A program made the translations under genes and the position numbers. Source: a virus. Taken from it: a stretch of DNA of 64,000 nt. Every line of letters starts with the position of its first letter. The first letter of the stretch is position 1. The notes beneath the pieces were generated by a model. The model ran no database searches. It was not told the DNA's origin and saw nothing but the letters and a program-made list of their open reading frames with translations. This document shows, piece by piece, positions 1 through 64,000 of the stretch. Where the stretch lies: positions 1 through 64,000 of IMG/VR virus record IMGVR_UViG_3300014962_000004. The stretch is one strand, 5' to 3'.

Positions 1-2134
1 CGCGTTCGAGTTTGTTCTTTTCTGGGGCGCGCTTGTTGCGCTCGGCCCGGATGCTGCGGCGCTCGGCGCGGTCGGCCTCCTCGGCAAGATACTTCTGCAA
101 GGGGTCGGTGTAGTGCGCCTTGTTCGACTCGAACAGGTTGAGGCGTTCGGTGTCGCGACCGGAGCGCAGCGCGTCGACGTTGGTGGATCCCACGCTGGTG
201 CGGTTGATGGCTTTCCACCATCTATCGAGGGACTCGTGCAGCAGCTCGGTGGTCACCACCATCACTGCGTCGGAGAGGTCTTTGGTCTGTATCGGACCCA
301 CCTCTTGCTTGTCCACTTTGCCGTTTTTCTCCTGCAGGAACTTCAGTTCGAGTTCGAGCAGTGACTGTCCTTCTTCGGCGAAGTTGTCCTTGTAGGCGTG
401 CACCCAGCCGAGGTTCAGCGCGCTCTTGAACTTCTCGAAACGGTCTTGGTTCTCTTTGACCGTGAACGTCTTTTCTAACACTCGGATATGCGGGAACGCG
501 CGCTTCTGATGCGCGATGAAACCGGCGCTGTTGAACTGGTCGTAGCTCATCTTGACCATGCTCGGGAAGCGCGTCAGGTAGTCGTCCAGCTCCTCACCGA
601 CTTGCACGTAGTCGATGGTGTGTTGCGGAAAGTCTTGTGGCTTCCACACTTTCAATACGTCGATGATGACGTGCGGCCACGCAATGCCGTGCTCGTCCGG
701 CGGTGCTTCTTCGAGGTGGGCAATGCAGAAACCGAAATTCGCGTTGGTGCGCGACGGGTCGGCGTGCGCGCGGTAAGCGATGGACAGCTTGCCCTGTCGC
801 TGCTCGACGAGAGGATCCCGCCAGTCCGGCTTGAGGAACATCCGGTCGACCATGATCTCGTTGAGGTATGCGTCTTGCACGGTGGCGAACTGAGCGCCGC
901 GCTCGACTTTGAATTTGTCGGGGTTGCGTTGCTTGCGACGGAATTGCACGCGCTCGTCCGGTGTGCCGTCCTCTTTCGGCTCGAACTGTACCGGGTTGTT
1001 CCAGCGTGGGAATGTGCGAGTTCTGTTGGGGCGTACTTGTATTTCGCGTGAGCGTTCCCAGTCCTTATACGGCTCCCAGGACGGCAGCTGGATGATGAGG
1101 AACGTCGGCTCGGCCACAGCTGCGCTGATCTCATCGGGTTCGAGGTCGATGTCTTGCGCGGCGGCTTCCTCGATGAAGCTTGATGTCTTCATCTTGCCTT
1201 CGCGCTCGTTGTACTCATCAAGCGTGACCCTGCCCTGCTGATACAGGTCGTAGAATTTGCCGATCTTTGAGTACGGGCTGGACGCGATGTAAGTCATTGC
1301 GGCAGAGCCGAACTGGTCGAGCGAGGGCTGGAATGCGTCGTAGATTTCCTCGCCGGTTTTAGCGGATCCGGTGCCGGAAATCATGTGCGCCATCTCGTCG
1401 TAGGCGTTGAACAAACCGGTACCACCACGGCCACTGGACGACACCGAAGATGATGCCTTGCAGTAGATGGTGGCGATCTCACGCTCACTGCTGATACCCG
1501 CGAGCTTGTTCTCCATGATCATTTGTTCGTCGCCAGGCGTGCGGATGTAGAACTCGGTGTACTTGTCGCCAACGATGTGGTTGCGCAGGTACTCGCAGTT
1601 GATCACGGTGTTGCGGATGTCGCGGAACTGACGGGTGACGGCTTGGGTCAGGCTGGTGGCTACGACCATGATTTCAGCGACCTGTCCGGGCACCTGGTTG
1701 AAGTGCTGCTGCCAGGATCCCAGGCTGTAGAGGTAGGCAATGCGTTCGGCCCCCAGGATGCCGCCGAGGATGCCTTTAGAGGCGCGTCGTCCCATCACCA
1801 TCTGCACGTGCGGGAAGTGCGTGAAGCCGTGGTTCTTCAGATAGTCAATGCGGTCCCAGATGTCCGGCTGAACGCCCATCGGGTTGGAGTAGTTCTTGAA
1901 CGACTCGGCCCAGTTGCCGATCACGTCCTTGTCGTACTCGGTCATCTGCTCGGTCTCTAGGTAGATGAGTTTGAGCAGTGTCATCTGACGCGGATACAAG
2001 CGCTTACCACAGAAGCTGCTGTGCGTGGCGAAGTCGACGATAGATTCCCACGGCGGACCTTTGCGCAGACCAGACTGGAACGGGCTGACCACATCCCAGT
2101 TCTTATCGGTCGACGGTGTCCAAATCCCTGTCAT
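1..2134 (-). CDS. terL: Terminase large subunit (C-terminus beyond window)
   Basis: The large terminase cuts and pumps phage DNA into the prohead using an N-terminal ATPase and a C-terminal RNase H-like nuclease. The frame is open from an ATG at 2134 to the window edge (711 residues visible), so the stop lies outside. A Walker A-like segment (MGRRASKGI) lies near residue 90, the AYDEMAHM Walker B block near 245, and an acidic nuclease segment (RAHADPSR) near 455. The protein starts 3 bases after the lysin B stop, so it is probably co-transcribed with the lysis genes. The order of motifs and the length fit TerL well. The exact packaging type cannot be told from this sequence. Confidence 0.85.
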   Translation of the reverse strand, partial: MTGIWTPSTDKNWDVVSPFQSGLRKGPPWESIVDFATHSSFCGKRLYPRQMTLLKLIYLETEQMTEYDKDVIGNWAESFKNYSNPMGVQPDIWDRIDYLKNHGFTHFPHVQMVMGRRASKGILGGILGAERIAYLYSLGSWQQHFNQVPGQVAEIMVVATSLTQAVTRQFRDIRNTVINCEYLRNHIVGDKYTEFYIRTPGDEQMIMENKLAGISSEREIATIYCKASSSVSSSGRGGTGLFNAYDEMAHMISGTGSAKTGEEIYDAFQPSLDQFGSAAMTYIASSPYSKIGKFYDLYQQGRVTLDEYNEREGKMKTSSFIEEAAAQDIDLEPDEISAAVAEPTFLIIQLPSWEPYKDWERSREIQVRPNRTRTFPRWNNPVQFEPKEDGTPDERVQFRRKQRNPDKFKVERGAQFATVQDAYLNEIMVDRMFLKPDWRDPLVEQRQGKLSIAYRAHADPSRTNANFGFCIAHLEEAPPDEHGIAWPHVIIDVLKVWKPQDFPQHTIDYVQVGEELDDYLTRFPSMVKMSYDQFNSAGFIAHQKRAFPHIRVLEKTFTVKENQDRFEKFKSALNLGWVHAYKDNFAEEGQSLLELELKFLQEKNGKVDKQEVGPIQTKDLSDAVMVVTTELLHESLDRWWKAINRTSVGSTNVDALRSGRDTERLNLFESNKAHYTDPLQKYLAEEADRAERRSIRAERNKRAPEKNKLER

Positions 2135-2137
2135 TGC

Positions 2138-3154
2138 TTAGCTTTTCAGGTAGGCGATGGCTTCGGCGGTGCTGTAGTTCACATGCGGTCCGGTCTGCTT
2201 GCCAAAGAAGACTAGCGCATCGAGCATGGCCTTCACCATGCCAGTGGTTTCGCTGATCGCATCCGCGTCGCGGGAGATGCCGGTCAGCTCCATCACCTGA
2301 CGCAGCAGCGAGTTGGGGCCGGTCATCGCGTCGCCGTTGCGGATGATCTGCCAGATGGCGTTGCGGTTCTCGCCGCTCTCGTCGTCCGGGGAGCAGGCGT
2401 ACAGATCCCCCAGGTGGGCGTATTCGCGCCAGAACGATGGCGTGCGGGCCATCCGGTTGTCGGCCACCCCTTGAGTGTTCACCGGCGCGGGTGGTGCGCC
2501 TGCATCCGGCCAGACGATGTTCTTCTGACGGCAGGGGTTGCCCCACGTGCACACCTTGAGCAGCTTGGGCAGCATCCAGTGCAGCCTGCCGTTCTCGGGT
2601 TCGATCTGCTCCATGTACAGCTCGGATACGCAGATGGCTCCCTGGCTGTAACCGAGAAGTGCTGCGCCACAACGCATTACCTGATCACGGTGAATGTTGA
2701 TCTGATTTTCCAATTCCGCTTTTCCGCCGGAGATGCTGCCTCCCATTGGTATGGCCCTCGCCTCATACCCAATAGGCTGCCATTTGTATTGTCCCTCAAC
2801 GGCTTTCGCGGTATCAGCGTCGGGGCCTACCCACCAGGGCACCCCAGTTCCACACACAGAAAACAGCATCGGACGCTGATCGAGTTTGGGTGGCCGGGGC
2901 ACGTAGCCCATCACCACCTTGGTCTCGAAGTTGATCACGCCCGGCGTGTACTTGCCGGTGGCCAGCTGACCGAAACCGGTGTTGTACCGCGCCTGCATCT
3001 CGGTGACGGCCTTGACCATCTGCTGGTCGTATAGGTTGGTGTCCGCCAAATCCTTTGCGTAACTGAACTTCTTACGCATGAACGCCTTGATGCGCCGCAC
3101 CTCGGGATCAGAGTCCCCGAGGCCCCAGCCGATCCACTGCCCGCCGACGCGCAT
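2138..3154 (-). CDS. lysB: Lysin B, mycolylarabinogalactan esterase
   Basis: Lysin B cleaves the ester bond linking mycolic acids to arabinogalactan and frees the outer membrane of mycolate-bearing hosts during lysis. The 338-residue protein has an N-terminal segment (about 10-85) resembling a peptidoglycan-binding domain, then an alpha/beta-hydrolase with the nucleophile in GYSQG near residue 167 and the WGNPCRQ strand typical of the family. The ATG at 3154 lies two bases after the holin stop and TerL follows 3 bases after its own stop, giving an endolysin-holin-lysin B-terminase operon. The position of the catalytic His is not clear by eye. Its presence is the main evidence for a mycolic-acid host. 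Confidence 0.85.
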   Translation of the reverse strand: MRVGGQWIGWGLGDSDPEVRRIKAFMRKKFSYAKDLADTNLYDQQMVKAVTEMQARYNTGFGQLATGKYTPGVINFETKVVMGYVPRPPKLDQRPMLFSVCGTGVPWWVGPDADTAKAVEGQYKWQPIGYEARAIPMGGSISGGKAELENQINIHRDQVMRCGAALLGYSQGAICVSELYMEQIEPENGRLHWMLPKLLKVCTWGNPCRQKNIVWPDAGAPPAPVNTQGVADNRMARTPSFWREYAHLGDLYACSPDDESGENRNAIWQIIRNGDAMTGPNSLLRQVMELTGISRDADAISETTGMVKAMLDALVFFGKQTGPHVNYSTAEAIAYLKS

Positions 3155-3156
3155 GG

Positions 3157-3582
3157 CTACGGCTGGTAGTTCGCGCTGGAAGGGTCGGCGTTGCCGGTGT
3201 CTTCAACGACCTTGGGTGTCAGAGCCTCGACAGCGGCGGGCACCACCGGAGCGGCGGCGGACAGCACACCGTTGACGACATCCTTGACGCGCGCCAGGTC
3301 GGTGACAGCGGTGGAAGCCTGCTGCACGGTGGCCTGGATGGCGGCGATGGCCTGCTCGGGTGCGGTGCCGGTGAAGTCCAGGGTGCCGTCCTTGCGCTGC
3401 CGTGAGGTCATCACAGCGGCGGAGGAGGCACCCACGGTGCCCAGCCCGCCGAGCACGCCGATGAGGTTCACCCACGCGCCTGCCACGTCGGTGTCAATCA
3501 CGTTGTACGCCACCAGGATTGGCACAATGGCCGAGGCGAGTGCGGCGGCGGTGTAAAGCCATTGTCGATGTTGTGCGTTCAT
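3157..3582 (-). CDS. Putative holin
   Basis: This 141-residue protein has a hydrophobic N-terminal half: a first membrane segment at about residues 8-28 (YTAAALASAIVPILVAY) and a second around 35-57, followed by a charged, alanine-rich tail. It sits between endolysin and lysin B. Its ATG overlaps the endolysin stop by four bases (ATGA), so the two are translationally coupled. Position, size and two predicted membrane spans fit a holin, which would form the inner-membrane lesion that lets the endolysin reach the wall. No family motif is recognisable by eye, so the call rests on topology and neighbourhood. Confidence 0.7.
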   Translation of the reverse strand: MNAQHRQWLYTAAALASAIVPILVAYNVIDTDVAGAWVNLIGVLGGLGTVGASSAAVMTSRQRKDGTLDFTGTAPEQAIAAIQATVQQASTAVTDLARVKDVVNGVLSAAAPVVPAAVEALTPKVVEDTGNADPSSANYQP

Positions 3583-4739
3583 GGTTTCCCTTTCAGTGCC
3601 ATCCAGATGTCTTCGAGCAGCTGCCGGTCGGAGAGCTTGCTGGGATCAAGCGGTGCGGTCACCGGCGGCGGTGTCGGGGCCGGTGCGTTGGGCCGGAACA
3701 CACCGCGCTGGGCTTTGGCCACCTCGCCCCGGAACCAGTTCATGTCGATGTTCCCTGGATCCCATTTGCCCTGCGCTCGACCGGCCCATTCCTTGTGGCC
3801 GATGACCCGCTCGGGGCCGACACCCAGCCGGGTGAGGATGGCGGCGACGGTGTCGCGCATGGCGATGATCTGTGCGTCCGGCCAGCGTTCGCGGGTCTGG
3901 GTGGCCGGGGTGATCGAGGTGTCGCGCGGCCAGGCGCACTCGATGCCGATGGTGTGGTAGTTGGCCAGATCCTTGGGGATGCCGGGGTAGCTGCCCATCC
4001 CGGCGTGCCAGCAGACCCCAGCGGCGACGATGCTGACCGTGCCGTCCGGGGCGATGTGCAGCTGGCTCAGCGGGCCTTCCAAGTCGGGCCGTCCGCGCCG
4101 GATGCTGTCGGCGGTCTCGGCGGCGTTGCCGGTGTGGTGGACGATCACGCCCCACAGCTCGCGCATGTCGCCGTGTCCGTAGTTCTTCCAGTCCGGCAGC
4201 TCGCGAACCTTTAACTTCGGCTCCTGGGCGCGCAGCACGTCAGCCAACCAGGTCGGGTCGCCTGTCCATCCCACTGTCATCTCCTTGATTGAGGGCGGTT
4301 CCAGCGCGCCCTGGAGGCGCGGCAGGGGGTCGATCTTCTGGGCCGGGGCGTAGGCGTTAGGCATGTAGCTCAGATGCAGGTGCGGGGCCGTGCCGCCGTT
4401 GGTGTTGCTGTCCGGATTGATCCGCGCTATCGGCTGACCGGCGACCACCCGGCTGCCGGTGCGGATGTCGGGGTTGCGGACGATGTGCCCGTACTCCCAC
4501 ACCCCGCCGCCCTGATCGTCGTCAGAGTCGATCACCAGCCACCCGGCGGGATCGGGGCCTCCGTAGCCCTGTGCGGCCCCGTGGTAGATGACGGTGCCGT
4601 CCTGCACGGCGTACACCGTTCGTCCGCCAGAGCCGCCAGGAAAGCCGAAATCGGCCCCGGCGTGAAAACCCCCGTCCCGTGGGCCGAACGGTGATGTGAC
4701 GATCCGGCCCCGCTCCAGCGGCCAGTAGCGTCCAGGCAT
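3579..4739 (-). CDS. lysA: Lysin A endolysin: M23 peptidase plus amidase
   Basis: This peptidoglycan hydrolase of 386 residues carries two catalytic modules. Residues about 10-140 are an M23 (LytM-type) metallopeptidase with the zinc-ligand patterns GFHAGADFG and HLHLS. Residues about 165-340 form a PGRP/amidase_2-like N-acetylmuramoyl-L-alanine amidase (VHHTGN, then LHIAPDG and CWHAG). A Pro-rich linker and a short helical tail follow. The ATG at 4739 is chosen because AAGGAGG lies 8 bases upstream; a GTG three codons earlier is less well placed. The gene overlaps the holin by 4 bases. No separate cell-wall-binding domain is obvious. The combined specificity would cut both stem peptides and the amide link to the glycan. 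Confidence 0.88.
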   Translation of the reverse strand: MPGRYWPLERGRIVTSPFGPRDGGFHAGADFGFPGGSGGRTVYAVQDGTVIYHGAAQGYGGPDPAGWLVIDSDDDQGGGVWEYGHIVRNPDIRTGSRVVAGQPIARINPDSNTNGGTAPHLHLSYMPNAYAPAQKIDPLPRLQGALEPPSIKEMTVGWTGDPTWLADVLRAQEPKLKVRELPDWKNYGHGDMRELWGVIVHHTGNAAETADSIRRGRPDLEGPLSQLHIAPDGTVSIVAAGVCWHAGMGSYPGIPKDLANYHTIGIECAWPRDTSITPATQTRERWPDAQIIAMRDTVAAILTRLGVGPERVIGHKEWAGRAQGKWDPGNIDMNWFRGEVAKAQRGVFRPNAPAPTPPPVTAPLDPSKLSDRQLLEDIWMALKGKP

Positions 4740-4755
4740 GCTGACCACCTCCTCC

Positions 4756-5589
4756 TTACGCGCTCAGCGAGCCGGTCAGCAGCCAGGCTTCCTCGCCGAC
4801 CTTTTGCAGCCGGGCGCGGGCGAAACGGGCGGACAGGCTGGTGCCGGTGCCGAAGATGGTCACGCCGTCGCCGCCGCTGACGGTGAGCGTGCCGACCCCG
4901 GCCCGGACGATGTCGATCCAGGTGCCGACCGGGAAGCCGACCGCGTAGGTGGGCGGGGCAATGAGGGTTACGGCGGTGTCGGTGTCGACCAGCACCAGGC
5001 TGCCCGCGTCGCTCCACTGGAAGCCGTAGTTGGGGCCGAACTGGACGTTGTTGATCGGCTGCATAGAGGTGCACACCGGCTGGTCGCCGACGGTCACCTT
5101 GCCGCCGCCCTGCGCGTACAGGTTGAGGTTGATGTTGGCATCGTCGCCGATGATGCCGACGTTGACACCCTGGCCGCTGTTGGCGTTGGAGACGTAGAGG
5201 TGGTTGACGGCGTTGTTGCCCACGCCCAGGAACCGCAGCACCGACTGGCCACCGTTGGTGGCCATCACGTCGTCGAGGGGAAGCTGGGTGTGCATGAGGT
5301 TGATCGGCACCCGGCCACCCTCGTCGCGGGGGACGTAGGCGTTGGGGTCGATGCCGCCACCGCCGGGCAGCTCGCTGGCCGGGATCTCGGTGATGATGTC
5401 GTTGAAATCAGAGTCGGTGGCAACCTCCACCTTGTTGTCAGCCCACAGCGCCTGAAACTCGGGCTTCTGCGCCGCCCACAGCGGCAACACAGCGTAGGGG
5501 TGGTTGCCGTCGAGCACCACGTCGTTGTCGTAGTCCTGGCTGCTGATCGTCAGTGCCATGGGCACCGTGGTGCGGACGTACATCGTCAT
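4756..5589 (-). CDS. Putative virion fibre-like protein
   Basis: A 277-residue protein of unknown function directly upstream of the endolysin. The middle (about 95-190) is rich in Asn, Gly and Val with short alternating hydrophobic stretches, as in beta-rich phage fibre domains. The C-terminus (LQKVGEEAWLLTGSL) resembles the ends of several phage tail or fibre proteins. No signal peptide, membrane segment or catalytic motif is visible. The ATG at 5589 has a GGGAGAA ribosome site 5 bases away, and a second ATG lies two codons in. It follows an intrinsic terminator, so it probably begins the lysis/packaging transcript, although I could not pick a promoter. It could be a minor tail or head decoration protein. 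Confidence 0.5.
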   Translation of the reverse strand: MTMYVRTTVPMALTISSQDYDNDVVLDGNHPYAVLPLWAAQKPEFQALWADNKVEVATDSDFNDIITEIPASELPGGGGIDPNAYVPRDEGGRVPINLMHTQLPLDDVMATNGGQSVLRFLGVGNNAVNHLYVSNANSGQGVNVGIIGDDANINLNLYAQGGGKVTVGDQPVCTSMQPINNVQFGPNYGFQWSDAGSLVLVDTDTAVTLIAPPTYAVGFPVGTWIDIVRAGVGTLTVSGGDGVTIFGTGTSLSARFARARLQKVGEEAWLLTGSLSA

Positions 5590-5675
5590 GTGGCTTCTCC
5601 CGCTCTCTCACCTGTTCTGGGCCGAACTGGTGGCCGGGACAGGGAACGGGAGGCTGTGAGCTTTCTGGGGGCACA

Positions 5676-5706
5676 GAAAAGCCCCCGGCGGGGAACCGGG
5701 GGCTAA
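5676..5706 (-). terminator. Intrinsic terminator after the zinc-finger gene
   Basis: A nine-base-pair GC-rich stem (AGCCCCCGG at 5704-5696 pairing with CCGGGGGCT at 5688-5680, minus strand) has a seven-base loop and is followed by TTTTC. It lies 17 bases beyond the stop of the gene at 5721 and separates that short transcript from the lysis genes. Confidence 0.85.
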
Positions 5707-5720
5707 TCTGTCGGTGGCGG

Positions 5721-6239
5721 TTACCGGGAAATGATCTCCAACACCTTTGCCTTGGCCTCCTCGACGGTGGCGAACGAAACCTCACGGTAGGTGACACCAT
5801 CAACGGTGAACGCCTGGTTGTGATACCACACGGTGGCCAGCACCTCGCCGGTCTCAGTGTCGTGCTCGATCTCGGCGCGGAAATCGCCAGCGTCGAGGCT
5901 GTGCCGGGTCAGGTTGGGCCAGCGGGCCGGGGTGCGGCTCGTCCACTGCGGGTCGGCGACCGCGTTGGCGCGCTGGTGCACCTCGCAGATGCTGTTGCCG
6001 ACGGCGTGACGCTGGCCGCAGGTCTCGCACACCGGGCGACCGGTCTGCGGATCGTCGCACTTGTGCGGGCGGTGGGCCAGCACGGTGGTGCCGCCCTTGC
6101 TGTAGCCGCCGTCGGCACCGCCAAGGGGAGCACCGTGGAACTTTTGGGTCAGGGCCAGGTAGTAGCGGCCCGTCTTCTTGGACTGAACCCAGGCCAGGTC
6201 GGGCTGGCCGCAACGCTTGCAAGTGGTGGTGGTGGTCAT
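5721..6239 (-). CDS. Zinc-finger protein of unknown function
   Basis: A 172-residue protein. It has an N-terminal CxxC pair (CKRCGQ) and a second CxxC with a later Cys/His pair (CETCGQ near residue 70, then CEVH near 84), which could make one or two structural zinc sites. The C-terminal third alternates beta and alpha segments (FTVDGVTYREVSFATVEEAKAKVLEI) and resembles small phage helper domains. Its ATG falls 6 bases after the -10 box of a repeated-family promoter, so it is probably read from a leaderless mRNA. It ends just before a strong terminator, so it is a single-gene transcription unit. Function unknown. Confidence 0.75.
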   Translation of the reverse strand: MTTTTTCKRCGQPDLAWVQSKKTGRYYLALTQKFHGAPLGGADGGYSKGGTTVLAHRPHKCDDPQTGRPVCETCGQRHAVGNSICEVHQRANAVADPQWTSRTPARWPNLTRHSLDAGDFRAEIEHDTETGEVLATVWYHNQAFTVDGVTYREVSFATVEEAKAKVLEIISR

Positions 6240-6245
6240 GACTCC

Positions 6246-6274
6246 ACCATACGCGCGCTACAGCCTGATCGCAA
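6246..6274 (-). promoter_or_regulatory. Repeated-family promoter, leaderless
   Basis: Minus-strand -35 TTGCGA (6274-6269), 17-base spacer containing CTGTAG, and -10 TATGGT (6251-6246). The predicted start falls on or beside the ATG at 6239. It sits just before the stop codon of the upstream gene. Confidence 0.7.
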
Positions 6275-6275
6275 A

Positions 6276-7058
6276 CTAGCCGATGACGACGGCGGTGTAC
6301 TGCCCGGTGACAGGCGGCGATGCGAATTCCACCGCCACGGTGTTGCCGTCCAGGTTGGGGCGGCAGATCGCGCTGACCGGCACCCTGGTGCTGGTGTTGT
6401 AGACCGTCACCTGAACGAACACGGTGCCCAGATTGTGGCTGATCGCCCCGAAATTGCCGGACGCGGGGATCACCAGGCCGACCCACCGACGAGCCGCGAC
6501 ATTGGTGTCCAGCCGGAAATCGTAGAGGGTTTGATTGGCTTCGGTGGTGGCCACCTTGGTGATGCCGCCGGATGCGGTGAAACCAAGCGCGTCGAGGCCG
6601 TCGCTGCCGAGCACCGGGTTGCCGTCCGCGTCGATCACCTGGCCGAGGCTGTTCAGTCCGGCCACCCCGTTGGGCCGTCCCCGGTCGGTCCACTGGACGT
6701 AGGTTTCGCCGCCCAAGATCGCCCCCAGATCGCCGAGATCGGCGAAGTTGACATCGCTGTCCGGCATCGCAAAATCGTGCGTGTACTGCCGCCCCATGTA
6801 CCGCTCGCGCCACGCGATGCGGTACAGCACGCGCTGGTTCAGGCTCGGGCTGTCGGTGGGCACCAGATCGAACGTGACGGCGTTGGTGGCGTTGGTGAGC
6901 ACAATGGTCTGGGCCTGGGTGCCGCCGACAAGCGACAGGTCGGCCTCCGGCGACCCCGGCTCAGACAGCGGGGTGATGGCGATCTCCATCGTGTTGGGCA
7001 CCCCGGCGGTGATGCTGCGCTCGAAGCTGACCGTCAGGCGGCGGCGCGGAATGGTCAC
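6276..7058 (-). CDS. Putative minor structural (fibre-like) protein
   Basis: A 260-residue protein starting at GTG 7058, with AGAGGA upstream. The N-terminal half looks like a beta-sandwich; the middle (about 105-160) has a linker reading ETYVQWTDRGRPNGVAGL and DADGNPVLGSDG, a style common in phage tail and fibre proteins. The C-terminal part (HNLGTVFVQVTVYN) resembles receptor-facing fibre tips. No enzyme motif is seen. It lies away from the main tail module, with a small gene on each side, so it may be a late-acquired virion protein. The structural call is inference from composition only. Confidence 0.5.
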   Translation of the reverse strand: MTIPRRRLTVSFERSITAGVPNTMEIAITPLSEPGSPEADLSLVGGTQAQTIVLTNATNAVTFDLVPTDSPSLNQRVLYRIAWRERYMGRQYTHDFAMPDSDVNFADLGDLGAILGGETYVQWTDRGRPNGVAGLNSLGQVIDADGNPVLGSDGLDALGFTASGGITKVATTEANQTLYDFRLDTNVAARRWVGLVIPASGNFGAISHNLGTVFVQVTVYNTSTRVPVSAICRPNLDGNTVAVEFASPPVTGQYTAVVIG

Positions 7059-7062
7059 GGGG

Positions 7063-7302
7063 TCAGTCCTCTAGCTCGATGTTGTCGATTCCGGCGGGAT
7101 CCAGATCGTCGGCCTGGTTGAGCAGGCTGGCGGCGACCTGACGGGCACCGGCGGGCGATGTCTGGAAGATAAGGGTCACGTCCAGCTCTGGGTTGGTCAA
7201 CACGAGCGCAACCGAGTCGCCCTTTTTACCGATGCTGATCCTATCGGTGAGGTAACCGGTCACGTCCTTGCGGTCGAACCGGTCCGGCGGCGGCAATGTC
7301 AT
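7063..7302 (-). CDS. Small protein of unknown function
   Basis: Seventy-nine residues with a mixed beta-alpha pattern and an acidic end. AAGGG lies 8 bases before the ATG. The neighbouring genes are 4 and 15 bases away, so it is probably the third gene of a four-gene unit (7585-6276). Not recognised. Confidence 0.65.
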   Translation of the reverse strand: MTLPPPDRFDRKDVTGYLTDRISIGKKGDSVALVLTNPELDVTLIFQTSPAGARQVAASLLNQADDLDPAGIDNIELED

Positions 7303-7317
7303 CGCGGCAACCCTTCG

Positions 7318-7446
7318 TCACGAGAAATTGTCCTCCAACATCCCCGGCCCGCCGGGCATGTGGCGGCGGACCCCCGGCGGGGGATCCGAGGGGGCGGGGC
7401 CGGGTGCGGGCTGATTCTCGTCGAGAGGGGTATCATCCTCGGCCAC
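7318..7446 (-). CDS. Small Pro-rich acidic protein
   Basis: A 42-codon reading frame from GTG 7446 with a perfect AGGAGG site 6 bases upstream, followed after 15 bases by the next gene. The product starts MAEDDTPLDENQ, continues through a Pro/Gly-rich middle, and ends MLEDNFS. The strong ribosome site and tight packing argue that it is translated. No function suggested. Confidence 0.6.
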   Translation of the reverse strand: MAEDDTPLDENQPAPGPAPSDPPPGVRRHMPGGPGMLEDNFS

Positions 7447-7456
7447 GGTGCGCCTC

Positions 7457-7585
7457 CTACTTATTCCTGTGTTCTGCGCACCACCAACCCAGGACACCGC
7501 GCACTATGGCAAGCACCTCACCCGGCGCGGCGCAGCCGGGCGCTCGGCAGCCGGGCTGGGCGCGCTTGTCGGAATAACGGCTCAC
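7457..7585 (-). CDS. Tiny Cys/His zinc-finger-like protein
   Basis: A 42-residue frame from GTG 7585 with a Cys-x4-Cys pair (GCRAPGC) and a C-terminal WWCAEH, the spacing of a compact zinc knuckle. Its TAG shares bases with the AGGAGG of the next gene, so the two are coupled. The ribosome site is weak, so the start is uncertain. Confidence 0.5.
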   Translation of the reverse strand: MSRYSDKRAQPGCRAPGCAAPGEVLAIVRGVLGWWCAEHRNK

Positions 7586-7631
7586 GGGGCCGCTGGCGCG
7601 TGAATGCTCATCGCGGCGACGCTAGCACGCA

Positions 7632-7660
7632 AACAGCCCCGGAGGGCTGCTCCGGGGCTG
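7632..7660 (-). terminator. Intrinsic terminator
   Basis: Ten-base-pair stem (AGCCCCGGAG at 7659-7650 with CTCCGGGGCT at 7644-7635, minus strand), five-base loop, then GTTTGC. It lies about 22 bases after the stop at 7682 and ends that transcript. Confidence 0.75.
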
Positions 7661-7681
7661 CTGGGCGTGTCTGGCGGAAGT

Positions 7682-8380
7682 CTAGTCGTCCTCGTCCAGA
7701 ACCTCCGCCTTGGTGTGGCTCAGAACGGTCTGATCCTGGCCCTGGTAGGTCTCCTGAGCCTTGACCTTGCCGGTCAGGGTGACTCGGTAGCCGCGCTCCA
7801 ACCCGAACAGGGTGGTGCTGGATCCGAACGTCTTGACGACCTGGCCGCTGTCCAGCTTGACAACGATGAACATTGAGGAAGAGCGATTCCAGCTGCCCTC
7901 GATGTATTTTGCGACCTGGACAATGCCGGGGCCGGTGGCGACCTTGTCGCCGACCTCGCCCAGGAAGCCCTGCACCATGGCGGCGCGGCGGGCCTGCTCG
8001 GCGTGCGCCTCGTCCCACGCGGCTTCGAACTTGGCGGCGGCGATGGCGACGTTGGCGGCGGTCTCACGGGCGATGCGGTTGGCCTCGATCTGGACGGCGT
8101 ACTCGGCCTGGAAAGCCTGACGCTTGGCGTTGCGGCGGGCGGTGCTCACCGAGATGTAGCGACGGTTGGTGCCGTTGCACCAGAAGCACCAGGTGGTGTC
8201 GCCCTTGCCGTTCTGCCAGTGAATGCGCGAGTAGCCGGTGTAGACACCGTCGCGGCACATGCCGCACTCGATGGCGACCTTGTCGGTGCCCTTGAGACCG
8301 GGATGCGGGTCGACGTAGGTGGTGAGCGTGACGGTGCCCAGCTCGGTGGACTTGAATGTGGTGGTGGTGTTGTTGGTCAT
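7682..8380 (-). CDS. Zinc-ribbon protein with coiled coil and OB-like end
   Basis: A 232-residue protein. Residues about 37-67 hold two Cys pairs (CGMC and CFWC) that likely make one zinc ribbon. Residues about 75-135 are Ala/Arg/Glu-rich and should form a helical or coiled-coil arm. The C-terminal 75 residues read as a beta-barrel with an OB-fold flavour (GYRVTLTGKVKAQETYQG, TVLSHTKAEV). That suggests RNA or DNA binding, but no named family is recognised. The ATG is 6 bases after the -10 of its own promoter, which implies a leaderless mRNA, and a terminator follows the stop, making a one-gene unit. Confidence 0.75.
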   Translation of the reverse strand: MTNNTTTTFKSTELGTVTLTTYVDPHPGLKGTDKVAIECGMCRDGVYTGYSRIHWQNGKGDTTWCFWCNGTNRRYISVSTARRNAKRQAFQAEYAVQIEANRIARETAANVAIAAAKFEAAWDEAHAEQARRAAMVQGFLGEVGDKVATGPGIVQVAKYIEGSWNRSSSMFIVVKLDSGQVVKTFGSSTTLFGLERGYRVTLTGKVKAQETYQGQDQTVLSHTKAEVLDEDD

Positions 8381-8386
8381 GACTCC

Positions 8387-8415
8387 AAGATAAGCCGTTT
8401 CAAGCTATAGCGCAA
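8387..8415 (-). promoter_or_regulatory. Repeated-family promoter (CTATAG next to -35), leaderless
   Basis: Minus-strand -35 TTGCGC (8415-8410) running into CTATAG, 17-base spacer, -10 TATCTT (8392-8387), then 6 bases to the ATG at 8380. It belongs to the variant in which CTATAG abuts the -35 box. Confidence 0.65.
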
Positions 8416-8445
8416 ACAACATGATGTTCGCCGACAACGAACAGG

Positions 8446-8482
8446 AGAAACCCCCGGCCTCGAAGGGGAGACCGGGGGTTCT
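8446..8482 (-). terminator. Intrinsic terminator
   Basis: Stem AACCCCCGG (8480-8472) with CCGGGGGTT (8457-8449) on the minus strand, 14-base loop, then TTCTCC. It follows the stop of the gene at 8507. Confidence 0.7.
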
Positions 8483-8506
8483 CGGCTGTGACAGATCGGA
8501 GGGGAT

Positions 8507-9298
8507 TTAGCGCACCACCACCTCTTCCTCAACGATGGCCACAGCGGCCTTGAGCGCGTCGAGCAGGGCGACCGCGTCGCTCTTGCCGTCAGCGGTGACG
8601 ATAGCGTAGGCAGCCCGGCGCAGCTGCTTCCAGCTCGGGGCCAGCGGGCGCTGGCGGGCCTCGCGGTCGGCTTTCTTTTCGGCCTGCTGCTCGGCAAGCC
8701 GAACCTGCTGGTTGTGCAGCTTCTCAGCGGCCCGCCACAGCACCAGCTCCGGGTTGGTGGCCAGCTTGATGACCTGCTCACGCAGATTGTAGCTGCCGTC
8801 CTCGTCGCGGGTGGCCTCCCACAGCCAGTTGGTGCTGCGGCCCCGCGCGATGCCGGGGTGCTTGAGCCAGGCCGCACCGATGTTGCTGTCCGAACGACCG
8901 GGGTAGTTGCCCTTGCCGCCGAAAGTGTACTCAACGGTGCTAAAACCAGGAATCACGGTCTCGGTACCGTCAGCGGCGAAGTGCCGCAGCTTCGCAGCCT
9001 GCAGCGTCTTGTTGAACTGGCTGTAGCGCTCCCGGCTCTGGTAGTCCAGTTCGAGCTGCCAGGTGCCGCCGTCGGCGGCGGGCTTGACGAAGATGAACGG
9101 GTGCTGGCTCAGGTACTGGTTCTGCTCGGCGGCGGGCAGCTCGCTGAAATCCGGACGGCCCCAGCCGCCATAGTAGTCGTTCAGCGTCTCCGACGAGTCG
9201 AGGTTCCAGCCCAGCTTGACGACCGCGCTGACGAGGGCCTGCTGGCCCTTGCTGTAGCGGAACTTGAGCGGGTAGGCGATGAGGTTGTTGGTAGCCAT
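8507..9298 (-). CDS. Protein of unknown function, 263 aa
   Basis: A soluble, mixed alpha/beta protein. Residues about 60-100 hold a Trp/Tyr-rich stretch, and residues about 185-225 are strongly charged and helical (RLAEQQAEKKADREARQ). It ends in a Val-rich helix. No cysteine cluster, membrane span or enzyme motif is seen. The mRNA carries a 45-base leader with the CACCACCACCCAC element and AGAAAGGG before the ATG at 9298. It is transcribed alone between its own promoter and terminator, like other accessory genes here. Not recognised. Confidence 0.7.
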   Translation of the reverse strand: MATNNLIAYPLKFRYSKGQQALVSAVVKLGWNLDSSETLNDYYGGWGRPDFSELPAAEQNQYLSQHPFIFVKPAADGGTWQLELDYQSRERYSQFNKTLQAAKLRHFAADGTETVIPGFSTVEYTFGGKGNYPGRSDSNIGAAWLKHPGIARGRSTNWLWEATRDEDGSYNLREQVIKLATNPELVLWRAAEKLHNQQVRLAEQQAEKKADREARQRPLAPSWKQLRRAAYAIVTADGKSDAVALLDALKAAVAIVEEEVVVR

Positions 9299-9339
9299 GG
9301 TCGTGGCCCTTTCTGGTGGGTGGTGGTGCGAACGATTCC

Positions 9340-9368
9340 AGTGTAGACGAACTACAGGATGTGTGCCA
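9340..9368 (-). promoter_or_regulatory. Repeated-family promoter with 5' leader
   Basis: Minus-strand -35 TGGCAC (9368-9363), spacer of 17 with CTGTAG, -10 TACACT (9345-9340). The ATG at 9298 lies about 40 bases on, after a CACCACCACCCAC leader. The promoter overlaps the end of the upstream gene. Confidence 0.6.
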
Positions 9369-9369
9369 G

Positions 9370-9672
9370 TCAGCTCTCGCGGACGGCGACGATGATGCCC
9401 CGGTGATGCTTGTCGACCGGTCCGGCGGGCACGCCGGGCAGTCCGTCATAAGCTTCGGTCAGGGTGTTGACGGCGACACCCCACGGGGAGGTGCCTTCGG
9501 CCCAGCTGTTGGAACGCCAGCGCTGGATGAGATCCTGCTCGGCGGCGGATAGCTGATCGAACGGGCGAGGGTCGACGTTGCGACCCAGCGCGGCGCGAAC
9601 AGCGGATTGCACGGTGCGGCCCTTGACTTCGCGGGTCACGCCGTAACTGCGGATTACTACGGTGGTGGTCAT
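9370..9672 (-). CDS. Protein of unknown function, 100 aa
   Basis: Starts at ATG 9672 (MTTTVVIRSYGV), 7 bases after a -10 box, so probably leaderless. A longer frame upstream runs through the promoter and is not believable. The N-terminus looks like a short beta-hairpin, and the rest is mixed helix. Not recognised. Confidence 0.65.
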   Translation of the reverse strand: MTTTVVIRSYGVTREVKGRTVQSAVRAALGRNVDPRPFDQLSAAEQDLIQRWRSNSWAEGTSPWGVAVNTLTEAYDGLPGVPAGPVDKHHRGIIVAVRES

Positions 9673-9679
9673 GAGATCC

Positions 9680-9708
9680 AGAATAGGCTTTCTCGGGCTA
9701 TAGCGCAA
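9680..9708 (-). promoter_or_regulatory. Repeated-family promoter (CTATAG next to -35), leaderless
   Basis: Minus-strand -35 TTGCGC (9708-9703) continuing as CTATAG, 17-base spacer, -10 TATTCT (9685-9680), then 7 bases to the ATG at 9672. It is the twin of the promoter at 8387-8415. Confidence 0.65.
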
Positions 9709-9718
9709 ACAACATGCG

Positions 9719-10072
9719 TCAGTTGTCGGTGTCGTCGGCCTGCTCGGCCAGCTCGACGAATTCGGTGGCTTCGGCGGCATCCATGCCGGACACCGAGTCG
9801 GCCAGCAGCACGCGTGCCTGGGCGTTGGCGGCGATCAGCTCGTCGATGGCGACGTTCAGCCCGATCAGCAGCGCCGCGTCGCCGGGGGTGCGGGCGTGCT
9901 GGGAAGCCTGCGCGAAGTAGAACTCGGCCCGGCTGATGGTTTCGGCGAAACGCTCGGAGCCGACCGCGCGGGTGGCGCGGTGGATCCAGCCCAGAACCGA
10001 AAACGTGTGATCGAGCAACGGCGGCTGCCGCCGAAAACTGAACCGGGGATCCGGCAGGCTGTTGTCGATCAC
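9719..10072 (-). CDS. Alpha-helical protein of unknown function, 117 aa
   Basis: Begins at GTG 10072, one base after the stop of the preceding gene, so it is coupled to it. The protein is mainly helical (FAETISRAEFYFAQAS, LLIGLNVAIDELIAA) and ends in an acidic tail. Upstream extension of the frame has unlikely composition (Ser/Arg-rich), so the GTG is preferred. Not recognised. Confidence 0.6.
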   Translation of the reverse strand: MIDNSLPDPRFSFRRQPPLLDHTFSVLGWIHRATRAVGSERFAETISRAEFYFAQASQHARTPGDAALLIGLNVAIDELIAANAQARVLLADSVSGMDAAEATEFVELAEQADDTDN

Positions 10073-10073
10073 G

Positions 10074-10325
10074 TCAGTAGTCCAGCAGGTCGGCGGACAG
10101 CGCCGCGCCGAGCGTCTTGCGCACGCGCCGGATGTCGACACCGCGATTGATCTCGTGTTCGGCGACCAGAGCGGCGAGGACGACCTGGACGGTCCACTCG
10201 GGATCCTCAAGGATCAGCTCGGCGCAAGCGGTGAGTGCGGCCTCGAAATGAGCGGCGTTGTCGCCGGTGTGGGTGACACCGTTGGTGACAGTGACGGTGC
10301 CTGGACGTGTGGTGGTGGTGTTCAT
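10074..10325 (-). CDS. Protein of unknown function, 83 aa
   Basis: Starts MNTTTTRPG at ATG 10325, 7 bases after a -10 box; a GTG two codons earlier is possible. The body is helical (HFEAALTACAELIL, VQVVLAALVAEHEI). It is the first gene of a two-gene unit with 10072-9719. Confidence 0.65.
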   Translation of the reverse strand: MNTTTTRPGTVTVTNGVTHTGDNAAHFEAALTACAELILEDPEWTVQVVLAALVAEHEINRGVDIRRVRKTLGAALSADLLDY

Positions 10326-10332
10326 GCTCACG

Positions 10333-10361
10333 ATTGTACTCCCTCTACAGTCTGACTACGC
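10333..10361 (-). promoter_or_regulatory. Repeated-family promoter with weak -35, leaderless
   Basis: Minus-strand -10 TACAAT (10338-10333), preceded by a 17-base spacer carrying CTGTAG. The -35 position reads GCGTAG, far from consensus. It overlaps the stop codon of the upstream gene. Confidence 0.5.
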
Positions 10362-10703
10362 GTTCAGCTCGGCCAGCAGGCGCTGCAAGTCGGCCAGCGT
10401 CGACTCGGCCCGGCGAGCCACATCGTTGGCGGTGTCGACAGCGATCTGCGCGTCGATGATTTTCTCGACCAGCTCGTTGCGCTCCTGGTCGCTCGACTGG
10501 ACCGGCGGACCCCCGCAGTTGCGGCGGTGCGAGCCAATAGCGATACCGGCACCCCAGATGCGGGTGCCGCAAGCGCGGCAAACCATCCGGCGCACGGCGT
10601 AGTGGGGGAAATTGCCGTAGTGGCTGTCGCGGTAAGCCTGCAGCTCTTCGGCAGTGGGGACGACCCATTTGAATCCGGCTGGGGCGGTTTTCGCTCGTGC
10701 CAT
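10356..10703 (-). CDS. Zinc-finger coiled-coil protein, 115 aa
   Basis: Starts at ATG 10703 (MARAKTAP), 37 bases after its promoter. Residues about 40-65 contain CRACG followed by a His and a Cys (SHRRNC), which could bind one zinc. Residues about 70-115 form a charged helix with heptad-like leucines (RRAESTLADLQRLLAELNA). Likely nucleic-acid or protein binding, but no family is recognised. Confidence 0.65.
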   Translation of the reverse strand: MARAKTAPAGFKWVVPTAEELQAYRDSHYGNFPHYAVRRMVCRACGTRIWGAGIAIGSHRRNCGGPPVQSSDQERNELVEKIIDAQIAVDTANDVARRAESTLADLQRLLAELNA

Positions 10704-10739
10704 GATGTTCTCGCTTTCGAGTAGGTGGTGGTGCCATCC

Positions 10740-10768
10740 ATAATACACGCGCTATAGCCTGATCGCCA
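10740..10768 (-). promoter_or_regulatory. Repeated-family promoter
   Basis: Minus-strand -35 TGGCGA (10768-10763), spacer of 17 with CTATAG, -10 TATTAT (10745-10740). The downstream leader includes CACCACC and a modest GAAAGCGAG ribosome site before the ATG at 10703. Confidence 0.65.
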
Positions 10769-10775
10769 CCGGGAA

Positions 10776-10812
10776 CGACAAATCCCCCCGAGCTGGCTGC
10801 TCAGGGGGACTG
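10776..10812 (-). terminator. Intrinsic terminator
   Basis: GC-rich hairpin on the minus strand (CCCCC and GAGC arms pairing with GCTC and GGGGG across a short loop, one bulged T) followed by ATTTG. It lies just after the gene ending at 10832. Confidence 0.6.
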
Positions 10813-10831
10813 CCGTGCCAAGATGAGGGGT

Positions 10832-11320
10832 CTAGCTGGCCCGCTTCGCGCGGGCCTCGTTCTGCACCTCGACGACCCGCCCCAGCGCCTCGTAAAGCGC
10901 CTGCACGTGCTCCCGGTCGAGATCCCGGATGGTCTGCGGGGTGCCGCCGTCGTTGAACGTGATGTCGGTGATCCGGCTGTAGCCGTTGGTGAAGACGTAC
11001 AGCACGCTGTCGTCGTCGGGGTGCTGGAATTCGAGCACGGTGCGCGCAGCGCGGTCCTCGCGGACTCCCTCGCGGTTGACCCAGGCGGCGTGCTTGGCCT
11101 CGCTCCACGTCCGGTAAGTGCCGTGCTGGTGCACGTCGAAATTGCCGTTCTCGTTGACCTCTTCCTCGTTGACCCAAGTCAAGGCCCACTTGGAGTCGTC
11201 GCCGGGGTTGACCTGCTCGATGGTGTAGCGGATGCCGGTGCCGGAATCGAATGCGACCCAGCGCTCGCGGGTGCCGCCCTCGTACTTCTTCCAGTCCAGC
11301 TCGAACGGGTAAGGATTCAT
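10832..11320 (-). CDS. Protein of unknown function, 162 aa
   Basis: A soluble protein with many Trp/Tyr residues and an alternating beta pattern in its first 120 residues (WVAFDSGTGIRYTIEQV, SVLYVFTNGYSRITDI), ending in a helix with a basic tail. The ATG at 11320 is preceded by the CACCACCACCCAC leader element and GAAAGCAGAAAATC. It is the only protein gene on the transcript from the promoter at 11713-11741, and 352 bases of predicted structured RNA lie between that promoter and the start codon. Expression may therefore be controlled by that RNA, or the gene may be read through from it. Not recognised. Confidence 0.7.
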   Translation of the reverse strand: MNPYPFELDWKKYEGGTRERWVAFDSGTGIRYTIEQVNPGDDSKWALTWVNEEEVNENGNFDVHQHGTYRTWSEAKHAAWVNREGVREDRAARTVLEFQHPDDDSVLYVFTNGYSRITDITFNDGGTPQTIRDLDREHVQALYEALGRVVEVQNEARAKRAS

Positions 11321-11351
11321 GATTTTCTGCTTTCTGTGGGTGGTGGTGGCT

Positions 11352-11703
11352 CACCCCGACAACCTCAGAGAGGCATCCAGCCGGGCTTCCGGTTCCCCTA
11401 CCCTCCCCGGTTTGTGGCCACTCCCCGGTTGCTCTCAGGTACTACATTCACCCGTTCTCCTGCGTCACTCGCGGCAGATTTCGCCCTCCGCAATCCTTCA
11501 TTTAGGGATCGCCGGTCTGGGTGGTCCCCCGGATCCGACACCATACGTTGACTGGTCGGAAACTGGCTTGCGCCAGGGTACTTAACTCAGGCTTCTTGCC
11601 GGGGGCCAGACTGGTCGTGGTCGTTAACCGTCAGGGATTGGTTCACCGGGTTACTTGCACGGTACCTAGCAGGTCTGGATGTCTCTCTGAAGTTGTCGAG
11701 GTG
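11352..11703 (-). ncRNA. Candidate large structured non-coding RNA, 352 nt
   Basis: The first 29 bases (11703-11675) pair with the last 29 (11380-11352) with one A-C mismatch and two G-U wobbles. The wobbles favour the minus-strand transcript over the plus strand. Inside are a long-range helix (GTCTGG at 11611-11606 with CCAGAC at 11520-11515, plus CCCCCGG at 11605-11599 with CCGGGGG at 11532-11526), a GNRA-capped hairpin (CTGGC-GCAA-GCCAG, 11576-11563), and hairpins TCCGAC/GTCGGA (11560/11539) and GCGATCC/GGATTGC (11512/11496). A repeated-family promoter is predicted to start RNA at about 11705, one to three bases from the stem base. No credible reading frame runs through it. It could be a free RNA or a riboregulatory 5' leader of the gene at 11320. 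No intrinsic terminator follows the stem. Confidence 0.75.
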
Positions 11704-11712
11704 CTGCGATCC

Positions 11713-11741
11713 ATAGTAGGCGCTCTACAGCCTGAGCGCAA
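11713..11741 (-). promoter_or_regulatory. Repeated-family promoter of the structured RNA
   Basis: Near-consensus member: minus-strand -35 TTGCGC (11741-11736), spacer of 17 with CTGTAG, -10 TACTAT (11718-11713). It starts about 385 bases before the next reading frame, unlike the other members of the family, which lie 6-45 bases before a start codon. Confidence 0.75.
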
Positions 11742-11751
11742 ATACCAATTT

Positions 11752-11985
11752 TCAGCGCATGTTAATGCGCCGCCACACTGACGGCGCGTGATTGCGTTCG
11801 ACCTGCTTGCGGGTGATGTCGTCGGGGTACAGCCGGAGGATGTGCAGGCAGGGATCCGCGCCGTCCTCGAATTCGGTGTCCTCGATCTCGCTCGTCGGGG
11901 TTCCGTCATGGGTGGCGCAGACCGCCGGACCGCACCAGCCCTGCTCGATGCCGATCCGGAGCCAGGTGTCGAAATCGTCGATCAT
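11752..11985 (-). CDS. Protein of unknown function, 77 aa
   Basis: Starts at ATG 11985 (MIDDFDTWLRIG), overlapping the stop of the preceding small membrane protein by 4 bases. Contains three cysteines (WCGPAVCATH, PCLHIL) and a basic C-terminus. Compact and conserved-looking, but not recognised. Confidence 0.6.
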   Translation of the reverse strand: MIDDFDTWLRIGIEQGWCGPAVCATHDGTPTSEIEDTEFEDGADPCLHILRLYPDDITRKQVERNHAPSVWRRINMR

Positions 11986-12083
11986 TCGAGCCACCACCAC
12001 ATCAGGTAGAAGAACCACGAAGCCGCCGGGATGGCGATGAGCACCCCGGCGGCGACGATGGCAAGAAACTTGCTCAGCGGCAA
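11982..12083 (-). CDS. Tiny single-span membrane protein
   Basis: A 33-residue frame with one strong membrane helix (FLAIVAAGVLIAIPAASWFF) and a Trp-rich end (MWWWLE). The start is uncertain: TTG 12083 has AGAAAGG 9 bases upstream, and the frame is open further up but overlaps the gene at 12089. It is coupled to the genes on both sides. Confidence 0.5.
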   Translation of the reverse strand: MPLSKFLAIVAAGVLIAIPAASWFFYLMWWWLE

Positions 12084-12088
12084 GGAAA

Positions 12089-12397
12089 TCAGCCTTTCTC
12101 GGCGAAGAACATCTGATCGGCGATCAGCTGCATGATCTGCGTGACCGGCAGCGCCGACTCGAAGGTGTCGGTGATGCGGACCCAGCCGGTCCGCACGTCG
12201 CGGTCGTTGCGCAGGAAGCCCCACTCGTGCGGCTCCGGTCCGGCGACGACGTGCCGCAGCACGCCCTCCCGGATGGTCTCGCCGCCGTCGAGGCTGTAGC
12301 GGACCTTGCGGCCCGCCTGGATCCAGCTCAGCAGCTGGCCGAGGACGATAGCGTCGCCCTGCGTCAGCGTGCCGGGGGTGGTGGTGGTGTCAGCCAT
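12089..12397 (-). CDS. Protein of unknown function, 102 aa
   Basis: ATG 12397 follows GGAGG with good spacing and a CACCACCCAC leader. Residues about 28-75 look like a small beta barrel (KVRYSLDGGETIREGVLRHV, GWVRITDTF), with a C-terminal helix. First gene of a three-gene unit (12397-11752). Not recognised. Confidence 0.65.
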   Translation of the reverse strand: MADTTTTPGTLTQGDAIVLGQLLSWIQAGRKVRYSLDGGETIREGVLRHVVAGPEPHEWGFLRNDRDVRTGWVRITDTFESALPVTQIMQLIADQMFFAEKG

Positions 12398-12433
12398 GGT
12401 GGCCTCCTGAGTGTGGGTGGTGGGTACGTTTCG

Positions 12434-12461
12434 ATTGTAGGCTCGCTACAGGATCTGTCAA
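12434..12461 (-). promoter_or_regulatory. Repeated-family promoter, consensus -35
   Basis: Minus-strand -35 TTGACA (12461-12456), 16-base spacer with CTGTAG, -10 TACAAT (12439-12434). It overlaps the stop of the upstream gene. The ATG at 12397 is 36 bases beyond the -10. Confidence 0.7.
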
Positions 12462-12700
12462 CTGAAGAACCGGCGTACCCAGTCCAACCCGAATTCGCCG
12501 AACCGGCGGGGGTCGGTCCCCCAGGTCTGGTCGTGGTCGGTGACCATCAGCACCGGCCCGCCGTAGGCCGAGCCGACGAACTCGACAACGCGCGGCTCCT
12601 CGCCAGGGTAGGTGACAGTGCATTCGACCCCGAACTGTCCGGCCAGGCCCTTATGACGGCGCAGTTTGGTCAGGGTAGGGGAGGTGTGAGTGGAGGTCAT
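12458..12700 (-). CDS. Protein of unknown function, 80 aa
   Basis: Starts at ATG 12700 (MTSTHTSPTLTKLRRHKG). A longer start at ATG 12787 would run through the structured RNA element and has Arg/Ser-rich composition, so it is not chosen. The second half is beta-rich (GVECTVTYPGEEPRVVEF). The ribosome site is weak (GAAAGAAT). Not recognised. Confidence 0.55.
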   Translation of the reverse strand: MTSTHTSPTLTKLRRHKGLAGQFGVECTVTYPGEEPRVVEFVGSAYGGPVLMVTDHDQTWGTDPRRFGEFGLDWVRRFFS

Positions 12701-12724
12701 GCTAAGCAATTCTTTCGTAGGGAT

Positions 12725-12847
12725 GAAGCGGGGGCGCAGCGCCGTCCTCGCCGGACGGCCCGAGGGCCGACTAAGGAGGCGGGTCATGGGGCGGGCTTGG
12801 CCGGGAAAAAGATGCAGTACAAAAACCGGCTTTCACGCCCCCGCTTC
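12725..12847 (-). ncRNA. Candidate structured RNA element, 123 nt
   Basis: A perfect 12-base-pair terminal stem (GAAGCGGGGGCG at 12847-12836 with CGCCCCCGCTTC at 12736-12725) encloses three possible hairpins: GCCGG/CCGGC around a U-rich loop (12830/12804), a short GGCC-CTCG-GGCC hairpin (12768-12757), and CCGTCC/GGACGG (12758/12747, sharing two bases with the previous one). It fills the gap between the secreted-protein gene and the gene at 12700. It could be a riboregulator of that gene or a separate RNA. No promoter of its own was found. Confidence 0.5.
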
Positions 12848-12852
12848 GTGGT

Positions 12853-13128
12853 CTAACAGGGGGTGTTGGGATCCAGGTCGGTGGGCACCGCGCGGGCGCT
12901 CACGGGGTCGTGGCACGCCTGGAAGCAGTTGCTGTAGCTGAATCCTCCCCATCCGGACGACTCACAATGGTTGAACGAGCCGTCGGCCCACGCCTGGCCG
13001 TCGCAGAAGCCCCCAAACGGGCTGCTGACGCACTGGCCGGGCAGGGCACCCGCCGACGGGGCGTACACCCCGGCAGCGAGGCCCACAGCGGTCAGCACGG
13101 CGGCGCTGAGCGCAGCCAGGCGGATCAC
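12853..13128 (-). CDS. Secreted Cys-rich protein resembling mycobacterial exported proteins
   Basis: Ninety-one residues with a clear Sec signal peptide: a basic start, a hydrophobic core (LSAAVLTAVGLAAGVY), and a likely cut after Ala-28. The mature part has six cysteines in a Gly/Ser/Trp-rich frame (GGFCDGQAWADGSF, SGWGGFSYSNCFQAC). This pattern reminds me of small exported proteins of mycobacteria, so it may have been captured from a host. It begins at GTG 13128, overlapping the ParB-like gene by four bases. A role at the envelope, such as altering the surface of infected cells, is only a guess. Confidence 0.7.
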   Translation of the reverse strand: MIRLAALSAAVLTAVGLAAGVYAPSAGALPGQCVSSPFGGFCDGQAWADGSFNHCESSGWGGFSYSNCFQACHDPVSARAVPTDLDPNTPC

Positions 13129-14132
13129 CGCTTGGCTCCCTTTTCGGGCAGCGGAAGCTCATCGAGGCAGCTGTACTCGGTTTCGCTGATCTGAGCCTTG
13201 AGCATGCGCTCGTCGTTGACGTACTTGTTGTAGCACTTGATGTACAAAGCGAACTCGACCAGCGACCGGATGTTGTTGGCGCTGCCGGTGCCCCGGTTGA
13301 GCGGGGTGCCGTTCTTGAGGCGGCGGTTCAGCAGCTTGAGGATGCCAATCCGGGTGTCGCTCAGCTCGCGCAGAGTGGCCGGAGGCAGCTCCATGATCGT
13401 CCCGGCGAAGAACTCCTGCACGGTGTCCGGGTCGGCCCCCTTGCGGGTCATGTGGATCGCCAGCGCGGCCAGCGTGACGGTACCGAGCGCCCGCATCCGA
13501 CGGCGAGCCACCTCGATGAACGGCGACTGGCTCGACAGCTGTGCGGCCCAGGTCACCCACGGCTCGATCTCGTCGATGTGCTCGATGAGGTATTCGGCCT
13601 GGCGCTGCTTGGTGCGAAGCTGAACGCCGCTGAGGATCGCCAGCATGTTGCTCGTGGCCTGCACGCTGACGTTGGTGGGGTGACCAAGGATCTGCATGAT
13701 GTTGGTCATCGTGCGCCCCTTGCCGATGTCGATGGACGAAAACACGTCGAAACTGTCTTCCAGGTTGAACGCCAGCGTGATCGGGATGCTCTTCTGAGAC
13801 TGAATGACGGCCCAGCAGCGCTGCTGACCGTCAAGAAGCCGACCGGTGCTGGCGACGCTCATCGTCGAGCCGTTCTGCCGCCAGCGACCCTCGGAGATGT
13901 CGGCGGCGTAAGTGTCGACCACCCGCCAGTCGATAGACCGGTTGTTGTCGTTGTTGTCCAGCAGCAGGGTGGCGAATTCCGGGTCGAGGTGGATCGGGAT
14001 GTGCACCACCTCGTTGCTGCCCGGCATGATCGTGATCTTGCGGGCGTGCGGCGACGTGGTCGCCAGCTTGGCGCGCTGCAGCAGCATCTGCATGGAGTGA
14101 CGCTTACCGGATTTGTCGATAGAAGCGGTCAT
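13125..14132 (-). CDS. ParB/sulfiredoxin-like DGQQR protein
   Basis: A 335-residue protein with the LLDGQQRCWA motif near residue 110, typical of the ParB N-terminal/sulfiredoxin-like fold found in partition proteins, Dnd/Ssp proteins and phage nucleases. It is preceded by a strand pattern placing ligand residues (IDWRVVDTYAADI, GRWRQNG). The rest is helical and may bind DNA or a partner. ATG 14132 is chosen because GGAAAGGAA lies just upstream; a start 19 codons earlier would cross a strong palindrome. It is coupled to the secreted protein downstream. Nuclease activity is possible, and a role as a DNA-binding regulator is equally open. Confidence 0.65.
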   Translation of the reverse strand: MTASIDKSGKRHSMQMLLQRAKLATTSPHARKITIMPGSNEVVHIPIHLDPEFATLLLDNNDNNRSIDWRVVDTYAADISEGRWRQNGSTMSVASTGRLLDGQQRCWAVIQSQKSIPITLAFNLEDSFDVFSSIDIGKGRTMTNIMQILGHPTNVSVQATSNMLAILSGVQLRTKQRQAEYLIEHIDEIEPWVTWAAQLSSQSPFIEVARRRMRALGTVTLAALAIHMTRKGADPDTVQEFFAGTIMELPPATLRELSDTRIGILKLLNRRLKNGTPLNRGTGSANNIRSLVEFALYIKCYNKYVNDERMLKAQISETEYSCLDELPLPEKGAKR

Positions 14133-14177
14133 GAATTTCCTTTCCGAACGGAATCGTGGGTGGCTCGACTGTACGAC

Positions 14178-14204
14178 CAACTCCCCCAAATACGGGGGAG
14201 TTGA
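14178..14204. repeat. Perfect 10-bp palindrome
   Basis: CAACTCCCCC and its exact complement, separated by about 5-6 bases. It lies between the stop at 14227 and the start at 14132. There is no T-run after it on the minus strand, so it may be an operator or a weak terminator. The gene at 14132 has no other visible control site. Confidence 0.6.
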
Positions 14205-14226
14205 GTCGGCGTGTCGTCGGGTCCGA

Positions 14227-14484
14227 TCAGGCGGATGCCTGACCGGCGTGCGCGTTCATGACAGCGAAGTCATGGGCGCAAAATTCCTTGGCCTGAGCCA
14301 GGGTGGCCGGGTTGCCGTGGTACTTCGCGTCGCCGTACTTGCCGTCGCGAACCGAATAGATCCGCCACTGGCGACGACGGCCCTTGACCGGCGGGTCGAT
14401 GTAGTAGGCGGTGATCCCGGCGGGGTTGCCCGCCGGGTTGGCCACGTAGGTGCCGCCGCTGACGCGCGTCCAGGTGAGCGTCAT
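14227..14484 (-). CDS. Protein of unknown function, 85 aa
   Basis: Small beta-rich protein (YVANPAGNPAGITAYYI, RQWRIYSVRDGKYGDAKY) with a helical, His-containing end. The ATG overlaps the previous stop by four bases. Resembles small single-domain accessory proteins that recur in actinophages; not recognised. Confidence 0.6.
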   Translation of the reverse strand: MTLTWTRVSGGTYVANPAGNPAGITAYYIDPPVKGRRRQWRIYSVRDGKYGDAKYHGNPATLAQAKEFCAHDFAVMNAHAGQASA

Positions 14485-15323
14485 GCCGCCACCGCCGTCG
14501 CGGTCTCGATGGCCTGCTTAACCTCGGCGCGGGTGGCGGCGGGGTTGGCCAGCACGTAGCGGGCGGCGGCGATGAGGGCCTTGGCGGCATCGTATTCGTG
14601 CTTCCACGCAGCGGAGAACAGCACGTCGTACTTGTCCTCACCGGCGTAGGGGCCGAACTCCTGCACGTCGGTGGCGGGGCAGCCCTCGATGCAGATGTTG
14701 TCGCTGTTGCGGTGCTCGTAGGCCGCAAACGTCCAGCCGCCGACGGTGACCGTCAGGCCGTACTCCCGGCAGTTGTAGAACGTGTCGAAGTCGAGCTTGT
14801 CCTCCTCGCCGTAGAACGCGTCGAGCAGACCGGCCTCGCCGAACACGTCCACGGCGATGCGGACGTTCTTGTCGCTGGCGGCGACCAGGTCACGGCTGTC
14901 GGGCTGTTCGTAGCCGGGAATCGGGATGTGGTACCCGGCGCGGCGCTCGGTGGTCTCGCTGATCAGCATGGTCAGCGCGCTGCTGAAGCTGAGCGGTTCC
15001 GGCGTGATGACGGCGGAGCTGACCAGGCCGACCTCTTCGAGCTGCTCGGTCGTCCAGCCCTCGGCGCGCAGCACCGGGATGTGCGACTTGTTGAGGACAT
15101 GGACCCAGGCCCAGCCCCAGCTGGCCTTGGTCTCGCCGGACAGCAGCTGGTCGAGCAGATTGTTGATCAGGCTGTCGTGCAGCTTGCCCTTGCCGTAGGG
15201 GCTGTCGGCGATGAAGGCGCGCACGCCCTCGAAGGTCAGCTCGACGCGGGCGTAGCGGATGTTCTCGTAGTCGCCGTGATGGATGTGCTCCTGAACGGCG
15301 ATGACTTTCGGCGTGGTGGCCAT
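14481..15323 (-). CDS. Protein of unknown function, 280 aa
   Basis: A soluble acidic protein of mixed alpha/beta pattern with no catalytic motif that I recognise. It has aromatic-rich strands in the middle (WGWAWVHVLNKSHIPVL) and an Ala-rich helical C-terminus (AAKALIAAARYVLANPAATRAEVKQ). The mRNA leader carries the CACC-rich element and GAGGAGGG before ATG 15323. It is first in a two-gene unit under a near-consensus repeated-family promoter, so expression may be strong. Confidence 0.7.
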   Translation of the reverse strand: MATTPKVIAVQEHIHHGDYENIRYARVELTFEGVRAFIADSPYGKGKLHDSLINNLLDQLLSGETKASWGWAWVHVLNKSHIPVLRAEGWTTEQLEEVGLVSSAVITPEPLSFSSALTMLISETTERRAGYHIPIPGYEQPDSRDLVAASDKNVRIAVDVFGEAGLLDAFYGEEDKLDFDTFYNCREYGLTVTVGGWTFAAYEHRNSDNICIEGCPATDVQEFGPYAGEDKYDVLFSAAWKHEYDAAKALIAAARYVLANPAATRAEVKQAIETATAVAA

Positions 15324-15368
15324 GATGCCCTCCTCAGTGTGGGTGTGTGGGTGATGGTGCTGAGATCC

Positions 15369-15397
15369 ATAGTAGGCGCGCTACAGCCTGAGCGCAA
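15369..15397 (-). promoter_or_regulatory. Repeated-family promoter (consensus member)
   Basis: Minus-strand TTGCGC (15397-15392), spacer of 17 with CTGTAG, TACTAT (15374-15369). It differs from the structured-RNA promoter at only one base across the whole element. Confidence 0.75.
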
Positions 15398-15404
15398 ACG
15401 CGAC

Positions 15405-15695
15405 TTATTCGGGCTTGCGCCGAGTCTTGATGTGCACCTGCTTGATGTCGGACTCCCGGATGATCCGGCGGCGCTTGTTCCGCGAGACGGGGCCTTCGAC
15501 CTGCAGCATGAGCTGGCCGTGCTGGTCGCGCTCGGCGTAGAGGAATTCGTAGCGTCCGGCGATGAGACCGGGCTTGCGGATGACTGAGACCTGGGTGCCC
15601 GGCGTGAGGGTATAGGTCTTGCCGGTTGAGGACACCGCGACCTCATGCAGAAAAGTGGGCTTCCAGTCGCTGCGGTAAGGGCGCTTCTGATTCAT
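15405..15695 (-). CDS. Small basic protein, 96 aa
   Basis: Starts MNQKRPYRSDW at ATG 15695 with CGGAGG upstream. The pattern of short strands (KTYTLTPGTQVSVIRK, GRYEFLYAERD) suggests an SH3-like barrel, ending in a Lys/Arg-rich tail that could touch nucleic acid. Not recognised. Confidence 0.65.
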   Translation of the reverse strand: MNQKRPYRSDWKPTFLHEVAVSSTGKTYTLTPGTQVSVIRKPGLIAGRYEFLYAERDQHGQLMLQVEGPVSRNKRRRIIRESDIKQVHIKTRRKPE

Positions 15696-15739
15696 GGGGA
15701 TACCTCCGGGTGGGTGGTGGTGGATCGGGCTACAATACC

Positions 15740-15768
15740 AGTATAGCACATCATGATTTACCGGTTTG
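15740..15768 (-). promoter_or_regulatory. Possible extended -10 promoter
   Basis: Minus-strand TGC-TATACT (-10 at 15745-15740) about 45 bases before ATG 15695. The -35 region (CAAACC) is weak and lacks the CTGTAG block. An overlapping TATTGT is an alternative. Confidence 0.35.
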
Positions 15769-15803
15769 GTTGTTGCCGCTGATCAAGAAGGTATTTTTGT
15801 TTG

Positions 15804-16124
15804 CTAGCGCAGGTCTTTGCCCGTGATTTTGATGGGCACAAGCAAGCTGTTGGCCGGGGGCGGGGTGAATACCATGCCGTTGATCCGGTAGCCGCCGGTG
15901 CGGGCGTGGTGATGCCGGGTGACCGTGGCGCTGGTGCGGGCACGGCGCTCGGTGAGATACCGGCGGATTGCCATCGCCAGGTGGGCGATGAAGAAGGCCA
16001 GCGCGGCCCAGAAGAGCACGTGGCGCGGGGCGCGGAATACGCTGGCTACGATCAGCAGCAGGCTTGTCGCCGCGCCGCCGCCGTGGCACCACCAGATTTT
16101 CCCAAAGGCCCGCGCTTCTCTCAT
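15804..16124 (-). CDS. Membrane protein, 106 aa
   Basis: Two hydrophobic spans (about residues 15-32 TSLLLIVASVF and 37-53 LFWAALAFFIAHLAM) followed by a basic, His-containing cytoplasmic or external tail. Its ATG overlaps the stop of the 41-residue gene upstream. It is the last gene of a membrane/small-protein cluster. Function unknown. Confidence 0.65.
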   Translation of the reverse strand: MREARAFGKIWWCHGGGAATSLLLIVASVFRAPRHVLFWAALAFFIAHLAMAIRRYLTERRARTSATVTRHHHARTGGYRINGMVFTPPPANSLLVPIKITGKDLR

Positions 16125-16249
16125 CAGATCCCCATGTGCTCAGACGTGATGACGACCTCGGAGCGTCGGAAGTCCGACGGCAAGATGAGCTTCTGCTGCA
16201 GATTGATCACAGCGATGTCCTCGTCGGAGAGGGCCGGATATTCACCCAT
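16124..16249 (-). CDS. Small acidic protein, 41 aa
   Basis: Reads MGEYPALSDEDIAVINLQQ and ends SEHMGI. Start and stop both overlap neighbouring genes by one base of TGATG, a pattern of tight translational coupling. Too short to assign. Confidence 0.6.
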   Translation of the reverse strand: MGEYPALSDEDIAVINLQQKLILPSDFRRSEVVITSEHMGI

Positions 16250-16356
16250 CACTCCACCGTCCTTGCGAAGGCGCACACGAAACCGTAAACCGCTCCGAAC
16301 CACAGGGCGGCACCGAGCACGAGAACACCGGCACCGATGGTAACTTTGCGCCGCAT
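16249..16356 (-). CDS. Tiny single-span membrane protein, 35 aa
   Basis: Reads MRRKVTIGAGVLVLGAALWF with one membrane helix and a basic N-terminus. AGCAGGAGG lies just before ATG 16356. It is coupled to the next gene through TGATG. Function unknown; it could be a small membrane modulator. Confidence 0.6.
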   Translation of the reverse strand: MRRKVTIGAGVLVLGAALWFGAVYGFVCAFARTVE

Positions 16357-16389
16357 GTCGACCTCCTGCTCACTGATTAGTGAGTGTGG

Positions 16390-16659
16390 TCACCACGTCA
16401 ACAGGGTCTCTGGAAATTCTTCCTCGATGGAGTCGTCGTCGATGAGCGGGGACAGCAGGCCGCGCAGCTCCATCCTCATCACCGCCGGTAGGTTGCTGGC
16501 GGCAGGAGTCCACACGTATTCCCGAACGGCAAAACCGGAAAGCGACTCGCCAGGTGTGAGGACTACGTGAAATTTGAATTGCGGCATGCGTTTCTTGACA
16601 AGCAAAGCGTCACTCAGGCTCGCCGCTACGATCACATTCGCCCGGATCAGCTTGGACAC
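16390..16659 (-). CDS. Protein of unknown function, 89 aa
   Basis: Starts at GTG 16659 (MSKLIRANVIVAASL) with GGAGAGGAA upstream, inside the end of the preceding gene. Mixed beta/alpha, acidic C-terminus (DDDSIEEEFPE). The upstream continuation of the frame is Trp/Ser-rich and not protein-like. Confidence 0.55.
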   Translation of the reverse strand: MSKLIRANVIVAASLSDALLVKKRMPQFKFHVVLTPGESLSGFAVREYVWTPAASNLPAVMRMELRGLLSPLIDDDSIEEEFPETLLTW

Positions 16660-16906
16660 GGCGTTCCTCTCCGTTGACTTCGACTCGGTAGCTTGCCACG
16701 TAGGCCAGTCGGTCGGGATCCGGGTAATCGGTTTCGATAATGATCCGAGTGACAGTTTCATCGGCTGCAGCCTCTCGCTGTTGCGATTCCACCAGCCGCT
16801 CGACCAGTTGGCGCTCCCGGTCGTCGATCTGCCGGATGTCTCGGCGCAGAAACCCCACCAGCGTTCCCCGTATGTCGATCTCTGCACGTGGTTGCGGATC
16901 TCTCAT
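16610..16906 (-). CDS. Protein of unknown function, 98 aa
   Basis: Mostly one charged helix (RDIRQIDDRERQLVERLVESQ) then a beta-rich part (VTRIIIETDYPDPDRL). Overlaps 4 bases with the gene before and 50 with the gene after. Not recognised. Confidence 0.6.
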   Translation of the reverse strand: MRDPQPRAEIDIRGTLVGFLRRDIRQIDDRERQLVERLVESQQREAAADETVTRIIIETDYPDPDRLAYVASYRVEVNGEERRVQADPGECDRSGEPE

Positions 16907-17316
16907 TCCCCAGCCTGGATCACCGATCCGGCGACGGTGACCTTGATGTGGGAAGGAATCTCGCCTCGTTCTTTGGTGTAAGCCTGCAGCTCAGCCAGAG
17001 TAGGAAAATCGAGCCATCCGGGTCCGGTGTAAGTCGGTATCAGAGGATCCAATCCTGCTGCCCGCGTTGCCTTTTCGCCCATGGCGCGATGATAGTCGGC
17101 AGGCTTTCCGCCGTTGGCATTCATGACGTTTAAGCAGCCGGTGTGACACAGCGCCATCGCGGCCTTGCCCTGATAGAACTGACGCTGGTCGGTCTCGCCG
17201 ATCTCCTGGCTGCACAGGAAGCACTTGTCGCTCCAATGCAGCGGAGACATTCCCGTCTCAGTGTTGAGGCCAGCCGAAAATGACTGCGCGGTAGGCTTTT
17301 TCGGAATATCGGCCAT
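16903..17316 (-). CDS. Zinc-binding protein of unknown function, 137 aa
   Basis: Residues about 30-65 carry CFLCS and CHTGC, a likely zinc site. The C-terminal part has a short helix-rich segment (TLAELQAYTKERGEI) followed by strands. Overlaps both neighbours by one to four bases, so it belongs to the operon 18800-16390. Not recognised. Confidence 0.65.
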   Translation of the reverse strand: MADIPKKPTAQSFSAGLNTETGMSPLHWSDKCFLCSQEIGETDQRQFYQGKAAMALCHTGCLNVMNANGGKPADYHRAMGEKATRAAGLDPLIPTYTGPGWLDFPTLAELQAYTKERGEIPSHIKVTVAGSVIQAGE

Positions 17317-17786
17317 CAGTAAATGTCTTTCTTCTTGCCGGACTCTTTCAGCTCACCGGTGTTGGGGTCGATGACACCCTTGATGCCGTCGAACACGCCC
17401 TCGCGAACCTCGAACTTCTGCTTGTCGTGGTCGTAATCGAACAGCTTAGCTGTGCGACCGGTGATGATCACCTGCGGAATCCAATACAAGTTGTTGTCGT
17501 CCTCGTCATCGCTGACGGTCGGCGACTGGGCAAGCGGGAATCCCTCAGCGTCAGTCTTCTCGGTCTGCCACTCCCACAGCACGTCGCAAGTAAAACCCGC
17601 TTCGTTGATGCGCTCGGACAGCTCTTTGGCATAGCGCGCCCGGCGGGCCGCATCCTCGACCGGCGTGAGCAGCTTGCCCTCCCGGTACCGTGCCGCCATG
17701 GTGCGAGCGATGTCGCGCAACCTGTCCTTGTCGGACTCGTAGAGTTCCTTGACTTCAGGACGAAAGTTAAACTCCGCGTCGGACAT
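17316..17786 (-). CDS. Protein of unknown function, 156 aa
   Basis: N-terminal 70 residues are a charged helical region (YESDKDRLRDIARTMAARYR), followed by an acidic loop (DDEDDN) and a beta-rich end with a Lys-rich tail (GKKKDIY). Starts directly after the stop of the DUF932-like gene. Not recognised. Confidence 0.65.
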   Translation of the reverse strand: MSDAEFNFRPEVKELYESDKDRLRDIARTMAARYREGKLLTPVEDAARRARYAKELSERINEAGFTCDVLWEWQTEKTDAEGFPLAQSPTVSDDEDDNNLYWIPQVIITGRTAKLFDYDHDKQKFEVREGVFDGIKGVIDPNTGELKESGKKKDIY

Positions 17787-18800
17787 TCACGCCTCCGGGA
17801 GCAAGCGCTCGCAGGTGCCGCAGCGGTGCGTGACGGCATCAGTCTGGAACGCGAGATCGCCGGACAGGTGCTGCAGCTTGAGCATGGTCTTGTAATTCAC
17901 TGAGCCGTTGGCGATCTCGGTGAAGATCTGCTGAATGTCGTAGAGCGTCGCATCCTCCGGGAGGATGTTGACGCGCTCGATGATGCGGTCCATCAGGCGA
18001 GCCGTCAGACCGTACTCACGCCCCAGCTGGTAGGCAAATCGGACCGGGCTGCCGGGCGGAAACTTGGTGGCCAGCGCGGCGTAGTCGGCAAGCTTCTGGT
18101 CGAGGTCACCCATCACCCGCTGGCACGCCCCCTCCAACTCGACGAAGATGTCGTCGATGGTATTGCCCTTGAGCCGGATGGTGCCCTCGGCTTCGGGAGA
18201 GGTGGAGCCGTTGGTGCACCACAGCCGGTGCAGGTAGGTCAGCACCTGGGGTGCCTCGACCTCGGTGGGGTTGGAGATGATGCGGACTCCGCCGTGCGTG
18301 ATGTCGCCGACGGTGCGGTCGCCGCGACGGCGATCCTCGATGCGGTCGTCCGGCGCAATCTCGACATGGTGCGGGGTGATGATGTCGATGTGGAAGCGTG
18401 TGTCGTTGCGGATCAGCTGCACGACCTCGAAGCTGGGGTCCATGGTCTCGACGATCACGTCGGCCACGCGGGCCAGCGGCAGGATCAGCAGGCCGGGCTT
18501 GTGGATGGTCACCCAGTTGTCGCCGACAGTTTCGATCACAGCGGCGGCGTTGCCCTTGCGCTGCAGCCAGTAGTTGAGGTTGGTCGCCTTGAGATCCGGC
18601 GGACACTTGGCGAGGTACGCCTTGGACACGCCGAGGTACTGGGCCAGGCTGCGCTCGGCCTGCTCGTCGAGCTGGAACTGCTCGCCGTTGGACAGCGCGA
18701 TGGTGCGGGCTTCCGGGTCGACGCTGATGTCTCCGAGGGTGGTTTCTAGAGTGCGTTCCTGTACCCCGGCGAGGTGTTCCTTGAGGTCAGCGACAAGCAT
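17787..18800 (-). CDS. DUF932-like phage protein
   Basis: A 337-residue protein starting at ATG 18800 with ACGGAGC upstream. The central and C-terminal parts (LHRLWCTNGSTSPEAEGTIRL, then a helical stretch, then a CGTCERLLPEA tail) resemble the DUF932 phage/plasmid family, whose members are large soluble proteins of unknown function often found beside replication genes. The final CxxC with the preceding THR-C pattern (HRCGTC) may bind zinc. It leads a unit of at least five coupled genes running to 16390. The family assignment is by memory of its pattern. Confidence 0.55.
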   Translation of the reverse strand: MLVADLKEHLAGVQERTLETTLGDISVDPEARTIALSNGEQFQLDEQAERSLAQYLGVSKAYLAKCPPDLKATNLNYWLQRKGNAAAVIETVGDNWVTIHKPGLLILPLARVADVIVETMDPSFEVVQLIRNDTRFHIDIITPHHVEIAPDDRIEDRRRGDRTVGDITHGGVRIISNPTEVEAPQVLTYLHRLWCTNGSTSPEAEGTIRLKGNTIDDIFVELEGACQRVMGDLDQKLADYAALATKFPPGSPVRFAYQLGREYGLTARLMDRIIERVNILPEDATLYDIQQIFTEIANGSVNYKTMLKLQHLSGDLAFQTDAVTHRCGTCERLLPEA

Positions 18801-18861
18801 GGGTGCTCCGTTTCTGTGGGCGGACTGCGTTCCGGCGTGGGCCAGACTACACCACGGGAAG

Positions 18862-21800
18862 CTAGTTTCCGGTGATCGCCGCGAGGATTTTCTGCAGCTG
18901 CTCGGCAAGGTTTTCGATTGCATCTTCGAGCGCGCCGACGGCGGTCGTCACGAAGTCCAGCGGGGCGGGGACGGCGCTGGTTCCGGTCAGCCCGGTGCCG
19001 CCGGTGATCTGCCGGAGCACGCTCTCGAACGCGGCACCCGCGTCGGCGGAAACCCCGTCGGTGATCGCCAGCTTCTGCAAGAAGTCGGTGACCTGACCCT
19101 TAATCTTGCCGTCGGTGTCGGTGATTTCCTGGCCGGTGATGAGATACACAGCGTCGCCGATGAGGCCGGTGACGGTGTCGACTACGCCGGTGCCGAGCGC
19201 AACCACACCGCCACTGACCGCTGTAATGACTTTGGTGAACAACGCGATGATCTCGGTCAGGCCGGTCGGCAGCAGCGCGGTGTCTACGGTGGTGGCCGTC
19301 GGTGCCACGCCGGACTTCTGTGCGGGCTTGGGGTCGGGCTGGAAGATTGACCACTTCGTCACCAGCGTCGATGTCGAATTCTGCAGCGAGACTTCAACTT
19401 TCGGGTTGGTGCCGTTGAACAGCCGGTAAGAGTAATAGTTCAGGACGGCGTAGTCCTCAGTGATGACGACGGTGAACTGGGATGCCGACTGCGCGGTGAC
19501 GTTGAAATTCTTGACCGTCTTGAATGAAGCGATGGCCCGGCGGATGTTGTCGGCGGTGGTGGCCGAGGAGGTCGAGAGGGTGATCGGCTCGCTGACGTGG
19601 CCGTCGTGGATGAGCCTGAACTTGCCCGAGGTCGGAGATCCGGAGATGGTGATCTGGTAGGTGTTGACGTTGACCCGGCTGGTGGTGACGAATGGGAATC
19701 CCTGGCGGGTGCGCGGCGCGCGGTCGGTGGCGAATGCCCACGACCAGTTCTGCGACTGCGTGGGTTCGGGGGTGTACGGGGTGAACGTGTAGCCGGAGCC
19801 GTGTGGGACGGCGATGGCTTTGTCGCGTCCGGAGGCCATCACCGCGATGTCGGCGGTGGACTGGTTGTGAATGGTGTAGGGCATGTAGGCGACCGGGTCT
19901 GTTGAGGTCGACGACAACAGCGCCGGAGCGGCGAATGACAGCGCCAATGGCGCTCCGGCCAGCTGGGGAGAACCAAGTCCGAACAAGGCGTTGATGAGGT
20001 TCTGGAAGCCATTGGTGACCTGGCTGATGAGCGCGTCGACCGGGCTGGTGATGGTGGTGTAGAGGGTGTCGGCCAGGGTGGTGATGGTGCCGACGATGTC
20101 GGCTGAGCCGCCGGTGATGAGGTTGAGGATGTTGGCCAGATTCTCCGCCGGGGTGCCGTAGTCGCCGGGGAGGTCGACCAGACCGCCGGAGATCAGGTTG
20201 AGGAATTGGTCGACCGCCCCGAGCACCAGATTGCCGGTGTCGCCGACCACGCCGGTGAGGGTGCGGGTGGCTTGCTCCAGCAGGGTGGCCACAGTGCTGG
20301 CTATGAACGCGCCAGTCTTGATCGCTCCGCTGGTGATGCCGTTGACGATGTTCTTGAATTCTTCGAGCAGCGAGTCGATGAGCGTCTGCCGGTCGTCGTT
20401 GACGATGGTGCACATGGCGGTGTCGTCGTCAATGTCGGCGTTGACCGAATCAGACAGCGTGACGTAGAAGGTCTCGTCCGGCTCGTAGTGAAAGTCGCTG
20501 CGAACAGTGACGGTGATCTGTTGGGAAATAATTCCGGGCGCAAACGTGAGGGTTCCGGATGCTGCGACGAAATCCTGTCCGGCAGAAGCTGTTCCGGCTT
20601 GAGTGCCGGTGGTGTAGCTGACCGTGACCTCGTCAGAGGTTGACGACGACAGGGTGACCCGGAAAACGACGGTGGCGTTTCCGAGGTTGCCTTCTTTGAC
20701 AGTTGCGTCTTCGATACTGAGGGTGGGCGCGAAGCTGATGGGCGCGTCTGGAACTTGGATTGCGCCTTCGGTCGTGATGGTGGTGCCGACCACTTTGGCG
20801 GTCGGTGGCAGGATGAGGGTGTGCGGTCCGGTTCCGGTGAGAACCTGGACGTGATCGCTGAACTCATCGAGGTAGCTCACGCCGGACGTGGTGGGGATGA
20901 TTCCGTAACCGGGGGTGAGCGGGATCTGCGGCTGCAGGTAGCTTCCGCCGTTCTGGTACGTCGAAGTGCTGGGGGCGATGGGGTAGGTGAAACCGTGCGG
21001 CTTCCAGCTCTGCTCCACTTTTCGACTGACGTAAGTGGTGGATTTCCAGGACGCTTCCGGGGCAAGCGCCGCCTGGCTGGTGCCGAGGCTTGCCACTCCT
21101 GGTGATCCGGTGTTTCCGGTTCCGGTGAGGATCCCGGTGATGGCGCGGATGAGATCTTCGAGGAACTTGACCGGATTGAGCGTAACGAGGTCGTTGCCCA
21201 GACCCAGGATGGTGTTAATGGTGCCCTGAAGGTAACTCTGCGCCGTCTCAACGGCCTGCGACACACTGGATCCGGTGATTGCCTGAAAGATGTTCTGCAA
21301 CAACGTGGCCGGGTCAGTGACTTGTTGCACGACCCCGGTGATGGCGTTGATGAACTCGCCGACCAGACCGGTGACGACTTCGGTGACAGTTCCGGCCTGA
21401 CCGGTGATGATGAAAGCGGCCTGGCTGAACAGATCGCTAAGCGAGCTGATCACGCCGGAGGTGGTGCGGATGAAGCCGTTGACGATGCCGCCCAGCAGCG
21501 CATTGATGCGGGCTACGATGGCGGCAAGCAGGGACTGCACGGTGACCGGCACGGTGTCGGACAGTGAAACCGAGCCGAGAGTTGCGCCGGTGGTGGGGTT
21601 GATGACGATTAACGTGTTGTCCTGAGCATTGGTTGCGTACAGCTTGCCGTTGTTCAGGAAGATTTGAACCGCGCCCAAATCGGTTCCGGTGCAGAAGGTT
21701 TGAGAAACCGTGGTGACTGGGTTCTCAATGGTGGCAGGATCCAAGACAGAGATCGTGTCGGCGGTGTTGGCGAGGTAGATCTTGTCGGATCCGGCCAGCA

Positions 21801-23265
21801 GTGTCAGTCCGATGTTAGGGATCGGAGACAGGTCGAAGACGCGGTTGGTGGTGGTGCTGATGCCCAACACACGGTCGGTTCCGCCGACGTAAAGGTTGTC
21901 GTCTTTGCGAGTGATGATGGTGGGAGAATCCTGGCCACCGAGCGGGATGTTCTTGATGACCTTGTTGGTGGTTGTGTTGATCACCGACACCGTTTTGCTT
22001 CGCTGATTGGCGACATAAAGCCGAGATCCGGATGAGTTGAGGACAATCCCGAAAGGCTTTTCTCCGACGGTGATCGAGCTGACCGCTTTGTTCTTGTCAG
22101 TGTCGATGATTGAGATGGTGTTGGTGTCAGATTGCGCGACGTACAGCGCCGCCTGGGTGGGATGGAACACCATGTCGCTGGAAGTCTTGCCGACCAAAAT
22201 CTCGGCAACGATCTTGTACTCTTTGGCCGGGTCGTGCACGGTGATGCTGTTGGTGGTTCGGTTCATCACGTAAATCTTGTCGGCGTGGAACGCCAGCGCC
22301 CACGGTCCGTTGCGTGTGGTGAAACTGCCGACGGCAGTGGGCTTGGCCGGATCGGTTACGTCGATGATTTTGACTTTGTTGGCTTTGTAGTCGGCGACGT
22401 AAGCCTTCTTGCCGTCCGGGCTGACGGCGAGCGCCAGCCGGGCATCACCGGAGTTGAGGGTGGCCGGTTGGGTCGTCTTGGACGTGGCCATCAGGTAGTA
22501 GGTGTCGCGGTAGCGGGCCATTGAGCACGGCCCGTCGGCGGGCAGCTCGACACCTTTCTCGTCGACGATCCCGGCCATCTGATCGCGATTGGAATTCCAG
22601 CTGCCGGATCCCCAGAACAGCCAGTCCGGGGTGGGGCTGGCATCCGGATTCAGGCCGATGCGTCCCCAGTTCTTGCGGCCCACGGTGAGCTTGCCGGTGG
22701 GGCTTGCCCCGAACACCCAGAGGTACCGGATGTCGACGAACAGACCCAGGCTGAGGTCGCCGGGCACAAACTCTTCGCCGAGCAGTGTGATGCCGGTGTA
22801 GGGGTTGACGCGGAAGTTCTGCAGCAACGCCTGGGTGGTGTCTGCGTCGGCGGAAGTCTTGTAGGTACTCAGGGTGAACAAGTATTCGCCCCGGCTGGCG
22901 GCGGCGACCAGGGTGCGCGGGCCGGGCAGCTCGGACGGGATCAGGGTGACCTTGTCGATCTGGCCGGTCTTCAGGCCGATGGGTGCCCAGCACGGTGCTG
23001 TTGACAGGCTGTAGTCGCTATACAGCAGCACGCCGTTGATCGTGACCGGGGACAGGGTGGCGTTGGTGAGTCGCCGGGAGAACAGGGCCAGGTATCTGCC
23101 GTCCGGCATCGGGTGAAACCAGATGGGCTGAGCAGCGGCGAGGGTGGCGGGATCGTAAATAATGCCGGAGCGCGGGGCCTTCTGGTCGCGAGAGGCGGTG
23201 ACGACACTCATCCCATGCTCGTCTATGGACGACGGGATGACTTGGAGCGTCGCTTCGGTGGCCAC
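18862..23265 (-). CDS. Giant adhesin-like protein: beta-propeller and Calx-beta
   Basis: A 1467-residue protein with GTG start at 23265 after GGAAGGG. Residues about 278-565 are seven or so YVTN-type blades (SPDGKKAYVADYKANKVKIIDV, SGSRLYVANQRSKTVSVINT) forming a beta-propeller. Residues about 843-955 are a Calx-beta domain ending in the acidic CTIVNDD. Long Val/Ile/Thr-rich helical stretches (ATLLQNIFQAITGSS, LINALFGLGS) separate and follow them, much like the tail repeat proteins at 59-63 kb. There is no signal peptide, so a virion location is more likely than secretion. It is the only such gene inside the nucleic-acid genes. It is likely a receptor-binding or surface-contact protein. Confidence 0.7.
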   Translation of the reverse strand: MATEATLQVIPSSIDEHGMSVVTASRDQKAPRSGIIYDPATLAAAQPIWFHPMPDGRYLALFSRRLTNATLSPVTINGVLLYSDYSLSTAPCWAPIGLKTGQIDKVTLIPSELPGPRTLVAAASRGEYLFTLSTYKTSADADTTQALLQNFRVNPYTGITLLGEEFVPGDLSLGLFVDIRYLWVFGASPTGKLTVGRKNWGRIGLNPDASPTPDWLFWGSGSWNSNRDQMAGIVDEKGVELPADGPCSMARYRDTYYLMATSKTTQPATLNSGDARLALAVSPDGKKAYVADYKANKVKIIDVTDPAKPTAVGSFTTRNGPWALAFHADKIYVMNRTTNSITVHDPAKEYKIVAEILVGKTSSDMVFHPTQAALYVAQSDTNTISIIDTDKNKAVSSITVGEKPFGIVLNSSGSRLYVANQRSKTVSVINTTTNKVIKNIPLGGQDSPTIITRKDDNLYVGGTDRVLGISTTTNRVFDLSPIPNIGLTLLAGSDKIYLANTADTISVLDPATIENPVTTVSQTFCTGTDLGAVQIFLNNGKLYATNAQDNTLIVINPTTGATLGSVSLSDTVPVTVQSLLAAIVARINALLGGIVNGFIRTTSGVISSLSDLFSQAAFIITGQAGTVTEVVTGLVGEFINAITGVVQQVTDPATLLQNIFQAITGSSVSQAVETAQSYLQGTINTILGLGNDLVTLNPVKFLEDLIRAITGILTGTGNTGSPGVASLGTSQAALAPEASWKSTTYVSRKVEQSWKPHGFTYPIAPSTSTYQNGGSYLQPQIPLTPGYGIIPTTSGVSYLDEFSDHVQVLTGTGPHTLILPPTAKVVGTTITTEGAIQVPDAPISFAPTLSIEDATVKEGNLGNATVVFRVTLSSSTSDEVTVSYTTGTQAGTASAGQDFVAASGTLTFAPGIISQQITVTVRSDFHYEPDETFYVTLSDSVNADIDDDTAMCTIVNDDRQTLIDSLLEEFKNIVNGITSGAIKTGAFIASTVATLLEQATRTLTGVVGDTGNLVLGAVDQFLNLISGGLVDLPGDYGTPAENLANILNLITGGSADIVGTITTLADTLYTTITSPVDALISQVTNGFQNLINALFGLGSPQLAGAPLALSFAAPALLSSTSTDPVAYMPYTIHNQSTADIAVMASGRDKAIAVPHGSGYTFTPYTPEPTQSQNWSWAFATDRAPRTRQGFPFVTTSRVNVNTYQITISGSPTSGKFRLIHDGHVSEPITLSTSSATTADNIRRAIASFKTVKNFNVTAQSASQFTVVITEDYAVLNYYSYRLFNGTNPKVEVSLQNSTSTLVTKWSIFQPDPKPAQKSGVAPTATTVDTALLPTGLTEIIALFTKVITAVSGGVVALGTGVVDTVTGLIGDAVYLITGQEITDTDGKIKGQVTDFLQKLAITDGVSADAGAAFESVLRQITGGTGLTGTSAVPAPLDFVTTAVGALEDAIENLAEQLQKILAAITGN

Positions 23266-23323
23266 TGTTGCCCTTCCTGCTACTACCTCTTGTGGCCGGT
23301 CCTAGACGGCTTTACAGGGGTGC

Positions 23324-24094
23324 TCAGTCCTCGCCCAGAGTGTCGTTGGCATCCGAGGACAGAATCGGGTCGTAGCCGACATCGTCGTCGTCCTCGTCGT
23401 CGTCGATCACGTCGGCCTCGACAATGTCGTCCCGGACGGTGCCGCGCAGCTCGTCGATGCGGTCGGAGATCTGCGCCATGAGGGCAGGCGGCACCACGTC
23501 GCGGACGGCCTGCTGCAGCATGGCCACGTCCCGGCGCATCTGAGCGATCTGCTCTTCGACCGCGCCGTCGCGCTGCAATTCTTCGAGCTTGAGCTGCGCC
23601 TTGAGGCCGGTTTCGTAGTCGACGACCGTGTCCTCGGCGACCAGGTGCTCGAAGCCTTTTTGCGCGACAATGTCCAAGTACGCCATGCCGGTCAGGAGGT
23701 GCGCCGCCGCGTCGCCCAGCTCGTCGGCAACCTGGGCCTTGCGCCGTTCGAGGATCCGGCGGCGGGCGGCGTTAGCCGGATCCTGGGTGTTGAAGTGCCG
23801 CTCGGAGTGCCGCAGGATAGACCAGTAGGTGATCTGGTTCTTCTTGCTCCGCTTGGCGTTGAGGTCTTCGACGTACTCGACGATCTCGCCGACCTTCATC
23901 CCGTAGGCCAGCAGCCGGTTAACCCGGCTACGCGACTCAGGATCCTGGCAGACCCGGCACCGGTGCTCCGGCAGCGGACGATCCCGGTTTTCGCGCCGGA
24001 TCGCGGCGACCTCGCGGTTGATCTCCGCATCGAGCTGGCGACCGGTCAACCCGCCTGCGGCCAATACCCGGCGGGGTGGGCGCGGTTCGGTCAT
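23324..24094 (-). CDS. Zinc/HTH coiled-coil protein, possibly terminase small subunit-like
   Basis: A 256-residue protein. A CxxC pair (CRVCQ, near residue 47) is followed by a helix-turn-helix-like stretch (VNRLLAYGMKVGEIVEYV) and a conserved-looking SILRHSERHF. A long charged coiled coil fills residues about 105-220, and the end is very acidic. The plan (DNA-binding head, oligomerising coil) fits a small terminase or a DNA-binding scaffold, but TerL is 21 kb away and the match is weak. A smaller protein at 45958-46227 has the same CxxC-HTH-H...H design. Confidence 0.45.
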   Translation of the reverse strand: MTEPRPPRRVLAAGGLTGRQLDAEINREVAAIRRENRDRPLPEHRCRVCQDPESRSRVNRLLAYGMKVGEIVEYVEDLNAKRSKKNQITYWSILRHSERHFNTQDPANAARRRILERRKAQVADELGDAAAHLLTGMAYLDIVAQKGFEHLVAEDTVVDYETGLKAQLKLEELQRDGAVEEQIAQMRRDVAMLQQAVRDVVPPALMAQISDRIDELRGTVRDDIVEADVIDDDEDDDDVGYDPILSSDANDTLGED

Positions 24095-24110
24095 CGACGG
24101 CCTCCTGGGA

Positions 24111-24377
24111 TTAGTCGTCGCTGGGTCGTCGACCCGGCCTGGCCCCCGCCAGCGGGCTGTAGGCCCGCCGGTAGAGACCTTGCCGGATAGAGGGATCCGG
24201 CACCCCGTTGGAATTGAGCACCTCGCGGGCTTGCCGCAAATTCAACTGCTCTTCGGTGAGATAATCTTTCTTTTCGGACAACGCGGTGATTCCGCGTCGA
24301 CCTTCGCGCAATATCGCGTTGGCTTGTTCTTCGAGATCCGCATTGATTCCGCTGTACAAATTGCTCAGCATGGACAT
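24111..24377 (-). CDS. Helical protein of unknown function, 88 aa
   Basis: Starts MSMLSNLYSGINADLE at ATG 24377. Strongly helical and charged (LEEQANAILREGRRGITALSEKK), with a basic C-terminus. The ribosome site is poor. It sits between the sigma-like gene and the zinc/HTH gene and may be coupled to them. Not recognised. Confidence 0.55.
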   Translation of the reverse strand: MSMLSNLYSGINADLEEQANAILREGRRGITALSEKKDYLTEEQLNLRQAREVLNSNGVPDPSIRQGLYRRAYSPLAGARPGRRPSDD

Positions 24378-24430
24378 CCGGTCGGTGATCCTTCACCTCA
24401 GATGCCACTTCGGCATATCTAGACTGTAGG

Positions 24431-24961
24431 TCAGGCACCGTCGTCTCCGGTGTCTGAATCGGTTGACTTCAACCGTTCTTCAGGAACGCTACATCCTGAT
24501 TCAGAGGCAGCTGTAAATTCTTGTGATTTCGGCGTGTCTTCACAGGGTTTCTTGCGGCGCTTGCGCCGGGCGGCGGCGGGATTCCAGGTGCCGTTCTGCT
24601 TCGCGTCGTAGGCGGCAATCATCTTTTTGAGGCCGTCGTCGCTGTATTGCTGGACCGGCGTGCTCCACCGGCTGTTCGGCAGCAGGATGGCGGTGGCGGC
24701 GGACTCGGTGTAGCCGCGCAGGCAAATCAGCTCGAAAGCCTGACGCTGGCGCAGCGGCAGGATGTCGATGCCGGTCATCAGGTCGCCAATGTAGATTTCC
24801 TCGCCGTCCACGCACAGAATGTCGTCGACCTCGCCGGTTTCACGCAGCGACTGCCAGTGGTAATAGTTCTGATATATCCGCTTGAATAATTGAATGCGGC
24901 GTTTGGACGACGAATACTCACCGTCCTTATCGGGGTCATACGAAGGGAGTCTTCTTCCCAT
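24431..24961 (-). CDS. Sigma factor region 4-like HTH protein
   Basis: A 176-residue protein. Residues about 65-105 (LPLRQRQAFELICLRGYTESAATAILL) have the layout of sigma-70 region 4: a Leu-Pro-x-Arg-Gln-Arg start, then an HTH that contacts -35 DNA. The N-terminal half is basic and Tyr-rich, and the C-terminal third is a Lys/Arg patch followed by a Ser/Glu/Asp tail. It lacks a visible region 2, so it may act as a partial sigma-like regulator rather than a full sigma factor. It overlaps the upstream gene by 26 bases. Tempting, but unproven, as the reader of the repeated promoters. Confidence 0.5.
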   Translation of the reverse strand: MGRRLPSYDPDKDGEYSSSKRRIQLFKRIYQNYYHWQSLRETGEVDDILCVDGEEIYIGDLMTGIDILPLRQRQAFELICLRGYTESAATAILLPNSRWSTPVQQYSDDGLKKMIAAYDAKQNGTWNPAAARRKRRKKPCEDTPKSQEFTAASESGCSVPEERLKSTDSDTGDDGA

Positions 24962-25670
24962 TCTTGCTCTCCTCGATCCGCCAATACCGGACTCGCTCTA
25001 AGACCCGGCAAAAGTTGTCGATCTCGGCCAGAAAAGTTTTGGCACTGCTCCACAGGTAGAAGCAAAAGAATGCGTGATACTTATCCTGGCGCGTTTTACG
25101 GGAAGCATACGCGTTTCGACCCGGAATTGTTTCTTCCACCAATTCCGAATATGCGTCTTGAAATTGGTCGTCGTGGATGTGCTTGGCAAACACGGCTTCG
25201 AGCAGCAGCTCATTGACTTTGGGGGCGATTTCCAGCTTGACCCGACTGAGGTTGAGAAGGCACTGTTCGATGTCCTGCCCGGTCATCTGATCCCAGCGTT
25301 CGATCTCTTTGCCGCGCTCGTCCTTGAGCCAGACGATGCGCCCCTGCCGGTCGCGCACCACCATGCCGGTTTCGGGATCCTGTTCAGGCACCCGCAGTTC
25401 GGCATAGAATGCGTCGATGACCGCCTTTGCGTCATCGAACATGTTGCCCATGATGGTGTCGACGGCACCTCGGATCCGGTCCAGCTGCGACTCTTCGTCG
25501 GCCCGCCAGCGGAACGTGATCTTGGCGAAGATGGACTTTGACTCGGCCAGCATCACCGGCTCTTCGTCGATGAACGGCACGCCCTCGGCGACAACCTTTT
25601 CGATCCACTCGTTCTGCATCTGCCGGGCGACGGTCTTGGCCATGTCGCCCTCGTGTTCCCAGCCGCTCAC
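24936..25670 (-). CDS. Protein of unknown function, 244 aa
   Basis: Starts at GTG 25670, overlapping the RusA stop by 4 bases; ATG 25643 is an alternative. Mostly helical with many charged and aromatic residues (FYLWSSAKTFLAEIDNFCRVLERVRYW). An acidic Asp/Glu stretch in the middle contains a dense hydrophilic loop (EQDPETGMVVRDRQGRI). No motif recognised. Its place in the recombination cluster suggests a DNA-metabolism role. Confidence 0.6.
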   Translation of the reverse strand: MSGWEHEGDMAKTVARQMQNEWIEKVVAEGVPFIDEEPVMLAESKSIFAKITFRWRADEESQLDRIRGAVDTIMGNMFDDAKAVIDAFYAELRVPEQDPETGMVVRDRQGRIVWLKDERGKEIERWDQMTGQDIEQCLLNLSRVKLEIAPKVNELLLEAVFAKHIHDDQFQDAYSELVEETIPGRNAYASRKTRQDKYHAFFCFYLWSSAKTFLAEIDNFCRVLERVRYWRIEESKNGKKTPFV

Positions 25671-26077
25671 AGCCCGCTCACTTTGATGGTCACGCCGGGC
25701 TGCTCCCCCTCTTCGGCGATGCGCTTGGTGCCAATCAGCTCGGTGATGAGCGAATCTTCGGCGTACACCGTGCCCTTGAGCGCGTCGCCGATGGCGCGCA
25801 GCAACTTGTCCAGATCGGGCTTCTTGGTGGCGGGCGGAGTGGGAGGCCGTTTGGGTGTCGAGGCCGGACGTTTCATGACGAAGTCACACCGCATCCGCAC
25901 CGCTCCGGTGAACAGTTCCCGGCCCTTCATCTTCTCGGCGGCGAAGACTTTCACGTCCGAGCGCCACGGCTTCACCCCGGCAGCGGATTCGACCAGTGAC
26001 ACCTTGCCGTTGGCCGACACGAATCCGCGTTTAGATCCCTGTGGCTGGGGTATGCCTGGAACGAAAAACTCGATCAC
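25667..26077 (-). CDS. rusA: RusA-like Holliday junction resolvase
   Basis: RusA cuts four-way DNA junctions that arise in recombination and before packaging. The 136-residue protein keeps the family core: an N-terminal strand (IEFFVPGIPQPQGSKR) and the acidic PDLDKLLRAIGDALKGTVYAEDS block near residues 85-115, whose aspartates bind metal. The GTG at 26077 overlaps the previous stop by four bases and has AAGGAAG upstream, so the longer Ser/Cys-rich upstream frame is not used. It is adjacent to two further nuclease-like genes and RecA. Confidence 0.8.
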   Translation of the reverse strand: MIEFFVPGIPQPQGSKRGFVSANGKVSLVESAAGVKPWRSDVKVFAAEKMKGRELFTGAVRMRCDFVMKRPASTPKRPPTPPATKKPDLDKLLRAIGDALKGTVYAEDSLITELIGTKRIAEEGEQPGVTIKVSGL

Positions 26078-26841
26078 CGAGCTTCCTTGCCGACCAGCCA
26101 GCACTGAAAGCGAGCCGGACACGATTGCATAGCAACAGAATTCAGCGGACAACAGTGCTCGGGCGGAGTGTTGTGGGCAATGCACTCACGCACGTAATCG
26201 AACTTGGCGAAGATTTCACTCAGCAGCTTATCGTTCCGATTGACCCGAAACTCTTTCATCCTGTAGGGATAGCCGCTTTCCAGCACCAGCAGCACGCCGG
26301 TGGGGTAGCCGGTGCCGTGCAGGCCCATCGACAGCTGCGCGTCCCAGATCGGCTTGATCTCGTCCTGCAGGTCGAAGCTGCGGCTGTTCTGAGTTTTCAG
26401 CTCGACCGGGTATGTGTTGCCATCCGGATGGTGCACCAGAAAATCGACGCGACCCCGGACGTGATGCTCCTCGATGATGTACTCAACCTCAACGTCCTCT
26501 TCGCTCTTGATGAGACCGGCCATCTGGAACTGAGCCTGGACGATGCCGTGCAGCGCGCTACCCATGGCCAGGGTCATCTCGGACTGCACGTTGCGCACCT
26601 CGTGGATCAGGTGCTGCTGGTGATCCGGATGGAACCGGTAGTACAGTTCGCGGGCACCAATTAGCCCATGCGTGCTCGGGTGAAAGTACCCGTCGCCGGT
26701 GCCGTAGTACGGCGAGCTGTCGATCTGAACGGTGTAGCTGTCCGGCCACTGCTTGCTCAGCAGCGCGTTGCGGAAGTACGGCAGCAGCAGTTCCTTGTTG
26801 ACTAACGAGGACAGCACCGACCCGTAGGGGCTACCTGCCAC
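26074..26841 (-). CDS. Cas4/RecB-type PD-(D/E)XK nuclease
   Basis: A 255-residue nuclease of the RecB/Cas4 group, probably a 5'-3' exonuclease that resects DNA for recombination. GSALHGIVQ (near residue 97), RGRVDFLVH (near 130) and YPVELKT (near 146) are the His, Asp and Glu-x-Lys motifs. Four cysteines near the C-terminus (CC, then CPARFQC) could bind an iron-sulfur cluster as in Cas4, but their spacing with a matching N-terminal Cys is not evident. No CRISPR array or other cas gene is present, so this is a stand-alone phage nuclease. Confidence 0.75.
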   Translation of the reverse strand: MAGSPYGSVLSSLVNKELLLPYFRNALLSKQWPDSYTVQIDSSPYYGTGDGYFHPSTHGLIGARELYYRFHPDHQQHLIHEVRNVQSEMTLAMGSALHGIVQAQFQMAGLIKSEEDVEVEYIIEEHHVRGRVDFLVHHPDGNTYPVELKTQNSRSFDLQDEIKPIWDAQLSMGLHGTGYPTGVLLVLESGYPYRMKEFRVNRNDKLLSEIFAKFDYVRECIAHNTPPEHCCPLNSVAMQSCPARFQCWLVGKEAR

Positions 26842-27196
26842 GTTCCACCTCCCGATAGTTGTCCAGCAGCATCACGTAATCCTGTAGAGGAACGACAACG
26901 TAATCATGGACGTGTTTGGTGGACGTGTCCACGAGGCGCACCGGGAGAACAAAGGATTTTCCGGCTTCGGCTGCCCGGCGCACGTATTGGCCGAGCAGCT
27001 TGGCCGACAACGAGAACGACTTCTGTTCGGTGTACTTGCAGTCGACCATCAGCGCGTAATCGGTTTCACTGTGGTGCCGTCGGTCGACCCCGTCACCGGG
27101 ATCGTGAGCTTGAGATCCAGATGCAGCAGTTCGGTCAAGCTTGAAAACGCGGTTGATATGAGCTTCCCAAGCCGCCCAACCCAATTCGTGTCTCAA
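26831..27196 (-). CDS. Resolvase-like small PD-(D/E)XK protein
   Basis: A 121-residue protein starting at TTG 27196, overlapping the RecA stop by four bases. DYALMVDCKYTEQKSFSLS (about residues 46-65) places an Asp and a Asp-x-Lys next to each other, as in small PD-(D/E)XK nucleases such as archaeal Hjc-type resolvases. The rest is a compact alpha/beta domain. It forms a coupled set with RecA, the Cas4-like nuclease and RusA. The fold is inferred from this motif alone, so it could instead be a VRR-NUC or restriction-like domain. Confidence 0.6.
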   Translation of the reverse strand: MRHELGWAAWEAHINRVFKLDRTAASGSQAHDPGDGVDRRHHSETDYALMVDCKYTEQKSFSLSAKLLGQYVRRAAEAGKSFVLPVRLVDTSTKHVHDYVVVPLQDYVMLLDNYREVERGR

Positions 27197-28293
27197 GCCA
27201 GATCTTCTTCGACGGCCTGGGGATCCATCGGGGCCACCTCAGAGGCCAGCTGACCGTCGCTCTTGAGCACCGCCATGGTCTCAGAAACGATGGTCTGCCG
27301 GAGCGCGCTGTCGGCGCTGATCATCTCGCCGAGCGCCTTGAGACCCTGCACCTTGTGCTCGCCGGAAGTCTTGTACTCCGGCAGCGCGGCGTGGCTGTAC
27401 CAAGATCCGTTCTGCGCCACCACATGCGTGGCGACGGCCAGCCGGATGATCTCGTCGAGGGTGTCGATGCCGAAACCGTACTGGTCGGTGTCGACGTTAT
27501 AGAACCACCACCAGGCAGTGCGGCCCGGTGCGGCGAGCTGGTTCTTGATGATCGAGGCGAACACCTTGAACCCGACGACCATCTTCTCCCCGTTGACCAC
27601 CGCTTCGACCTTGTCGGTGGTGCTGCGGCGCAGTTTGATCCGCATGACGCAGGCATGCTTCCAGCCATGCCCGCCAGGAGTCATGTGGCGGCGGAAGCCG
27701 TCCATGTCGGCACGCACCTGGTTGACCCCGAACGTGAGGCAGTGGTACTTGGCGCTGTAGGTCGAGGCCAGCCTGGCGAACTTGGTGACCGCACCGGCGT
27801 TGCCGCCGACCTGAACCTTTTCGGCTTCCTTTTCCGCCGCCGCCTTGGTGGGGCTGCCACCAATGGAGTCGAACAGGCAGAAACCGATCTGCCCGGAGCC
27901 GACCAAGTCGACGTACATGTTGGTCGCCTGCTCCATATAATCCGGCTGCGCGTAGAGCACGCGCTGCATGCGCTCGGCACCGATGAGGTACTGCACCCAG
28001 TCCATGGTGAGCTTATGCTCGGTGTCCAGGATGAGCGCCGCCCTATCGGGGTGCTCGTCGAGGAAGTGCATCATGGTCATCAGGCCGAGGGTGGTCTTTC
28101 CGGATCCCTCATCACCGGCGACCTCGATGACGCGGTCGGACGGAAGCCCGCCGATGCCGGTCGCGAAGTCCAGCGCAAGACTGCCGGACGTGATCGGGTC
28201 TCGAACCGGAACCTGATCGGCGAACATGATCGCGTCAGCACCGTACTTGCCCTGAACTTCGGCAATCAGCTTGTCCAACAACACATTTCCCAT
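27193..28293 (-). CDS. recA: RecA-like recombinase
   Basis: RecA-family ATPases pair homologous DNA strands. The 366-residue protein (ATG 28293, AGGAG upstream) has a Walker A GDEGSGKTT near residue 65, Walker B AALILDTEH near 93, and the GVNQVRADM block near 195 that lines loop L1/L2 in RecA. Length is close to bacterial RecA (about 350), but the termini differ and the N-terminal helix is short. The gene starts a four-gene recombination unit, directly after DNA polymerase III alpha. It probably supports late replication and repair of the phage genome. Confidence 0.85.
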   Translation of the reverse strand: MGNVLLDKLIAEVQGKYGADAIMFADQVPVRDPITSGSLALDFATGIGGLPSDRVIEVAGDEGSGKTTLGLMTMMHFLDEHPDRAALILDTEHKLTMDWVQYLIGAERMQRVLYAQPDYMEQATNMYVDLVGSGQIGFCLFDSIGGSPTKAAAEKEAEKVQVGGNAGAVTKFARLASTYSAKYHCLTFGVNQVRADMDGFRRHMTPGGHGWKHACVMRIKLRRSTTDKVEAVVNGEKMVVGFKVFASIIKNQLAAPGRTAWWWFYNVDTDQYGFGIDTLDEIIRLAVATHVVAQNGSWYSHAALPEYKTSGEHKVQGLKALGEMISADSALRQTIVSETMAVLKSDGQLASEVAPMDPQAVEEDLA

Positions 28294-28301
28294 AATTTCT
28301 C

Positions 28302-31300
28302 CTACACCCAATCCAATCGTTCTACGACACTTAGTTGACATCCCCGGCCCGACAGCTTGATGACCTCACAGGCCACCGGCACTTTTTCGGACTGCAGCAT
28401 TCGCTTGTTGGCTTCCCATGCGTCGGCGAACGCGACGATCTCGAAGTCTTCCTCGGCCCACCGCACGCTGAGAAACGCCATATCCTTGCCGTTGCGCTGC
28501 TTGTGGGTCTTGACCTTGGTCAGCTCTCCGCCGATGACGAACCGAGCACCGGTCTCGTAGTCGTCGATGTCAGACGGGTGCCGCACGCAGACCCCTTCGA
28601 TCATGGGCGTGTAGCGCGCCATCGGGTCGACGCTGACGTGGGTGCCCAGCAGCTCGGTTTCCATCTCGACCAGAAACGCCTCGTCGCCGAACGGAAACTT
28701 CGGGTAGTCGTCCGGCTTGCGTTCCCACTTCTCGGCGACGATGAGGCTGCGCTCGTCCTCTGACAGCTTTTCCCACTTGTTGGGGGAGACTTCGCTGGCG
28801 GCGCGCTGGTAGTAGACCTTGTCAAGCATCTCCTGCCGACCAATGGTTGAGATGCTGTCGAACGCGCCGATCTTGACGAGAGAGTCGACGATGCCCTTCT
28901 TGCGACCAACCGTGGTGCGGTCCAGGTAGTCGTCGATGGACGTGTAGGGGCGGTGGTTGATGATGTCGGGCATTGCCGCCTTGCCGATCCCCCGGATGGA
29001 AGTCAGGCCGTAGCGGATCCCCTCGTCAGTGAGGGTGAAGTCTGCGCCGCTCTTGTTGATGTCCGGCGGCAGAATGGGGCGACCCCGTTTGCGGCACTCG
29101 CGGATGAACGCCGTGGTCTTTTCCGGCATGACGGTGAGGCAGCCGACGATGAACTCGTCGAAGTAATAGTGCTTGACCCAGATCTCCCAGCACGGCTGCA
29201 TCGCGTAGCCGGTCGCGTGGGCCTTGTTGAACGCGTAGGCACCGGCGGCTTCCAGGCTCGTCCAGATCTTCAGCGCGGTATTGCGGGTGCCGCCCTGGCC
29301 GGTGAAGTCGGGGTTGTTCATGCAGCCGTCCAGAAAGCGCGGACGGATCTCAGCGATCTTGTCGGCCAGCTTCTTGCCGATAGCCTTGCGCAGCTCTTCG
29401 GCCTGACCGGCGGTGAACCCGGCCAGGTCGCGGGCGGTGCGGATCAGCTGCTCCTGGTAGACCAGGATGCCGTAGGTGTACATCGAGGAGCTGGGGCCGG
29501 TGATCGGCTCCATCATGGGATGGTCGTAGGTAATGTCTTCGTCGCCGTTACGGCGCTTGAGGTAGTGCTCTAGCTGTCCGGCGCGGATCACGCCGGGCCG
29601 GTTGATGGAGGCGAGGTCGGCCAGCTCGACGAGGCTGCGAGGCTTGAACCGCATCGCCTGCTTGGTGCCGGACACGGTGCCGATCTGAAAAATTCCGGCG
29701 GTCTGCCCCCGGTCGATCTGCTCCCATATAGCGGGATCGTTATATTGCTCGTCGCCGAACGTGATGACTTGCCTAGCTCCCGCCGGTACGCCGAAACCGA
29801 AACCGTCGAAGTCGAGCCAGACCTGGTGCCGCTGGAAGATCAGCTTGCGGGCGATGGCCAGCACGTCGAGTCCCTTGTTGGCCAGCAGGTCGTCTTTGAC
29901 CCCGCCCATTTCGGCGATCTCGGTCATGTCGAATTGCGTTGCCCGCACGCCCTTTTTGACTCGCGTCGGTATGTTGCCCAGCAGCGGTTCGGTGTTGACC
30001 ACGACACCGGCGGCATGTACTCCGGCCTGCCGCACCAGACCCACCATCTGTTCGAGGCGCTGGAACATTTCGGGATATTTGCGCGCCCACGGGGCCAGGT
30101 CGGAGTCCAGCTCCGAGATGACCTCATCCCACGTCGGCGGCTGCTGGTGCTCGTCCAGCTCGTCCTCGTCGATCTCGATGTTGTCGACCTCGCTGATGAG
30201 GTCGACCATCTTCTGAGTGTCGGCCCAGTCGATGCCCATCGCCCGGCACAGATCCTTGAGCATCTGCTTGGGGCCGGACCGGCTGCGGGTGCCAATGGAG
30301 CAGACGTTGGCCGCACCGTAGCGTGCGCCCAGGTAGGTCTTGATGTCCCCGCGTAGTGACTTCTGGAAGTCCACGTCGATGTCGGGGTAGTCGGGCCGGT
30401 CGGGGTTGAGGAACCGCTCGAACATCAAATCGTATTTGATGGGATCCAGCGAGGTGATGCCCAGCACGTAGTTGACCAGGGAGCCGCCGCCGGAGCCACG
30501 GCCCGGACCGCACAAGCAAGGGTCGGGGTCGGCGTGCGGGGTGATCCACTGCCGGTAGGTGCCGTTGCGAGCTGCCATCACGTAGTCGCCGACGATGTTG
30601 AAGTATCCGGCCATGCCCTGGTCGACGATGACCTGCGCCTCATATTCGAGGCGTTCGAGGTACACGTCTTCGGGCAGGCCCTTGTCGAGAATGAACTTCT
30701 TGAAACCCTCGGCGATGTTGTCGAGGAAAGCGTTGATGTCGTCGGCATCGGTGGGGTGCAGGCGGGGCAGCGTGAGGGTGGGTTTGATTTCGACGTTGCA
30801 CTGGTCGGCAATCCACCGGGTGTTCTTCAACGCCTCTTCGACCACCGAGGTGGGGATCCCGTGCCGCCCAAGGTAATACACCATCTCGTCGGGGTTCATC
30901 AGCCAGTCGGCTGCCTGGCCCTTGGCTTCGACCTGATCTTTGCGGTACGCCTGGGTGGACAGGTTGTAGACCAGCCGGTGCTCTTCCCATTGGTGTTTCA
31001 GCGCGTAATGCGCGTCGTTGACCACGACCAGCGGTACGCCCATCTCGGCGGCGAAGCGCACCTTGGCTTGATTCATGGCGGTGATGCGGGCGTTAAGAGC
31101 GCGGTCCTCGTCGGTCTGTGGGTCGATGATCTGGAACGTGTGCAACTCGCTGTAGAACTTATCGCCGAAAATGTCGAGCAGCATGGCCCATTCGCGGCGT
31201 GCCGCGTCTTCGTCTCCGGCTTCAACGTAGTCGGTGAACCGCGTGAGTCCGCAGCCATCGGAGGCCCACAGGCCGGTGCTGTACTGCCGGAACAGGTTTG

Positions 31301-31658
31301 GTTCGAGCTGGGGCTTGCCGTAGAAGTTTTCCGGCTCGTAGGCGAGGCTGGACAGCGCCCAGAGATTCTTGAGGCCGGTTTGGTCACCGGCCAGCAGAAT
31401 GATGTGGCTGCTGTCGCGACCGGAAGTCTTGGCCTCCCGGCTGGCGGCGATGTTGTGCACCCAGCGCGCCTCGGTAGCAAAGATTGGCTTGATGCCGACG
31501 GTGGCGCAGGCTTTCTGGAAATCGAGGTGACCGCCGACCTCGTCGTGGTCGCAAATCGCCAAAGCCTCGTCGCCGTTGGCTTTGGCGGCTTGTGCCATTT
31601 CCAAGCACCGGGCGCGACCATCGAGGAATGAATGCTCGCTGTGATTATGAAGCGTCAC
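28302..31658 (-). CDS. dnaE: DNA polymerase III alpha subunit
   Basis: Phage-encoded C-family replicative polymerase, 1118 residues. The N-terminus is a PHP domain (TLHNHSEHS). The catalytic PDIDVDF lies near residue 424, after the GRGSGGGSLVNYVLGITSLDP loop. The C-terminal end is an OB-like fold (VIGGELTKVKTHKQRNGKDM) like that of DnaE, and the last residues could hold a short clamp-binding segment (LSVVERLDW). It starts at GTG 31658 with AGGAGG. A structured non-coding element of about 170 bases precedes it. Together with the phage primase, helicase and loader it makes a nearly self-sufficient replisome. Confidence 0.9.
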   Translation of the reverse strand: MTLHNHSEHSFLDGRARCLEMAQAAKANGDEALAICDHDEVGGHLDFQKACATVGIKPIFATEARWVHNIAASREAKTSGRDSSHIILLAGDQTGLKNLWALSSLAYEPENFYGKPQLEPNLFRQYSTGLWASDGCGLTRFTDYVEAGDEDAARREWAMLLDIFGDKFYSELHTFQIIDPQTDEDRALNARITAMNQAKVRFAAEMGVPLVVVNDAHYALKHQWEEHRLVYNLSTQAYRKDQVEAKGQAADWLMNPDEMVYYLGRHGIPTSVVEEALKNTRWIADQCNVEIKPTLTLPRLHPTDADDINAFLDNIAEGFKKFILDKGLPEDVYLERLEYEAQVIVDQGMAGYFNIVGDYVMAARNGTYRQWITPHADPDPCLCGPGRGSGGGSLVNYVLGITSLDPIKYDLMFERFLNPDRPDYPDIDVDFQKSLRGDIKTYLGARYGAANVCSIGTRSRSGPKQMLKDLCRAMGIDWADTQKMVDLISEVDNIEIDEDELDEHQQPPTWDEVISELDSDLAPWARKYPEMFQRLEQMVGLVRQAGVHAAGVVVNTEPLLGNIPTRVKKGVRATQFDMTEIAEMGGVKDDLLANKGLDVLAIARKLIFQRHQVWLDFDGFGFGVPAGARQVITFGDEQYNDPAIWEQIDRGQTAGIFQIGTVSGTKQAMRFKPRSLVELADLASINRPGVIRAGQLEHYLKRRNGDEDITYDHPMMEPITGPSSSMYTYGILVYQEQLIRTARDLAGFTAGQAEELRKAIGKKLADKIAEIRPRFLDGCMNNPDFTGQGGTRNTALKIWTSLEAAGAYAFNKAHATGYAMQPCWEIWVKHYYFDEFIVGCLTVMPEKTTAFIRECRKRGRPILPPDINKSGADFTLTDEGIRYGLTSIRGIGKAAMPDIINHRPYTSIDDYLDRTTVGRKKGIVDSLVKIGAFDSISTIGRQEMLDKVYYQRAASEVSPNKWEKLSEDERSLIVAEKWERKPDDYPKFPFGDEAFLVEMETELLGTHVSVDPMARYTPMIEGVCVRHPSDIDDYETGARFVIGGELTKVKTHKQRNGKDMAFLSVRWAEEDFEIVAFADAWEANKRMLQSEKVPVACEVIKLSGRGCQLSVVERLDWV

Positions 31659-31689
31659 TCAATCCTCCTGTCCGCCACTAGGTTTCAGT

Positions 31690-31860
31690 GGTGGGGAAGA
31701 TGCTGGGCAGTTTGTTCCTCTGCGGGATGAACAATTCCGTTTTGTGCAACGTGCCTGCCCAGCATCTTCCGCACCCTCCCGCCTATCCCCATGGGCGGGA
31801 GAGTCGGCCCCGTACCGGATTAACCGGGTCTCCGATGGGGTCAGCCTTGTGGGCTTACCG
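31690..31860 (-). ncRNA. Candidate structured RNA or attenuator upstream of dnaE
   Basis: A 21-base arm (31775-31755) pairs with 31710-31690 with one mismatch, 20 of 21, around a loop of 44 bases that holds an inner six-base hairpin (TTGTTC/GAACAA, 31734/31717). Before it come an eight-base hairpin (CTCCCGCC with GGCGGGAG, 31801/31783) and a GC stem (CCCC..CGGGG, about 31840-31808). The element fills the gap between the ssDNA-binding gene and the polymerase start. There is no U-tract after the 16-base core, so ordinary termination is less likely. Confidence 0.5.
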
Positions 31861-31880
31861 GAGTGAGGGGTCTGGGGTGT

Positions 31881-32807
31881 CTAGCGGTGCCGCTCCAAGC
31901 GGGCGCGCAGCGAGGACACGTCGGTGTTGGCGGAAGCCGGAGCCGGAGAAGCCTGCGGCTCGTCAGGGGTGTCGCTGGCCCAGGCCGGAGCGGATCCAGG
32001 GGTGCTCACAGCAGCGATGGTGTCGCCGCCGATCAGCGCCTCGCGGGCGCGCTCCTCGGATGCCTGATTTTCCAGCCACTCCGGCAGGGTCTCGCGGCAG
32101 TAGAGGAAACGCTCGTCGGACTCGACGGTCAGGGGGTTACCGTCCATGTCCAGGCCGGTGCCGTAGCCGTACTGGGCGCGCAGCGCGTCCAGCGAGCTGC
32201 CGTCGTTGTTCCAGTCCGGATCCGGGTTCTTGGGGATGATTGAGTAGACCAGATCCTTGCCGGTGCCGGTGCGAGTGATCTTGTAGTCGCGGTCGCACAG
32301 CGTGCCGAATTCCTGGTGGTAACCGGCGAGCAGCTGCCAGAACTTCTTGTACTGCTTAACGACCATGAAGTTGCGGGCGGCGTAGCTCTTGCCGTCCTTG
32401 CCCTCGAAGGTGTTGAGCTTGTCCTGGGTCTTGATGACCTTGCGACCGTTCTCCTCGACCTGAACCTCTTCGCGCTCGACGGCGATGCCGACCAGGCGCT
32501 CACGCGGCTTCGACTCGACGAGCTGCTTGGTGGTGTAGTCGGTGGTGCGGCCACCGAACTTGGTGACCCAGTCCTCGCTGCCGGGGTGGATGTCCGGCGC
32601 GTAGACGAAATTCTGGAACTTACCGTTGCGGTCCTGGATGAATTCATGGAACCGAACTTCGACGATGTCGGGTTCGTCAGTGAGGAAGCGGACGATCTTG
32701 GTCTCGCCCTCTCCGAGAATGAAGTAGCTCAGGAACCGGCCCGGCTGACCGCCACCGCCGGAACGGCTCGGCGACGATTCCAGGGCGGAATTCAATCCAA
32801 CGCGCAT
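31881..32807 (-). CDS. Putative single-stranded DNA-binding protein
   Basis: A 308-residue protein starting at ATG 32807 (MRVGLNSALESS) with a GAGGAAA site. A Gly-rich start is followed by a beta-rich core (RFLSYFILGEGETKIVRFL, YAARNFMVVKQYKKFWQLLA, TGTGKDLVYSIIP) that looks like a gp32-type OB domain, and the C-terminus is acidic and Ser/Ala-rich, as expected of a protein-interaction tail. It lies between the DNA polymerase and the primase set, as SSBs often do. I do not see the four-Cys zinc knuckle of T4 gp32. The upstream extension of the frame (Pro/Arg-rich) is not used. Confidence 0.55.
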   Translation of the reverse strand: MRVGLNSALESSPSRSGGGGQPGRFLSYFILGEGETKIVRFLTDEPDIVEVRFHEFIQDRNGKFQNFVYAPDIHPGSEDWVTKFGGRTTDYTTKQLVESKPRERLVGIAVEREEVQVEENGRKVIKTQDKLNTFEGKDGKSYAARNFMVVKQYKKFWQLLAGYHQEFGTLCDRDYKITRTGTGKDLVYSIIPKNPDPDWNNDGSSLDALRAQYGYGTGLDMDGNPLTVESDERFLYCRETLPEWLENQASEERAREALIGGDTIAAVSTPGSAPAWASDTPDEPQASPAPASANTDVSSLRARLERHR

Positions 32808-32893
32808 GGGTGTTTCCTCATCTCTCAGTGGGCCGATTGCGACCCGAATAATCTTGATGTAATTAAGCCGACTTTGGACGGCTGATAGAAAGA

Positions 32894-33622
32894 CTACACG
32901 ACAGCGCCGACGGGCGGAACGCCTGTGCGGGCGTGTCGGCTGCCGGGCTTGATTCCGGCCACGGCGGTGAACAATGCGAACGCCAGCAACACCGAGGGGG
33001 TCCAGTGGCGGGGGATGGCCATCACGGCGGGGTCGGGGTGGAAGAACGCCGGTCCGTCGTGGATCAGCACTTTGATCCGGCGGCGGTAGCCGACCACGCG
33101 GGCGGCGTGGACGAGGTGGGCGTACCACCGCTGAGCCAGATGCATATCGCCCTGTTCCTGGTCGACAGACAGGTAGTCGTACCACTTTCCGGTTCGGGTG
33201 GTCGGTGCCGGTTGCGGATCCAGCGCCTCGACCAGATCGCTCTCGGACAATCCGGCGAAATCCTGATTGCTCAGCTCTGAGAGGTAAACCCGATCCAGCA
33301 GGCGCTTGCCCGGCGGAGTGTTGTTGTACGCCTCGCGGCCTTCGGGGTCCAGCAGCACCTCGGCGATGAGCTTGACCCGCTGCAGCCGGTCGGAATCGGG
33401 GCGGGATCCGGTGTCGGGGTGCAGGCGGCGGTACAGCTTGCGGCAGGCGGCGCGGATCTCTTCATCGGTGGCCCACGGCTCGACACCGATCTCGGCGTAG
33501 TAGCCGTGCGGGTCGGCGATGTTACGCGGCAGGCGGCACAATTCGGTGTTGCACGAGGGGTAGCCCCAGCCGGGCCGCTCGGAAAGCCGGGAGTCGAAGA
33601 ATCTAGATGGGTCGCTTGTCAT
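32894..33622 (-). CDS. J-domain protein with C-terminal membrane segment
   Basis: A 242-residue protein. Residues about 38-90 form a J-domain (YYAEIGVEPWATDEEIRAAC with the HPD motif in RLHPDTG), which stimulates host DnaK ATPase. The C-terminal part has a hydrophobic segment (VLLAFALFTAVAGI) that may insert in the membrane. ATG 33622 is chosen over a start 11 codons upstream because of its position inside the previous gene's end. It may recruit DnaK for replication-complex remodelling or envelope assembly, and it is located among the replication genes. Confidence 0.7.
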   Translation of the reverse strand: MTSDPSRFFDSRLSERPGWGYPSCNTELCRLPRNIADPHGYYAEIGVEPWATDEEIRAACRKLYRRLHPDTGSRPDSDRLQRVKLIAEVLLDPEGREAYNNTPPGKRLLDRVYLSELSNQDFAGLSESDLVEALDPQPAPTTRTGKWYDYLSVDQEQGDMHLAQRWYAHLVHAARVVGYRRRIKVLIHDGPAFFHPDPAVMAIPRHWTPSVLLAFALFTAVAGIKPGSRHARTGVPPVGAVV

Positions 33623-33842
33623 GCGGCACCGAGTCGCCCGCGTCGAGGCTGTCAATCTTGGCCTGGATCGCTTCGGCGATCCGGGTGTCCAGGGCGGCTG
33701 CGGCCTGGTCGGTCTCGGGCTGGATGGTGGCCAGGAAACGTGCCACCTTGCCCTCCGGGATGAGACGGATGGTGCCGTCAGGATAGTGCATGACCTTTTC
33801 GCCGGACGGCAGCGTGCGCTTGGACGGTCGTTTGCTTCCCAT
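33603..33842 (-). CDS. Protein of unknown function, 79 aa
   Basis: Basic start (MGSKRPSKRTLPSG), beta-hairpin-like centre, helical Ala-rich end. GTAGGAGAAG precedes ATG 33842. Overlaps the J-domain gene by 20 bases. Not recognised. Confidence 0.6.
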   Translation of the reverse strand: MGSKRPSKRTLPSGEKVMHYPDGTIRLIPEGKVARFLATIQPETDQAAAALDTRIAEAIQAKIDSLDAGDSVPHDKRPI

Positions 33843-33852
33843 ATCTCTTCTC

Positions 33853-34899
33853 CTACCTCAGCACCGCTGGGACAGCCTGCTCGATCTTGGCCAGTACGGT
33901 GTCCAAGCTGGTGTGGTCGCCGAGATCCTGGCCGGGATCCGGGTCGATGACAGCCAAACCCGGATGATCAGCGAGCCGGGTCATCACGGTGCGTTCCATC
34001 AGCTGCCCGGCGGGGTCCGGGTCGGCCCACAGAATCACCCGGTCGTAGTCGAACAGCATGTCGGTCTGCGTCTTGGAGATCTTAGATCCAAAACTGGCCA
34101 GTACAGGGATGTCGAGGCCCAGCGCGGCGGCTTTGATGACCGAAAACGGCGACTCCACGACCAGCACCTCGCCTCGGGTCGGGAACGGGCGGGAGTGGTC
34201 GTAATAGAACGTGTCGCTCTTGGGAAAGCCGGAGGTGTTCTTGTACTTCGGGTTCGGGTCGGCGGTGCCGGGCCACTGGCCGGGACGGTCGGGGACGGCA
34301 CGGGCCTGCCAGCCGACCAGCTTGCCCTGCCAGAAGTGCGGGATGACAATGCGGTTGGTGTCTTCGCGCCAGCCGATCTGCAGGCGACTGGCAGTCTCGG
34401 AGTCGATGCCCCGCTCGTGCAGGTAGGGGTGGACGAACGCCCACGGCGCGAGCACCCGCTCGGAGTAGGCGGGAAGCTCGATGGTGTAGCCCTTGCCGGA
34501 CAGCGCGGCCACCAGCGCCTCGACCTCACGCTCGAAATCGTCTTGGTCGAGGGTGGCACCGGCCAGGAACTGCGAGACCAGCGGCAGGATCTCTTCGAAG
34601 CTGTCCTTGTTTTCCATCTTCTGAATGAGATGGAACATGTCGCCGCCCCAGTAGGAGTAGCAGATGTACAGTTTTTTATCGAGATTGCATGCGGCGGAAG
34701 GATTTTGGTCGCCGTTGTTGTGGTGCCGGTCGACCCGGTCGAGCAGGCAGGAGTGGATGACTTCGGTCTCGCCGGTGTGCGTGACCTCGTCGTGGTCGTT
34801 TTCCACCCCGTAGTGATCGAGGACCGCCCGCGCGTCGAGACGGCGGCGGTATTCCTGGTATTGCGCGTCGGAGCGCAGTCCGGCAAAACCGGCTTTCAC
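33853..34899 (-). CDS. DnaG-like primase
   Basis: Synthesises RNA primers for the replisome. The 348-residue protein begins at GTG 34899 overlapping the previous stop. Residues about 40-85 hold a His/Cys zinc finger (HSCLLDRVDRHH, AACNLDKKLYIC) in the CHC2-type position. The TOPRIM motifs follow: Glu in VLVVESPFSVIKAA near residue 246 and Asp-x-Asp in LWADPDPAGQLM near 293. It is shorter than bacterial DnaG and lacks its C-terminal helicase-binding domain. It lies in one operon with the helicase and loader. Confidence 0.85.
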   Translation of the reverse strand: MKAGFAGLRSDAQYQEYRRRLDARAVLDHYGVENDHDEVTHTGETEVIHSCLLDRVDRHHNNGDQNPSAACNLDKKLYICYSYWGGDMFHLIQKMENKDSFEEILPLVSQFLAGATLDQDDFEREVEALVAALSGKGYTIELPAYSERVLAPWAFVHPYLHERGIDSETASRLQIGWREDTNRIVIPHFWQGKLVGWQARAVPDRPGQWPGTADPNPKYKNTSGFPKSDTFYYDHSRPFPTRGEVLVVESPFSVIKAAALGLDIPVLASFGSKISKTQTDMLFDYDRVILWADPDPAGQLMERTVMTRLADHPGLAVIDPDPGQDLGDHTSLDTVLAKIEQAVPAVLR

Positions 34900-35162
34900 A
34901 GGGCAGCCGCCCGGTTGATTATCTGCAGCACGCCGCGCGAATTCTTCACCCCGTCGGTGCGCTTGTGAATCTCCCGGCGCTCCGGATGTACGTCGTTCTC
35001 GATCATCCAGTCGGTGACGGCGGCGACCAGCTTGCGCTGATCGGGGGCGAAGCTGATGTGTTCGACGTTGCCGCCTTTGAGCATGGCGATAGCCGAACAC
35101 TCAGCCTTGCACCAGACCCAGTCCGGATCCGGCTCGCGCTTCGCGTCCAGCCACACTTTCAT
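34896..35162 (-). CDS. Protein of unknown function, 88 aa
   Basis: Starts MKVWLDAKREPDPDWVW at ATG 35162. Alternates short strands and charged helices, with two Cys in the first third. It overlaps the primase by 4 bases and the small zinc protein by 4, so it is translated with them. Not recognised. Confidence 0.6.
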   Translation of the reverse strand: MKVWLDAKREPDPDWVWCKAECSAIAMLKGGNVEHISFAPDQRKLVAAVTDWMIENDVHPERREIHKRTDGVKNSRGVLQIINRAAAL

Positions 35163-35305
35163 TCGGCGGTCTTTTCCGCAAAGCGATCCCAGCAGGCTGC
35201 CAGCCAGGTCGGCACTGGATCGCCACACTCGACGCAGGTTCCGTTGCCGCGCTGCCAGACGTGAATGTGGCCGGTGTCGGTGATTTCCATGCCGGTGTCA
35301 CTCAT
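35159..35305 (-). CDS. Small zinc-finger protein, 48 aa
   Basis: Starts MSDTGMEITDTGHIHVWQ at ATG 35305. CVECG with upstream His-x-His (HIHVWQ) could bind one zinc. The ending (AACWDRFAEK) is a short helix. It overlaps the DnaB-like gene's stop by 8 bases. Similar tiny finger proteins recur in phage replication operons. Confidence 0.6.
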   Translation of the reverse strand: MSDTGMEITDTGHIHVWQRGNGTCVECGDPVPTWLAACWDRFAEKTAE

Positions 35306-36560
35306 TGTCGATGTATTCCTCTCGGATCCGGATCTCGGTGCGCTCGGTGAGGTGCCAGGCCAGCGTCCAGCTGCGGGTGTCGCAGCGGCGGCTGCCCATG
35401 ATGTCCAGTCCCATAGCGTTGTTGGCCCGCATCTCAGTGTTGCGCCACAGACCCAGCGCAAGGTCGACGGTCTGCTCGATCATCGAGCTATTGGCAAAGT
35501 TGTACAGCTCGCCACGACCGCCGCCCGCTGCGGCCTGCCGGTTGAGCTGGACGGCCAGCAGGCACGGCACCTTTCCGGCGGACTCGCGGGAGATCTCGTC
35601 CTTCAACTCGAAGATGATGTCGCCCTGCTTCATCCGCAGCGCGGAGTCGCCGTTGTAATCGCGTTCCGCGTCGATGAACGACAGCTGGTCGATGATGAGG
35701 AAGTCGGCACCGAGCTGGCGGGCGCGGGACACCATGTGCTTCACGGTGCGCTCGCCGCGCTGGGGGCGTTCGATCCAGCCGTCTCCGGCTTCGGCCATCG
35801 CGTCCTGCGCCTCACGCAGCTGGGCGGACTCGTGCACGTCCAGCTCGCGCTGGCTCAGACGCTGATACGACACTCCGGAGTAGATCGCGTCGATGCGATC
35901 CTCGATCTCGGGCACGCCCATTTCGAGAGTGAAGAACAGCGGGCGCAGGCCGTTACGGAGGGCGGCGACAAAGCTGTTGGCCAGCAGCCAGCTCTTGCCG
36001 GTCTTGGTGTAGGCGGCGGCAGCGGCCAGCTCGCCGGGCAGGATGCCACGAGTGTGCTGATCCAGTTCCAGCAGACCGATGTCCACCCCGGCGGTCTGCT
36101 GGTGCTGCAGATCCCGGTTGTAGCGTTCCCGCCGGGCGGCGACGGTCTCGGTGATGTTGACCCGGCTGTAACGGGGCACGTTGTGCTGGGCCGCGTCGTA
36201 TGCGTCGTGCCACATCTTTTCCAGGGCGGCGACCGGCTCGGCGGCGGTCAGCTTCATCACGTCCCGGACGATGGTCTGCACCCGGCGCGACGAATACCGG
36301 TTCTTCATCCACTCGACGAGCCAGTCGGTGGTTTCGTCGACCTCGGCGGGCAACGGCAGTTGCGGGTATTCGGCTTCCATCACCGCCAGGGTGGGGGCGG
36401 ACTGCATCTGCGCGTCGGTCCAGTAGTCGACCATGAACTGGAAGGCGAACCCGTTGACCGGATCCTCGAACACCTCACGGCGGATGCCCATCTCCCAGAT
36501 GCGGGCGATCTCCCGGCTGTCGGTCATCTTGGCCAGCAGCTTGCGCTCGTGACTAGACAA
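35298..36560 (-). CDS. DnaB-like replicative helicase
   Basis: Replicative DNA helicase, 420 residues. The N-terminal region (about 1-140) is helical like the DnaB linker domain. The RecA-like core has P-loop AYTKTGKSW near residue 185, Walker B LIIDQLSF near 286, and a Gln-rich QLNRQAA motif H4-like segment near 340. The P-loop lacks the first Gly of the usual GxxGxGKS, which could weaken but need not abolish ATP binding. It overlaps the loader gene by 8 bases and is accompanied by primase and DnaC-like loader. Length is slightly short for DnaB (about 450-470). Confidence 0.8.
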   Translation of the reverse strand: MSSHERKLLAKMTDSREIARIWEMGIRREVFEDPVNGFAFQFMVDYWTDAQMQSAPTLAVMEAEYPQLPLPAEVDETTDWLVEWMKNRYSSRRVQTIVRDVMKLTAAEPVAALEKMWHDAYDAAQHNVPRYSRVNITETVAARRERYNRDLQHQQTAGVDIGLLELDQHTRGILPGELAAAAAYTKTGKSWLLANSFVAALRNGLRPLFFTLEMGVPEIEDRIDAIYSGVSYQRLSQRELDVHESAQLREAQDAMAEAGDGWIERPQRGERTVKHMVSRARQLGADFLIIDQLSFIDAERDYNGDSALRMKQGDIIFELKDEISRESAGKVPCLLAVQLNRQAAAGGGRGELYNFANSSMIEQTVDLALGLWRNTEMRANNAMGLDIMGSRRCDTRSWTLAWHLTERTEIRIREEYIDNE

Positions 36561-37341
36561 TCGGTCGCACCTCCCCGTTGCGGATCTCGTCGATCTCCCG
36601 GCTGTTGGCGCTGGTGCGGAAATCGTTGCCGTCGAACCGGAGATCCAGACTCTTTTCCCGGATCAGGCTGAGGATGGCCGCACCGTATCCGTCCTCCAAG
36701 TCCTGGGGATCCATGTTGGTGGTGATGAACGTCGTGCGCCCGGCCTGCACGCGCTGCCGCAGGATCGCGTCAAACGTGGTCTCGGCCAACGCAATTCGAG
36801 TGCCGCGCAATTCCTTGCCGACATCGTCGAGCAGCAACGCCTGGGAGTTGATGAACTTCTGCTGGAAGTAGTTCTTGTCGGCCTTGTCCGACCATCCGGC
36901 GGTGAACATCTCCACGGTCTGGCTGAACGTGGTGGCCCAGCACGTCAACCCGTCCTTGACGAGTTCTTTGAGTACCAGGTTGGCCAGCATGGTCTTGCCG
37001 GTGCCGTAGGAGCCGGAAAAGTACATGCCGATACCGCGTTTAAGAAATTGCTCGCGCTTGTCGAGGTACTTGGTGACCCCGTCGAGGATAGGTGTGGGGC
37101 CGACGTAGTCGTCCCAGTCCAGGCGCTGATACGTCACGCCGATCCCGGCGGCGAGGTAATGCTTGTGCAGCTGCAGCTGATACTCGCAGTCGCAGACGTT
37201 GTCCTGGTTGCGCCAGAAATACGCGCCGGTCTTGTCACACGTCGGGCAATACTTCTGGTACGAGCGGCCCAGCTGGGGGTGATTACGGTACAGCCGGGCG
37301 GCTTCGTCGTCGGAGAGGTAGCGGGTGCGGATGTCACTCAT
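36553..37341 (-). CDS. DnaC-like helicase loader, AAA+ ATPase
   Basis: Loads the replicative helicase on DNA. The 262-residue protein starts MSDIRTRYLSDDE at ATG 37341, inside the end of the preceding gene. The N-terminus contains a Cys-x2-Cys and a CDC (CPTCDKTG, VCDC), a probable zinc site. The AAA+ part has Walker A GSYGTGKTM near residue 110, Walker B LLLDDVG near 165, and sensor 1 TTFITTN near 212. This matches DnaC/IstB-type loaders. It lies next to its likely partner, the DnaB-like helicase. Confidence 0.8.
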   Translation of the reverse strand: MSDIRTRYLSDDEAARLYRNHPQLGRSYQKYCPTCDKTGAYFWRNQDNVCDCEYQLQLHKHYLAAGIGVTYQRLDWDDYVGPTPILDGVTKYLDKREQFLKRGIGMYFSGSYGTGKTMLANLVLKELVKDGLTCWATTFSQTVEMFTAGWSDKADKNYFQQKFINSQALLLDDVGKELRGTRIALAETTFDAILRQRVQAGRTTFITTNMDPQDLEDGYGAAILSLIREKSLDLRFDGNDFRTSANSREIDEIRNGEVRPIV

Positions 37342-37582
37342 CGCGCTCCCACCGACTGATCCAGCGGTGCTCCACGACTTCGCCCTGGCGCGGGGTGACG
37401 GGTTCCTCGTCGGCAAACCACAGCGTCCTGCCGCCCTCGTCGTCGCCGACGGAAAACTCCTGGTGCAATCCCAGTTCGCGGATCACCGCGTCGGCCAGCC
37501 GGTCGAAGTTGACCAGATTATTTTGAGTTCTCAATCCTTCCCAGATTGCGGCGGCGATGCGGGTGCGGAGCGAGTCAGTCAT
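37334..37582 (-). CDS. LRTRIAA-family small protein 1
   Basis: Starts MTDSLRTRIAAAIWEGL and has LADAVIRELG, a short helical motif shared with the two neighbouring small proteins. The C-terminus is Trp-rich (WFADEE, HRWISRWERDE). Overlaps both neighbours by 8 bases. Function unknown. Confidence 0.65.
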   Translation of the reverse strand: MTDSLRTRIAAAIWEGLRTQNNLVNFDRLADAVIRELGLHQEFSVGDDEGGRTLWFADEEPVTPRQGEVVEHRWISRWERDE

Positions 37583-37814
37583 TGTGACCCGCCAGGATTC
37601 GCCCCAGGACTCGTTCCGCGCTAGGTGTCATATCGCCGTTGAGTACGCAGTCCCGCGCCCATGCCAGCAGTCTCACTGTCGGTAGCTCCGTTTCCAGTTC
37701 GCGGATCACCGCGTCGGCCAGGTTTGCTGACCAACCCTCAACGTCATTGGTCGGATCGTTGCGGTATCGCTCTGACACCACGGCGGCAATACGGGTACGC
37801 AGGTGGTCAGTCAC
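37575..37814 (-). CDS. LRTRIAA-family small protein 2
   Basis: Starts at GTG 37814 (MTDHLRTRIAAVVSERY) and shares LADAVIREL with protein 1. The end is a different helix (AWARDCVLNGDMT). Probably arose with protein 1 by duplication. Coupled to the 28-residue membrane gene upstream. Function unknown. Confidence 0.65.
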   Translation of the reverse strand: MTDHLRTRIAAVVSERYRNDPTNDVEGWSANLADAVIRELETELPTVRLLAWARDCVLNGDMTPSAERVLGRILAGHND

Positions 37815-37893
37815 GAAACGTCACCACCCACCACATCAACGCGACGTTAAGGCCAAGGACTACAGCCACAAGCGCGTTCATCAAGTTACTCAT
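37807..37893 (-). CDS. Tiny membrane protein, 28 aa
   Basis: Reads MSNLMNALVAVVLGLNVALM then WWVVTFRD, one membrane helix. It overlaps both adjacent genes by 8 bases, as do all other genes of this cluster, which supports translation. Function unknown. Confidence 0.6.
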   Translation of the reverse strand: MSNLMNALVAVVLGLNVALMWWVVTFRD

Positions 37894-38188
37894 CAGCAGC
37901 CCAATTCCTGGCCTGGCAGTCACACCGGGCTTGCAGTTCTGGTATGTCGCGCATCAGCATGTCGGCCAGGTCGTAGCGGTGGCTGTGATCGACGTAGCCC
38001 GATAGCACGGCGGCGATACGGGTACGGAGGTCTGCGGATTGACCGGCAGGATCGCTGCTGATCGACCGCTCCAGCGCCGCCACCCGGTCAGCCAGATCGC
38101 GCACGTCTGCGTCGGTGGCATCCATGCTGGCGGTGATGTTGCGGGTGACAAAATCCAACCGATCCCACCACTTCTGCTTCTTACCCAC
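37886..38188 (-). CDS. LRTRIAA-family small protein 3, with extra N-terminal coil
   Basis: One hundred residues. A basic Trp-rich start (MGKKQKWWDRLDF), an acidic heptad region (DADVRDLADRVAALERSI), then DLRTRIAAVLSGY and LADMLMRDI, the same motif as in the next two small proteins. Ends with CDCQARNW. It is the longest and most divergent member. Function unknown. Confidence 0.6.
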   Translation of the reverse strand: MGKKQKWWDRLDFVTRNITASMDATDADVRDLADRVAALERSISSDPAGQSADLRTRIAAVLSGYVDHSHRYDLADMLMRDIPELQARCDCQARNWAADE

Positions 38189-38309
38189 CGTCGTACTCCC
38201 AGGTGATCCGCAGCTCCCGCTCCCCGATGCCGATGGTGATGAACTGGTCGTTTTCGCGCAGCTCCTCGACGATGGCGCGCACCAGGCGCGCGGTCAGGTC
38301 GTTGCTCAC
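38181..38309 (-). CDS. Small protein, 42 aa
   Basis: Starts at GTG 38309 (MSNDLTARLVRAIVEELREN) and ends in a beta strand (RELRITWEYDGG). The first helix resembles the LRTRIAA motif loosely. Overlaps both neighbours. Too short to assign. Confidence 0.55.
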   Translation of the reverse strand: MSNDLTARLVRAIVEELRENDQFITIGIGERELRITWEYDGG

Positions 38310-38692
38310 AGGTCGAGCAGACTGACGGTGCCCAGGCCGGATCCGGTGGCGGTGCGGGCGGATTCGCGGCGCAGCTCGTCCTGCAGCTCGGTGTACATCT
38401 TGTCGACCCACCACTTGCGGCCTTTGGCGAATGACTGGTAGCGCACCGGCTCGCCGTCCCAGCGGCCCTTGTGCTTGTAGAACACCCACTTGACGATCAG
38501 CCCCGCGTCGCGCTTGCCGTAGAGGCGCTGCATGCCTTTGAACACCGAGCGTTCCGGCAACCCCTCGACGGGCAGGTTTAACCCGAACGCTTCCTGGTAA
38601 CTCTTGATGTATGACACCAGCTGATCGGGAGTCATGTCCTCGCACCGGATGCCCATGTCTTCTTCGAGGGGGTCTGTATCGCTGAAACTCAA
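38306..38692 (-). CDS. Protein of unknown function, 128 aa
   Basis: Starts at TTG 38692 with TTGGAG close upstream. N-terminal helices (MTPDQLVSYIKSYQEAFG), then a basic aromatic part (YGKRDAGLIVKWVFYKHKGRW), and a helical, Ser-rich tail. First gene of the replication operon that runs down to 33853, so a DNA-related role is likely but unsupported by motif. Confidence 0.6.
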   Translation of the reverse strand: MSFSDTDPLEEDMGIRCEDMTPDQLVSYIKSYQEAFGLNLPVEGLPERSVFKGMQRLYGKRDAGLIVKWVFYKHKGRWDGEPVRYQSFAKGRKWWVDKMYTELQDELRRESARTATGSGLGTVSLLDL

Positions 38693-38734
38693 GTCGCTCC
38701 AACCTCTTTCGACATATCGTGATCCTGCAGAACC

Positions 38735-38763
38735 ACTATAACCGATGGCGGCGACAATCGTCA
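38735..38763 (-). promoter_or_regulatory. Probable promoter of the replication operon
   Basis: Minus-strand -10 TATAGT (38740-38735) and -35-like TGACGA (38763-38758) separated by exactly 17 bases. It lacks the CTGTAG block. Located 43 bases before the TTG at 38692. Confidence 0.5.
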
Positions 38764-39174
38764 GCTATACGCGGATGTGTCTCGCCGTTTTCGGTTAGTC
38801 AGCACGTTCTCGCATTGCGACCGCAGCGCGTGTGAATAGCTACGGATCTTGGAACGATGCTCGTGTTCGAGGTCTTCCAGGCGACGACCGGTCTCTTCGA
38901 TTTTGGCGACCGGCCAGAAGATGAGAACGCTGTGCGGCTCGTCGGCGGCGTGGGCCGGGGTTGTCGACATCTGTAGGCATTTGTCGTCGAATCCGGTGAT
39001 GTAGCCAACCGTGCACTGGCCGTCGGTCTCTTTGATGCGGAACTCGACCTCGCGATAGATCCGGCGCACCAGATACCGCTGCATGATCTGATCACTGCTT
39101 AGGCCGATGTCGATATTGCCGGGTTGGCTCACGTCGTCGTCCTCTGTCCACTGTGGCACTACAAACACTGTCAT
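38761..39174 (-). CDS. Putative LSm/SH3-like barrel protein, 137 aa
   Basis: Residues about 40-95 read as a small five-strand barrel (VEFRIKETDGQCTVGYITGF, DDKCLQM, HSVLIFWPVAKI) reminiscent of LSm/Hfq or SH3-like folds, followed by a charged helical tail (ETGRRLEDLEHEHRSKIR). Starts ATG 39174. A role in RNA binding would be interesting given the structured RNAs here, but this is inference from pattern alone. Confidence 0.45.
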   Translation of the reverse strand: MTVFVVPQWTEDDDVSQPGNIDIGLSSDQIMQRYLVRRIYREVEFRIKETDGQCTVGYITGFDDKCLQMSTTPAHAADEPHSVLIFWPVAKIEETGRRLEDLEHEHRSKIRSYSHALRSQCENVLTNRKRRDTSAYS

Positions 39175-39207
39175 AGCTTCTGGACGCTCCCCCTCGGATT
39201 GACCTGG

Positions 39208-40344
39208 TTAGCCATCCCCCCAGGACAGCAGGGTGTCGGCCATCAAGTCGACCCCGCGTGTCACCTCGTGCGGAGACGACACCAGCACCGGGGCCAGCCG
39301 GACGGTGTCACCGAACGCCGGTTCCACGTGCAAGCCGTGGTGCCGGGCGGCAATCGGGAAGGCGGCGGCGCGCTGTTCGTCGGCAAACTGCAGGCCGCGC
39401 AGCAGGCCGGTGCCGTGATGGCCAACCAGCAAGCCGGGGAACTGCCCGACCAGCCCGTCCAAGCCGTCGGCCAGGGTGCGCGTCAGATCCTTGACGTGCT
39501 CGATCACGCCGGGGTGGGTGCGGGTGAACAAGGCGTGCCCCATCGCGCAGGCCCACGGGTGGCCGGAATGCGGGCTGGGGGCGTGCAGGTTGTCAAACCA
39601 GTCCGGAGGGGCCACCACCGCGCCCAGCGGCAGACCGCCGCCCAGCGGCCCGCCCAGGACGGTCAGATCGGCCATCAGCCCCAGGTGCTCCTGCCCCCAC
39701 AGGTGGCCGGTGCGCCCGAAGCCGGTACCGGACTCGTCGACGATCACCGGCACGCTTTCGGTGCGGGCGCGCAGCATCCACTCCCGCGCGCCGGGCACCG
39801 GGGATCCGGTGACGGTGGTGGGAGCCAGCAGCAGCGCCCCGTACTGGGTCCAGTCCACGCCGGACCAGTCGGTGGAGAACAGCACCGGCATGCCCAGCCA
39901 GTTGTGCCAGCCGGTGTTGAGCACGGCGACCGGTTTGTCGGCGGCAGCCAGCCGGATGGCGGTGTGCACGGCCTCCCGCTGCCCCTCGCAGAACAGCACC
40001 TTGCGCGGGGGTTCGTCGGGCCGGGTGAACGCCGCCGACAAATCCTGGGCGTACTCGACCGGCCAGCGCAGCGCATGCTGGCCCTGCACGCCGGTATAGC
40101 CGTAATACTTCAGGTGGTCGGTCAGTGCATCATGCAACGACAGCATCCGGTGCCCCAGCGGGTTGAGATGCGCGGCGAAGTCGATCATCTCGTTGCGGTA
40201 GTCGTCCCACAGATAGAGCAGATCGGCTTTGGCGACCGGCAGCGGATCCGGCGTTGCCGCCGCCAGGTACGTGGCATGGCCGTCCAGTCGGGGCCGGACC
40301 GCCTCGTCGATCAACGCGACAAACGCGTCCTGCGGATTACCCAC
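39208..40344 (-). CDS. Class III aminotransferase-fold protein lacking the PLP lysine
   Basis: A 378-residue protein with the layout of class III (ornithine/glutamate-semialdehyde type) aminotransferases: VIVDESGTGFGRTG near residue 197 carries the PLP-contacting Asp, then DLTVLGGPLGGGLPLGAV near 222. In active enzymes the second motif is like LGKGLGGG with a Lys that binds PLP; here it reads LGGPLGGG, so the Schiff-base Lys is replaced by Gly. It may therefore be a non-catalytic binding protein or use another residue. GC-rich and continuous with no frameshift. It overlaps nothing and starts one base after the gene ending at 40346. Its role in a phage is unknown. Confidence 0.75.
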   Translation of the reverse strand: MGNPQDAFVALIDEAVRPRLDGHATYLAAATPDPLPVAKADLLYLWDDYRNEMIDFAAHLNPLGHRMLSLHDALTDHLKYYGYTGVQGQHALRWPVEYAQDLSAAFTRPDEPPRKVLFCEGQREAVHTAIRLAAADKPVAVLNTGWHNWLGMPVLFSTDWSGVDWTQYGALLLAPTTVTGSPVPGAREWMLRARTESVPVIVDESGTGFGRTGHLWGQEHLGLMADLTVLGGPLGGGLPLGAVVAPPDWFDNLHAPSPHSGHPWACAMGHALFTRTHPGVIEHVKDLTRTLADGLDGLVGQFPGLLVGHHGTGLLRGLQFADEQRAAAFPIAARHHGLHVEPAFGDTVRLAPVLVSSPHEVTRGVDLMADTLLSWGDG

Positions 40345-40345
40345 C

Positions 40346-40939
40346 TCAGTCGGCGTGCCGCAGCTTCACGTCGGGGTGCGGGTTCCACTCCCCGTCCTTG
40401 GCGTTCCACACGGTCTGATCCGGACGCATCCAACGCCACCGGTTGCGGCCCAGGTGTGCGTGGTGCCAGCCCTCCCGTTCGCGCCATTCCACGCCCATCT
40501 CGGCGTAGCGGATCCGGCGCATGATCGTCTTGAGCTGGTCCGCGTCGAGGTTGCCGCGCCGGTAAGACGACTTCATGATTTCCTTGAGCAGCGGCACGGT
40601 GAACCTGCGCCTGCCCTTGACCGGGTGGCCGATGCGGTCCGGGTCGATAGGGGTGCCGTCGGCGTAAGTGAACACACCCTCCCGCAGCCCCCAGTACAGC
40701 CACTGGTTCGACCGGTCGAAGAATTCCGCCGCCTCGCTGGTGGAAAAAATCGGCTCCACCCCGGCCTCGGTCATCAGCTCTTCGTCGCTCATCTGATCCG
40801 GCAATCGCATGCTCTTGCGCTTGCGGCTGCCGGGCTTGGGTGGGTCGACGTGGATAGGCTGATCGCCCCGGTCGGAAAACGCGGGGCGATCAGCGGAGTG
40901 ATCCACGACTTCGACGATGGTGTCGCTGTCGTTGTTCAC
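40346..40939 (-). CDS. HTH-type protein of unknown function, 197 aa
   Basis: Starts at GTG 40939 with GAGGT upstream. N-terminal third is polar and basic. Residues about 65-90 (FSTSEAAEFFDRSNQWLYWGL) look like a MerR/excisionase-type helix-turn-helix, with a strand-like wing (RRFTVPLLKEIMKSSY). The C-terminal part is Trp-rich (GWHHAHLGRNRWRWMRP). Upstream of the aminotransferase-like gene by 1 base, so they may be coupled. Likely a DNA-binding protein. Confidence 0.55.
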   Translation of the reverse strand: MNNDSDTIVEVVDHSADRPAFSDRGDQPIHVDPPKPGSRKRKSMRLPDQMSDEELMTEAGVEPIFSTSEAAEFFDRSNQWLYWGLREGVFTYADGTPIDPDRIGHPVKGRRRFTVPLLKEIMKSSYRRGNLDADQLKTIMRRIRYAEMGVEWREREGWHHAHLGRNRWRWMRPDQTVWNAKDGEWNPHPDVKLRHAD

Positions 40940-40946
40940 AGATACC

Positions 40947-41666
40947 TCATTCCTGGTTGGGTGCGAGATCCCGCACCATGAGACGAGCGGACTTCCACTC
41001 GCCGGGCACGACCGCGTCGCGCATCTGCTCCATCAGAGCGGGATTGGCCACCACGGCGGCGGACAGGGCGGAGTCGTTCACCTCGTAGGTCACCTTGACC
41101 GTGGTGATCTGAGCAAACAGGTCATCGCCCAGGACGGCACGCAGCTTGTCCATGTCGAACTCGGCAGGCTTGCGGCCCGCGCCCTCGCGGCAGAAACGCT
41201 TGCCCAGCTCGGGAACGTCGACCTCCATGTTGGTGTGCTCGGGGAATTCCTCGCCCATCTCGGCGGCGGCGAGATCCATGTGGCGGAACACCAGGGTGCG
41301 AACCATGTCCTGGATCGCGGCCTGCGACTCGGCGACGATCTTGCCGTCCAGGTAGGACCGCATCAGCTCGAACGCGTCGTCGTCGGTGAGACCGCGCTCC
41401 ATCAGCTCGTCGGACTTGGCGGCGATCTTCTTGCCCAACGGCAGCAGGGTGGACATTGCGTCGCTGACGCGGGCCAGCTCGATCTTGTTGTTCTCGGCCA
41501 GCGCCTTTTGGTGCGCGGCCTTGCGGACGGCGGCGTTGTTGCCCTTCTTCTCGATGGCCGACGCGGTGTCGACCTCAGCGAGGATGTCCTTGACCAAGCT
41601 GTTCTTGGTCTGCTTCTTCAGCTCGGCGGCGAGCTTGGTGGTGGCGAGGCTCTGGGACTTTGCCAT
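40947..41666 (-). CDS. Protein of unknown function, 239 aa
   Basis: Starts MAKSQSLATTKLAAEL at ATG 41666 (GGTGA site); a start 7 codons upstream is possible. Highly helical and charged over most of its length (LAEVDTASAIEKKGNNAAVRK, HMDLAAAEMGEEFPE), with a C-terminal alpha/beta part. No motif recognised. It has its own promoter and a leader with CCACCCAC, so its expression resembles the accessory genes at 6-15 kb. Confidence 0.65.
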   Translation of the reverse strand: MAKSQSLATTKLAAELKKQTKNSLVKDILAEVDTASAIEKKGNNAAVRKAAHQKALAENNKIELARVSDAMSTLLPLGKKIAAKSDELMERGLTDDDAFELMRSYLDGKIVAESQAAIQDMVRTLVFRHMDLAAAEMGEEFPEHTNMEVDVPELGKRFCREGAGRKPAEFDMDKLRAVLGDDLFAQITTVKVTYEVNDSALSAAVVANPALMEQMRDAVVPGEWKSARLMVRDLAPNQE

Positions 41667-41706
41667 GGGGATCACCTGTTCTTTCATCTCAGTGGGTGGT
41701 AACACC

Positions 41707-41735
41707 AGGTTAGGCTATAGCCCGGACAAAGTCAA
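41707..41735 (-). promoter_or_regulatory. Repeated-family promoter, displaced CTATAG
   Basis: Minus-strand -35 TTGACT (41735-41730), 17-base spacer with CTATAG shifted 4 bases towards the -10, -10 TAACCT (41712-41707). Starts the mRNA for the gene at 41666. Confidence 0.6.
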
Positions 41736-41736
41736 A

Positions 41737-42120
41737 CTACCCTGTTTCCGCTGCTCCGGCGGTGTCGTCGACCTCCGCAAGCTGCTGCAGCTCCACTATT
41801 TTCATGGCGGTGGCCTGTTCTACCATGCGGCGCTCCCATGGCGACATGCATTCCCACACTGTATCCCCGTTAAACCAGTGCTGCACGATCACCAGCAGCA
41901 TTTGGCCCAACCATTCCGTCGACAGATACCCGAAAGTTTGCTCGGCAACCTCAAAAGCCTGCAGTAAGCTATCCCGAACAGTTAGCTGTGGCTCGTCTTC
42001 GACCATCTTTTCCGCCGCATCCACCCAAAACACCAGGAAATCGCGGAATTTCTGGGAATCCTCGTCGGCATTAAACTCCGTCAGCTGCTGATTCCACTGC
42101 TCTTCGTCTCTGACATGCAT
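41737..42120 (-). CDS. Protein of unknown function, 127 aa
   Basis: Starts MHVRDEEQWNQQLTEF at ATG 42120 with AGAGAGG upstream. Mostly helical and acidic with a Trp-containing core (RDFLVFWVDAAEKMV, EWLGQMLLVIVQHWF). It is somewhat AT-richer than its neighbours. Not recognised. The last minus-strand gene before the gene-free region. Confidence 0.65.
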   Translation of the reverse strand: MHVRDEEQWNQQLTEFNADEDSQKFRDFLVFWVDAAEKMVEDEPQLTVRDSLLQAFEVAEQTFGYLSTEWLGQMLLVIVQHWFNGDTVWECMSPWERRMVEQATAMKIVELQQLAEVDDTAGAAETG

Positions 42121-42513
42121 ATGTTTAACCTCTCTGAGCTGCGGATACACGGGTGAGCAAAGCTATGAAGACCTCCCAGGCCCCCGACCTCCCATTGTGC
42201 CGCCCACGGTTCGTCTCCACCACCTCTGGCCCTCTGACCTTTTCTGGCCAAAGGGCTTCAGATCCGACCGTCACTACGTTTGCAACCGCAGATCCGGCAG
42301 CCCGCCTGTCCGAGCCTTTTAAGGAATGAGCACGACGGCGAGGACGTATTAGGTGCCAGGCCGCAGCAGGAGACGGTTGGTATTGGTAACCCGGCGGACT
42401 CGTCCGTATAACGCCGGGGGCGGTTTATCCTCCCGCTTGTCAGGGAGCCGCTTGTCCCGAAAGTCCCATATCTGGTATTTTGGAACATGGCTCCAGTTGA
42501 TACGAAGGCCCCC

Positions 42514-42543
42514 TAGCCTGCCAGGGCGATGATGGGGGCCTTC
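42514..42543. terminator. Bidirectional terminator-like hairpin
   Basis: GAAGGCCCCC and GGGGGCCTTC (perfect 10-base arms) around a 20-base loop, just upstream of the helicase start. T-richness after it is modest on both strands. It could insulate the divergent units. Confidence 0.5.
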
Positions 42544-42596
42544 GTCATTCTTACACCGATGTGATTCGAGTCGCAACACCCTGACCGGCGGGTCCA

Positions 42597-42616
42597 TCCT
42601 GTAGTATCGACACATC
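42597..42616 (+). promoter_or_regulatory. Probable plus-strand promoter of the helicase
   Basis: TAGTAT (42602-42607) 9 bases before the ATG at 42617 (an almost leaderless start), preceded by CTGTAG-like sequence. The -35 is weak (CCTGAC at about 16 bases upstream). Confidence 0.4.
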
Positions 42617-44479
42617 ATGCCGTTACCCACCCTCGACGACGTGGAAAAGCGGGTCACCGACCTACTCGATTCCGCCGTGCCCCCGTCCCGGATCATTCTT
42701 GTCGAGGAACACCCCGAGTACCGGGGTTACCTGCAGTTCGAGCCGCTCGACGAGACCGCCAGGGGGATGTTCTACGGCGAGTACCGGGACTGGATGAGCC
42801 GCCACCTGATCCTCAACGAGCTGCACCTGGCCCGCCGGTTCACCACCCAGCTGGAACGCGACGGGTATTACCCGCTGTGGACCCCCAGCACCGCGCCGAT
42901 CCAGGCCGACATCGACCGGTGGAGCGCCCCGCTGGCCATCGAGGGCTACGAATTCCGGCCCTTCCAGGCGTTCTCCCTCAACCGCGCGTTGGAGCGGGCC
43001 ATGGTCGGCGAGAACGCCTCCGAGCGGTTCTGGTTTTGGAACTGGTCGGCGGGCGCGGGCAAGAGTTTCTGCTCCGGCGCTGCCGCCAAGGCGTTGTTCC
43101 AGTCCGGCGACATCGACATCGTCATTGCCTGCACCCTGTCGAAGCTGAAAGAGAATTTGCGCCGGACGTTCGAGCACCCCGCCGGGCTGGACGCGGTCGT
43201 CAACGACGGCACCAAGGACAAGCGCCGCCGGGGCTACCAGGCCGAGCATCAGGTCTATGTCATGAACTACGAAAAGCTTTGGGTCGACGAGACCGAGGTG
43301 GCCGAGCTGACCTTCGGCAAGCGGGTGCTGTGGGTGCTCGACGAGGGCCACAAGCTCATCACCGACAACGGCCAGAACAAGGCCCGCCAGGCCCTCGACC
43401 GGCTCACCGACGCGTGCACGGCCATCGTATGGCCGATGAGCGCCACCGTGGTCGGCGGCAACCCGCTGAGGTTCAGGGATGTGTTCAGCCTCGACGGCAG
43501 GCCGACCGCCAACCCGCTGTCGACCAAAACCGATTTCATCCGGCGCTACGCCAGCCGGGTCAACAACGTCCCGGTGAAAACCAAGAGCGGGCGGGCGTTT
43601 GCGTTCACGACCTACGACTGGAACCTCACCGCCTTGCAGGAGGTGCGGCATCGAGTCGGCGACCGCACCATGGCGGTGCGCAAGACGGATCCCGGCGTGC
43701 GCGAGCAGTTCAAGGGCATCGAGACCCTGCCGGTTCAGGTGCAGGCCACCCCGGCCACCCGCGAGTTGCTGGATCTGATCACCAGCAAGGCCCGCGCCGC
43801 CCAGCAGCGCGGTGAGGGGCTGGCTCCGCACTACCTGATGGCCCGGCTTGCGTGCATCAATCCCGAGGCGCTGCGGCACAGCAGTTCGCCGGAAGCCGCC
43901 GAGATTTTGGATGAGCGCCCCGATCTGCTCGATGCGGCGCACAGCGCCAAGATCGAAGTGCTCAACGGTCTGCTCGACGAGATCCGCGAGGCTCAGGACA
44001 AAGCCGTGGTGTTCTGCCACTGGACCGAACTGGGCCTGCTTCGGCTCGCGCCGCACCTCACCGTGCCGCACGTCCTGCACTACGGCACCGGCCAGTCGGC
44101 GGCGGAATCCCAGCGCGCCCAGGATCGGTTCAAGGCGGATCCGGACATCACCGCGTTCTGCAGCTCCGATGCCGGGACGCACGGGCTGAATCTGCAGGAG
44201 GCCCGCTACGTCATCAACGTGGACCCCACCTACTCCTACGACGACCTGGCTCAGCGCAACGCCCGCATCGACCGCGCCGACAGCCACCTCGACGGGTTGA
44301 CCGCCTACGTGCTGATCACCGAGGACTCGGTGGAGGAGCGGGTGTGGGAGACCTGCGAGTCGCGCCGTCGGCTGGCTGCGGCGGTCCAGGGCACTCAGGA
44401 GGAGTTGAGCTACGGCGACGAGCGGTCGTCGCGGGACGAGAACAAGAACTTGGAGTGGCTGCTTTTCGGCGAGAGCTAG
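42617..44479 (+). CDS. Snf2-type SF2 helicase/ATPase
   Basis: A 620-residue DNA translocase, one of only two plus-strand genes. Motif I WSAGAGKSF lies near residue 140, DEGH box LDEGHKL near 242, MSATV near 274, the C-terminal lobe motif V GTHGLNLQEA near 520 and motif VI QRNARIDRAD near 546. These are the Snf2 motifs, with DEGH in place of the usual DEAH/DEGH variants. Such proteins remodel or translocate on DNA and are found in many phages, often in recombination or anti-defence roles. The gene lies alone, ends by overlapping the convergent gene at 44476 by 4 bases, and its strand switch suggests separate acquisition. Confidence 0.85.
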   Translation: MPLPTLDDVEKRVTDLLDSAVPPSRIILVEEHPEYRGYLQFEPLDETARGMFYGEYRDWMSRHLILNELHLARRFTTQLERDGYYPLWTPSTAPIQADIDRWSAPLAIEGYEFRPFQAFSLNRALERAMVGENASERFWFWNWSAGAGKSFCSGAAAKALFQSGDIDIVIACTLSKLKENLRRTFEHPAGLDAVVNDGTKDKRRRGYQAEHQVYVMNYEKLWVDETEVAELTFGKRVLWVLDEGHKLITDNGQNKARQALDRLTDACTAIVWPMSATVVGGNPLRFRDVFSLDGRPTANPLSTKTDFIRRYASRVNNVPVKTKSGRAFAFTTYDWNLTALQEVRHRVGDRTMAVRKTDPGVREQFKGIETLPVQVQATPATRELLDLITSKARAAQQRGEGLAPHYLMARLACINPEALRHSSSPEAAEILDERPDLLDAAHSAKIEVLNGLLDEIREAQDKAVVFCHWTELGLLRLAPHLTVPHVLHYGTGQSAAESQRAQDRFKADPDITAFCSSDAGTHGLNLQEARYVINVDPTYSYDDLAQRNARIDRADSHLDGLTAYVLITEDSVEERVWETCESRRRLAAAVQGTQEELSYGDERSSRDENKNLEWLLFGES

Positions 44480-44772
44480 TTGTCTTCGTCGTCTTTTTTC
44501 GGCTTGTCGAACAGCGATTTGGGGAGCGGATAGTCCTCAGTGCGGGCATCCCAGACGATTCGCTCGGTGAGGTCGGCGAACCGGCCCGTGATGCCGTCAT
44601 CGTCGGATTCCTCTTCGTCCTCGTCCTCGCCGCACGTGCACTCGTAGACGTACTCCACGTCCTCGTCGCGGTTGGCGATCATCGCCTGAACCACGTCGGA
44701 AACCGTTGCCTCGTAATGGTTTTCGATCCGCAGCACTTCGCGCCCGAAAACTTTGAACACCTTGATCCGCAT
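44476..44772 (-). CDS. Acidic protein of unknown function, 98 aa
   Basis: N-terminal part (about 1-45) looks like a compact alpha/beta domain (MRIKVFKVFGREVLRIEN). A CxCGED is followed by 11 acidic residues in 15 and a Lys/Asp-rich end. The stop overlaps the convergent helicase stop by 4 bases. Highly charged tails suggest interaction with DNA-binding proteins. Not recognised. Confidence 0.6.
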   Translation of the reverse strand: MRIKVFKVFGREVLRIENHYEATVSDVVQAMIANRDEDVEYVYECTCGEDEDEEESDDDGITGRFADLTERIVWDARTEDYPLPKSLFDKPKKDDEDN

Positions 44773-44782
44773 GTGATTCCTC

Positions 44783-45961
44783 CTAGAGTAGGGCGAAGCT
44801 ACGCAAGTCGAAGCCGTCGTCGTTGATGGCGAATACGGTCAGTGCCGGGTCGCCGTCCTCCCCCATCGTGTTGCGCACCCAGGCGGATCCGTTGTCGAGG
44901 GTGGAGGCTTGAATGTGGTAACTCGACTTGCCGGTCACCGGGTCGCGTCCGGAGGGCCGGAACGAGGGGTAGTGGAAGTGGCCGGTCAGCAGCACCTCGC
45001 ACATCAAACGGCCTTCATGCTTCTGGTTTTTCCACCAGGGGATGATTCCGGCGGGATTCTTGGCCTGGTGGCCGTGCGCCAGGCCCAGCGCGGTGCCGCG
45101 AATCTTGAACGTCATCATTTCGTCGTAGTCGTTGTCGGGCCGGTGGAAGTGCACGTCCAGGCCGACCTCGTCGTTCATCTTTTCCAGCTGCTTGGAGATG
45201 TGCAGCCCCCAGTCGTCGTTGGGCTTGCCGATCAGGCTCTTGCCCCGCCGCCACTGACAGTGGTTGGACGGAATGGACAGCACATCGACGTGACCAAACT
45301 TCTCACACAGCTTGATCGTGCGCCAGAACTCGGTGGAGGCCAGGTCGACCTGAGCCTGTAGCGACAGGCCGTTGGTACGGGTCTGGGACAGCACGTTGTC
45401 GAAACCCTCGACGATGTCGCCCACGTCGGCGACCACCACGTGGTCGACTTTTGCGTCTTTGAGCCAATACTTCAGCTCGGCCCGCTTTTCCTCCAGCCGC
45501 TCGGCCAGTTCGGTGACCCCGCCCAGGTGGTCGACCTTGCCGGTCTGGATGTCGGCCCAGCAGACGACCGCTGTACGGCCCGTAGAAGCCGGTTCCTTCT
45601 TGCGCGGCCTGCTGGCCCTCATCTCGGCGTACAAAGCCGGGAGATTGACGCACAGGGCGTTTCTGACGGCCTTGTACTTGTAGGCGTTGAGGTAGACCGA
45701 GGTGGTGTCACCGGTCTTGCGGCCCTCGTCGTCGCGAACGGCGGATCGCTGTTCCCAGCGGCTGGCCGAGACCAGCTCCATGCCGATCTCGCCGGGCGCG
45801 TAGCCCAGCCGGGTCAGCACCTCGTCGAAATTGTGCGGGTCGAACTCGTCCGGCAGGGCACCGGTCTGGATGGTGCCCTCGTTACCGGCCCAGTCGGCTC
45901 GCCAGGCCAGCTCCTCGTCGGCTCCGGTGGCGGTGCCGTCCCAGGAATCCTCCAAGCTCAC
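44783..45961 (-). CDS. Metallophosphoesterase (SbcD/Mre11-like)
   Basis: A 392-residue calcineurin-like phosphoesterase. Motifs: CWADIQ near residue 136 (Asp-x-Gln for Asp-x-His), VGDIVEG near 181, SNHCQWRR near 232 (Ser-Asn-His in place of Gly-Asn-His), HGHQ near 297, TGHFHYPS near 328. The metal-binding residues are largely kept. The N-terminal 120 residues are unrelated. Members act as nucleases or phosphatases on DNA ends or nucleotides. GTG start overlaps the previous stop by four bases, coupling it to the small Zn-HTH protein. Confidence 0.75.
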   Translation of the reverse strand: MSLEDSWDGTATGADEELAWRADWAGNEGTIQTGALPDEFDPHNFDEVLTRLGYAPGEIGMELVSASRWEQRSAVRDDEGRKTGDTTSVYLNAYKYKAVRNALCVNLPALYAEMRASRPRKKEPASTGRTAVVCWADIQTGKVDHLGGVTELAERLEEKRAELKYWLKDAKVDHVVVADVGDIVEGFDNVLSQTRTNGLSLQAQVDLASTEFWRTIKLCEKFGHVDVLSIPSNHCQWRRGKSLIGKPNDDWGLHISKQLEKMNDEVGLDVHFHRPDNDYDEMMTFKIRGTALGLAHGHQAKNPAGIIPWWKNQKHEGRLMCEVLLTGHFHYPSFRPSGRDPVTGKSSYHIQASTLDNGSAWVRNTMGEDGDPALTVFAINDDGFDLRSFALL

Positions 45962-46227
45962 AGCTTGCCCTCCCGCCGTTTGGCAGCCAGCTCTAGGTGA
46001 TGCTCGTGAACGTGACTGTGGAACGTGCTGCGCGCCACCTCGTGGCCGTCGGCGATCACCGCCCGTCGGAGGCGCTGCATGTTCCCGCGTGAGGTGAGAG
46101 CTTCGCGGACCTTTTCGTCAAAGAAGTCCTGGTCTCCCGGCGCTAGGGTTTTGTACCACTCGCACGTCTTGCAAGTACGCTTTACCAGGCTGTCATTGGC
46201 TGACTCGTAGCGATCCGCCAAACTCAC
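45958..46227 (-). CDS. Small CxxC/helix-turn-helix protein, 89 aa
   Basis: Starts at GTG 46227 (MSLADRYESAND). CKTCEWY near residue 19 gives a CxxC pair, helices follow (GDQDFFDEKVREALTSR, MQRLRRAVIADG), and STFHSHVHEHH gives a His cluster. This mirrors the first third of the 256-residue protein at 23324. Probably a small zinc-bound DNA-binding module. Cotranslated with the phosphoesterase. Confidence 0.55.
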   Translation of the reverse strand: MSLADRYESANDSLVKRTCKTCEWYKTLAPGDQDFFDEKVREALTSRGNMQRLRRAVIADGHEVARSTFHSHVHEHHLELAAKRREGKL

Positions 46228-46332
46228 GGGCTATGACCTCACTCCCGTTCGGCACGGTGCCGATCACCTATTCAGGTGTGTTCGGTGCCACTATCCAGGG
46301 GAGGTTTCGGTAACGATTTTCCGAGCCGGGTG

Positions 46333-46638
46333 CTATCCTGCCCGTTTCCGGCGCGGCCCTCGGTAGCCCTTGGCGACCGTGTCGGGGATGTCGTCGCGGG
46401 CGGCGGGGCGGCGGTGTTCGGGCATCCACCAGCGGTAACCCAGCTCGGGTTCGCAGGCTTTCAGCATTTCGAACCGGATCCGGGGCGGCACCTTGGAGTA
46501 GGGCACCGGCAGCACCACGGTTTTCCCGAGGTGGTAGATCAGGTGCTTGGCTCCCCGGCGGTACAGGTGGAAAACAATGCCTTGCCGGTCGGCCTCTCGG
46601 CTGATCTCGCCGATGATGCTGGTGATGCTGTCGCTCAT
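46333..46638 (-). CDS. HicA-like small protein, 101 aa
   Basis: Contains RRGAKHLIYHLGKTVVLPVP near residue 29, which resembles the dsRBD-like HicA core (a Gly-x-x-His region followed by strands), with a long basic C-terminal tail (RRPAARDDIP, KGYRGPRRKRAG). No partner antitoxin gene is visible next to it. A role as toxin, or simply an RNA-binding protein, is a guess. Confidence 0.35.
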   Translation of the reverse strand: MSDSITSIIGEISREADRQGIVFHLYRRGAKHLIYHLGKTVVLPVPYSKVPPRIRFEMLKACEPELGYRWWMPEHRRPAARDDIPDTVAKGYRGPRRKRAG

Positions 46639-46871
46639 CGGTCGGCCCCGGTGGCTTCGTAGCCCTTGATCAGGGTGTTGAGCGCGTTGGCGACGGCCAT
46701 CTCGTCAGCACCGTAAGCCGACTCGAACGCGGCGTAGACGAGGTTCTGGGCCTCGGTCAGCCGGGTGCGTCGCTCGGTGCCGACCACCGCCAGCGCGTCG
46801 AGGATCAGCGCCGTCGCGGCGAGCGTATCACGAGCGAAGCTGGTGGTGTTGGTTGTTCCGACCATGGGCAT
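46635..46871 (-). CDS. Alpha-helical protein, 78 aa
   Basis: Ala/Leu-rich helices (ATALILDALAVVGTERRTRL, MAVANALNTLIKGYEA). ATG 46871 has a GGAAGG ribosome site and the CCACCCAC leader element. Overlaps the next gene by four bases. Not recognised. Confidence 0.55.
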   Translation of the reverse strand: MPMVGTTNTTSFARDTLAATALILDALAVVGTERRTRLTEAQNLVYAAFESAYGADEMAVANALNTLIKGYEATGADR

Positions 46872-46905
46872 GGCGGGTGTCCTTCCAGTGGGTGGGGTGG
46901 AGAAA

Positions 46906-47097
46906 TTACCAGGAATCCCGGCGCAGGGAATCGGCCTTGTCGCGCTTGGCGACCTTGCCGTTGCGCCGCCGCAGCAGGTCGCGCTTGCTAGCCTGCGGCA
47001 GGGCGGCGGAGCTGCTGCGTAGGCCGAGCAGCTTCTGCAGCTGGGCCTCGGTCATGGCGGGAGCCAGGACGATGCCGGGGTTGTTCTTCTTGGCCAT
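46906..47097 (-). CDS. Small basic protein, 63 aa
   Basis: Reads MAKKNNPGIVLAPAMTEAQL then a Lys/Arg-rich end (KRDLLRRRNGKVAKRDKADS). Likely a nucleic-acid-binding peptide. GAAAGGAG lies just upstream of ATG 47097, and the leader contains a palindrome (GTGGTAACTACCAC). First gene of the unit running to 46333. Confidence 0.6.
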   Translation of the reverse strand: MAKKNNPGIVLAPAMTEAQLQKLLGLRSSSAALPQASKRDLLRRRNGKVAKRDKADSLRRDSW

Positions 47098-47115
47098 CGC
47101 TGGCTCCTTTCTGAC

Positions 47116-47129
47116 GTGGTAGTTACCAC
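47116..47129. promoter_or_regulatory. Palindrome at transcription start, candidate operator
   Basis: GTGGTAGTTACCAC is a 6-base inverted repeat spaced by 2, directly after the -10 of the promoter at 47128-47156. It could be an operator for a repressor or a small hairpin in the 5' leader. Confidence 0.4.
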
Positions 47130-47156
47130 GGTAGACCGACTATAGCTTGATGTCAA
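47128..47156 (-). promoter_or_regulatory. Repeated-family promoter, consensus -35
   Basis: Minus-strand -35 TTGACA (47156-47151), 17-base spacer with CTATAG, -10 TACCGT (47133-47128). Drives the unit starting at 47097. It lies 60 bases from the divergent promoter of the same family. Confidence 0.7.
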
Positions 47157-47192
47157 ACAACGCCTGGTAAACCAACTGAATCAGAATGTTTG

Positions 47193-47221
47193 TTGCGTTC
47201 GAACTGTAGTTAGCGTATCGT
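47193..47221 (+). promoter_or_regulatory. Plus-strand repeated-family promoter
   Basis: TTGCGT (47193-47198), 17-base spacer with CTGTAG, TATCGT (47216-47221). It reads the gene at 47254 after about 25 leader bases with GGAGG. It shows the same layout works on either strand. Confidence 0.7.
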
Positions 47222-47253
47222 TGTTCGTATCACCCACAACGGAGGTAACTGAT

Positions 47254-47946
47254 ATGGGGTATTGGGCTACGTCTCTGACCGGCATGTCGCTGCAACTGAT
47301 CGGCGACCTAAACCCGGACGGATCCGAGATGCTGTGGGGCGATGCCCCCGCCGACGCGATTGACGGCGGGATCTCCAAGCTGATCGGGCGGCTGCGGGCC
47401 GACCTGGGGCGGTTCCCCACCGTCGACGAGGTCAACGCGATCAAGGCGACCGCACCGGAGATGATCGAGGCTATCGCCGCCGCCCGCAAGGTGTTTACCG
47501 AGGACATCGAGCGTGAACCCACCGACGGTGAGATCGCCGCCGGTCTGGCGTTCTGCGACACCGAAATCTCGCTGGACTACGAGCAGCGCAAAAACATCGT
47601 GGTCGGGGACACCATCCGGTGGCCGATCCTGCGTCAGCGAAATTTCTTTCAGGAAATCGACTACGTTGCCGAAGCCGCCGTCGAAGCCATCGAGGAGCGC
47701 GAGACCGTCAACAAGTGGACCGGGCTGATCCGGCCCAAAGCGGTCTACGTGGTAACCCACGACGGCGACAAGGTCGACGTGGACATCTGCGATGCCAATA
47801 AGGTGCTGCCCGGCGACGAACCGGTCGAGGTCGAAAACGCCCGCCGCGAAGAACGCCGCGCTCAGGAAGAAGACAGTTTCCTGCCCGACGAGGGCGACGA
47901 CACCGGCGAGGACGACGGCGGTTTTGGGCTGATCTTCAACCGGTGA
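47254..47946 (+). CDS. Protein of unknown function, 230 aa, plus strand
   Basis: Starts MGYWATSLTGMSLQL at ATG 47254 after a GGAGG site; an 11-codon-longer TTG start is unlikely. Mixed alpha/beta (GRFPTVDEVNAIKATAPEMI, RPKAVYVVTHDGDKVDVDI) with a very acidic Glu/Asp-rich C-terminus. Not recognised. Its stop is one base from the convergent 1487-residue tail gene, with no terminator between them. Confidence 0.7.
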   Translation: MGYWATSLTGMSLQLIGDLNPDGSEMLWGDAPADAIDGGISKLIGRLRADLGRFPTVDEVNAIKATAPEMIEAIAAARKVFTEDIEREPTDGEIAAGLAFCDTEISLDYEQRKNIVVGDTIRWPILRQRNFFQEIDYVAEAAVEAIEERETVNKWTGLIRPKAVYVVTHDGDKVDVDICDANKVLPGDEPVEVENARREERRAQEEDSFLPDEGDDTGEDDGGFGLIFNR

Positions 47947-47947
47947 G

Positions 47948-50900
47948 CTAGCGCAGATAATTTGGGGTGATCGTGCAGCCGAACGCGTAAGCGTTGGGGC
48001 TGTTGATCACCGCCTGGATCTGCATCTGCTTGACCGGCTCGCTGGTGGTCACGATGGCCTCGGACTTGGTGTACCGCAGGTCGGTCACCTCCACCGGCTC
48101 GGCCCCGCTGATCAGGTCACCGTTCTGGTCGTAAACCGGCGGCTCGCCCAGCCGGGCGAAGTACCGGATCGGCGTGGTCTCGGTGTAGAGGTCGGAGACG
48201 TACAGCTCTTCCTCCTCGGATCCCTCGACGGTCAGCTCGGCGGTGTACTGCTGGCGCGGAGTGCCCGGCACGCTGGCCGAGAAATCGTCGACCCACACCG
48301 AGCCGCCGGTGCCCGCCGACGCGGGCACTACAACCTGGAACGCCACCGAGACAATGCCGCGCCCCTCCGGCACGGTCACCGAAGTCGCCACCGGCTGCCA
48401 GGTGCTGCCGCTGCTGGCCGCAGAGATCGCCGCCGTCGAGGCGTTCACCGTGAGGTCCGAGGTGTCGACCACGTCTCCGGCCAGGTTGTAGAACACCGGC
48501 CTGACCGAAATGTTTCCGCTCGCGGTCAGCCCGGACCAGTTCACCCACGCCGAGGCGCTGACGGTGGTGTTGGTCAGCAGATCCATCGGTTCGCCGGTCA
48601 GCGTCGACTCGGTGCCGTTGGTGGCCAGCTTGGCCGAATACAGCCCGGTGTAGCCCTTGTCCGAAACCGCCGTCCAGGTGCCTCCGTGCGGGATCCAGCC
48701 GTCGAGGCCGAGATCGAAGCTGGCGTTGGCCAGCGGCTCGGGAATCTCGGCGAACGCGGTCGCAATGTCGATCCACCGCCCGGCGGGCGCGGAGCTGACG
48801 CTGCGGAAGATCTCCGGCATGTTGGTTTCGGCCCGCAGCGGGATCCCGGCTCCCAGGAACCGGTACAACCCGTTCTCCACCACGTCGTCCTGGCCGGTGA
48901 GGTTCAGCAGGGTGTTCTCGGCCACCGCCTGTCCGCCGATCTCGGCAGGCGGGTTGACGACGTTGACGTTGGTGCTGACCGTGACCTGCTCCGTCACGTC
49001 CGGCGGAGTCACCGAGACCGGCTGCAGCGGCACCGACGCACCCTGCCAGCGATACAGGCCGTTGTCGATGGTGTCGTCCTGGTTGCCCAGGTAGACCAAC
49101 GTGTTGGCCGACAGCGTGATGCCGTTGATGGATCCGCCCGGCGCGGCCAGGTTGACGTGGCTGGTGGCCACCACGCGCGGGGTGCCCAGCTTCTCTTCGA
49201 GGATCACCGCGCCGTCGCTGCGCTTGAGCCGCAGGATGATGTTGTTGCCGGTCTGCTTGGGGCGGTAGATCACCGCGCCGATCCGGAACTTCGCGCCGGG
49301 CACGAAATTGAGCCACTGCTGCAGCTGGATCCCGGCCTGGCCGCTTCCGGCGGCGCGGGTGAAGTGCACCACCCGCTTACCCAGGTAGCGCCGGTTGTTG
49401 TCGACGTTGATGGCCACGAGGGCATACGAGGTGCCCCAGTCGGTCTCCGCGTCGGCCCACGTGGCCAGCGCGTCGGCCCAGCTGCCCTTGGGGATCTTGG
49501 CCGGGATCACGCCGAAGTACGGCGACAGCTCGGTGTCTTTGATCAGGTCGGTGTTTTCGTCGATGTCGACCCACAGCGAGTTGGATCGCGCCAAGCCGGA
49601 GTCCTGGAAGGTCAACGTCACCTTGCTGAAATCGGACTGGCTGATCAGTTCTTTGGAGGTCAGCACGCCCGGCGTGGACGGCAATGCCGCCGTGACCGGG
49701 TCGCTGTAGATGACTTGCGTGCCCTCGGAGTCGGTGACCTCCCGCTTGAACCGCTGAATGTTGGTAAACACCCAATGGTCTTCGGTGTAGTGCGGGAAGC
49801 TGTAGACTGCCGTGTCCTCACCGGCCACATACGACGACCGGTATGGCTGCACCTCACGCACCCCGGCGAAGTAGGCGATGGCCGCGTCACGCTTGACCGT
49901 CTTCCACTCGTAGCGGTGCACCTGAGTCGTGTTGAACCGAAGCCGTGATTCCAGCGTGAGCTTGCGCTCGGTAACCGTCTGGGTGTCGGTCAGCTTTCGC
50001 ATCACCGAGGCCGGAACCTTCAGCTGCTGTCCCGGATAGATCCACCAGTCGGTGCCCCGGATCGGCATGGTGCCCATCGAGTTCACCTTGGTGATCGAGT
50101 CCGGGTTTGCCTCTTCGATTTCTTTCCACGGCACGTCGACGTAAGGCTGAATCGCTTGCAGCCCTTCGGCTTTGATGATCGTGTTGTATTGATCTTGCGC
50201 CAGCACGTAGGGCTGCATTGCGTCGCGCGCGTACACGTATCTGCTGGCGGCTTCGATGCGGGTGGTGTCGGTCAGCGCGGTCTTACCCTTGTTCGGCAGC
50301 GTGTCTGCCAGATAAGGCTGTCCGGCGCTGATGAGCACCGGCGGAACCTGCGGCCCAATCATGTTGCCGATGGCCTGCATCACCGAGTTGGGGTCAAGCC
50401 AGTTGACCGACCGCACGCCGTTGAGCGAAATGAACGTGCCCATTCCGAGGAACCCGCCCTGGCCGGTGTAGAGCCGCGCTCCCAGGCTGGAGGACTGAGT
50501 CACCGAGATCGGGTAGGTCTGGTACTTGACTTCGATGCCGGATTCGTAGATCGGGTAGGGCTGCTCGGTAAGGTTGGTGAATTCGAGCTTGAGGTATTTC
50601 ATCGAAATGGGTTGCGGCAGATGCAGCATGCCCTTGATGGCGACGTAGTTCCGCCAAATCGGGGTCCATTCCTTGTCTTCGAAGTGCGACTTGTCCGAGC
50701 CGCCGGAGCCGTGCTCGCGCGAGACGAACGGGGCGGCGTAGATCGCGTTGTCCAGGCTGGTGGACGGGTACTTGCCATCGTCGCCGACGATCACCGGATC
50801 CGGGTCGCAGTACAGCGTGGGGTTGGCCAGGAACGCCGTTGTTCCGGTGGTGTAGCTGGCCATTTTGACGATCAAGTTGCTGATCGTGCCCCGGAAGTTG

Positions 50901-52411
50901 TTGACCTGAGCCGGACCGTCAAAGCTGATCAGCTGCGGAAGGTTGGTCACCTGCTGATCGAGGCTGGCGATCTCCCGCCCCCGACTGTCGAGCACCTTGA
51001 GGTACACCTTGGGGTTAGGCAGGTATTTCCATCCGGCGACCACCTTGATCGCGTCGCCCGCCGCCCACTCCTGGCTGATCGCGCCGGTCGACCACACACG
51101 GGAGTCGGTGCCGCTGGACAGCTGCAAGGAGAAGGTGCGCAGCACGGGATCGTAGAACAGCGACGGCTTGTACGCGGTGTTGGTCGGCTCTCCGGCCTGA
51201 AACAGGGTGGGGTTCTGCGCCAGCTGCGGATCCGAGGACGTGGAAAAGTTGGGTTTCCACTCCACGCCGATCCATGCGTCCTGATTGCCGTGCGGGCCGA
51301 CCGTCAGCGGCCAGCGGTAGAAACTGTCGGCGGTTCCGGTGGCGGTGTCAACCAGACCCTTGCCGGGGCGATGCTCGACGTTGACCACCGACGGCACGCC
51401 GATCTGGTACTTGGAATTGACCGCCGGTGCGCGGCCCGAAGGGAATGTCAGTTCGGTGGCGGTGTTACCGGCAATCTGCAATGTCTGACCGTCGGCGGTG
51501 AGCAGATAGGCACCCTTGGTGAACCACTGGTTCGTCGTCCAGCTTTTGGTGCTGTCGGTCAGGGTGGTGGTGCTGCTAGCCGTCACGGCACCGGTGGCCA
51601 GGATGGTGAATGCGCTGGGGGCCAGCGTGATCGGCGATAGCTCACGCATGCCGACGGTGCCGTCAGAGGTGTAGTACATGTTGAGGTGCTGTCCGGCGTA
51701 GACCGGATCCAGATACACCCGGTCAATGACCTGCGCCGCGCCGTTTTCGTCGCGCACGTCCAGGTACAGCGACACCACCGCCGCCGGGTCGGGCTGCGGT
51801 GCTGAGCGCCAGAACGTGGTGTAGTTGTCGTCGGCTGCCTGAGACGCGTCCCAGTCCCGGATAAATTTCGAGACCGTGTTGCCCATCACGTCGGTCTCGT
51901 CCTCGAAAGAACCGCCCAGATGGCGGTCGTAGACGTTGCGCCGGATCAGGGTGTTCTTCAGGCCGACCGGATAGGGGGTGGTGTCCAGCACGCCGTCGGC
52001 ATAGCGGGTCAGTCGAATCTGTACTTTTTTGGCGACAATCGGGTAACAGTGCGTGGCCCACTTGAACCAGCTCTTGGTGTCGGATCGGTCGACACGAACC
52101 TTCAGCGGTACCCGTTCCGGATCAAGGATCGGTCGCCAGTTGTTGGAGCGGTCCTGATACCACAGTTCAGCGACGCACGGTACTCGCAGCACGTCGAGGG
52201 CGATTTCGGACACCGACATCGGAAGACGGAACGTGACGGTGACGCACTCGGTCTCCGATGACGTGCCGACCCGATGCTGACTGAACCATTCCCGGTTTCC
52301 GGTGTCGGATAGCTCGTTGTTCGAATCCTGTTCCTTGCCAAGGATTTTCAGCAGCAGCTGAACCAGCGGCAGCGAATAGTGATAGTCGTAATAGAAATTC
52401 GTCTTAGCCAC
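47948..52411 (-). CDS. Very large tail/baseplate adhesin, 1487 aa
   Basis: A huge beta-rich protein at the end of the tail module. The N-terminal 250 residues are Tyr/Trp-rich (YYDYHYSLPLVQLL, WYQDRSNNWRPILD). Residues about 1085-1210 contain a duplicated ~60-residue unit with NTLVYLGNQDDTIDNGLYRW and NTLLNLTGQDDVVENGLYRF. The C-terminal part has carbohydrate-binding-like beta sandwiches (PLANASFDLGLDGWIPHGG, VSVAFQVVVPASAGTGGS). Likely a receptor-binding or distal baseplate protein. It lies downstream of the gpJ-like and gp25-like baseplate genes, as expected of tail-tip proteins. Confidence 0.7.
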   Translation of the reverse strand: MAKTNFYYDYHYSLPLVQLLLKILGKEQDSNNELSDTGNREWFSQHRVGTSSETECVTVTFRLPMSVSEIALDVLRVPCVAELWYQDRSNNWRPILDPERVPLKVRVDRSDTKSWFKWATHCYPIVAKKVQIRLTRYADGVLDTTPYPVGLKNTLIRRNVYDRHLGGSFEDETDVMGNTVSKFIRDWDASQAADDNYTTFWRSAPQPDPAAVVSLYLDVRDENGAAQVIDRVYLDPVYAGQHLNMYYTSDGTVGMRELSPITLAPSAFTILATGAVTASSTTTLTDSTKSWTTNQWFTKGAYLLTADGQTLQIAGNTATELTFPSGRAPAVNSKYQIGVPSVVNVEHRPGKGLVDTATGTADSFYRWPLTVGPHGNQDAWIGVEWKPNFSTSSDPQLAQNPTLFQAGEPTNTAYKPSLFYDPVLRTFSLQLSSGTDSRVWSTGAISQEWAAGDAIKVVAGWKYLPNPKVYLKVLDSRGREIASLDQQVTNLPQLISFDGPAQVNNFRGTISNLIVKMASYTTGTTAFLANPTLYCDPDPVIVGDDGKYPSTSLDNAIYAAPFVSREHGSGGSDKSHFEDKEWTPIWRNYVAIKGMLHLPQPISMKYLKLEFTNLTEQPYPIYESGIEVKYQTYPISVTQSSSLGARLYTGQGGFLGMGTFISLNGVRSVNWLDPNSVMQAIGNMIGPQVPPVLISAGQPYLADTLPNKGKTALTDTTRIEAASRYVYARDAMQPYVLAQDQYNTIIKAEGLQAIQPYVDVPWKEIEEANPDSITKVNSMGTMPIRGTDWWIYPGQQLKVPASVMRKLTDTQTVTERKLTLESRLRFNTTQVHRYEWKTVKRDAAIAYFAGVREVQPYRSSYVAGEDTAVYSFPHYTEDHWVFTNIQRFKREVTDSEGTQVIYSDPVTAALPSTPGVLTSKELISQSDFSKVTLTFQDSGLARSNSLWVDIDENTDLIKDTELSPYFGVIPAKIPKGSWADALATWADAETDWGTSYALVAINVDNNRRYLGKRVVHFTRAAGSGQAGIQLQQWLNFVPGAKFRIGAVIYRPKQTGNNIILRLKRSDGAVILEEKLGTPRVVATSHVNLAAPGGSINGITLSANTLVYLGNQDDTIDNGLYRWQGASVPLQPVSVTPPDVTEQVTVSTNVNVVNPPAEIGGQAVAENTLLNLTGQDDVVENGLYRFLGAGIPLRAETNMPEIFRSVSSAPAGRWIDIATAFAEIPEPLANASFDLGLDGWIPHGGTWTAVSDKGYTGLYSAKLATNGTESTLTGEPMDLLTNTTVSASAWVNWSGLTASGNISVRPVFYNLAGDVVDTSDLTVNASTAAISAASSGSTWQPVATSVTVPEGRGIVSVAFQVVVPASAGTGGSVWVDDFSASVPGTPRQQYTAELTVEGSEEEELYVSDLYTETTPIRYFARLGEPPVYDQNGDLISGAEPVEVTDLRYTKSEAIVTTSEPVKQMQIQAVINSPNAYAFGCTITPNYLR

Positions 52412-52415
52412 TGGG

Positions 52416-53891
52416 CTATCCCTTCACAAACAGAGAGGGGTTGCGGATCTCGATGGCGGTGCCGCGCGGCTTGTGCGCGGTCCAGCTACTAGTCACCGTC
52501 GATTCCCGGCTCGGCGCACTGTAGGCAATGGCCAGATCGGGGGTGAAGATCCGCTTGGAATTACTGGTCTTCTGCGCCGGAAGGCGGTAGCGAAGATCGT
52601 TGGCCTCACCGCCCTTGGCAAGCACTTCGGCTTTCTTGGCCGCGACTGCAGCGGCCTGACTGGCGAATGGGAAATGGTAATCCGAGTAGTCCTGGGGGTT
52701 GAGCGCCGGAGCCTTTTCCGGGGTCAGACCGAACTTGCCGCCCGGATAATTGTCCGGACTGTCCGCCTTGTCGTAAAGCTGCCAGGGGCCGTATTCCTCG
52801 CTCTGCTCATACCATTCCAGCGACGCTTCGGCCTTGACGCTGCCATCCTTCTGCAGGGTGCCGTAGGTGACCTCGTCGATGGGCGACCGCTTTCCGCCGG
52901 ACACCAGGTAGAAGTACCCGTACTCCTGGGTGATGTTGAACTGGCCGTAAGGGGCCAGTTCCGGGGTTTTGGAATTCAGCCAGCGCTCCGAAGGATCCAG
53001 GTCGATGGCGAGCAGTTCCGGCGGCGGCAACTGATCAAGCGCCGGGGTGCCGGTGACTATTTTCTCCACCTGGTAGTAGGTGGAATCGGCGGTGATCGCC
53101 CGCATCGAAATCGGGTAATGAACGCTTAGCCCGTTCGGGTCGATGGTGATGACCGTGTCAATGTCGCGGACCTTGTTCAGCATTTCCAGCAGCAGCCGGG
53201 CCTCGCGCGGGGTGAGGTCTTTCTTGTGCGGTACGACGGTCACCTCGGAGCGCGACTTGACCTGCTGAATCCGCCATCCGGTCTTGCCCACCAGGAACGC
53301 GTCGGCATCGGCCTTGTCATGGAACAGCACCCGATGACCGGTGTTCATCTGCACGACGGCATACGCCGCACCCTCGGCCCGGCCCAGCGGCTCGCTGATG
53401 CCGAAGTTGTCGATCCAGCGCCAGTTCTCGATAACCTGGCAGTCGGAACTGATCGCCGCATGTACGGTCTCGCGAATGCCGTCTACGGTGTTGCCGTGGC
53501 CGCACGCCTTGAAGTATTCGCGGATCCGGCTACGGTATTGCGCGTCTTTGGCGAACACCTCGTTCCACTGATCCGAATCCAGCTGTTGCTTCATGGGATC
53601 GTAGGTGTACGCCTCGGAGGTGGCCCGGCTCAGGAACCGGACATTGCCGAAGATGTAGTCCAGGTCGGATCCGTAAATGCTGTCCAGCGAACCCGAAAGG
53701 CGCTGCAGGAACGCTTGCTTCTTCAGGCTGCCCGCACCGGAATCGCCGCACAGCGCGTCGATGAACCGGTACAACAAGGTGTTGGTGTTGGTGCCGCTGG
53801 AATACACGTTGTAGACGTGCTCGTCGAAGTGCTCCATCCGAAGCTCGGTGGACTTCGGCGGAAACAACGGAAACGGAGTCTGGGAAGCCAT
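52416..53891 (-). CDS. Putative baseplate/tail protein, 491 aa
   Basis: A large alpha/beta protein starting at ATG 53891 (GGAAGG site), right after the baseplate J-like gene and its small membrane neighbour. N-terminal ~120 residues are helical (FIDALCGDSGAGSLKKQAFL), and residues about 150-330 are beta-rich with acidic loops. Gene order (gp25-like, gpJ-like, this protein) would fit the gpI position of P2-type baseplates, but it is much longer than gpI. No motif recognised. Confidence 0.55.
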   Translation of the reverse strand: MASQTPFPLFPPKSTELRMEHFDEHVYNVYSSGTNTNTLLYRFIDALCGDSGAGSLKKQAFLQRLSGSLDSIYGSDLDYIFGNVRFLSRATSEAYTYDPMKQQLDSDQWNEVFAKDAQYRSRIREYFKACGHGNTVDGIRETVHAAISSDCQVIENWRWIDNFGISEPLGRAEGAAYAVVQMNTGHRVLFHDKADADAFLVGKTGWRIQQVKSRSEVTVVPHKKDLTPREARLLLEMLNKVRDIDTVITIDPNGLSVHYPISMRAITADSTYYQVEKIVTGTPALDQLPPPELLAIDLDPSERWLNSKTPELAPYGQFNITQEYGYFYLVSGGKRSPIDEVTYGTLQKDGSVKAEASLEWYEQSEEYGPWQLYDKADSPDNYPGGKFGLTPEKAPALNPQDYSDYHFPFASQAAAVAAKKAEVLAKGGEANDLRYRLPAQKTSNSKRIFTPDLAIAYSAPSRESTVTSSWTAHKPRGTAIEIRNPSLFVKG

Positions 53892-53895
53892 CAGA

Positions 53896-54018
53896 TCACC
53901 TTCCTAGACTGACCGCCGCGCCCAGCGCGGCTATCGCGAAGCCGAAAGCCACCAACGCAAGAACCAGACCAATGTAAGCGGCATGGTGCGGGTCGGGCTT
54001 GAGCGGATGCCTGGCCAT
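53896..54018 (-). CDS. Tiny membrane protein within the baseplate genes, 40 aa
   Basis: Reads MARHPLKPDPHHAAYIGLVL then one membrane helix (ALVAFGFAIAALGAAV) and SLGR. It starts 4 bases after the gpJ-like stop; its stop overlaps the next gene's ribosome-binding site (GGAAGG). Odd in a virion-structure cluster. Possibly a lysis or assembly helper. Confidence 0.55.
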   Translation of the reverse strand: MARHPLKPDPHHAAYIGLVLALVAFGFAIAALGAAVSLGR

Positions 54019-54021
54019 GGG

Positions 54022-55884
54022 TCATCGGTTAGCCGTCCGGCGGATGATGGCCTCCATGAACACCGGCAACTGGTTGTCGTTGAGCTTGAAATCCGCTCCG
54101 CCCTGAGCGGCTTCGTCATGGATGGCCAGCGGGACGATGTCGGCGCTGTCAACGAAAGTCTGGATTCCGTAGTTGTTCTTGGTTACGCCGTCGACCTGAA
54201 CGATGGCTCCGGGGTCGGTCGACTTGGTCAGCTTGACGTTGTCCACGCCAAGCACCTGTCGGACCGCCAGCAGCACGTCAGACACCTCGATCCAGGCCCC
54301 GTAAGGCAGGCCGGAAAAGTAGGTCTTGAGCTGTTCCTGAACCGCGTTGTTGACCTGCTGCGGCACGAAGCCCCGGTCGTATTCCACCGACAGGTAGAGC
54401 CGGATGTATTGGTACCCGGCCTGGTGCACCATCACGTCGGTGGCGACCTGCTTGCTGGTCTTGATGACCGCCTGCAACAGCTGCGGCACCCGGTTGTAGA
54501 TGTAGGTCAGGGTGACGTTGGTGCCGACCTCGACCCGGTTCGGCATCCACTCAATTCCGGCGATTTCGTAAGGCGTTCCGGCCAGCAGTGTGGTCGGGTT
54601 GGCTCGCAGCTCCGGGGCCGACCGGATCAGGTGGTAATCCACGCCCTGCACGTAGCTGTCGGTGATCGGCACTCCGTCGATGACGTTGGTCAGGGTGATG
54701 ATGGACGGAAAGCTGGTCACCGGCGTGGATCCCAGCCGGGTGAACTTGTGTCCGTTGAGCGGGCTGCCCGGTGTGCCCACGCGGGCGAAGTTTCCGGCGT
54801 AAAGCTGGTCGTTCTCGTCGCTGTTGAGCGTGGTGGCGGTGACTTTGGTGCGCTCGGTGACGGTGTATGGCTCGGCCCCGTTGACGAACACGTCAACCTT
54901 GTTGGTGATGCCGTTCTCCGGGTCGTTGCGGCTGGATCGGGTGGTGTACTCGAATTCCAGATCCACCACGTCACCGACGACCATCGCGCCGGTGGGAATC
55001 CGGGAGAACTGGGGTCTGCCGGGTGTCGGTCCGCCGACCCACTGATAGTCCACACCGCGCCGGTAGAACACCTCGTCGGACTGGCCGAGGTTCTTGTACA
55101 CGTGCACGTGCCAGTCGCCGTCCCAGGCGTATTTAATGTCGGCGCTGATGTAGGGGTCCATGGTGATGGTCGTGGTGTCGGGCACGACGATCTGGGTGGC
55201 GTATTTCTTGATCGGGCCGAAGCATGCCGCCTTGGACACGTGCTTGTTGGTGTAGCACAGGTTCAGGTACCAGTCCTCGGTGCCGACCACCGAGCGCAGG
55301 AACGTGTTCTTGAACCGCTGGCGCAATTCCGCGTCGGTCTCCACGTCCACGCCGCCGGTAAAGGACTGCAGGTTGGTGACCGAGGTCGCGCCCAGGATGT
55401 CGCCGATGAAGACGATGGTGTCCGGCGGGACGTTGCCGGTAGTGCCGACGATGGTGCATTCCACCGGCACGTCGACGATGTAGGAGCCAGCCGGGATCAT
55501 CACGGCCTGGGTAGAGGAGAAGAAGAGCGGGCTTCCCGAGGACGGCAGCGACTGCCGGGTGTAGAACTGGGATCCCAGCGGGATGTTGATGTCCTGGATG
55601 TTGGCCGTGTTCAGCTCTACACGTACCGTTCCGCTGGCCTTGCGGCCCTGTAGCCGCCCGAAACCGAAGATGCCGCAGAACTGTTCCAGTTCCAGCCCGG
55701 CCTTGCTCTCAATGTCCAGCAGCGACCCGACGAGGTACTGGTCGACGTAGGACTCGCTGATCGCCTCGGCGACCGCATCCACAATCTTGCGTTCCGGGGT
55801 GCCCAGCTCCAGCGAAAAGCCGGGGGCGGTGACTGCCAGCGTGGCCAGAATTTCCTTAGCCACGATGTCCGGGGTTTTAGCCAC
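54022..55884 (-). CDS. Baseplate J-like protein
   Basis: A 620-residue member of the gpJ/gp47 baseplate wedge group. The N-terminus starts MAKTPDIVAKEILATLAVT, followed by GFGRLQGRKASGTVRV near residue 75 and the conserved IPLGSQFYTRQSL-like strand near 100. The region about 180-215 (GGVDVETDAELRQRFKNTFL) is the classic gpJ block before the polymerising domain. The C-terminal third has repeated beta strands (YEIAGIEWMPNRVEVG, VTLTYIYNRVPQLLQ). It is longer than P2 gpJ (302), like the extended T4-type forms. Adjacent to a gp25-like gene. Confidence 0.8.
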   Translation of the reverse strand: MAKTPDIVAKEILATLAVTAPGFSLELGTPERKIVDAVAEAISESYVDQYLVGSLLDIESKAGLELEQFCGIFGFGRLQGRKASGTVRVELNTANIQDINIPLGSQFYTRQSLPSSGSPLFFSSTQAVMIPAGSYIVDVPVECTIVGTTGNVPPDTIVFIGDILGATSVTNLQSFTGGVDVETDAELRQRFKNTFLRSVVGTEDWYLNLCYTNKHVSKAACFGPIKKYATQIVVPDTTTITMDPYISADIKYAWDGDWHVHVYKNLGQSDEVFYRRGVDYQWVGGPTPGRPQFSRIPTGAMVVGDVVDLEFEYTTRSSRNDPENGITNKVDVFVNGAEPYTVTERTKVTATTLNSDENDQLYAGNFARVGTPGSPLNGHKFTRLGSTPVTSFPSIITLTNVIDGVPITDSYVQGVDYHLIRSAPELRANPTTLLAGTPYEIAGIEWMPNRVEVGTNVTLTYIYNRVPQLLQAVIKTSKQVATDVMVHQAGYQYIRLYLSVEYDRGFVPQQVNNAVQEQLKTYFSGLPYGAWIEVSDVLLAVRQVLGVDNVKLTKSTDPGAIVQVDGVTKNNYGIQTFVDSADIVPLAIHDEAAQGGADFKLNDNQLPVFMEAIIRRTANR

Positions 55885-55903
55885 TTCGGCTCCTCACAAA
55901 ACT

Positions 55904-56353
55904 TTACTTACGATTGGGCGAAATGAAAGTTCCAGCAGCTTGCCCGTTGGCAATCTTGATGGTGGTGTACTGATTAGATCCGTTGCGGAGCTTGAGGGTC
56001 ACCCAGATGGTGTCGTAGCTGAGCTTGACCTTGATGTCTTCGACGGACACCAGCAGCTCGCTGTCCGACAGTTTTTCGGGGTTTTCCTTGAACCGGCGCA
56101 GCTGCGCAGCCTGGTAATTCTGCAATACCCGCAGGATCTCGGACTGCACCTGGGCGCGCACCGACTCCGAAGCGATGGTGCCGATGAAATCTTCGAGGAT
56201 GGATCCCATGTTCACGTGGAACCGGTCTCCGCCGTAACGCTCCACCAGCCAGCAGTTGATGTCCTGCCGGAGCTTGTCTACCCCGTAGACAAGGTCGAGC
56301 CGCGACCCCTTGCGGGCCAGATCGCCGTCGACGATGGCCAGGCTGTAGCTCAC
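55904..56353 (-). CDS. gp25-like baseplate wedge protein
   Basis: A 149-residue protein starting at GTG 56353 with GGAGGG upstream. The opening LAIVDGDLARKG and the segment DKLRQDINCWLVERYGGDRF are the hallmark of the gp25/gpW lysozyme-like fold wedge family. C-terminal strands (VEDIKVKLSYDTIWVTLKLR) follow. Gene order gp25-gpJ is conserved in contractile tails, which supports both calls. Confidence 0.75.
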   Translation of the reverse strand: MSYSLAIVDGDLARKGSRLDLVYGVDKLRQDINCWLVERYGGDRFHVNMGSILEDFIGTIASESVRAQVQSEILRVLQNYQAAQLRRFKENPEKLSDSELLVSVEDIKVKLSYDTIWVTLKLRNGSNQYTTIKIANGQAAGTFISPNRK

Positions 56354-56407
56354 GGTGCGGCCCTCCTATCACTCCTTCTAGGCGCTGTGCAGGACGGCCA
56401 CAGGGTG

Positions 56408-56647
56408 TTACTCGACGGGCTGGGCCTCGACGACATCGTTGAGGGTGGCGCGCTTTTCCTCGACCACCGATTCGGTGCGGGCGCGGCTGGCGGCAGTCAG
56501 CAGATCCAGCAGACTGCCCCCGTTGCCGCCCTCACGAGCGATCCTGCCCTCGATCTTGACCCCGTTGGGGCCGTCGGTGAAGTTGACTTCGGCGAACTCG
56601 CCGTTGACCCACTCGGAGCCGTTGACCTCGATGCGCAGGTGTTTCAT
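56408..56647 (-). CDS. Protein of unknown function, 79 aa
   Basis: Small beta-rich N-terminus (MKHLRIEVNGSEWVNGEFAE) with a Gly-rich loop and an Arg/Glu-rich helical C-terminus. Lies in the tail module between the hydrolase-domain protein and gp25. Not recognised. Confidence 0.6.
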   Translation of the reverse strand: MKHLRIEVNGSEWVNGEFAEVNFTDGPNGVKIEGRIAREGGNGGSLLDLLTAASRARTESVVEEKRATLNDVVEAQPVE

Positions 56648-56699
56648 GCTGTTGTCCTTACTTAGGAGTCGGGTGGAATCAGTGTAGCGGGAGCGTCGC

Positions 56700-58850
56700 T
56701 CAGAGACCGTTAACCACGTTCATGAGGTACTGCGCGGCGATTTGGTAGGCAGTTGATCCCGACGAGGGGAAAGTTCCATTGGCCAGCGGGGGTGGGTAAT
56801 GCGGGTACAGGGGATGACCGCCGCCGCCGATTGTGGTGCTGATTCCGGTCAGAGCATCGGTGATGACGTGGTTCGCCGCCGGGGAGGTAATCGTGTTGGT
56901 CAAGGCTCCAAAGAATGTAGCCGCCAGCAGTCCGGCGATCTGCCCAATCGGGCCGAAGGCGTACAGCGAGGCCCCGGTGGCGTTGGTTATGGACTGACCA
57001 AGAGCCGAATCTCCGACTCCTGACGCGATTTCCATAGGCATGGTGAAGTCCCAGCACCAGGACGGGGTGTTGGTCATTCGTAGTTCCGCCGGATACATGC
57101 CATGCCCGCCGGTCGTCGAGCCGTCCACATCAAATGCACCTGAATAACCGCTGGAGCCTGGGTAGGTGTGGTTCAGCTCGCGGGTGGGTGCCCCGAACGT
57201 CACCGCCGCCACCAGGTCGTTGGCCCGCGACTCTAGCAGCCCCCCGGCGCGGGTTTCCTTGATCAGGAGGTGGGCCACGGCACCGCCCTGGCTATACCCA
57301 CCAACCGCAAACTTGGTTCCGGCGGGTTTGGTGAGAATGTCGTTGACGATGAACTTCACGCCCGCCTTGATCGAGGACAGGCCGTTGAGCAGGGTGGCCG
57401 GGTAGATGACCCGCTGGATCTGCCATTTGGTCGAGTCGAGCAGCAGCGGGAACGGGTCGTAATGTTCGCCGCCCTCGGAGCGAATGATCTTTCCGTTCAG
57501 ACCTTTGATGTTGAAACCGTCGGTCGCCGTCCCCGGATTGGGGATCAGGTTGCCCATGAACTCGGTCAGCCAGGAGGTGCCGTTGGCCCAATAGAACCGG
57601 GGCTTCTTGGAGTCCTGAGAGCCGGGTGGAATGAGTGTGGTTGACCAGCCGACCTGGCCGGTGGTCGGAATGACCAGGGGCGCGGTAGCGTACACTTTGG
57701 CCCTGTCGTTAAGCCACTTCAACGCTAGCTGGTAGCAAGTTTCACTGCCCGGAGCGGGTTGTAGGTAATTGTGTGTGATGACGGTTGGGCCAGGGCCAGT
57801 ACCGGCTCGCGACCGGCCCGACTTGTTGCTAACCCCCGGAACCGAGCTTCGCGGCGGTGAAGTGGCGGTGTATTCGGTTGTCACCGGAGTCGAAATAGAA
57901 GAATAACCGGTGCTGGAGTTATACGGGGGCAAAGATGGGTATAAAACATGACCGCCGCCGCCGACGCTTCCTTGCTGATTGGCCCCGTCAATTAGATAAT
58001 TAACAATACTGCCAACGCCACCCATAGCGGTTGAAATTGCGTTAATCAAATTAGATGGTATAAGCCAGCTTAGTAGCCCTTGAGCAAGGATGTTTCCTAA
58101 TTGCTCTGGCGTAAAATCTAAAAGAGCACGGTTTCCTTCAGTCCACAATATGCCAGTTTGAGAATCGCCGGTTGAAGTAATAACGTCATCGGGATTGGCG
58201 AACTCAATCCATTCGGTGCCGTCGCAGTTTGTTAATCTCGCCCACGGCCCATCTGCCGGAAAACTTCCATGCCCTCCGGTGTCGGATCCTGGAACATCCC
58301 AAGCCCCCGACCAGGTGCCGCCAATTTCTCCACGGTGATTGACCTGACGGCGTGGATTACCAAAACACACTCCCCCCAAAAAAGAAGGATACCGACTAGT
58401 TAAAGAACCGTATCTCAGCTCGTTATACACACCCGACATCACCGCCGCGCCCTGTGAAGTTCCCCCGATGGCAAATGGTTTTCCCGCAGGAAGGGCGTTG
58501 ATTCTGGCAATTACTTTTTCAATGCCGTCATTGATTGACGCACCCATGCCACCAATAAGCGCACCGCCAGTGGCAGCAACCCCCAGAAAAGAATCAGCGA
58601 AATTGACTCTTTCTGGCTCCCATGCGTCGAGGTCGAGCATGAACGGGAACGGGTCGTTCATCACCCCGTCGGGCCAGGGGAAGACGGTGCCGTTCAATCC
58701 TCTGACGTAGCTGGTGATCGGATCGGCGGAAGGGTTGATTTCTTTGTCGCCCCAGAACCACCGACCTATACCGGCAAGCTGAAGTCCGGTGCCGAAAACA
58801 GAAAACGTGTAAGCGGTGCCGGTGCAGTAGAAGAACGCTGCTTTGCTCAT
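56700..58850 (-). CDS. Tail protein with two lysin B-like hydrolase domains
   Basis: A 716-residue protein with two consecutive alpha/beta-hydrolase domains. Domain 1 (about 1-300): GGTSQG nucleophile near residue 132, CFGNPRRQ and DTGGHG. Domain 2 (about 370-716): GGYSQG near 510, FGAPTREL and TTGGHG. The domains are paralogous and match the GNP(M/R)RQ-type lysin B strand. Between them is a Pro/Ser-rich linker. As a virion protein it probably loosens the mycolate layer locally during entry. Domain 1 is AT-rich in codon use while domain 2 is GC-rich. A small duplicated gene pair follows upstream. Confidence 0.8.
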   Translation of the reverse strand: MSKAAFFYCTGTAYTFSVFGTGLQLAGIGRWFWGDKEINPSADPITSYVRGLNGTVFPWPDGVMNDPFPFMLDLDAWEPERVNFADSFLGVAATGGALIGGMGASINDGIEKVIARINALPAGKPFAIGGTSQGAAVMSGVYNELRYGSLTSRYPSFLGGVCFGNPRRQVNHRGEIGGTWSGAWDVPGSDTGGHGSFPADGPWARLTNCDGTEWIEFANPDDVITSTGDSQTGILWTEGNRALLDFTPEQLGNILAQGLLSWLIPSNLINAISTAMGGVGSIVNYLIDGANQQGSVGGGGHVLYPSLPPYNSSTGYSSISTPVTTEYTATSPPRSSVPGVSNKSGRSRAGTGPGPTVITHNYLQPAPGSETCYQLALKWLNDRAKVYATAPLVIPTTGQVGWSTTLIPPGSQDSKKPRFYWANGTSWLTEFMGNLIPNPGTATDGFNIKGLNGKIIRSEGGEHYDPFPLLLDSTKWQIQRVIYPATLLNGLSSIKAGVKFIVNDILTKPAGTKFAVGGYSQGGAVAHLLIKETRAGGLLESRANDLVAAVTFGAPTRELNHTYPGSSGYSGAFDVDGSTTGGHGMYPAELRMTNTPSWCWDFTMPMEIASGVGDSALGQSITNATGASLYAFGPIGQIAGLLAATFFGALTNTITSPAANHVITDALTGISTTIGGGGHPLYPHYPPPLANGTFPSSGSTAYQIAAQYLMNVVNGL

Positions 58851-59095
58851 GCAGGCGGGGCGGCAGGTTCGATGGGCGGCAGCGGGTCGGCGACGTTAGT
58901 TTCGGGGACGTACAAGTCTTCCCATTCCGGGCCTTCCACTTCCTGCGTCCAGGTGTTGCGCGGACCCGTATTGGGAGAGGCGCACGACCACTCCATCATC
59001 ATCTGCTGCGGGGTGATGCCGAGCGGGAAGATGTTACGGACAGCTACCTCACCAGTAGTGGTGTTGCGCCGAGTGTGACCAACCGTGTATTCCAT
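58847..59095 (-). CDS. Small tail-module protein, paralog A (GC-rich)
   Basis: Eighty-two residues starting MEYTVGHTRRNTTTGEVAVR, overlapping the hydrolase-domain gene by four bases. Shares about two thirds of its residues with the next small protein, including EVAVR.IFP.G, GPRN and VEGP.W. It probably arose from a duplication of that gene. No function known. Confidence 0.7.
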   Translation of the reverse strand: MEYTVGHTRRNTTTGEVAVRNIFPLGITPQQMMMEWSCASPNTGPRNTWTQEVEGPEWEDLYVPETNVADPLPPIEPAAPPA

Positions 59096-59113
59096 TTGTG
59101 ATTTCCTTTTCAG

Positions 59114-59371
59114 TTACTGCGGGGCAATGTTGAGGGGGCCAGATTGTGCAAGATTTTCTGGCATTAGAATGGGTTCAGGAATATACACATCAACCCAGTC
59201 CGGCCCTTCGACATCTTGAGTTTTTGCATTGCGTGGCCCCGCGTTGGGGGCGGCACACAGCCATTCCATCATTGCTTCTTCTGGCGTTTTTCCAATTGGA
59301 AAGATGGTTCGCACGGCCACCTCTCCGCTTTCGGTGTTTCGTTTTAGATGGCCAACTGCATAAAAAGACAT
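59114..59371 (-). CDS. Small tail-module protein, paralog B (AT-rich)
   Basis: Eighty-five residues starting MSFYAVGHLKRNTESGEVAV, the sister of paralog A. Its third codon positions are visibly more A/T than those of A (for example AAA, ATT, CCA, TCT codons). Either recent duplication and exchange, or two independent acquisitions. Function unknown. Confidence 0.7.
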   Translation of the reverse strand: MSFYAVGHLKRNTESGEVAVRTIFPIGKTPEEAMMEWLCAAPNAGPRNAKTQDVEGPDWVDVYIPEPILMPENLAQSGPLNIAPQ

Positions 59372-59386
59372 TAGATAACCTTTCTT

Positions 59387-62300
59387 TTAATTCAGGCTGC
59401 GGTTGAGTAGGGAAACAGAAAAATATGTGTATCTTCCGTTGCCGTCCCAGGTAATGATGTTGTCGCTTGTCCTCAACACGTTTTGAAAATTGATTGAATC
59501 ATAGGAGCGGCTATCTCCGGTATCGGGGTGCCAAGCGTAGCCGGGGGCGATAGTCTCTTGCAAGCTTGCGTCGATGTAAACAATGAAGCTGCTGTGTATC
59601 ATTTCGGGGCACACACTGTTGCTGGTGCTTCCCCCCAACCCGGTATAGTAGGCGGCGTTGGCTCCGCCCGTCCCAAATTTGTAAGGTAAATTATTTTTAT
59701 ACAACACTGAGTTTATGTACCACTGGTACATACTTAAACTTCTGGTTAGTCCGTAAGAAATTTCTACTTCATACCAGCCAGACAGGGTTGGTCTTACTTG
59801 AAGAAATCCGTTGTAGTTGCTGACTACAATGTCAGAAGTGGCCGGAGATTCTTCATAATTAAAAAAACCATAAGGGATTCTAGTACCGGCAAGGTTGTAA
59901 TTGGTGGTAAAGGTAGTTGCCGCAGTTTTGCGGTACAAAAGACCAGAACCGACAGCACCAAGAGTCTTGGGAAGAGCATTTTCTAAAATTTTACCATTGT
60001 TGCCGCCTTGCGGGGCACCAAACAGTTTGGTGTTAGTGTCGTCAATTCGGCCAGATGCTTCTGAAGTTTTGTCGCCGTTGTATTTTGCTCCGGTATAAAC
60101 ATCGTTTACAGTGCTGCCACTGTAATTATTTTTACTTAACGCAGAGGTCAAATACCCCAGCAGGGTGTTCATCGTGGCCGTACCGTCGGCCTTGAGGGAG
60201 GCCAGCGAGGTGATCAAGGTGGGCAATTTGTTTACATCGAAGACGGTGCCGCCAGCCACGTTGGAGAACATAGCGTTATTGATGAGGTCGAGCCGACCTC
60301 TAGTGGTGGAATTGTAGTCCTTGTTGGTGTATCCGGCCCCGTTGACTCCCTGCACTGTATTGACGGCACTGGTGCCGCCGCTGAGCCAGTAGACGAGGTA
60401 GTACAGCAGCTCGCCGAAAGTGTTAACGCCATCGACCTTGACGCTGAACAGGCTGGCGATAAGGCTTTGGGGGCTGTAGAAGGTGCTGCCGCCCCTATAA
60501 TCGCCGAACAGGGTCGTGTTAGTGTTGGTGGAATATGAGTATCCGTTATCGGCTACGTTGCGAGCCGTAAACGCGGCATCGTACAGGCTCGTCCAGTCCA
60601 GGCCGCTGGTGTTCTGGCCGGTATTCTTGAGGCCGCCGATCATCTGGTTCCAGGCCGTGTTCAGCGAGTCGACGTTGCCCTGGATCAGCCCGCCGGTCTT
60701 CTTCAGGCTGATGTCGTCCCACCACACCACACCGCTCGTGGCGGTGGAGTCCACGCCCAGGCGCACCATGACCGTCGTCCACGACGAATCGGTAACCACG
60801 TAGGGGACGAGGGTGGTGTTACCGATGGTCGTCCATTCGGCAGAGTTCTGAATCCTATTGCCGATGATGATCGTCGGCTGCTGGTCGTTGCCAACAAATG
60901 GGATGATGGCAATCGAGATTGGGGTCGACCCAGCAGGGCTGACCGCGACCGCGTTGGTCTTGACGCTGGCGGTCACCACCAGACGGTCGCCGACACCGAC
61001 CGGCACCGCCTGCCGTGAGTACAGGTAGCGGTTCTTGGCCGAGCTGATCGTCACCTTGGCCGAGCCGCCGCTGCTCTGCGGGGCGTTTTGGGTGCTGTCC
61101 CACACCCACCCGTCATTCGCCTCGATGTTGATGGTGTCGGCGAACTTGCCCAGCGTGATGAGGTTGGGGCTGGTGTCGGCGATGTTGGCCACCGGGATCG
61201 AGCCGATCACCGCAGGCGGCAGCACGCCCTGCACCAGGTTGGCGGGGATCTGGCTGAACTTGGTCAGCAGGGTTCCGGCGATGTCACCGAGCAGGCCCAG
61301 CCCGACGGTGGCGATGTCGGTGATGCTTTGAATGCCGAATTTCGCGGGGTCGATGTTGAGACCCTTGAGCAGGTTACCGACAATCGGGCCGATGACGTTG
61401 ATCTGCGCCCATTCCAGAAGATTGTTGTGACCACCGAAAACGAAACTGGTAATCCAGGCCAGTAATGCTTTTTCAATGTTCTTGAAGAACAAAGCGGCCA
61501 TTTGAATTGGCTGAAGTGCGCCTTCCGCAAGGTTTCTCAGATCGAAACCAAAGAAATCGCGAATGTTTTCAAAAAATGCTCCGACGGCCCCCAGCACGTT
61601 GGACACGATGGTGCCGCCGAATTGCAATACGCCGTCGAGACCCCTGGTAGCGATGCCCAGAATGTTGGTGAGAAAAAATTCGATAGCGGTGCGCAAGCCT
61701 TGTGCGTCGAGAACGCCGCCAAGCAGGCCCATGCCGTTCAGCAATTTGCCCAGGTTGGTGATGAAATTCTGGAACGCCCCCGCCGCATTGCCGAGCAGGC
61801 CACTGAACAAGCTGTCGAACATGCCGAACAGGTTGGTGGTCAGCAGGGTAGGCCAGTTGATGCCCGGCACGGTGGCGTTGTTGATCGCCGTCCAGTTGAG
61901 GAACGGCAGCAGGGCCTGCCAGGGGACGAACGGCAAGAAGGTCGTGAGGGCCTTGAAGAACCAGTTGAACAGGCTGCCGGTGCCGGTGATGATCTGCTGC
62001 AGGAGGGTTCCGGTCAGCCCGAGGTACTGACTGGCGAAACTCTGGATGGCGGTGATGAGCGGGTTGGACATCAGGCTGGTCACCAGACCGGCCAGGGTGG
62101 CCAGGATGCCCTGCGGGGTCGTCAGATTCGGGGTGCCGTTGAAGAATCCGGCCAGCGTGGTCAGCGAATTTGGATCGCACGTCAGAACACCGAACAGGGT
62201 GCTCAAGAACTTGGTGCCGCCGATCACCGCGTCCTGCAGCAGGTTTCCGGTGAACAGCCCCGGCGCGATGGACTGCAGGAAGCTGCTCAGCCCTTGCAGG

Positions 62301-63316
62301 AACGGGTTGAGGCGGAAGACATTGAAGAAGGTCTCAATGGCCTGGATTATCGAGATCGGCCCGAACACGTCGCCGGTGGCATCGAGGATGGCCTGCAGCT
62401 GCGTGGGATCGGCCTGGCAGAACAGAACGTCGAACAGGGTCTGGATGAACTGCGTGATACCGCCGATGGCATCCTGCAGCAGGCTGCCGGTGGATCCGGA
62501 CACCAACGTGAAGAATTCTTGCAACGCCAGGATGAACGGGTTGCTGGCGACGGGAGCCAACAGATCGCGCACTCTTGCCAGCAGCGTCTGCGGGGTGAGG
62601 TCGCCGTTGAAGTCGCAGAAGATCGTGCTGAATAAGTAGTTGACGAAGTTCTGGAAGCCGTCGATCATCTTGGCTACGTCGGTGTCGCCGAAACCGAGAT
62701 CCTTGAAGCCGCCGACAAACACGTTCTGGCACAACAGGTTCCAGAATTCGGAGAAGTTGTCGACGATGGTCTGGACCGAGCCGCCCCAGTCCTGCAGGGC
62801 GCTGGCGGCACCGGAAAGATCCGCGCCCTGGAAGCCGGTCAGCGCAGCCGCGACGGATTGCACCAGATCGTCGGCCTGCGCCGAGCTGACCGGTGCCCAA
62901 TTGACTTTGTCGGCGGAGCGTTCCAGGGTGGTGCCGTTGTCCCGGTAGTAGACATCGTTGAGCCGAAACATCTTGCTGTTGACCCGGACTTCGGGGCCGT
63001 TCAGCTCCAGCGGTCCGTAGGCGGATCCGACCGACACCTGCCCCTCTTCGGGCTTGATGTTCAGGGTCGGGTCGTTGAACGGGATGCGCCCGTAAAGCCG
63101 CCATTCCATGTCGAAGCGTTCGACGTACCACTGCTCGCCGGTGGCCGGGACGGTGATGGTGTCGCCGGTGGCGTAGGCGCAATTGATCCGGATGTCGTGC
63201 CGGGTCTTAGTCAAGCCCACGGCGGTGCGGCTGATCGGATCAACGGAAATGATCGCGACCGGCTGTATTTCCCGCTCGGAGGCAGCCCGGCGGGAGAAAC
63301 CGGTGTCATAAGCCAT
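59387..63316 (-). CDS. Large tail repeat protein, 1309 aa
   Basis: ATG 63316 overlaps the hub stop by one base (TAATG). After an N-terminal beta domain (about 1-150) there are at least three ~77-residue repeats of the form NPF-L-Q-F...LLQDA-GG-F-LF-VL-C (centred near 259, 335 and 415), and similar weaker helices after. Then a carbohydrate-binding-like domain (about 740-880, NDGWVWDS, SWTTVMVRLGVD, VVWWDDISLKK). The last ~250 residues are Ser/Thr/Tyr-rich fibre tip, AT-rich in codon use. Likely a side-tail or receptor-binding adhesin. Confidence 0.75.
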   Translation of the reverse strand: MAYDTGFSRRAASEREIQPVAIISVDPISRTAVGLTKTRHDIRINCAYATGDTITVPATGEQWYVERFDMEWRLYGRIPFNDPTLNIKPEEGQVSVGSAYGPLELNGPEVRVNSKMFRLNDVYYRDNGTTLERSADKVNWAPVSSAQADDLVQSVAAALTGFQGADLSGAASALQDWGGSVQTIVDNFSEFWNLLCQNVFVGGFKDLGFGDTDVAKMIDGFQNFVNYLFSTIFCDFNGDLTPQTLLARVRDLLAPVASNPFILALQEFFTLVSGSTGSLLQDAIGGITQFIQTLFDVLFCQADPTQLQAILDATGDVFGPISIIQAIETFFNVFRLNPFLQGLSSFLQSIAPGLFTGNLLQDAVIGGTKFLSTLFGVLTCDPNSLTTLAGFFNGTPNLTTPQGILATLAGLVTSLMSNPLITAIQSFASQYLGLTGTLLQQIITGTGSLFNWFFKALTTFLPFVPWQALLPFLNWTAINNATVPGINWPTLLTTNLFGMFDSLFSGLLGNAAGAFQNFITNLGKLLNGMGLLGGVLDAQGLRTAIEFFLTNILGIATRGLDGVLQFGGTIVSNVLGAVGAFFENIRDFFGFDLRNLAEGALQPIQMAALFFKNIEKALLAWITSFVFGGHNNLLEWAQINVIGPIVGNLLKGLNIDPAKFGIQSITDIATVGLGLLGDIAGTLLTKFSQIPANLVQGVLPPAVIGSIPVANIADTSPNLITLGKFADTINIEANDGWVWDSTQNAPQSSGGSAKVTISSAKNRYLYSRQAVPVGVGDRLVVTASVKTNAVAVSPAGSTPISIAIIPFVGNDQQPTIIIGNRIQNSAEWTTIGNTTLVPYVVTDSSWTTVMVRLGVDSTATSGVVWWDDISLKKTGGLIQGNVDSLNTAWNQMIGGLKNTGQNTSGLDWTSLYDAAFTARNVADNGYSYSTNTNTTLFGDYRGGSTFYSPQSLIASLFSVKVDGVNTFGELLYYLVYWLSGGTSAVNTVQGVNGAGYTNKDYNSTTRGRLDLINNAMFSNVAGGTVFDVNKLPTLITSLASLKADGTATMNTLLGYLTSALSKNNYSGSTVNDVYTGAKYNGDKTSEASGRIDDTNTKLFGAPQGGNNGKILENALPKTLGAVGSGLLYRKTAATTFTTNYNLAGTRIPYGFFNYEESPATSDIVVSNYNGFLQVRPTLSGWYEVEISYGLTRSLSMYQWYINSVLYKNNLPYKFGTGGANAAYYTGLGGSTSNSVCPEMIHSSFIVYIDASLQETIAPGYAWHPDTGDSRSYDSINFQNVLRTSDNIITWDGNGRYTYFSVSLLNRSLN

Positions 63317-64000
63317 TAGCTTGGCACCTCAGCGGCATTTCGGAACAGATCCTGGCGGTTCGCAATTTCCTGCGCAGTGGCGCTGGTGAACATGGACACA
63401 GCCGTTTGCCATCCAGGCTTCGACGGGGCCATGATCGTCATGGTTGTGGTAAATCCGTTCTCAAAGTCACCGGCGTGAGTTACTTCTGCAACATACACCT
63501 GCAGTTTGTGTGTAGGCAGATTGACACGCATGCCGGGGAAAATTTCCGGCATAAACGTGGTTTCGATGACCGTCGCGTATTGCTCGGCCCATTTCTTCAT
63601 AAAGGTTTGAACGGCCAGCATGAATTCCATCTGACCGGACATGATCGCCGCCATCGACTGGCTCAGGGGGCGAGCGCCGAATTTCTCCATGATCTGCTGA
63701 CCGCTGACCATCCGCTCGCCGGGCACATGCGGGGCAGCAGCGGCCATCCGGGTGAACAACCATTCGTTTTCCACGGTGGCGACACCCTTGGTGTTCAACC
63801 AACCGGCAATACCGCCACTGGAGGCGTTGAGGGTCGGCGACCCGGCGATGTAGACATGCGTGGCCAATGCGTCATCGTTCAAGTCAATCTGAACATTCTT
63901 CATTTCGATGTCTTCGATGTGCCACACCGCGTCTTTGCCGTCAATGCCGAAATAGTCCGGGTAATAAGCGATGAAGTCGCCATTGGGCGCAGATTGGAAA
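63316..64000 (-). CDS. Baseplate hub-like tail protein (N-terminus beyond window)
   Basis: The frame is open from the window edge to the stop at 63316. The part before the apparent GTG at 63927 is also protein-like (PNGDFIAYYPDYFG), so the gene continues past 64000. That aromatic stretch and the following VWHIEDIEMKNVQ resemble the gp27/gpD-type hub. The C-terminal half has MAPSKPGWQTAVSMF and beta strands (LPTHKLQVYVAEVTHAGDF). Upstream of the large repeat protein, where a hub or tail-tip protein is expected. Family call tentative. Confidence 0.55.
   Translation of the reverse strand, partial: FQSAPNGDFIAYYPDYFGIDGKDAVWHIEDIEMKNVQIDLNDDALATHVYIAGSPTLNASSGGIAGWLNTKGVATVENEWLFTRMAAAAPHVPGERMVSGQQIMEKFGARPLSQSMAAIMSGQMEFMLAVQTFMKKWAEQYATVIETTFMPEIFPGMRVNLPTHKLQVYVAEVTHAGDFENGFTTTMTIMAPSKPGWQTAVSMFTSATAQEIANRQDLFRNAAEVPS

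Follow-up and report, generated by a model that had tools for sequence, protein, structure and literature searches.

A putative self-associating structured RNA in cluster C mycobacteriophages and uncultivated phages

The minus strand of the window (i.e., the whole stretch of DNA that we analysed, 64,000 nucleotides covering positions 1 to 64,000 of the IMG/VR virus record IMGVR_UViG_3300014962_000004) carries, at 11352–11703, a 352-nt element that is non-coding and absent from the Rfam library. That this is a structured element under selection is close to certain, and comparison of its homologs makes it likely that it is a stand-alone, phage-encoded structural RNA that assembles with itself and belongs to a family not in Rfam. 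Its most informative part is one that the preliminary description, made from the letters of the sequence, had left unnoticed: the palindromic loop of a small hairpin, P4. We know of very few natural RNAs that form RNA-only assemblies.

The extent of the element is set by its helix boundaries, by its homologs and by a covariance-model match at 11392–11643 (E 7e-33, the window being one of the 19 training sequences). Stop codons occur in all three sense frames of the minus strand between 11703 and 11352 (5, 8 and 3), which agrees with the earlier statement that the segment has no credible reading frame, and the folding energy of the 352-nt strand is −156.7 kcal/mol, against −126.1 ± 5.5 for shuffled sequences (z = −5.5; 0 of 100 as good). 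As also described before, the first and last 29 bases form a terminal helix (P1; 5′ arm 11675–11703, 3′ arm 11352–11380), with 28 of the 29 positions paired, two G-U pairs and one A-C mismatch. The bulged long-range helix and the GNRA-capped hairpin of that description are present as well, the former as P3 (11599–11614 with 11512–11532) and the latter as a GCAA tetraloop hairpin (11563–11576) inside the variable P3 domain (11512–11614). Two conserved helices, P2 and P4, do not appear when the single sequence is folded to minimum energy and become visible only by comparison: P2 joins CAAUCC (11635–11640) to GGAUUG (11491–11496) and brackets two near-invariant blocks, A (UGACGGYUAACGAYCACG, 11616–11633) and B (CGAYCCCURAAYGAA, 11497–11511), whereas P4 lies near the 3′ end (11407–11428) and reads CCGG-GGA-GUGGCCAC-AAA-CCGG, its 8-nt palindromic loop (11414–11421) being the proposed site of self-association.

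When searched against Rfam, the segment matched no family at the gathering threshold, and a relaxed threshold gave chance-level hits only (Clostridiales-2, E 0.3). Homologs were found in other phages: blastn with the segment returned 190 records of phages, of which only one is not named after Mycobacterium, the cluster C mycobacteriophage carriers amount to about 190 records, and a relaxed search added the cluster C2 phages Myrna and Phabba. Among the carriers are laboratory phages of Mycobacterium smegmatis that are amenable to genetics (cluster C1, about 190 records), so that the RNA can be deleted, its loop exchanged and its pairs restored by compensation. In IMG/VR, 29 contigs matched a 21-base pattern taken from the block that is most conserved, and further patterns added more; the homologs from uncultivated phages comprise about 25 distinct sequences. 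Detailed reading covered 31 distinct members and a 32nd (L095), which was found through a pattern in the 3′ part, and core identity among homologs ranges from 46 to 82% (median 57%). The covariance model, built from 19 members, identifies exactly one complete copy per record in 30 records (E 4e-15 to 1e-36; extra partial matches fall within the same copies). L095, which had been held out, matches it at E 1.5e-33, and the model is now available to find further members.

Scanning about 85,000 cellular genomes with one pattern did not reveal the RNA, apart from two matches in GTDB contigs that lie inside apparent coding sequences and were set aside as chance, and searching a plasmid collection with one divergent member gave no match. 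Additional matches to the block B pattern (L047–L057 and L059–L071) were also rejected as chance. No description of the family was found in the open-access literature that was searched. The window virus is related to the cluster C phages, and its 150,100-base record contains an endolysin family protein, a DNA polymerase III-type polymerase and the virion protein DUF7297. Because this cluster C virion protein is present in only 9 of 25 carrier records and missing from the other 16 (many of the records being fragments), the RNA appears to cross phage lineages.

Compensatory change within the element is extensive. In a MAFFT alignment built without reference to structure, 19 of 21 internal pairs changed on both sides; paired cells reached 91.7%, compared with 60.7% after shuffling, and two-sided changes numbered 116 rather than 37 (0 of 500 shuffles), with pairing falling to about 39% when the partner was slid by one base. 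Every counted pair of P2 (7/7) and of the P4 stem (4/4; 97% paired) changes on both sides across the family, as do five of the six basal pairs of P3, which lies between blocks A and B and ranges, depending on the phage, from a short hairpin of about 16 nt to more than 110 nt. Blocks A and B are near invariant among the 31 distinct members; since they served as search patterns, this invariance is partly ascertained, although the covariation is not, and L095, found via another pattern, differs from block A by a single base, at its end.

The terminal helix recurs with unrelated sequence: P1 exceeds every shuffle in 27 of 31 genomes, yet the sequence of its 5′ arm is no more alike between genomes than expected by chance (median identity 0.26), and the distance between the helix ends varies from about 223 to 436 nt. 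A single mismatch is frequent in P1, most often A-C and located some 7–14 bp from the inner end. Where the preliminary description held that the wobbles favour the minus strand, the family comparison does not bear this out: G-U is not in excess over A-C in P1 (30 vs 37, or 16 vs 18 when only isolated mismatches are counted), so the strand is not fixed by the wobbles.

The sequence of the P4 loop changes while its self-complementarity does not. Among the 19 aligned members the palindrome is 100% self-complementary, with every cell paired and 18 cells showing two-sided change (0 of 500 shuffles). The loop is GUGCGCAC in 13 members and GUGGCCAC in 7; GUUGCAAC, GGUGCAUC (self-complementary by way of G-U), GUGCAC and AUGCAU occur twice each, and GUCCGGAC, GCUGCAGC and GGUGCACC once each. 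In most members the flanks are purines, in the arrangement GGA-palindrome-RA. On a tree of the 31 members built without the loop, in which many forks are weakly supported, the loop type changed at least 16 times, self-complementarity always being kept. L041 and L043 are near-identical over about 330 nt, yet have the loop centre swapped as a block from GGCC to CCGG.

The two central, adjacent bases of the loop also co-vary (GC in 10 members, CG in 9). A pair between neighbouring bases is sterically impossible within one chain, and homodimerisation by a symmetric kissing loop is therefore the best reading of this covariation; the same argument from adjacent bases has been used for the kissing loops of OLE and GOLLD, whose contacts were seen by cryo-EM (PMC12286853). 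Isolated loop octamers have self-duplex energies of −9.7 to −14.5 kcal/mol. From the pattern of sequence change we consider it probable that the RNA binds a second copy of itself via P4. A more speculative and rather doubtful extension is that the loop constitutes a self-recognition code that switches blockwise between incompatible palindromes, with only RNAs of the same phage assembling in a mixed infection; the element would then represent a new class of self-assembling phage RNA.

The palindrome could also be the binding site of a dimeric DNA-binding protein. If it acted as DNA, the element would be a single-stranded one with hairpins in one strand, for example an origin of replication, a recombination site or a packaging site, for which the long terminal inverted repeats, the palindromes and the single copy per genome would be suitable. 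G-U pairs are moreover rare across the family, which is unusual for an RNA, and they are not enriched over A-C, although the recurrent A-C mismatch in P1 explains part of the A-C count. Against DNA, long near-invariant single-stranded blocks are typical of RNA cores, the element is oriented with its neighbouring genes in cluster C1 and in the window, and a DNA-binding dimer leaves the freely changing stems unexplained.

Transcription signals point the same way. A −10 hexamer (TACTAT, 11713–11718) ends 9 nt before the helix base in the window, and 8 of 28 genomes have a −10-like hexamer close before this base, compared with 1.6 expected. Strong terminators follow the RNA in L024 and L036, and by eye in L058 also, so that an intrinsic terminator is recognised in two or three members only. 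That most genomes show neither signal at the expected place counts against the proposed RNA. The promoter had been described as near-consensus and as one of a repeated family: the −10 and the repetition hold, as the window holds two copies of a 29-base promoter block that differ by one mismatch, where none would be expected, but the −35-like element (TTGCGC, 11736–11741, 17-nt spacer) is weak and was not called by a sigma-70 scan. The second copy of the block (15366–15394, minus strand) lies upstream of a gene at 14481–15323. Because the −10 elements and terminators favour RNA while G-U is not above A-C, we hold that the element is very probably RNA, and a single-stranded DNA element appears unlikely. 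Transcription would begin at a promoter belonging to the RNA itself, no more than a few bases from the terminal helix. In many cluster C1 records (e.g., L006 1056–1319 and 1325–1675), protein-coding genes have been annotated over the element, in frames that differ between phages. These genes are very likely spurious, and a large conserved RNA has thus been overlooked in many genomes because of such annotations.

The preliminary description had left a choice between a dedicated structured RNA and a large riboregulator of the gene at 11320. In the latter case, a structure in the 5′ untranslated region would control translation or transcription of the gene downstream. A gene does start shortly downstream on the same strand in the window, in cluster C1 and in several other carriers. 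The identity of that gene, however, varies by genome: within 9 kb of the RNA, no genes are common to four or more carrier genomes except antisense frames over the RNA itself, and the gene in the window (10832–11320) matches no PHROG or Pfam family. Because no neighbouring gene is conserved, the RNA is probably not the leader of the gene at 11320; the long terminal helix that closes the structure and the terminators after the RNA in some members also speak against a cis-acting role, which we regard as quite improbable. The compensatory changes, the non-coding character and the −10 elements at the helix base instead strongly favour the dedicated structured RNA. As a separate observation, a GGTGGTGG-type stretch (CCACCACC on the minus strand) is found at 10720–10735, 11333–11350 and 12411–12425 of the window, just before several gene starts, and is possibly a common leader.

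As a self-assembling RNA, the element would work like GOLLD, ROOL, OLE and the retroviral dimer hairpins, and it falls within none of the families that were tested. The earlier comparison with GOLLD and ROOL was apt in kind, these being large ornate phage RNAs and self-association being probable here, although membership in either did not follow. GOLLD is often longer than 800 nt, often lies close to tRNA islands and assembles into a 14-mer (PMC12286853). It resembles the present RNA in its self-association through a palindromic loop backed by co-varying adjacent bases, which in our case is a computational result. However, the GOLLD model (RF02032) gave no match up to E 10 and none in 23 carrier records (control genomes being likewise silent), no sequence relation was seen, and our RNA, with about 223 to 436 nt between the helix ends, is shorter. 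Proximity to tRNA genes was also rare, with a tRNA near the RNA in 1 of 33 and a tmRNA in 2 of 33 loci scanned, these loci being of limited length. In two uncultivated phages (L016 10221–10616 and L029 284–609), tmRNA-like genes were predicted about 1 kb or less downstream of the RNA and on the same strand.

ROOL, an ornate RNA of phages and prophages that forms a homo-oligomeric cage (PMC12286853), differs in its length (about 660 nt), in its presence in bacterial prophages and in the lack of a match in the Rfam scan, our family not being found by the one pattern scanned against about 85,000 cellular genomes. OLE is a dimer joined by a kissing loop that is palindromic and changes from one palindrome to another (PMC12286853), as the P4 loop does; unlike our RNA it is bacterial, about 600 nt long and has known protein partners, and it gave no match. 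The HIV-1 dimer initiation site is a short stem that presents a purine-flanked 6-nt palindrome, but is part of a genomic RNA, whereas here the palindrome is usually 8 nt and sits in an apparently free-standing RNA.

In the mechanism that we propose, the fold is shown by comparison: the ends of the RNA are clamped by P1, a compact core is built from P2, P3 and the two near-invariant strands, and P4 presents its purine-flanked palindromic loop. Two copies would join through this loop by a symmetric kissing loop or a short duplex, the working form being a homodimer or a larger assembly. The RNA may then act in trans as a scaffold or decoy during infection, with its core contacting a partner that different hosts share; we give this role an even chance.

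Alternatively, the RNA could regulate in trans, as an antisense RNA or decoy, with its loop pairing to an RNA of the host or phage and the self-complementarity being coincidental. Such contacts are often initiated by loops in regulatory RNAs, and the core could bind a host factor. Yet the loop switches repeatedly while remaining self-complementary, a constraint not expected from a fixed foreign target, and this explanation seems very unlikely. Mimicry of rRNA by the conserved blocks was considered and rejected, as they match E. coli rRNA only at chance level. A motif at 11462–11472 of the window, G.GAGYGAA, which also occurs elsewhere in the family, has a chance-level resemblance (E 0.21) to a conserved 23S rRNA segment (E. 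coli 243–277) and is possibly a shared structural motif.

Least credible is a packaging-motor RNA that, like phi29 pRNA, forms a ring on the portal by loop-loop pairing: restriction to phages, single copy and probable loop-loop self-association would suit it, but phi29 pRNA is smaller, multimerises through two different complementary loops rather than one palindrome and is tied to one packaging motor, whereas two carriers of our RNA have unrelated terminases (one like that of Streptomyces phage phiC31, the other not), the virion protein DUF7297 is not shared by most carrier records, and no Rfam family matched. Returning to the self-assembling RNA proposed here, the Myrna-type members (L003, L004 and L021) have a further hairpin, in which a G-rich stem presents the palindrome GUCAUGAC; it is invariant in the three and could allow chains or rings.
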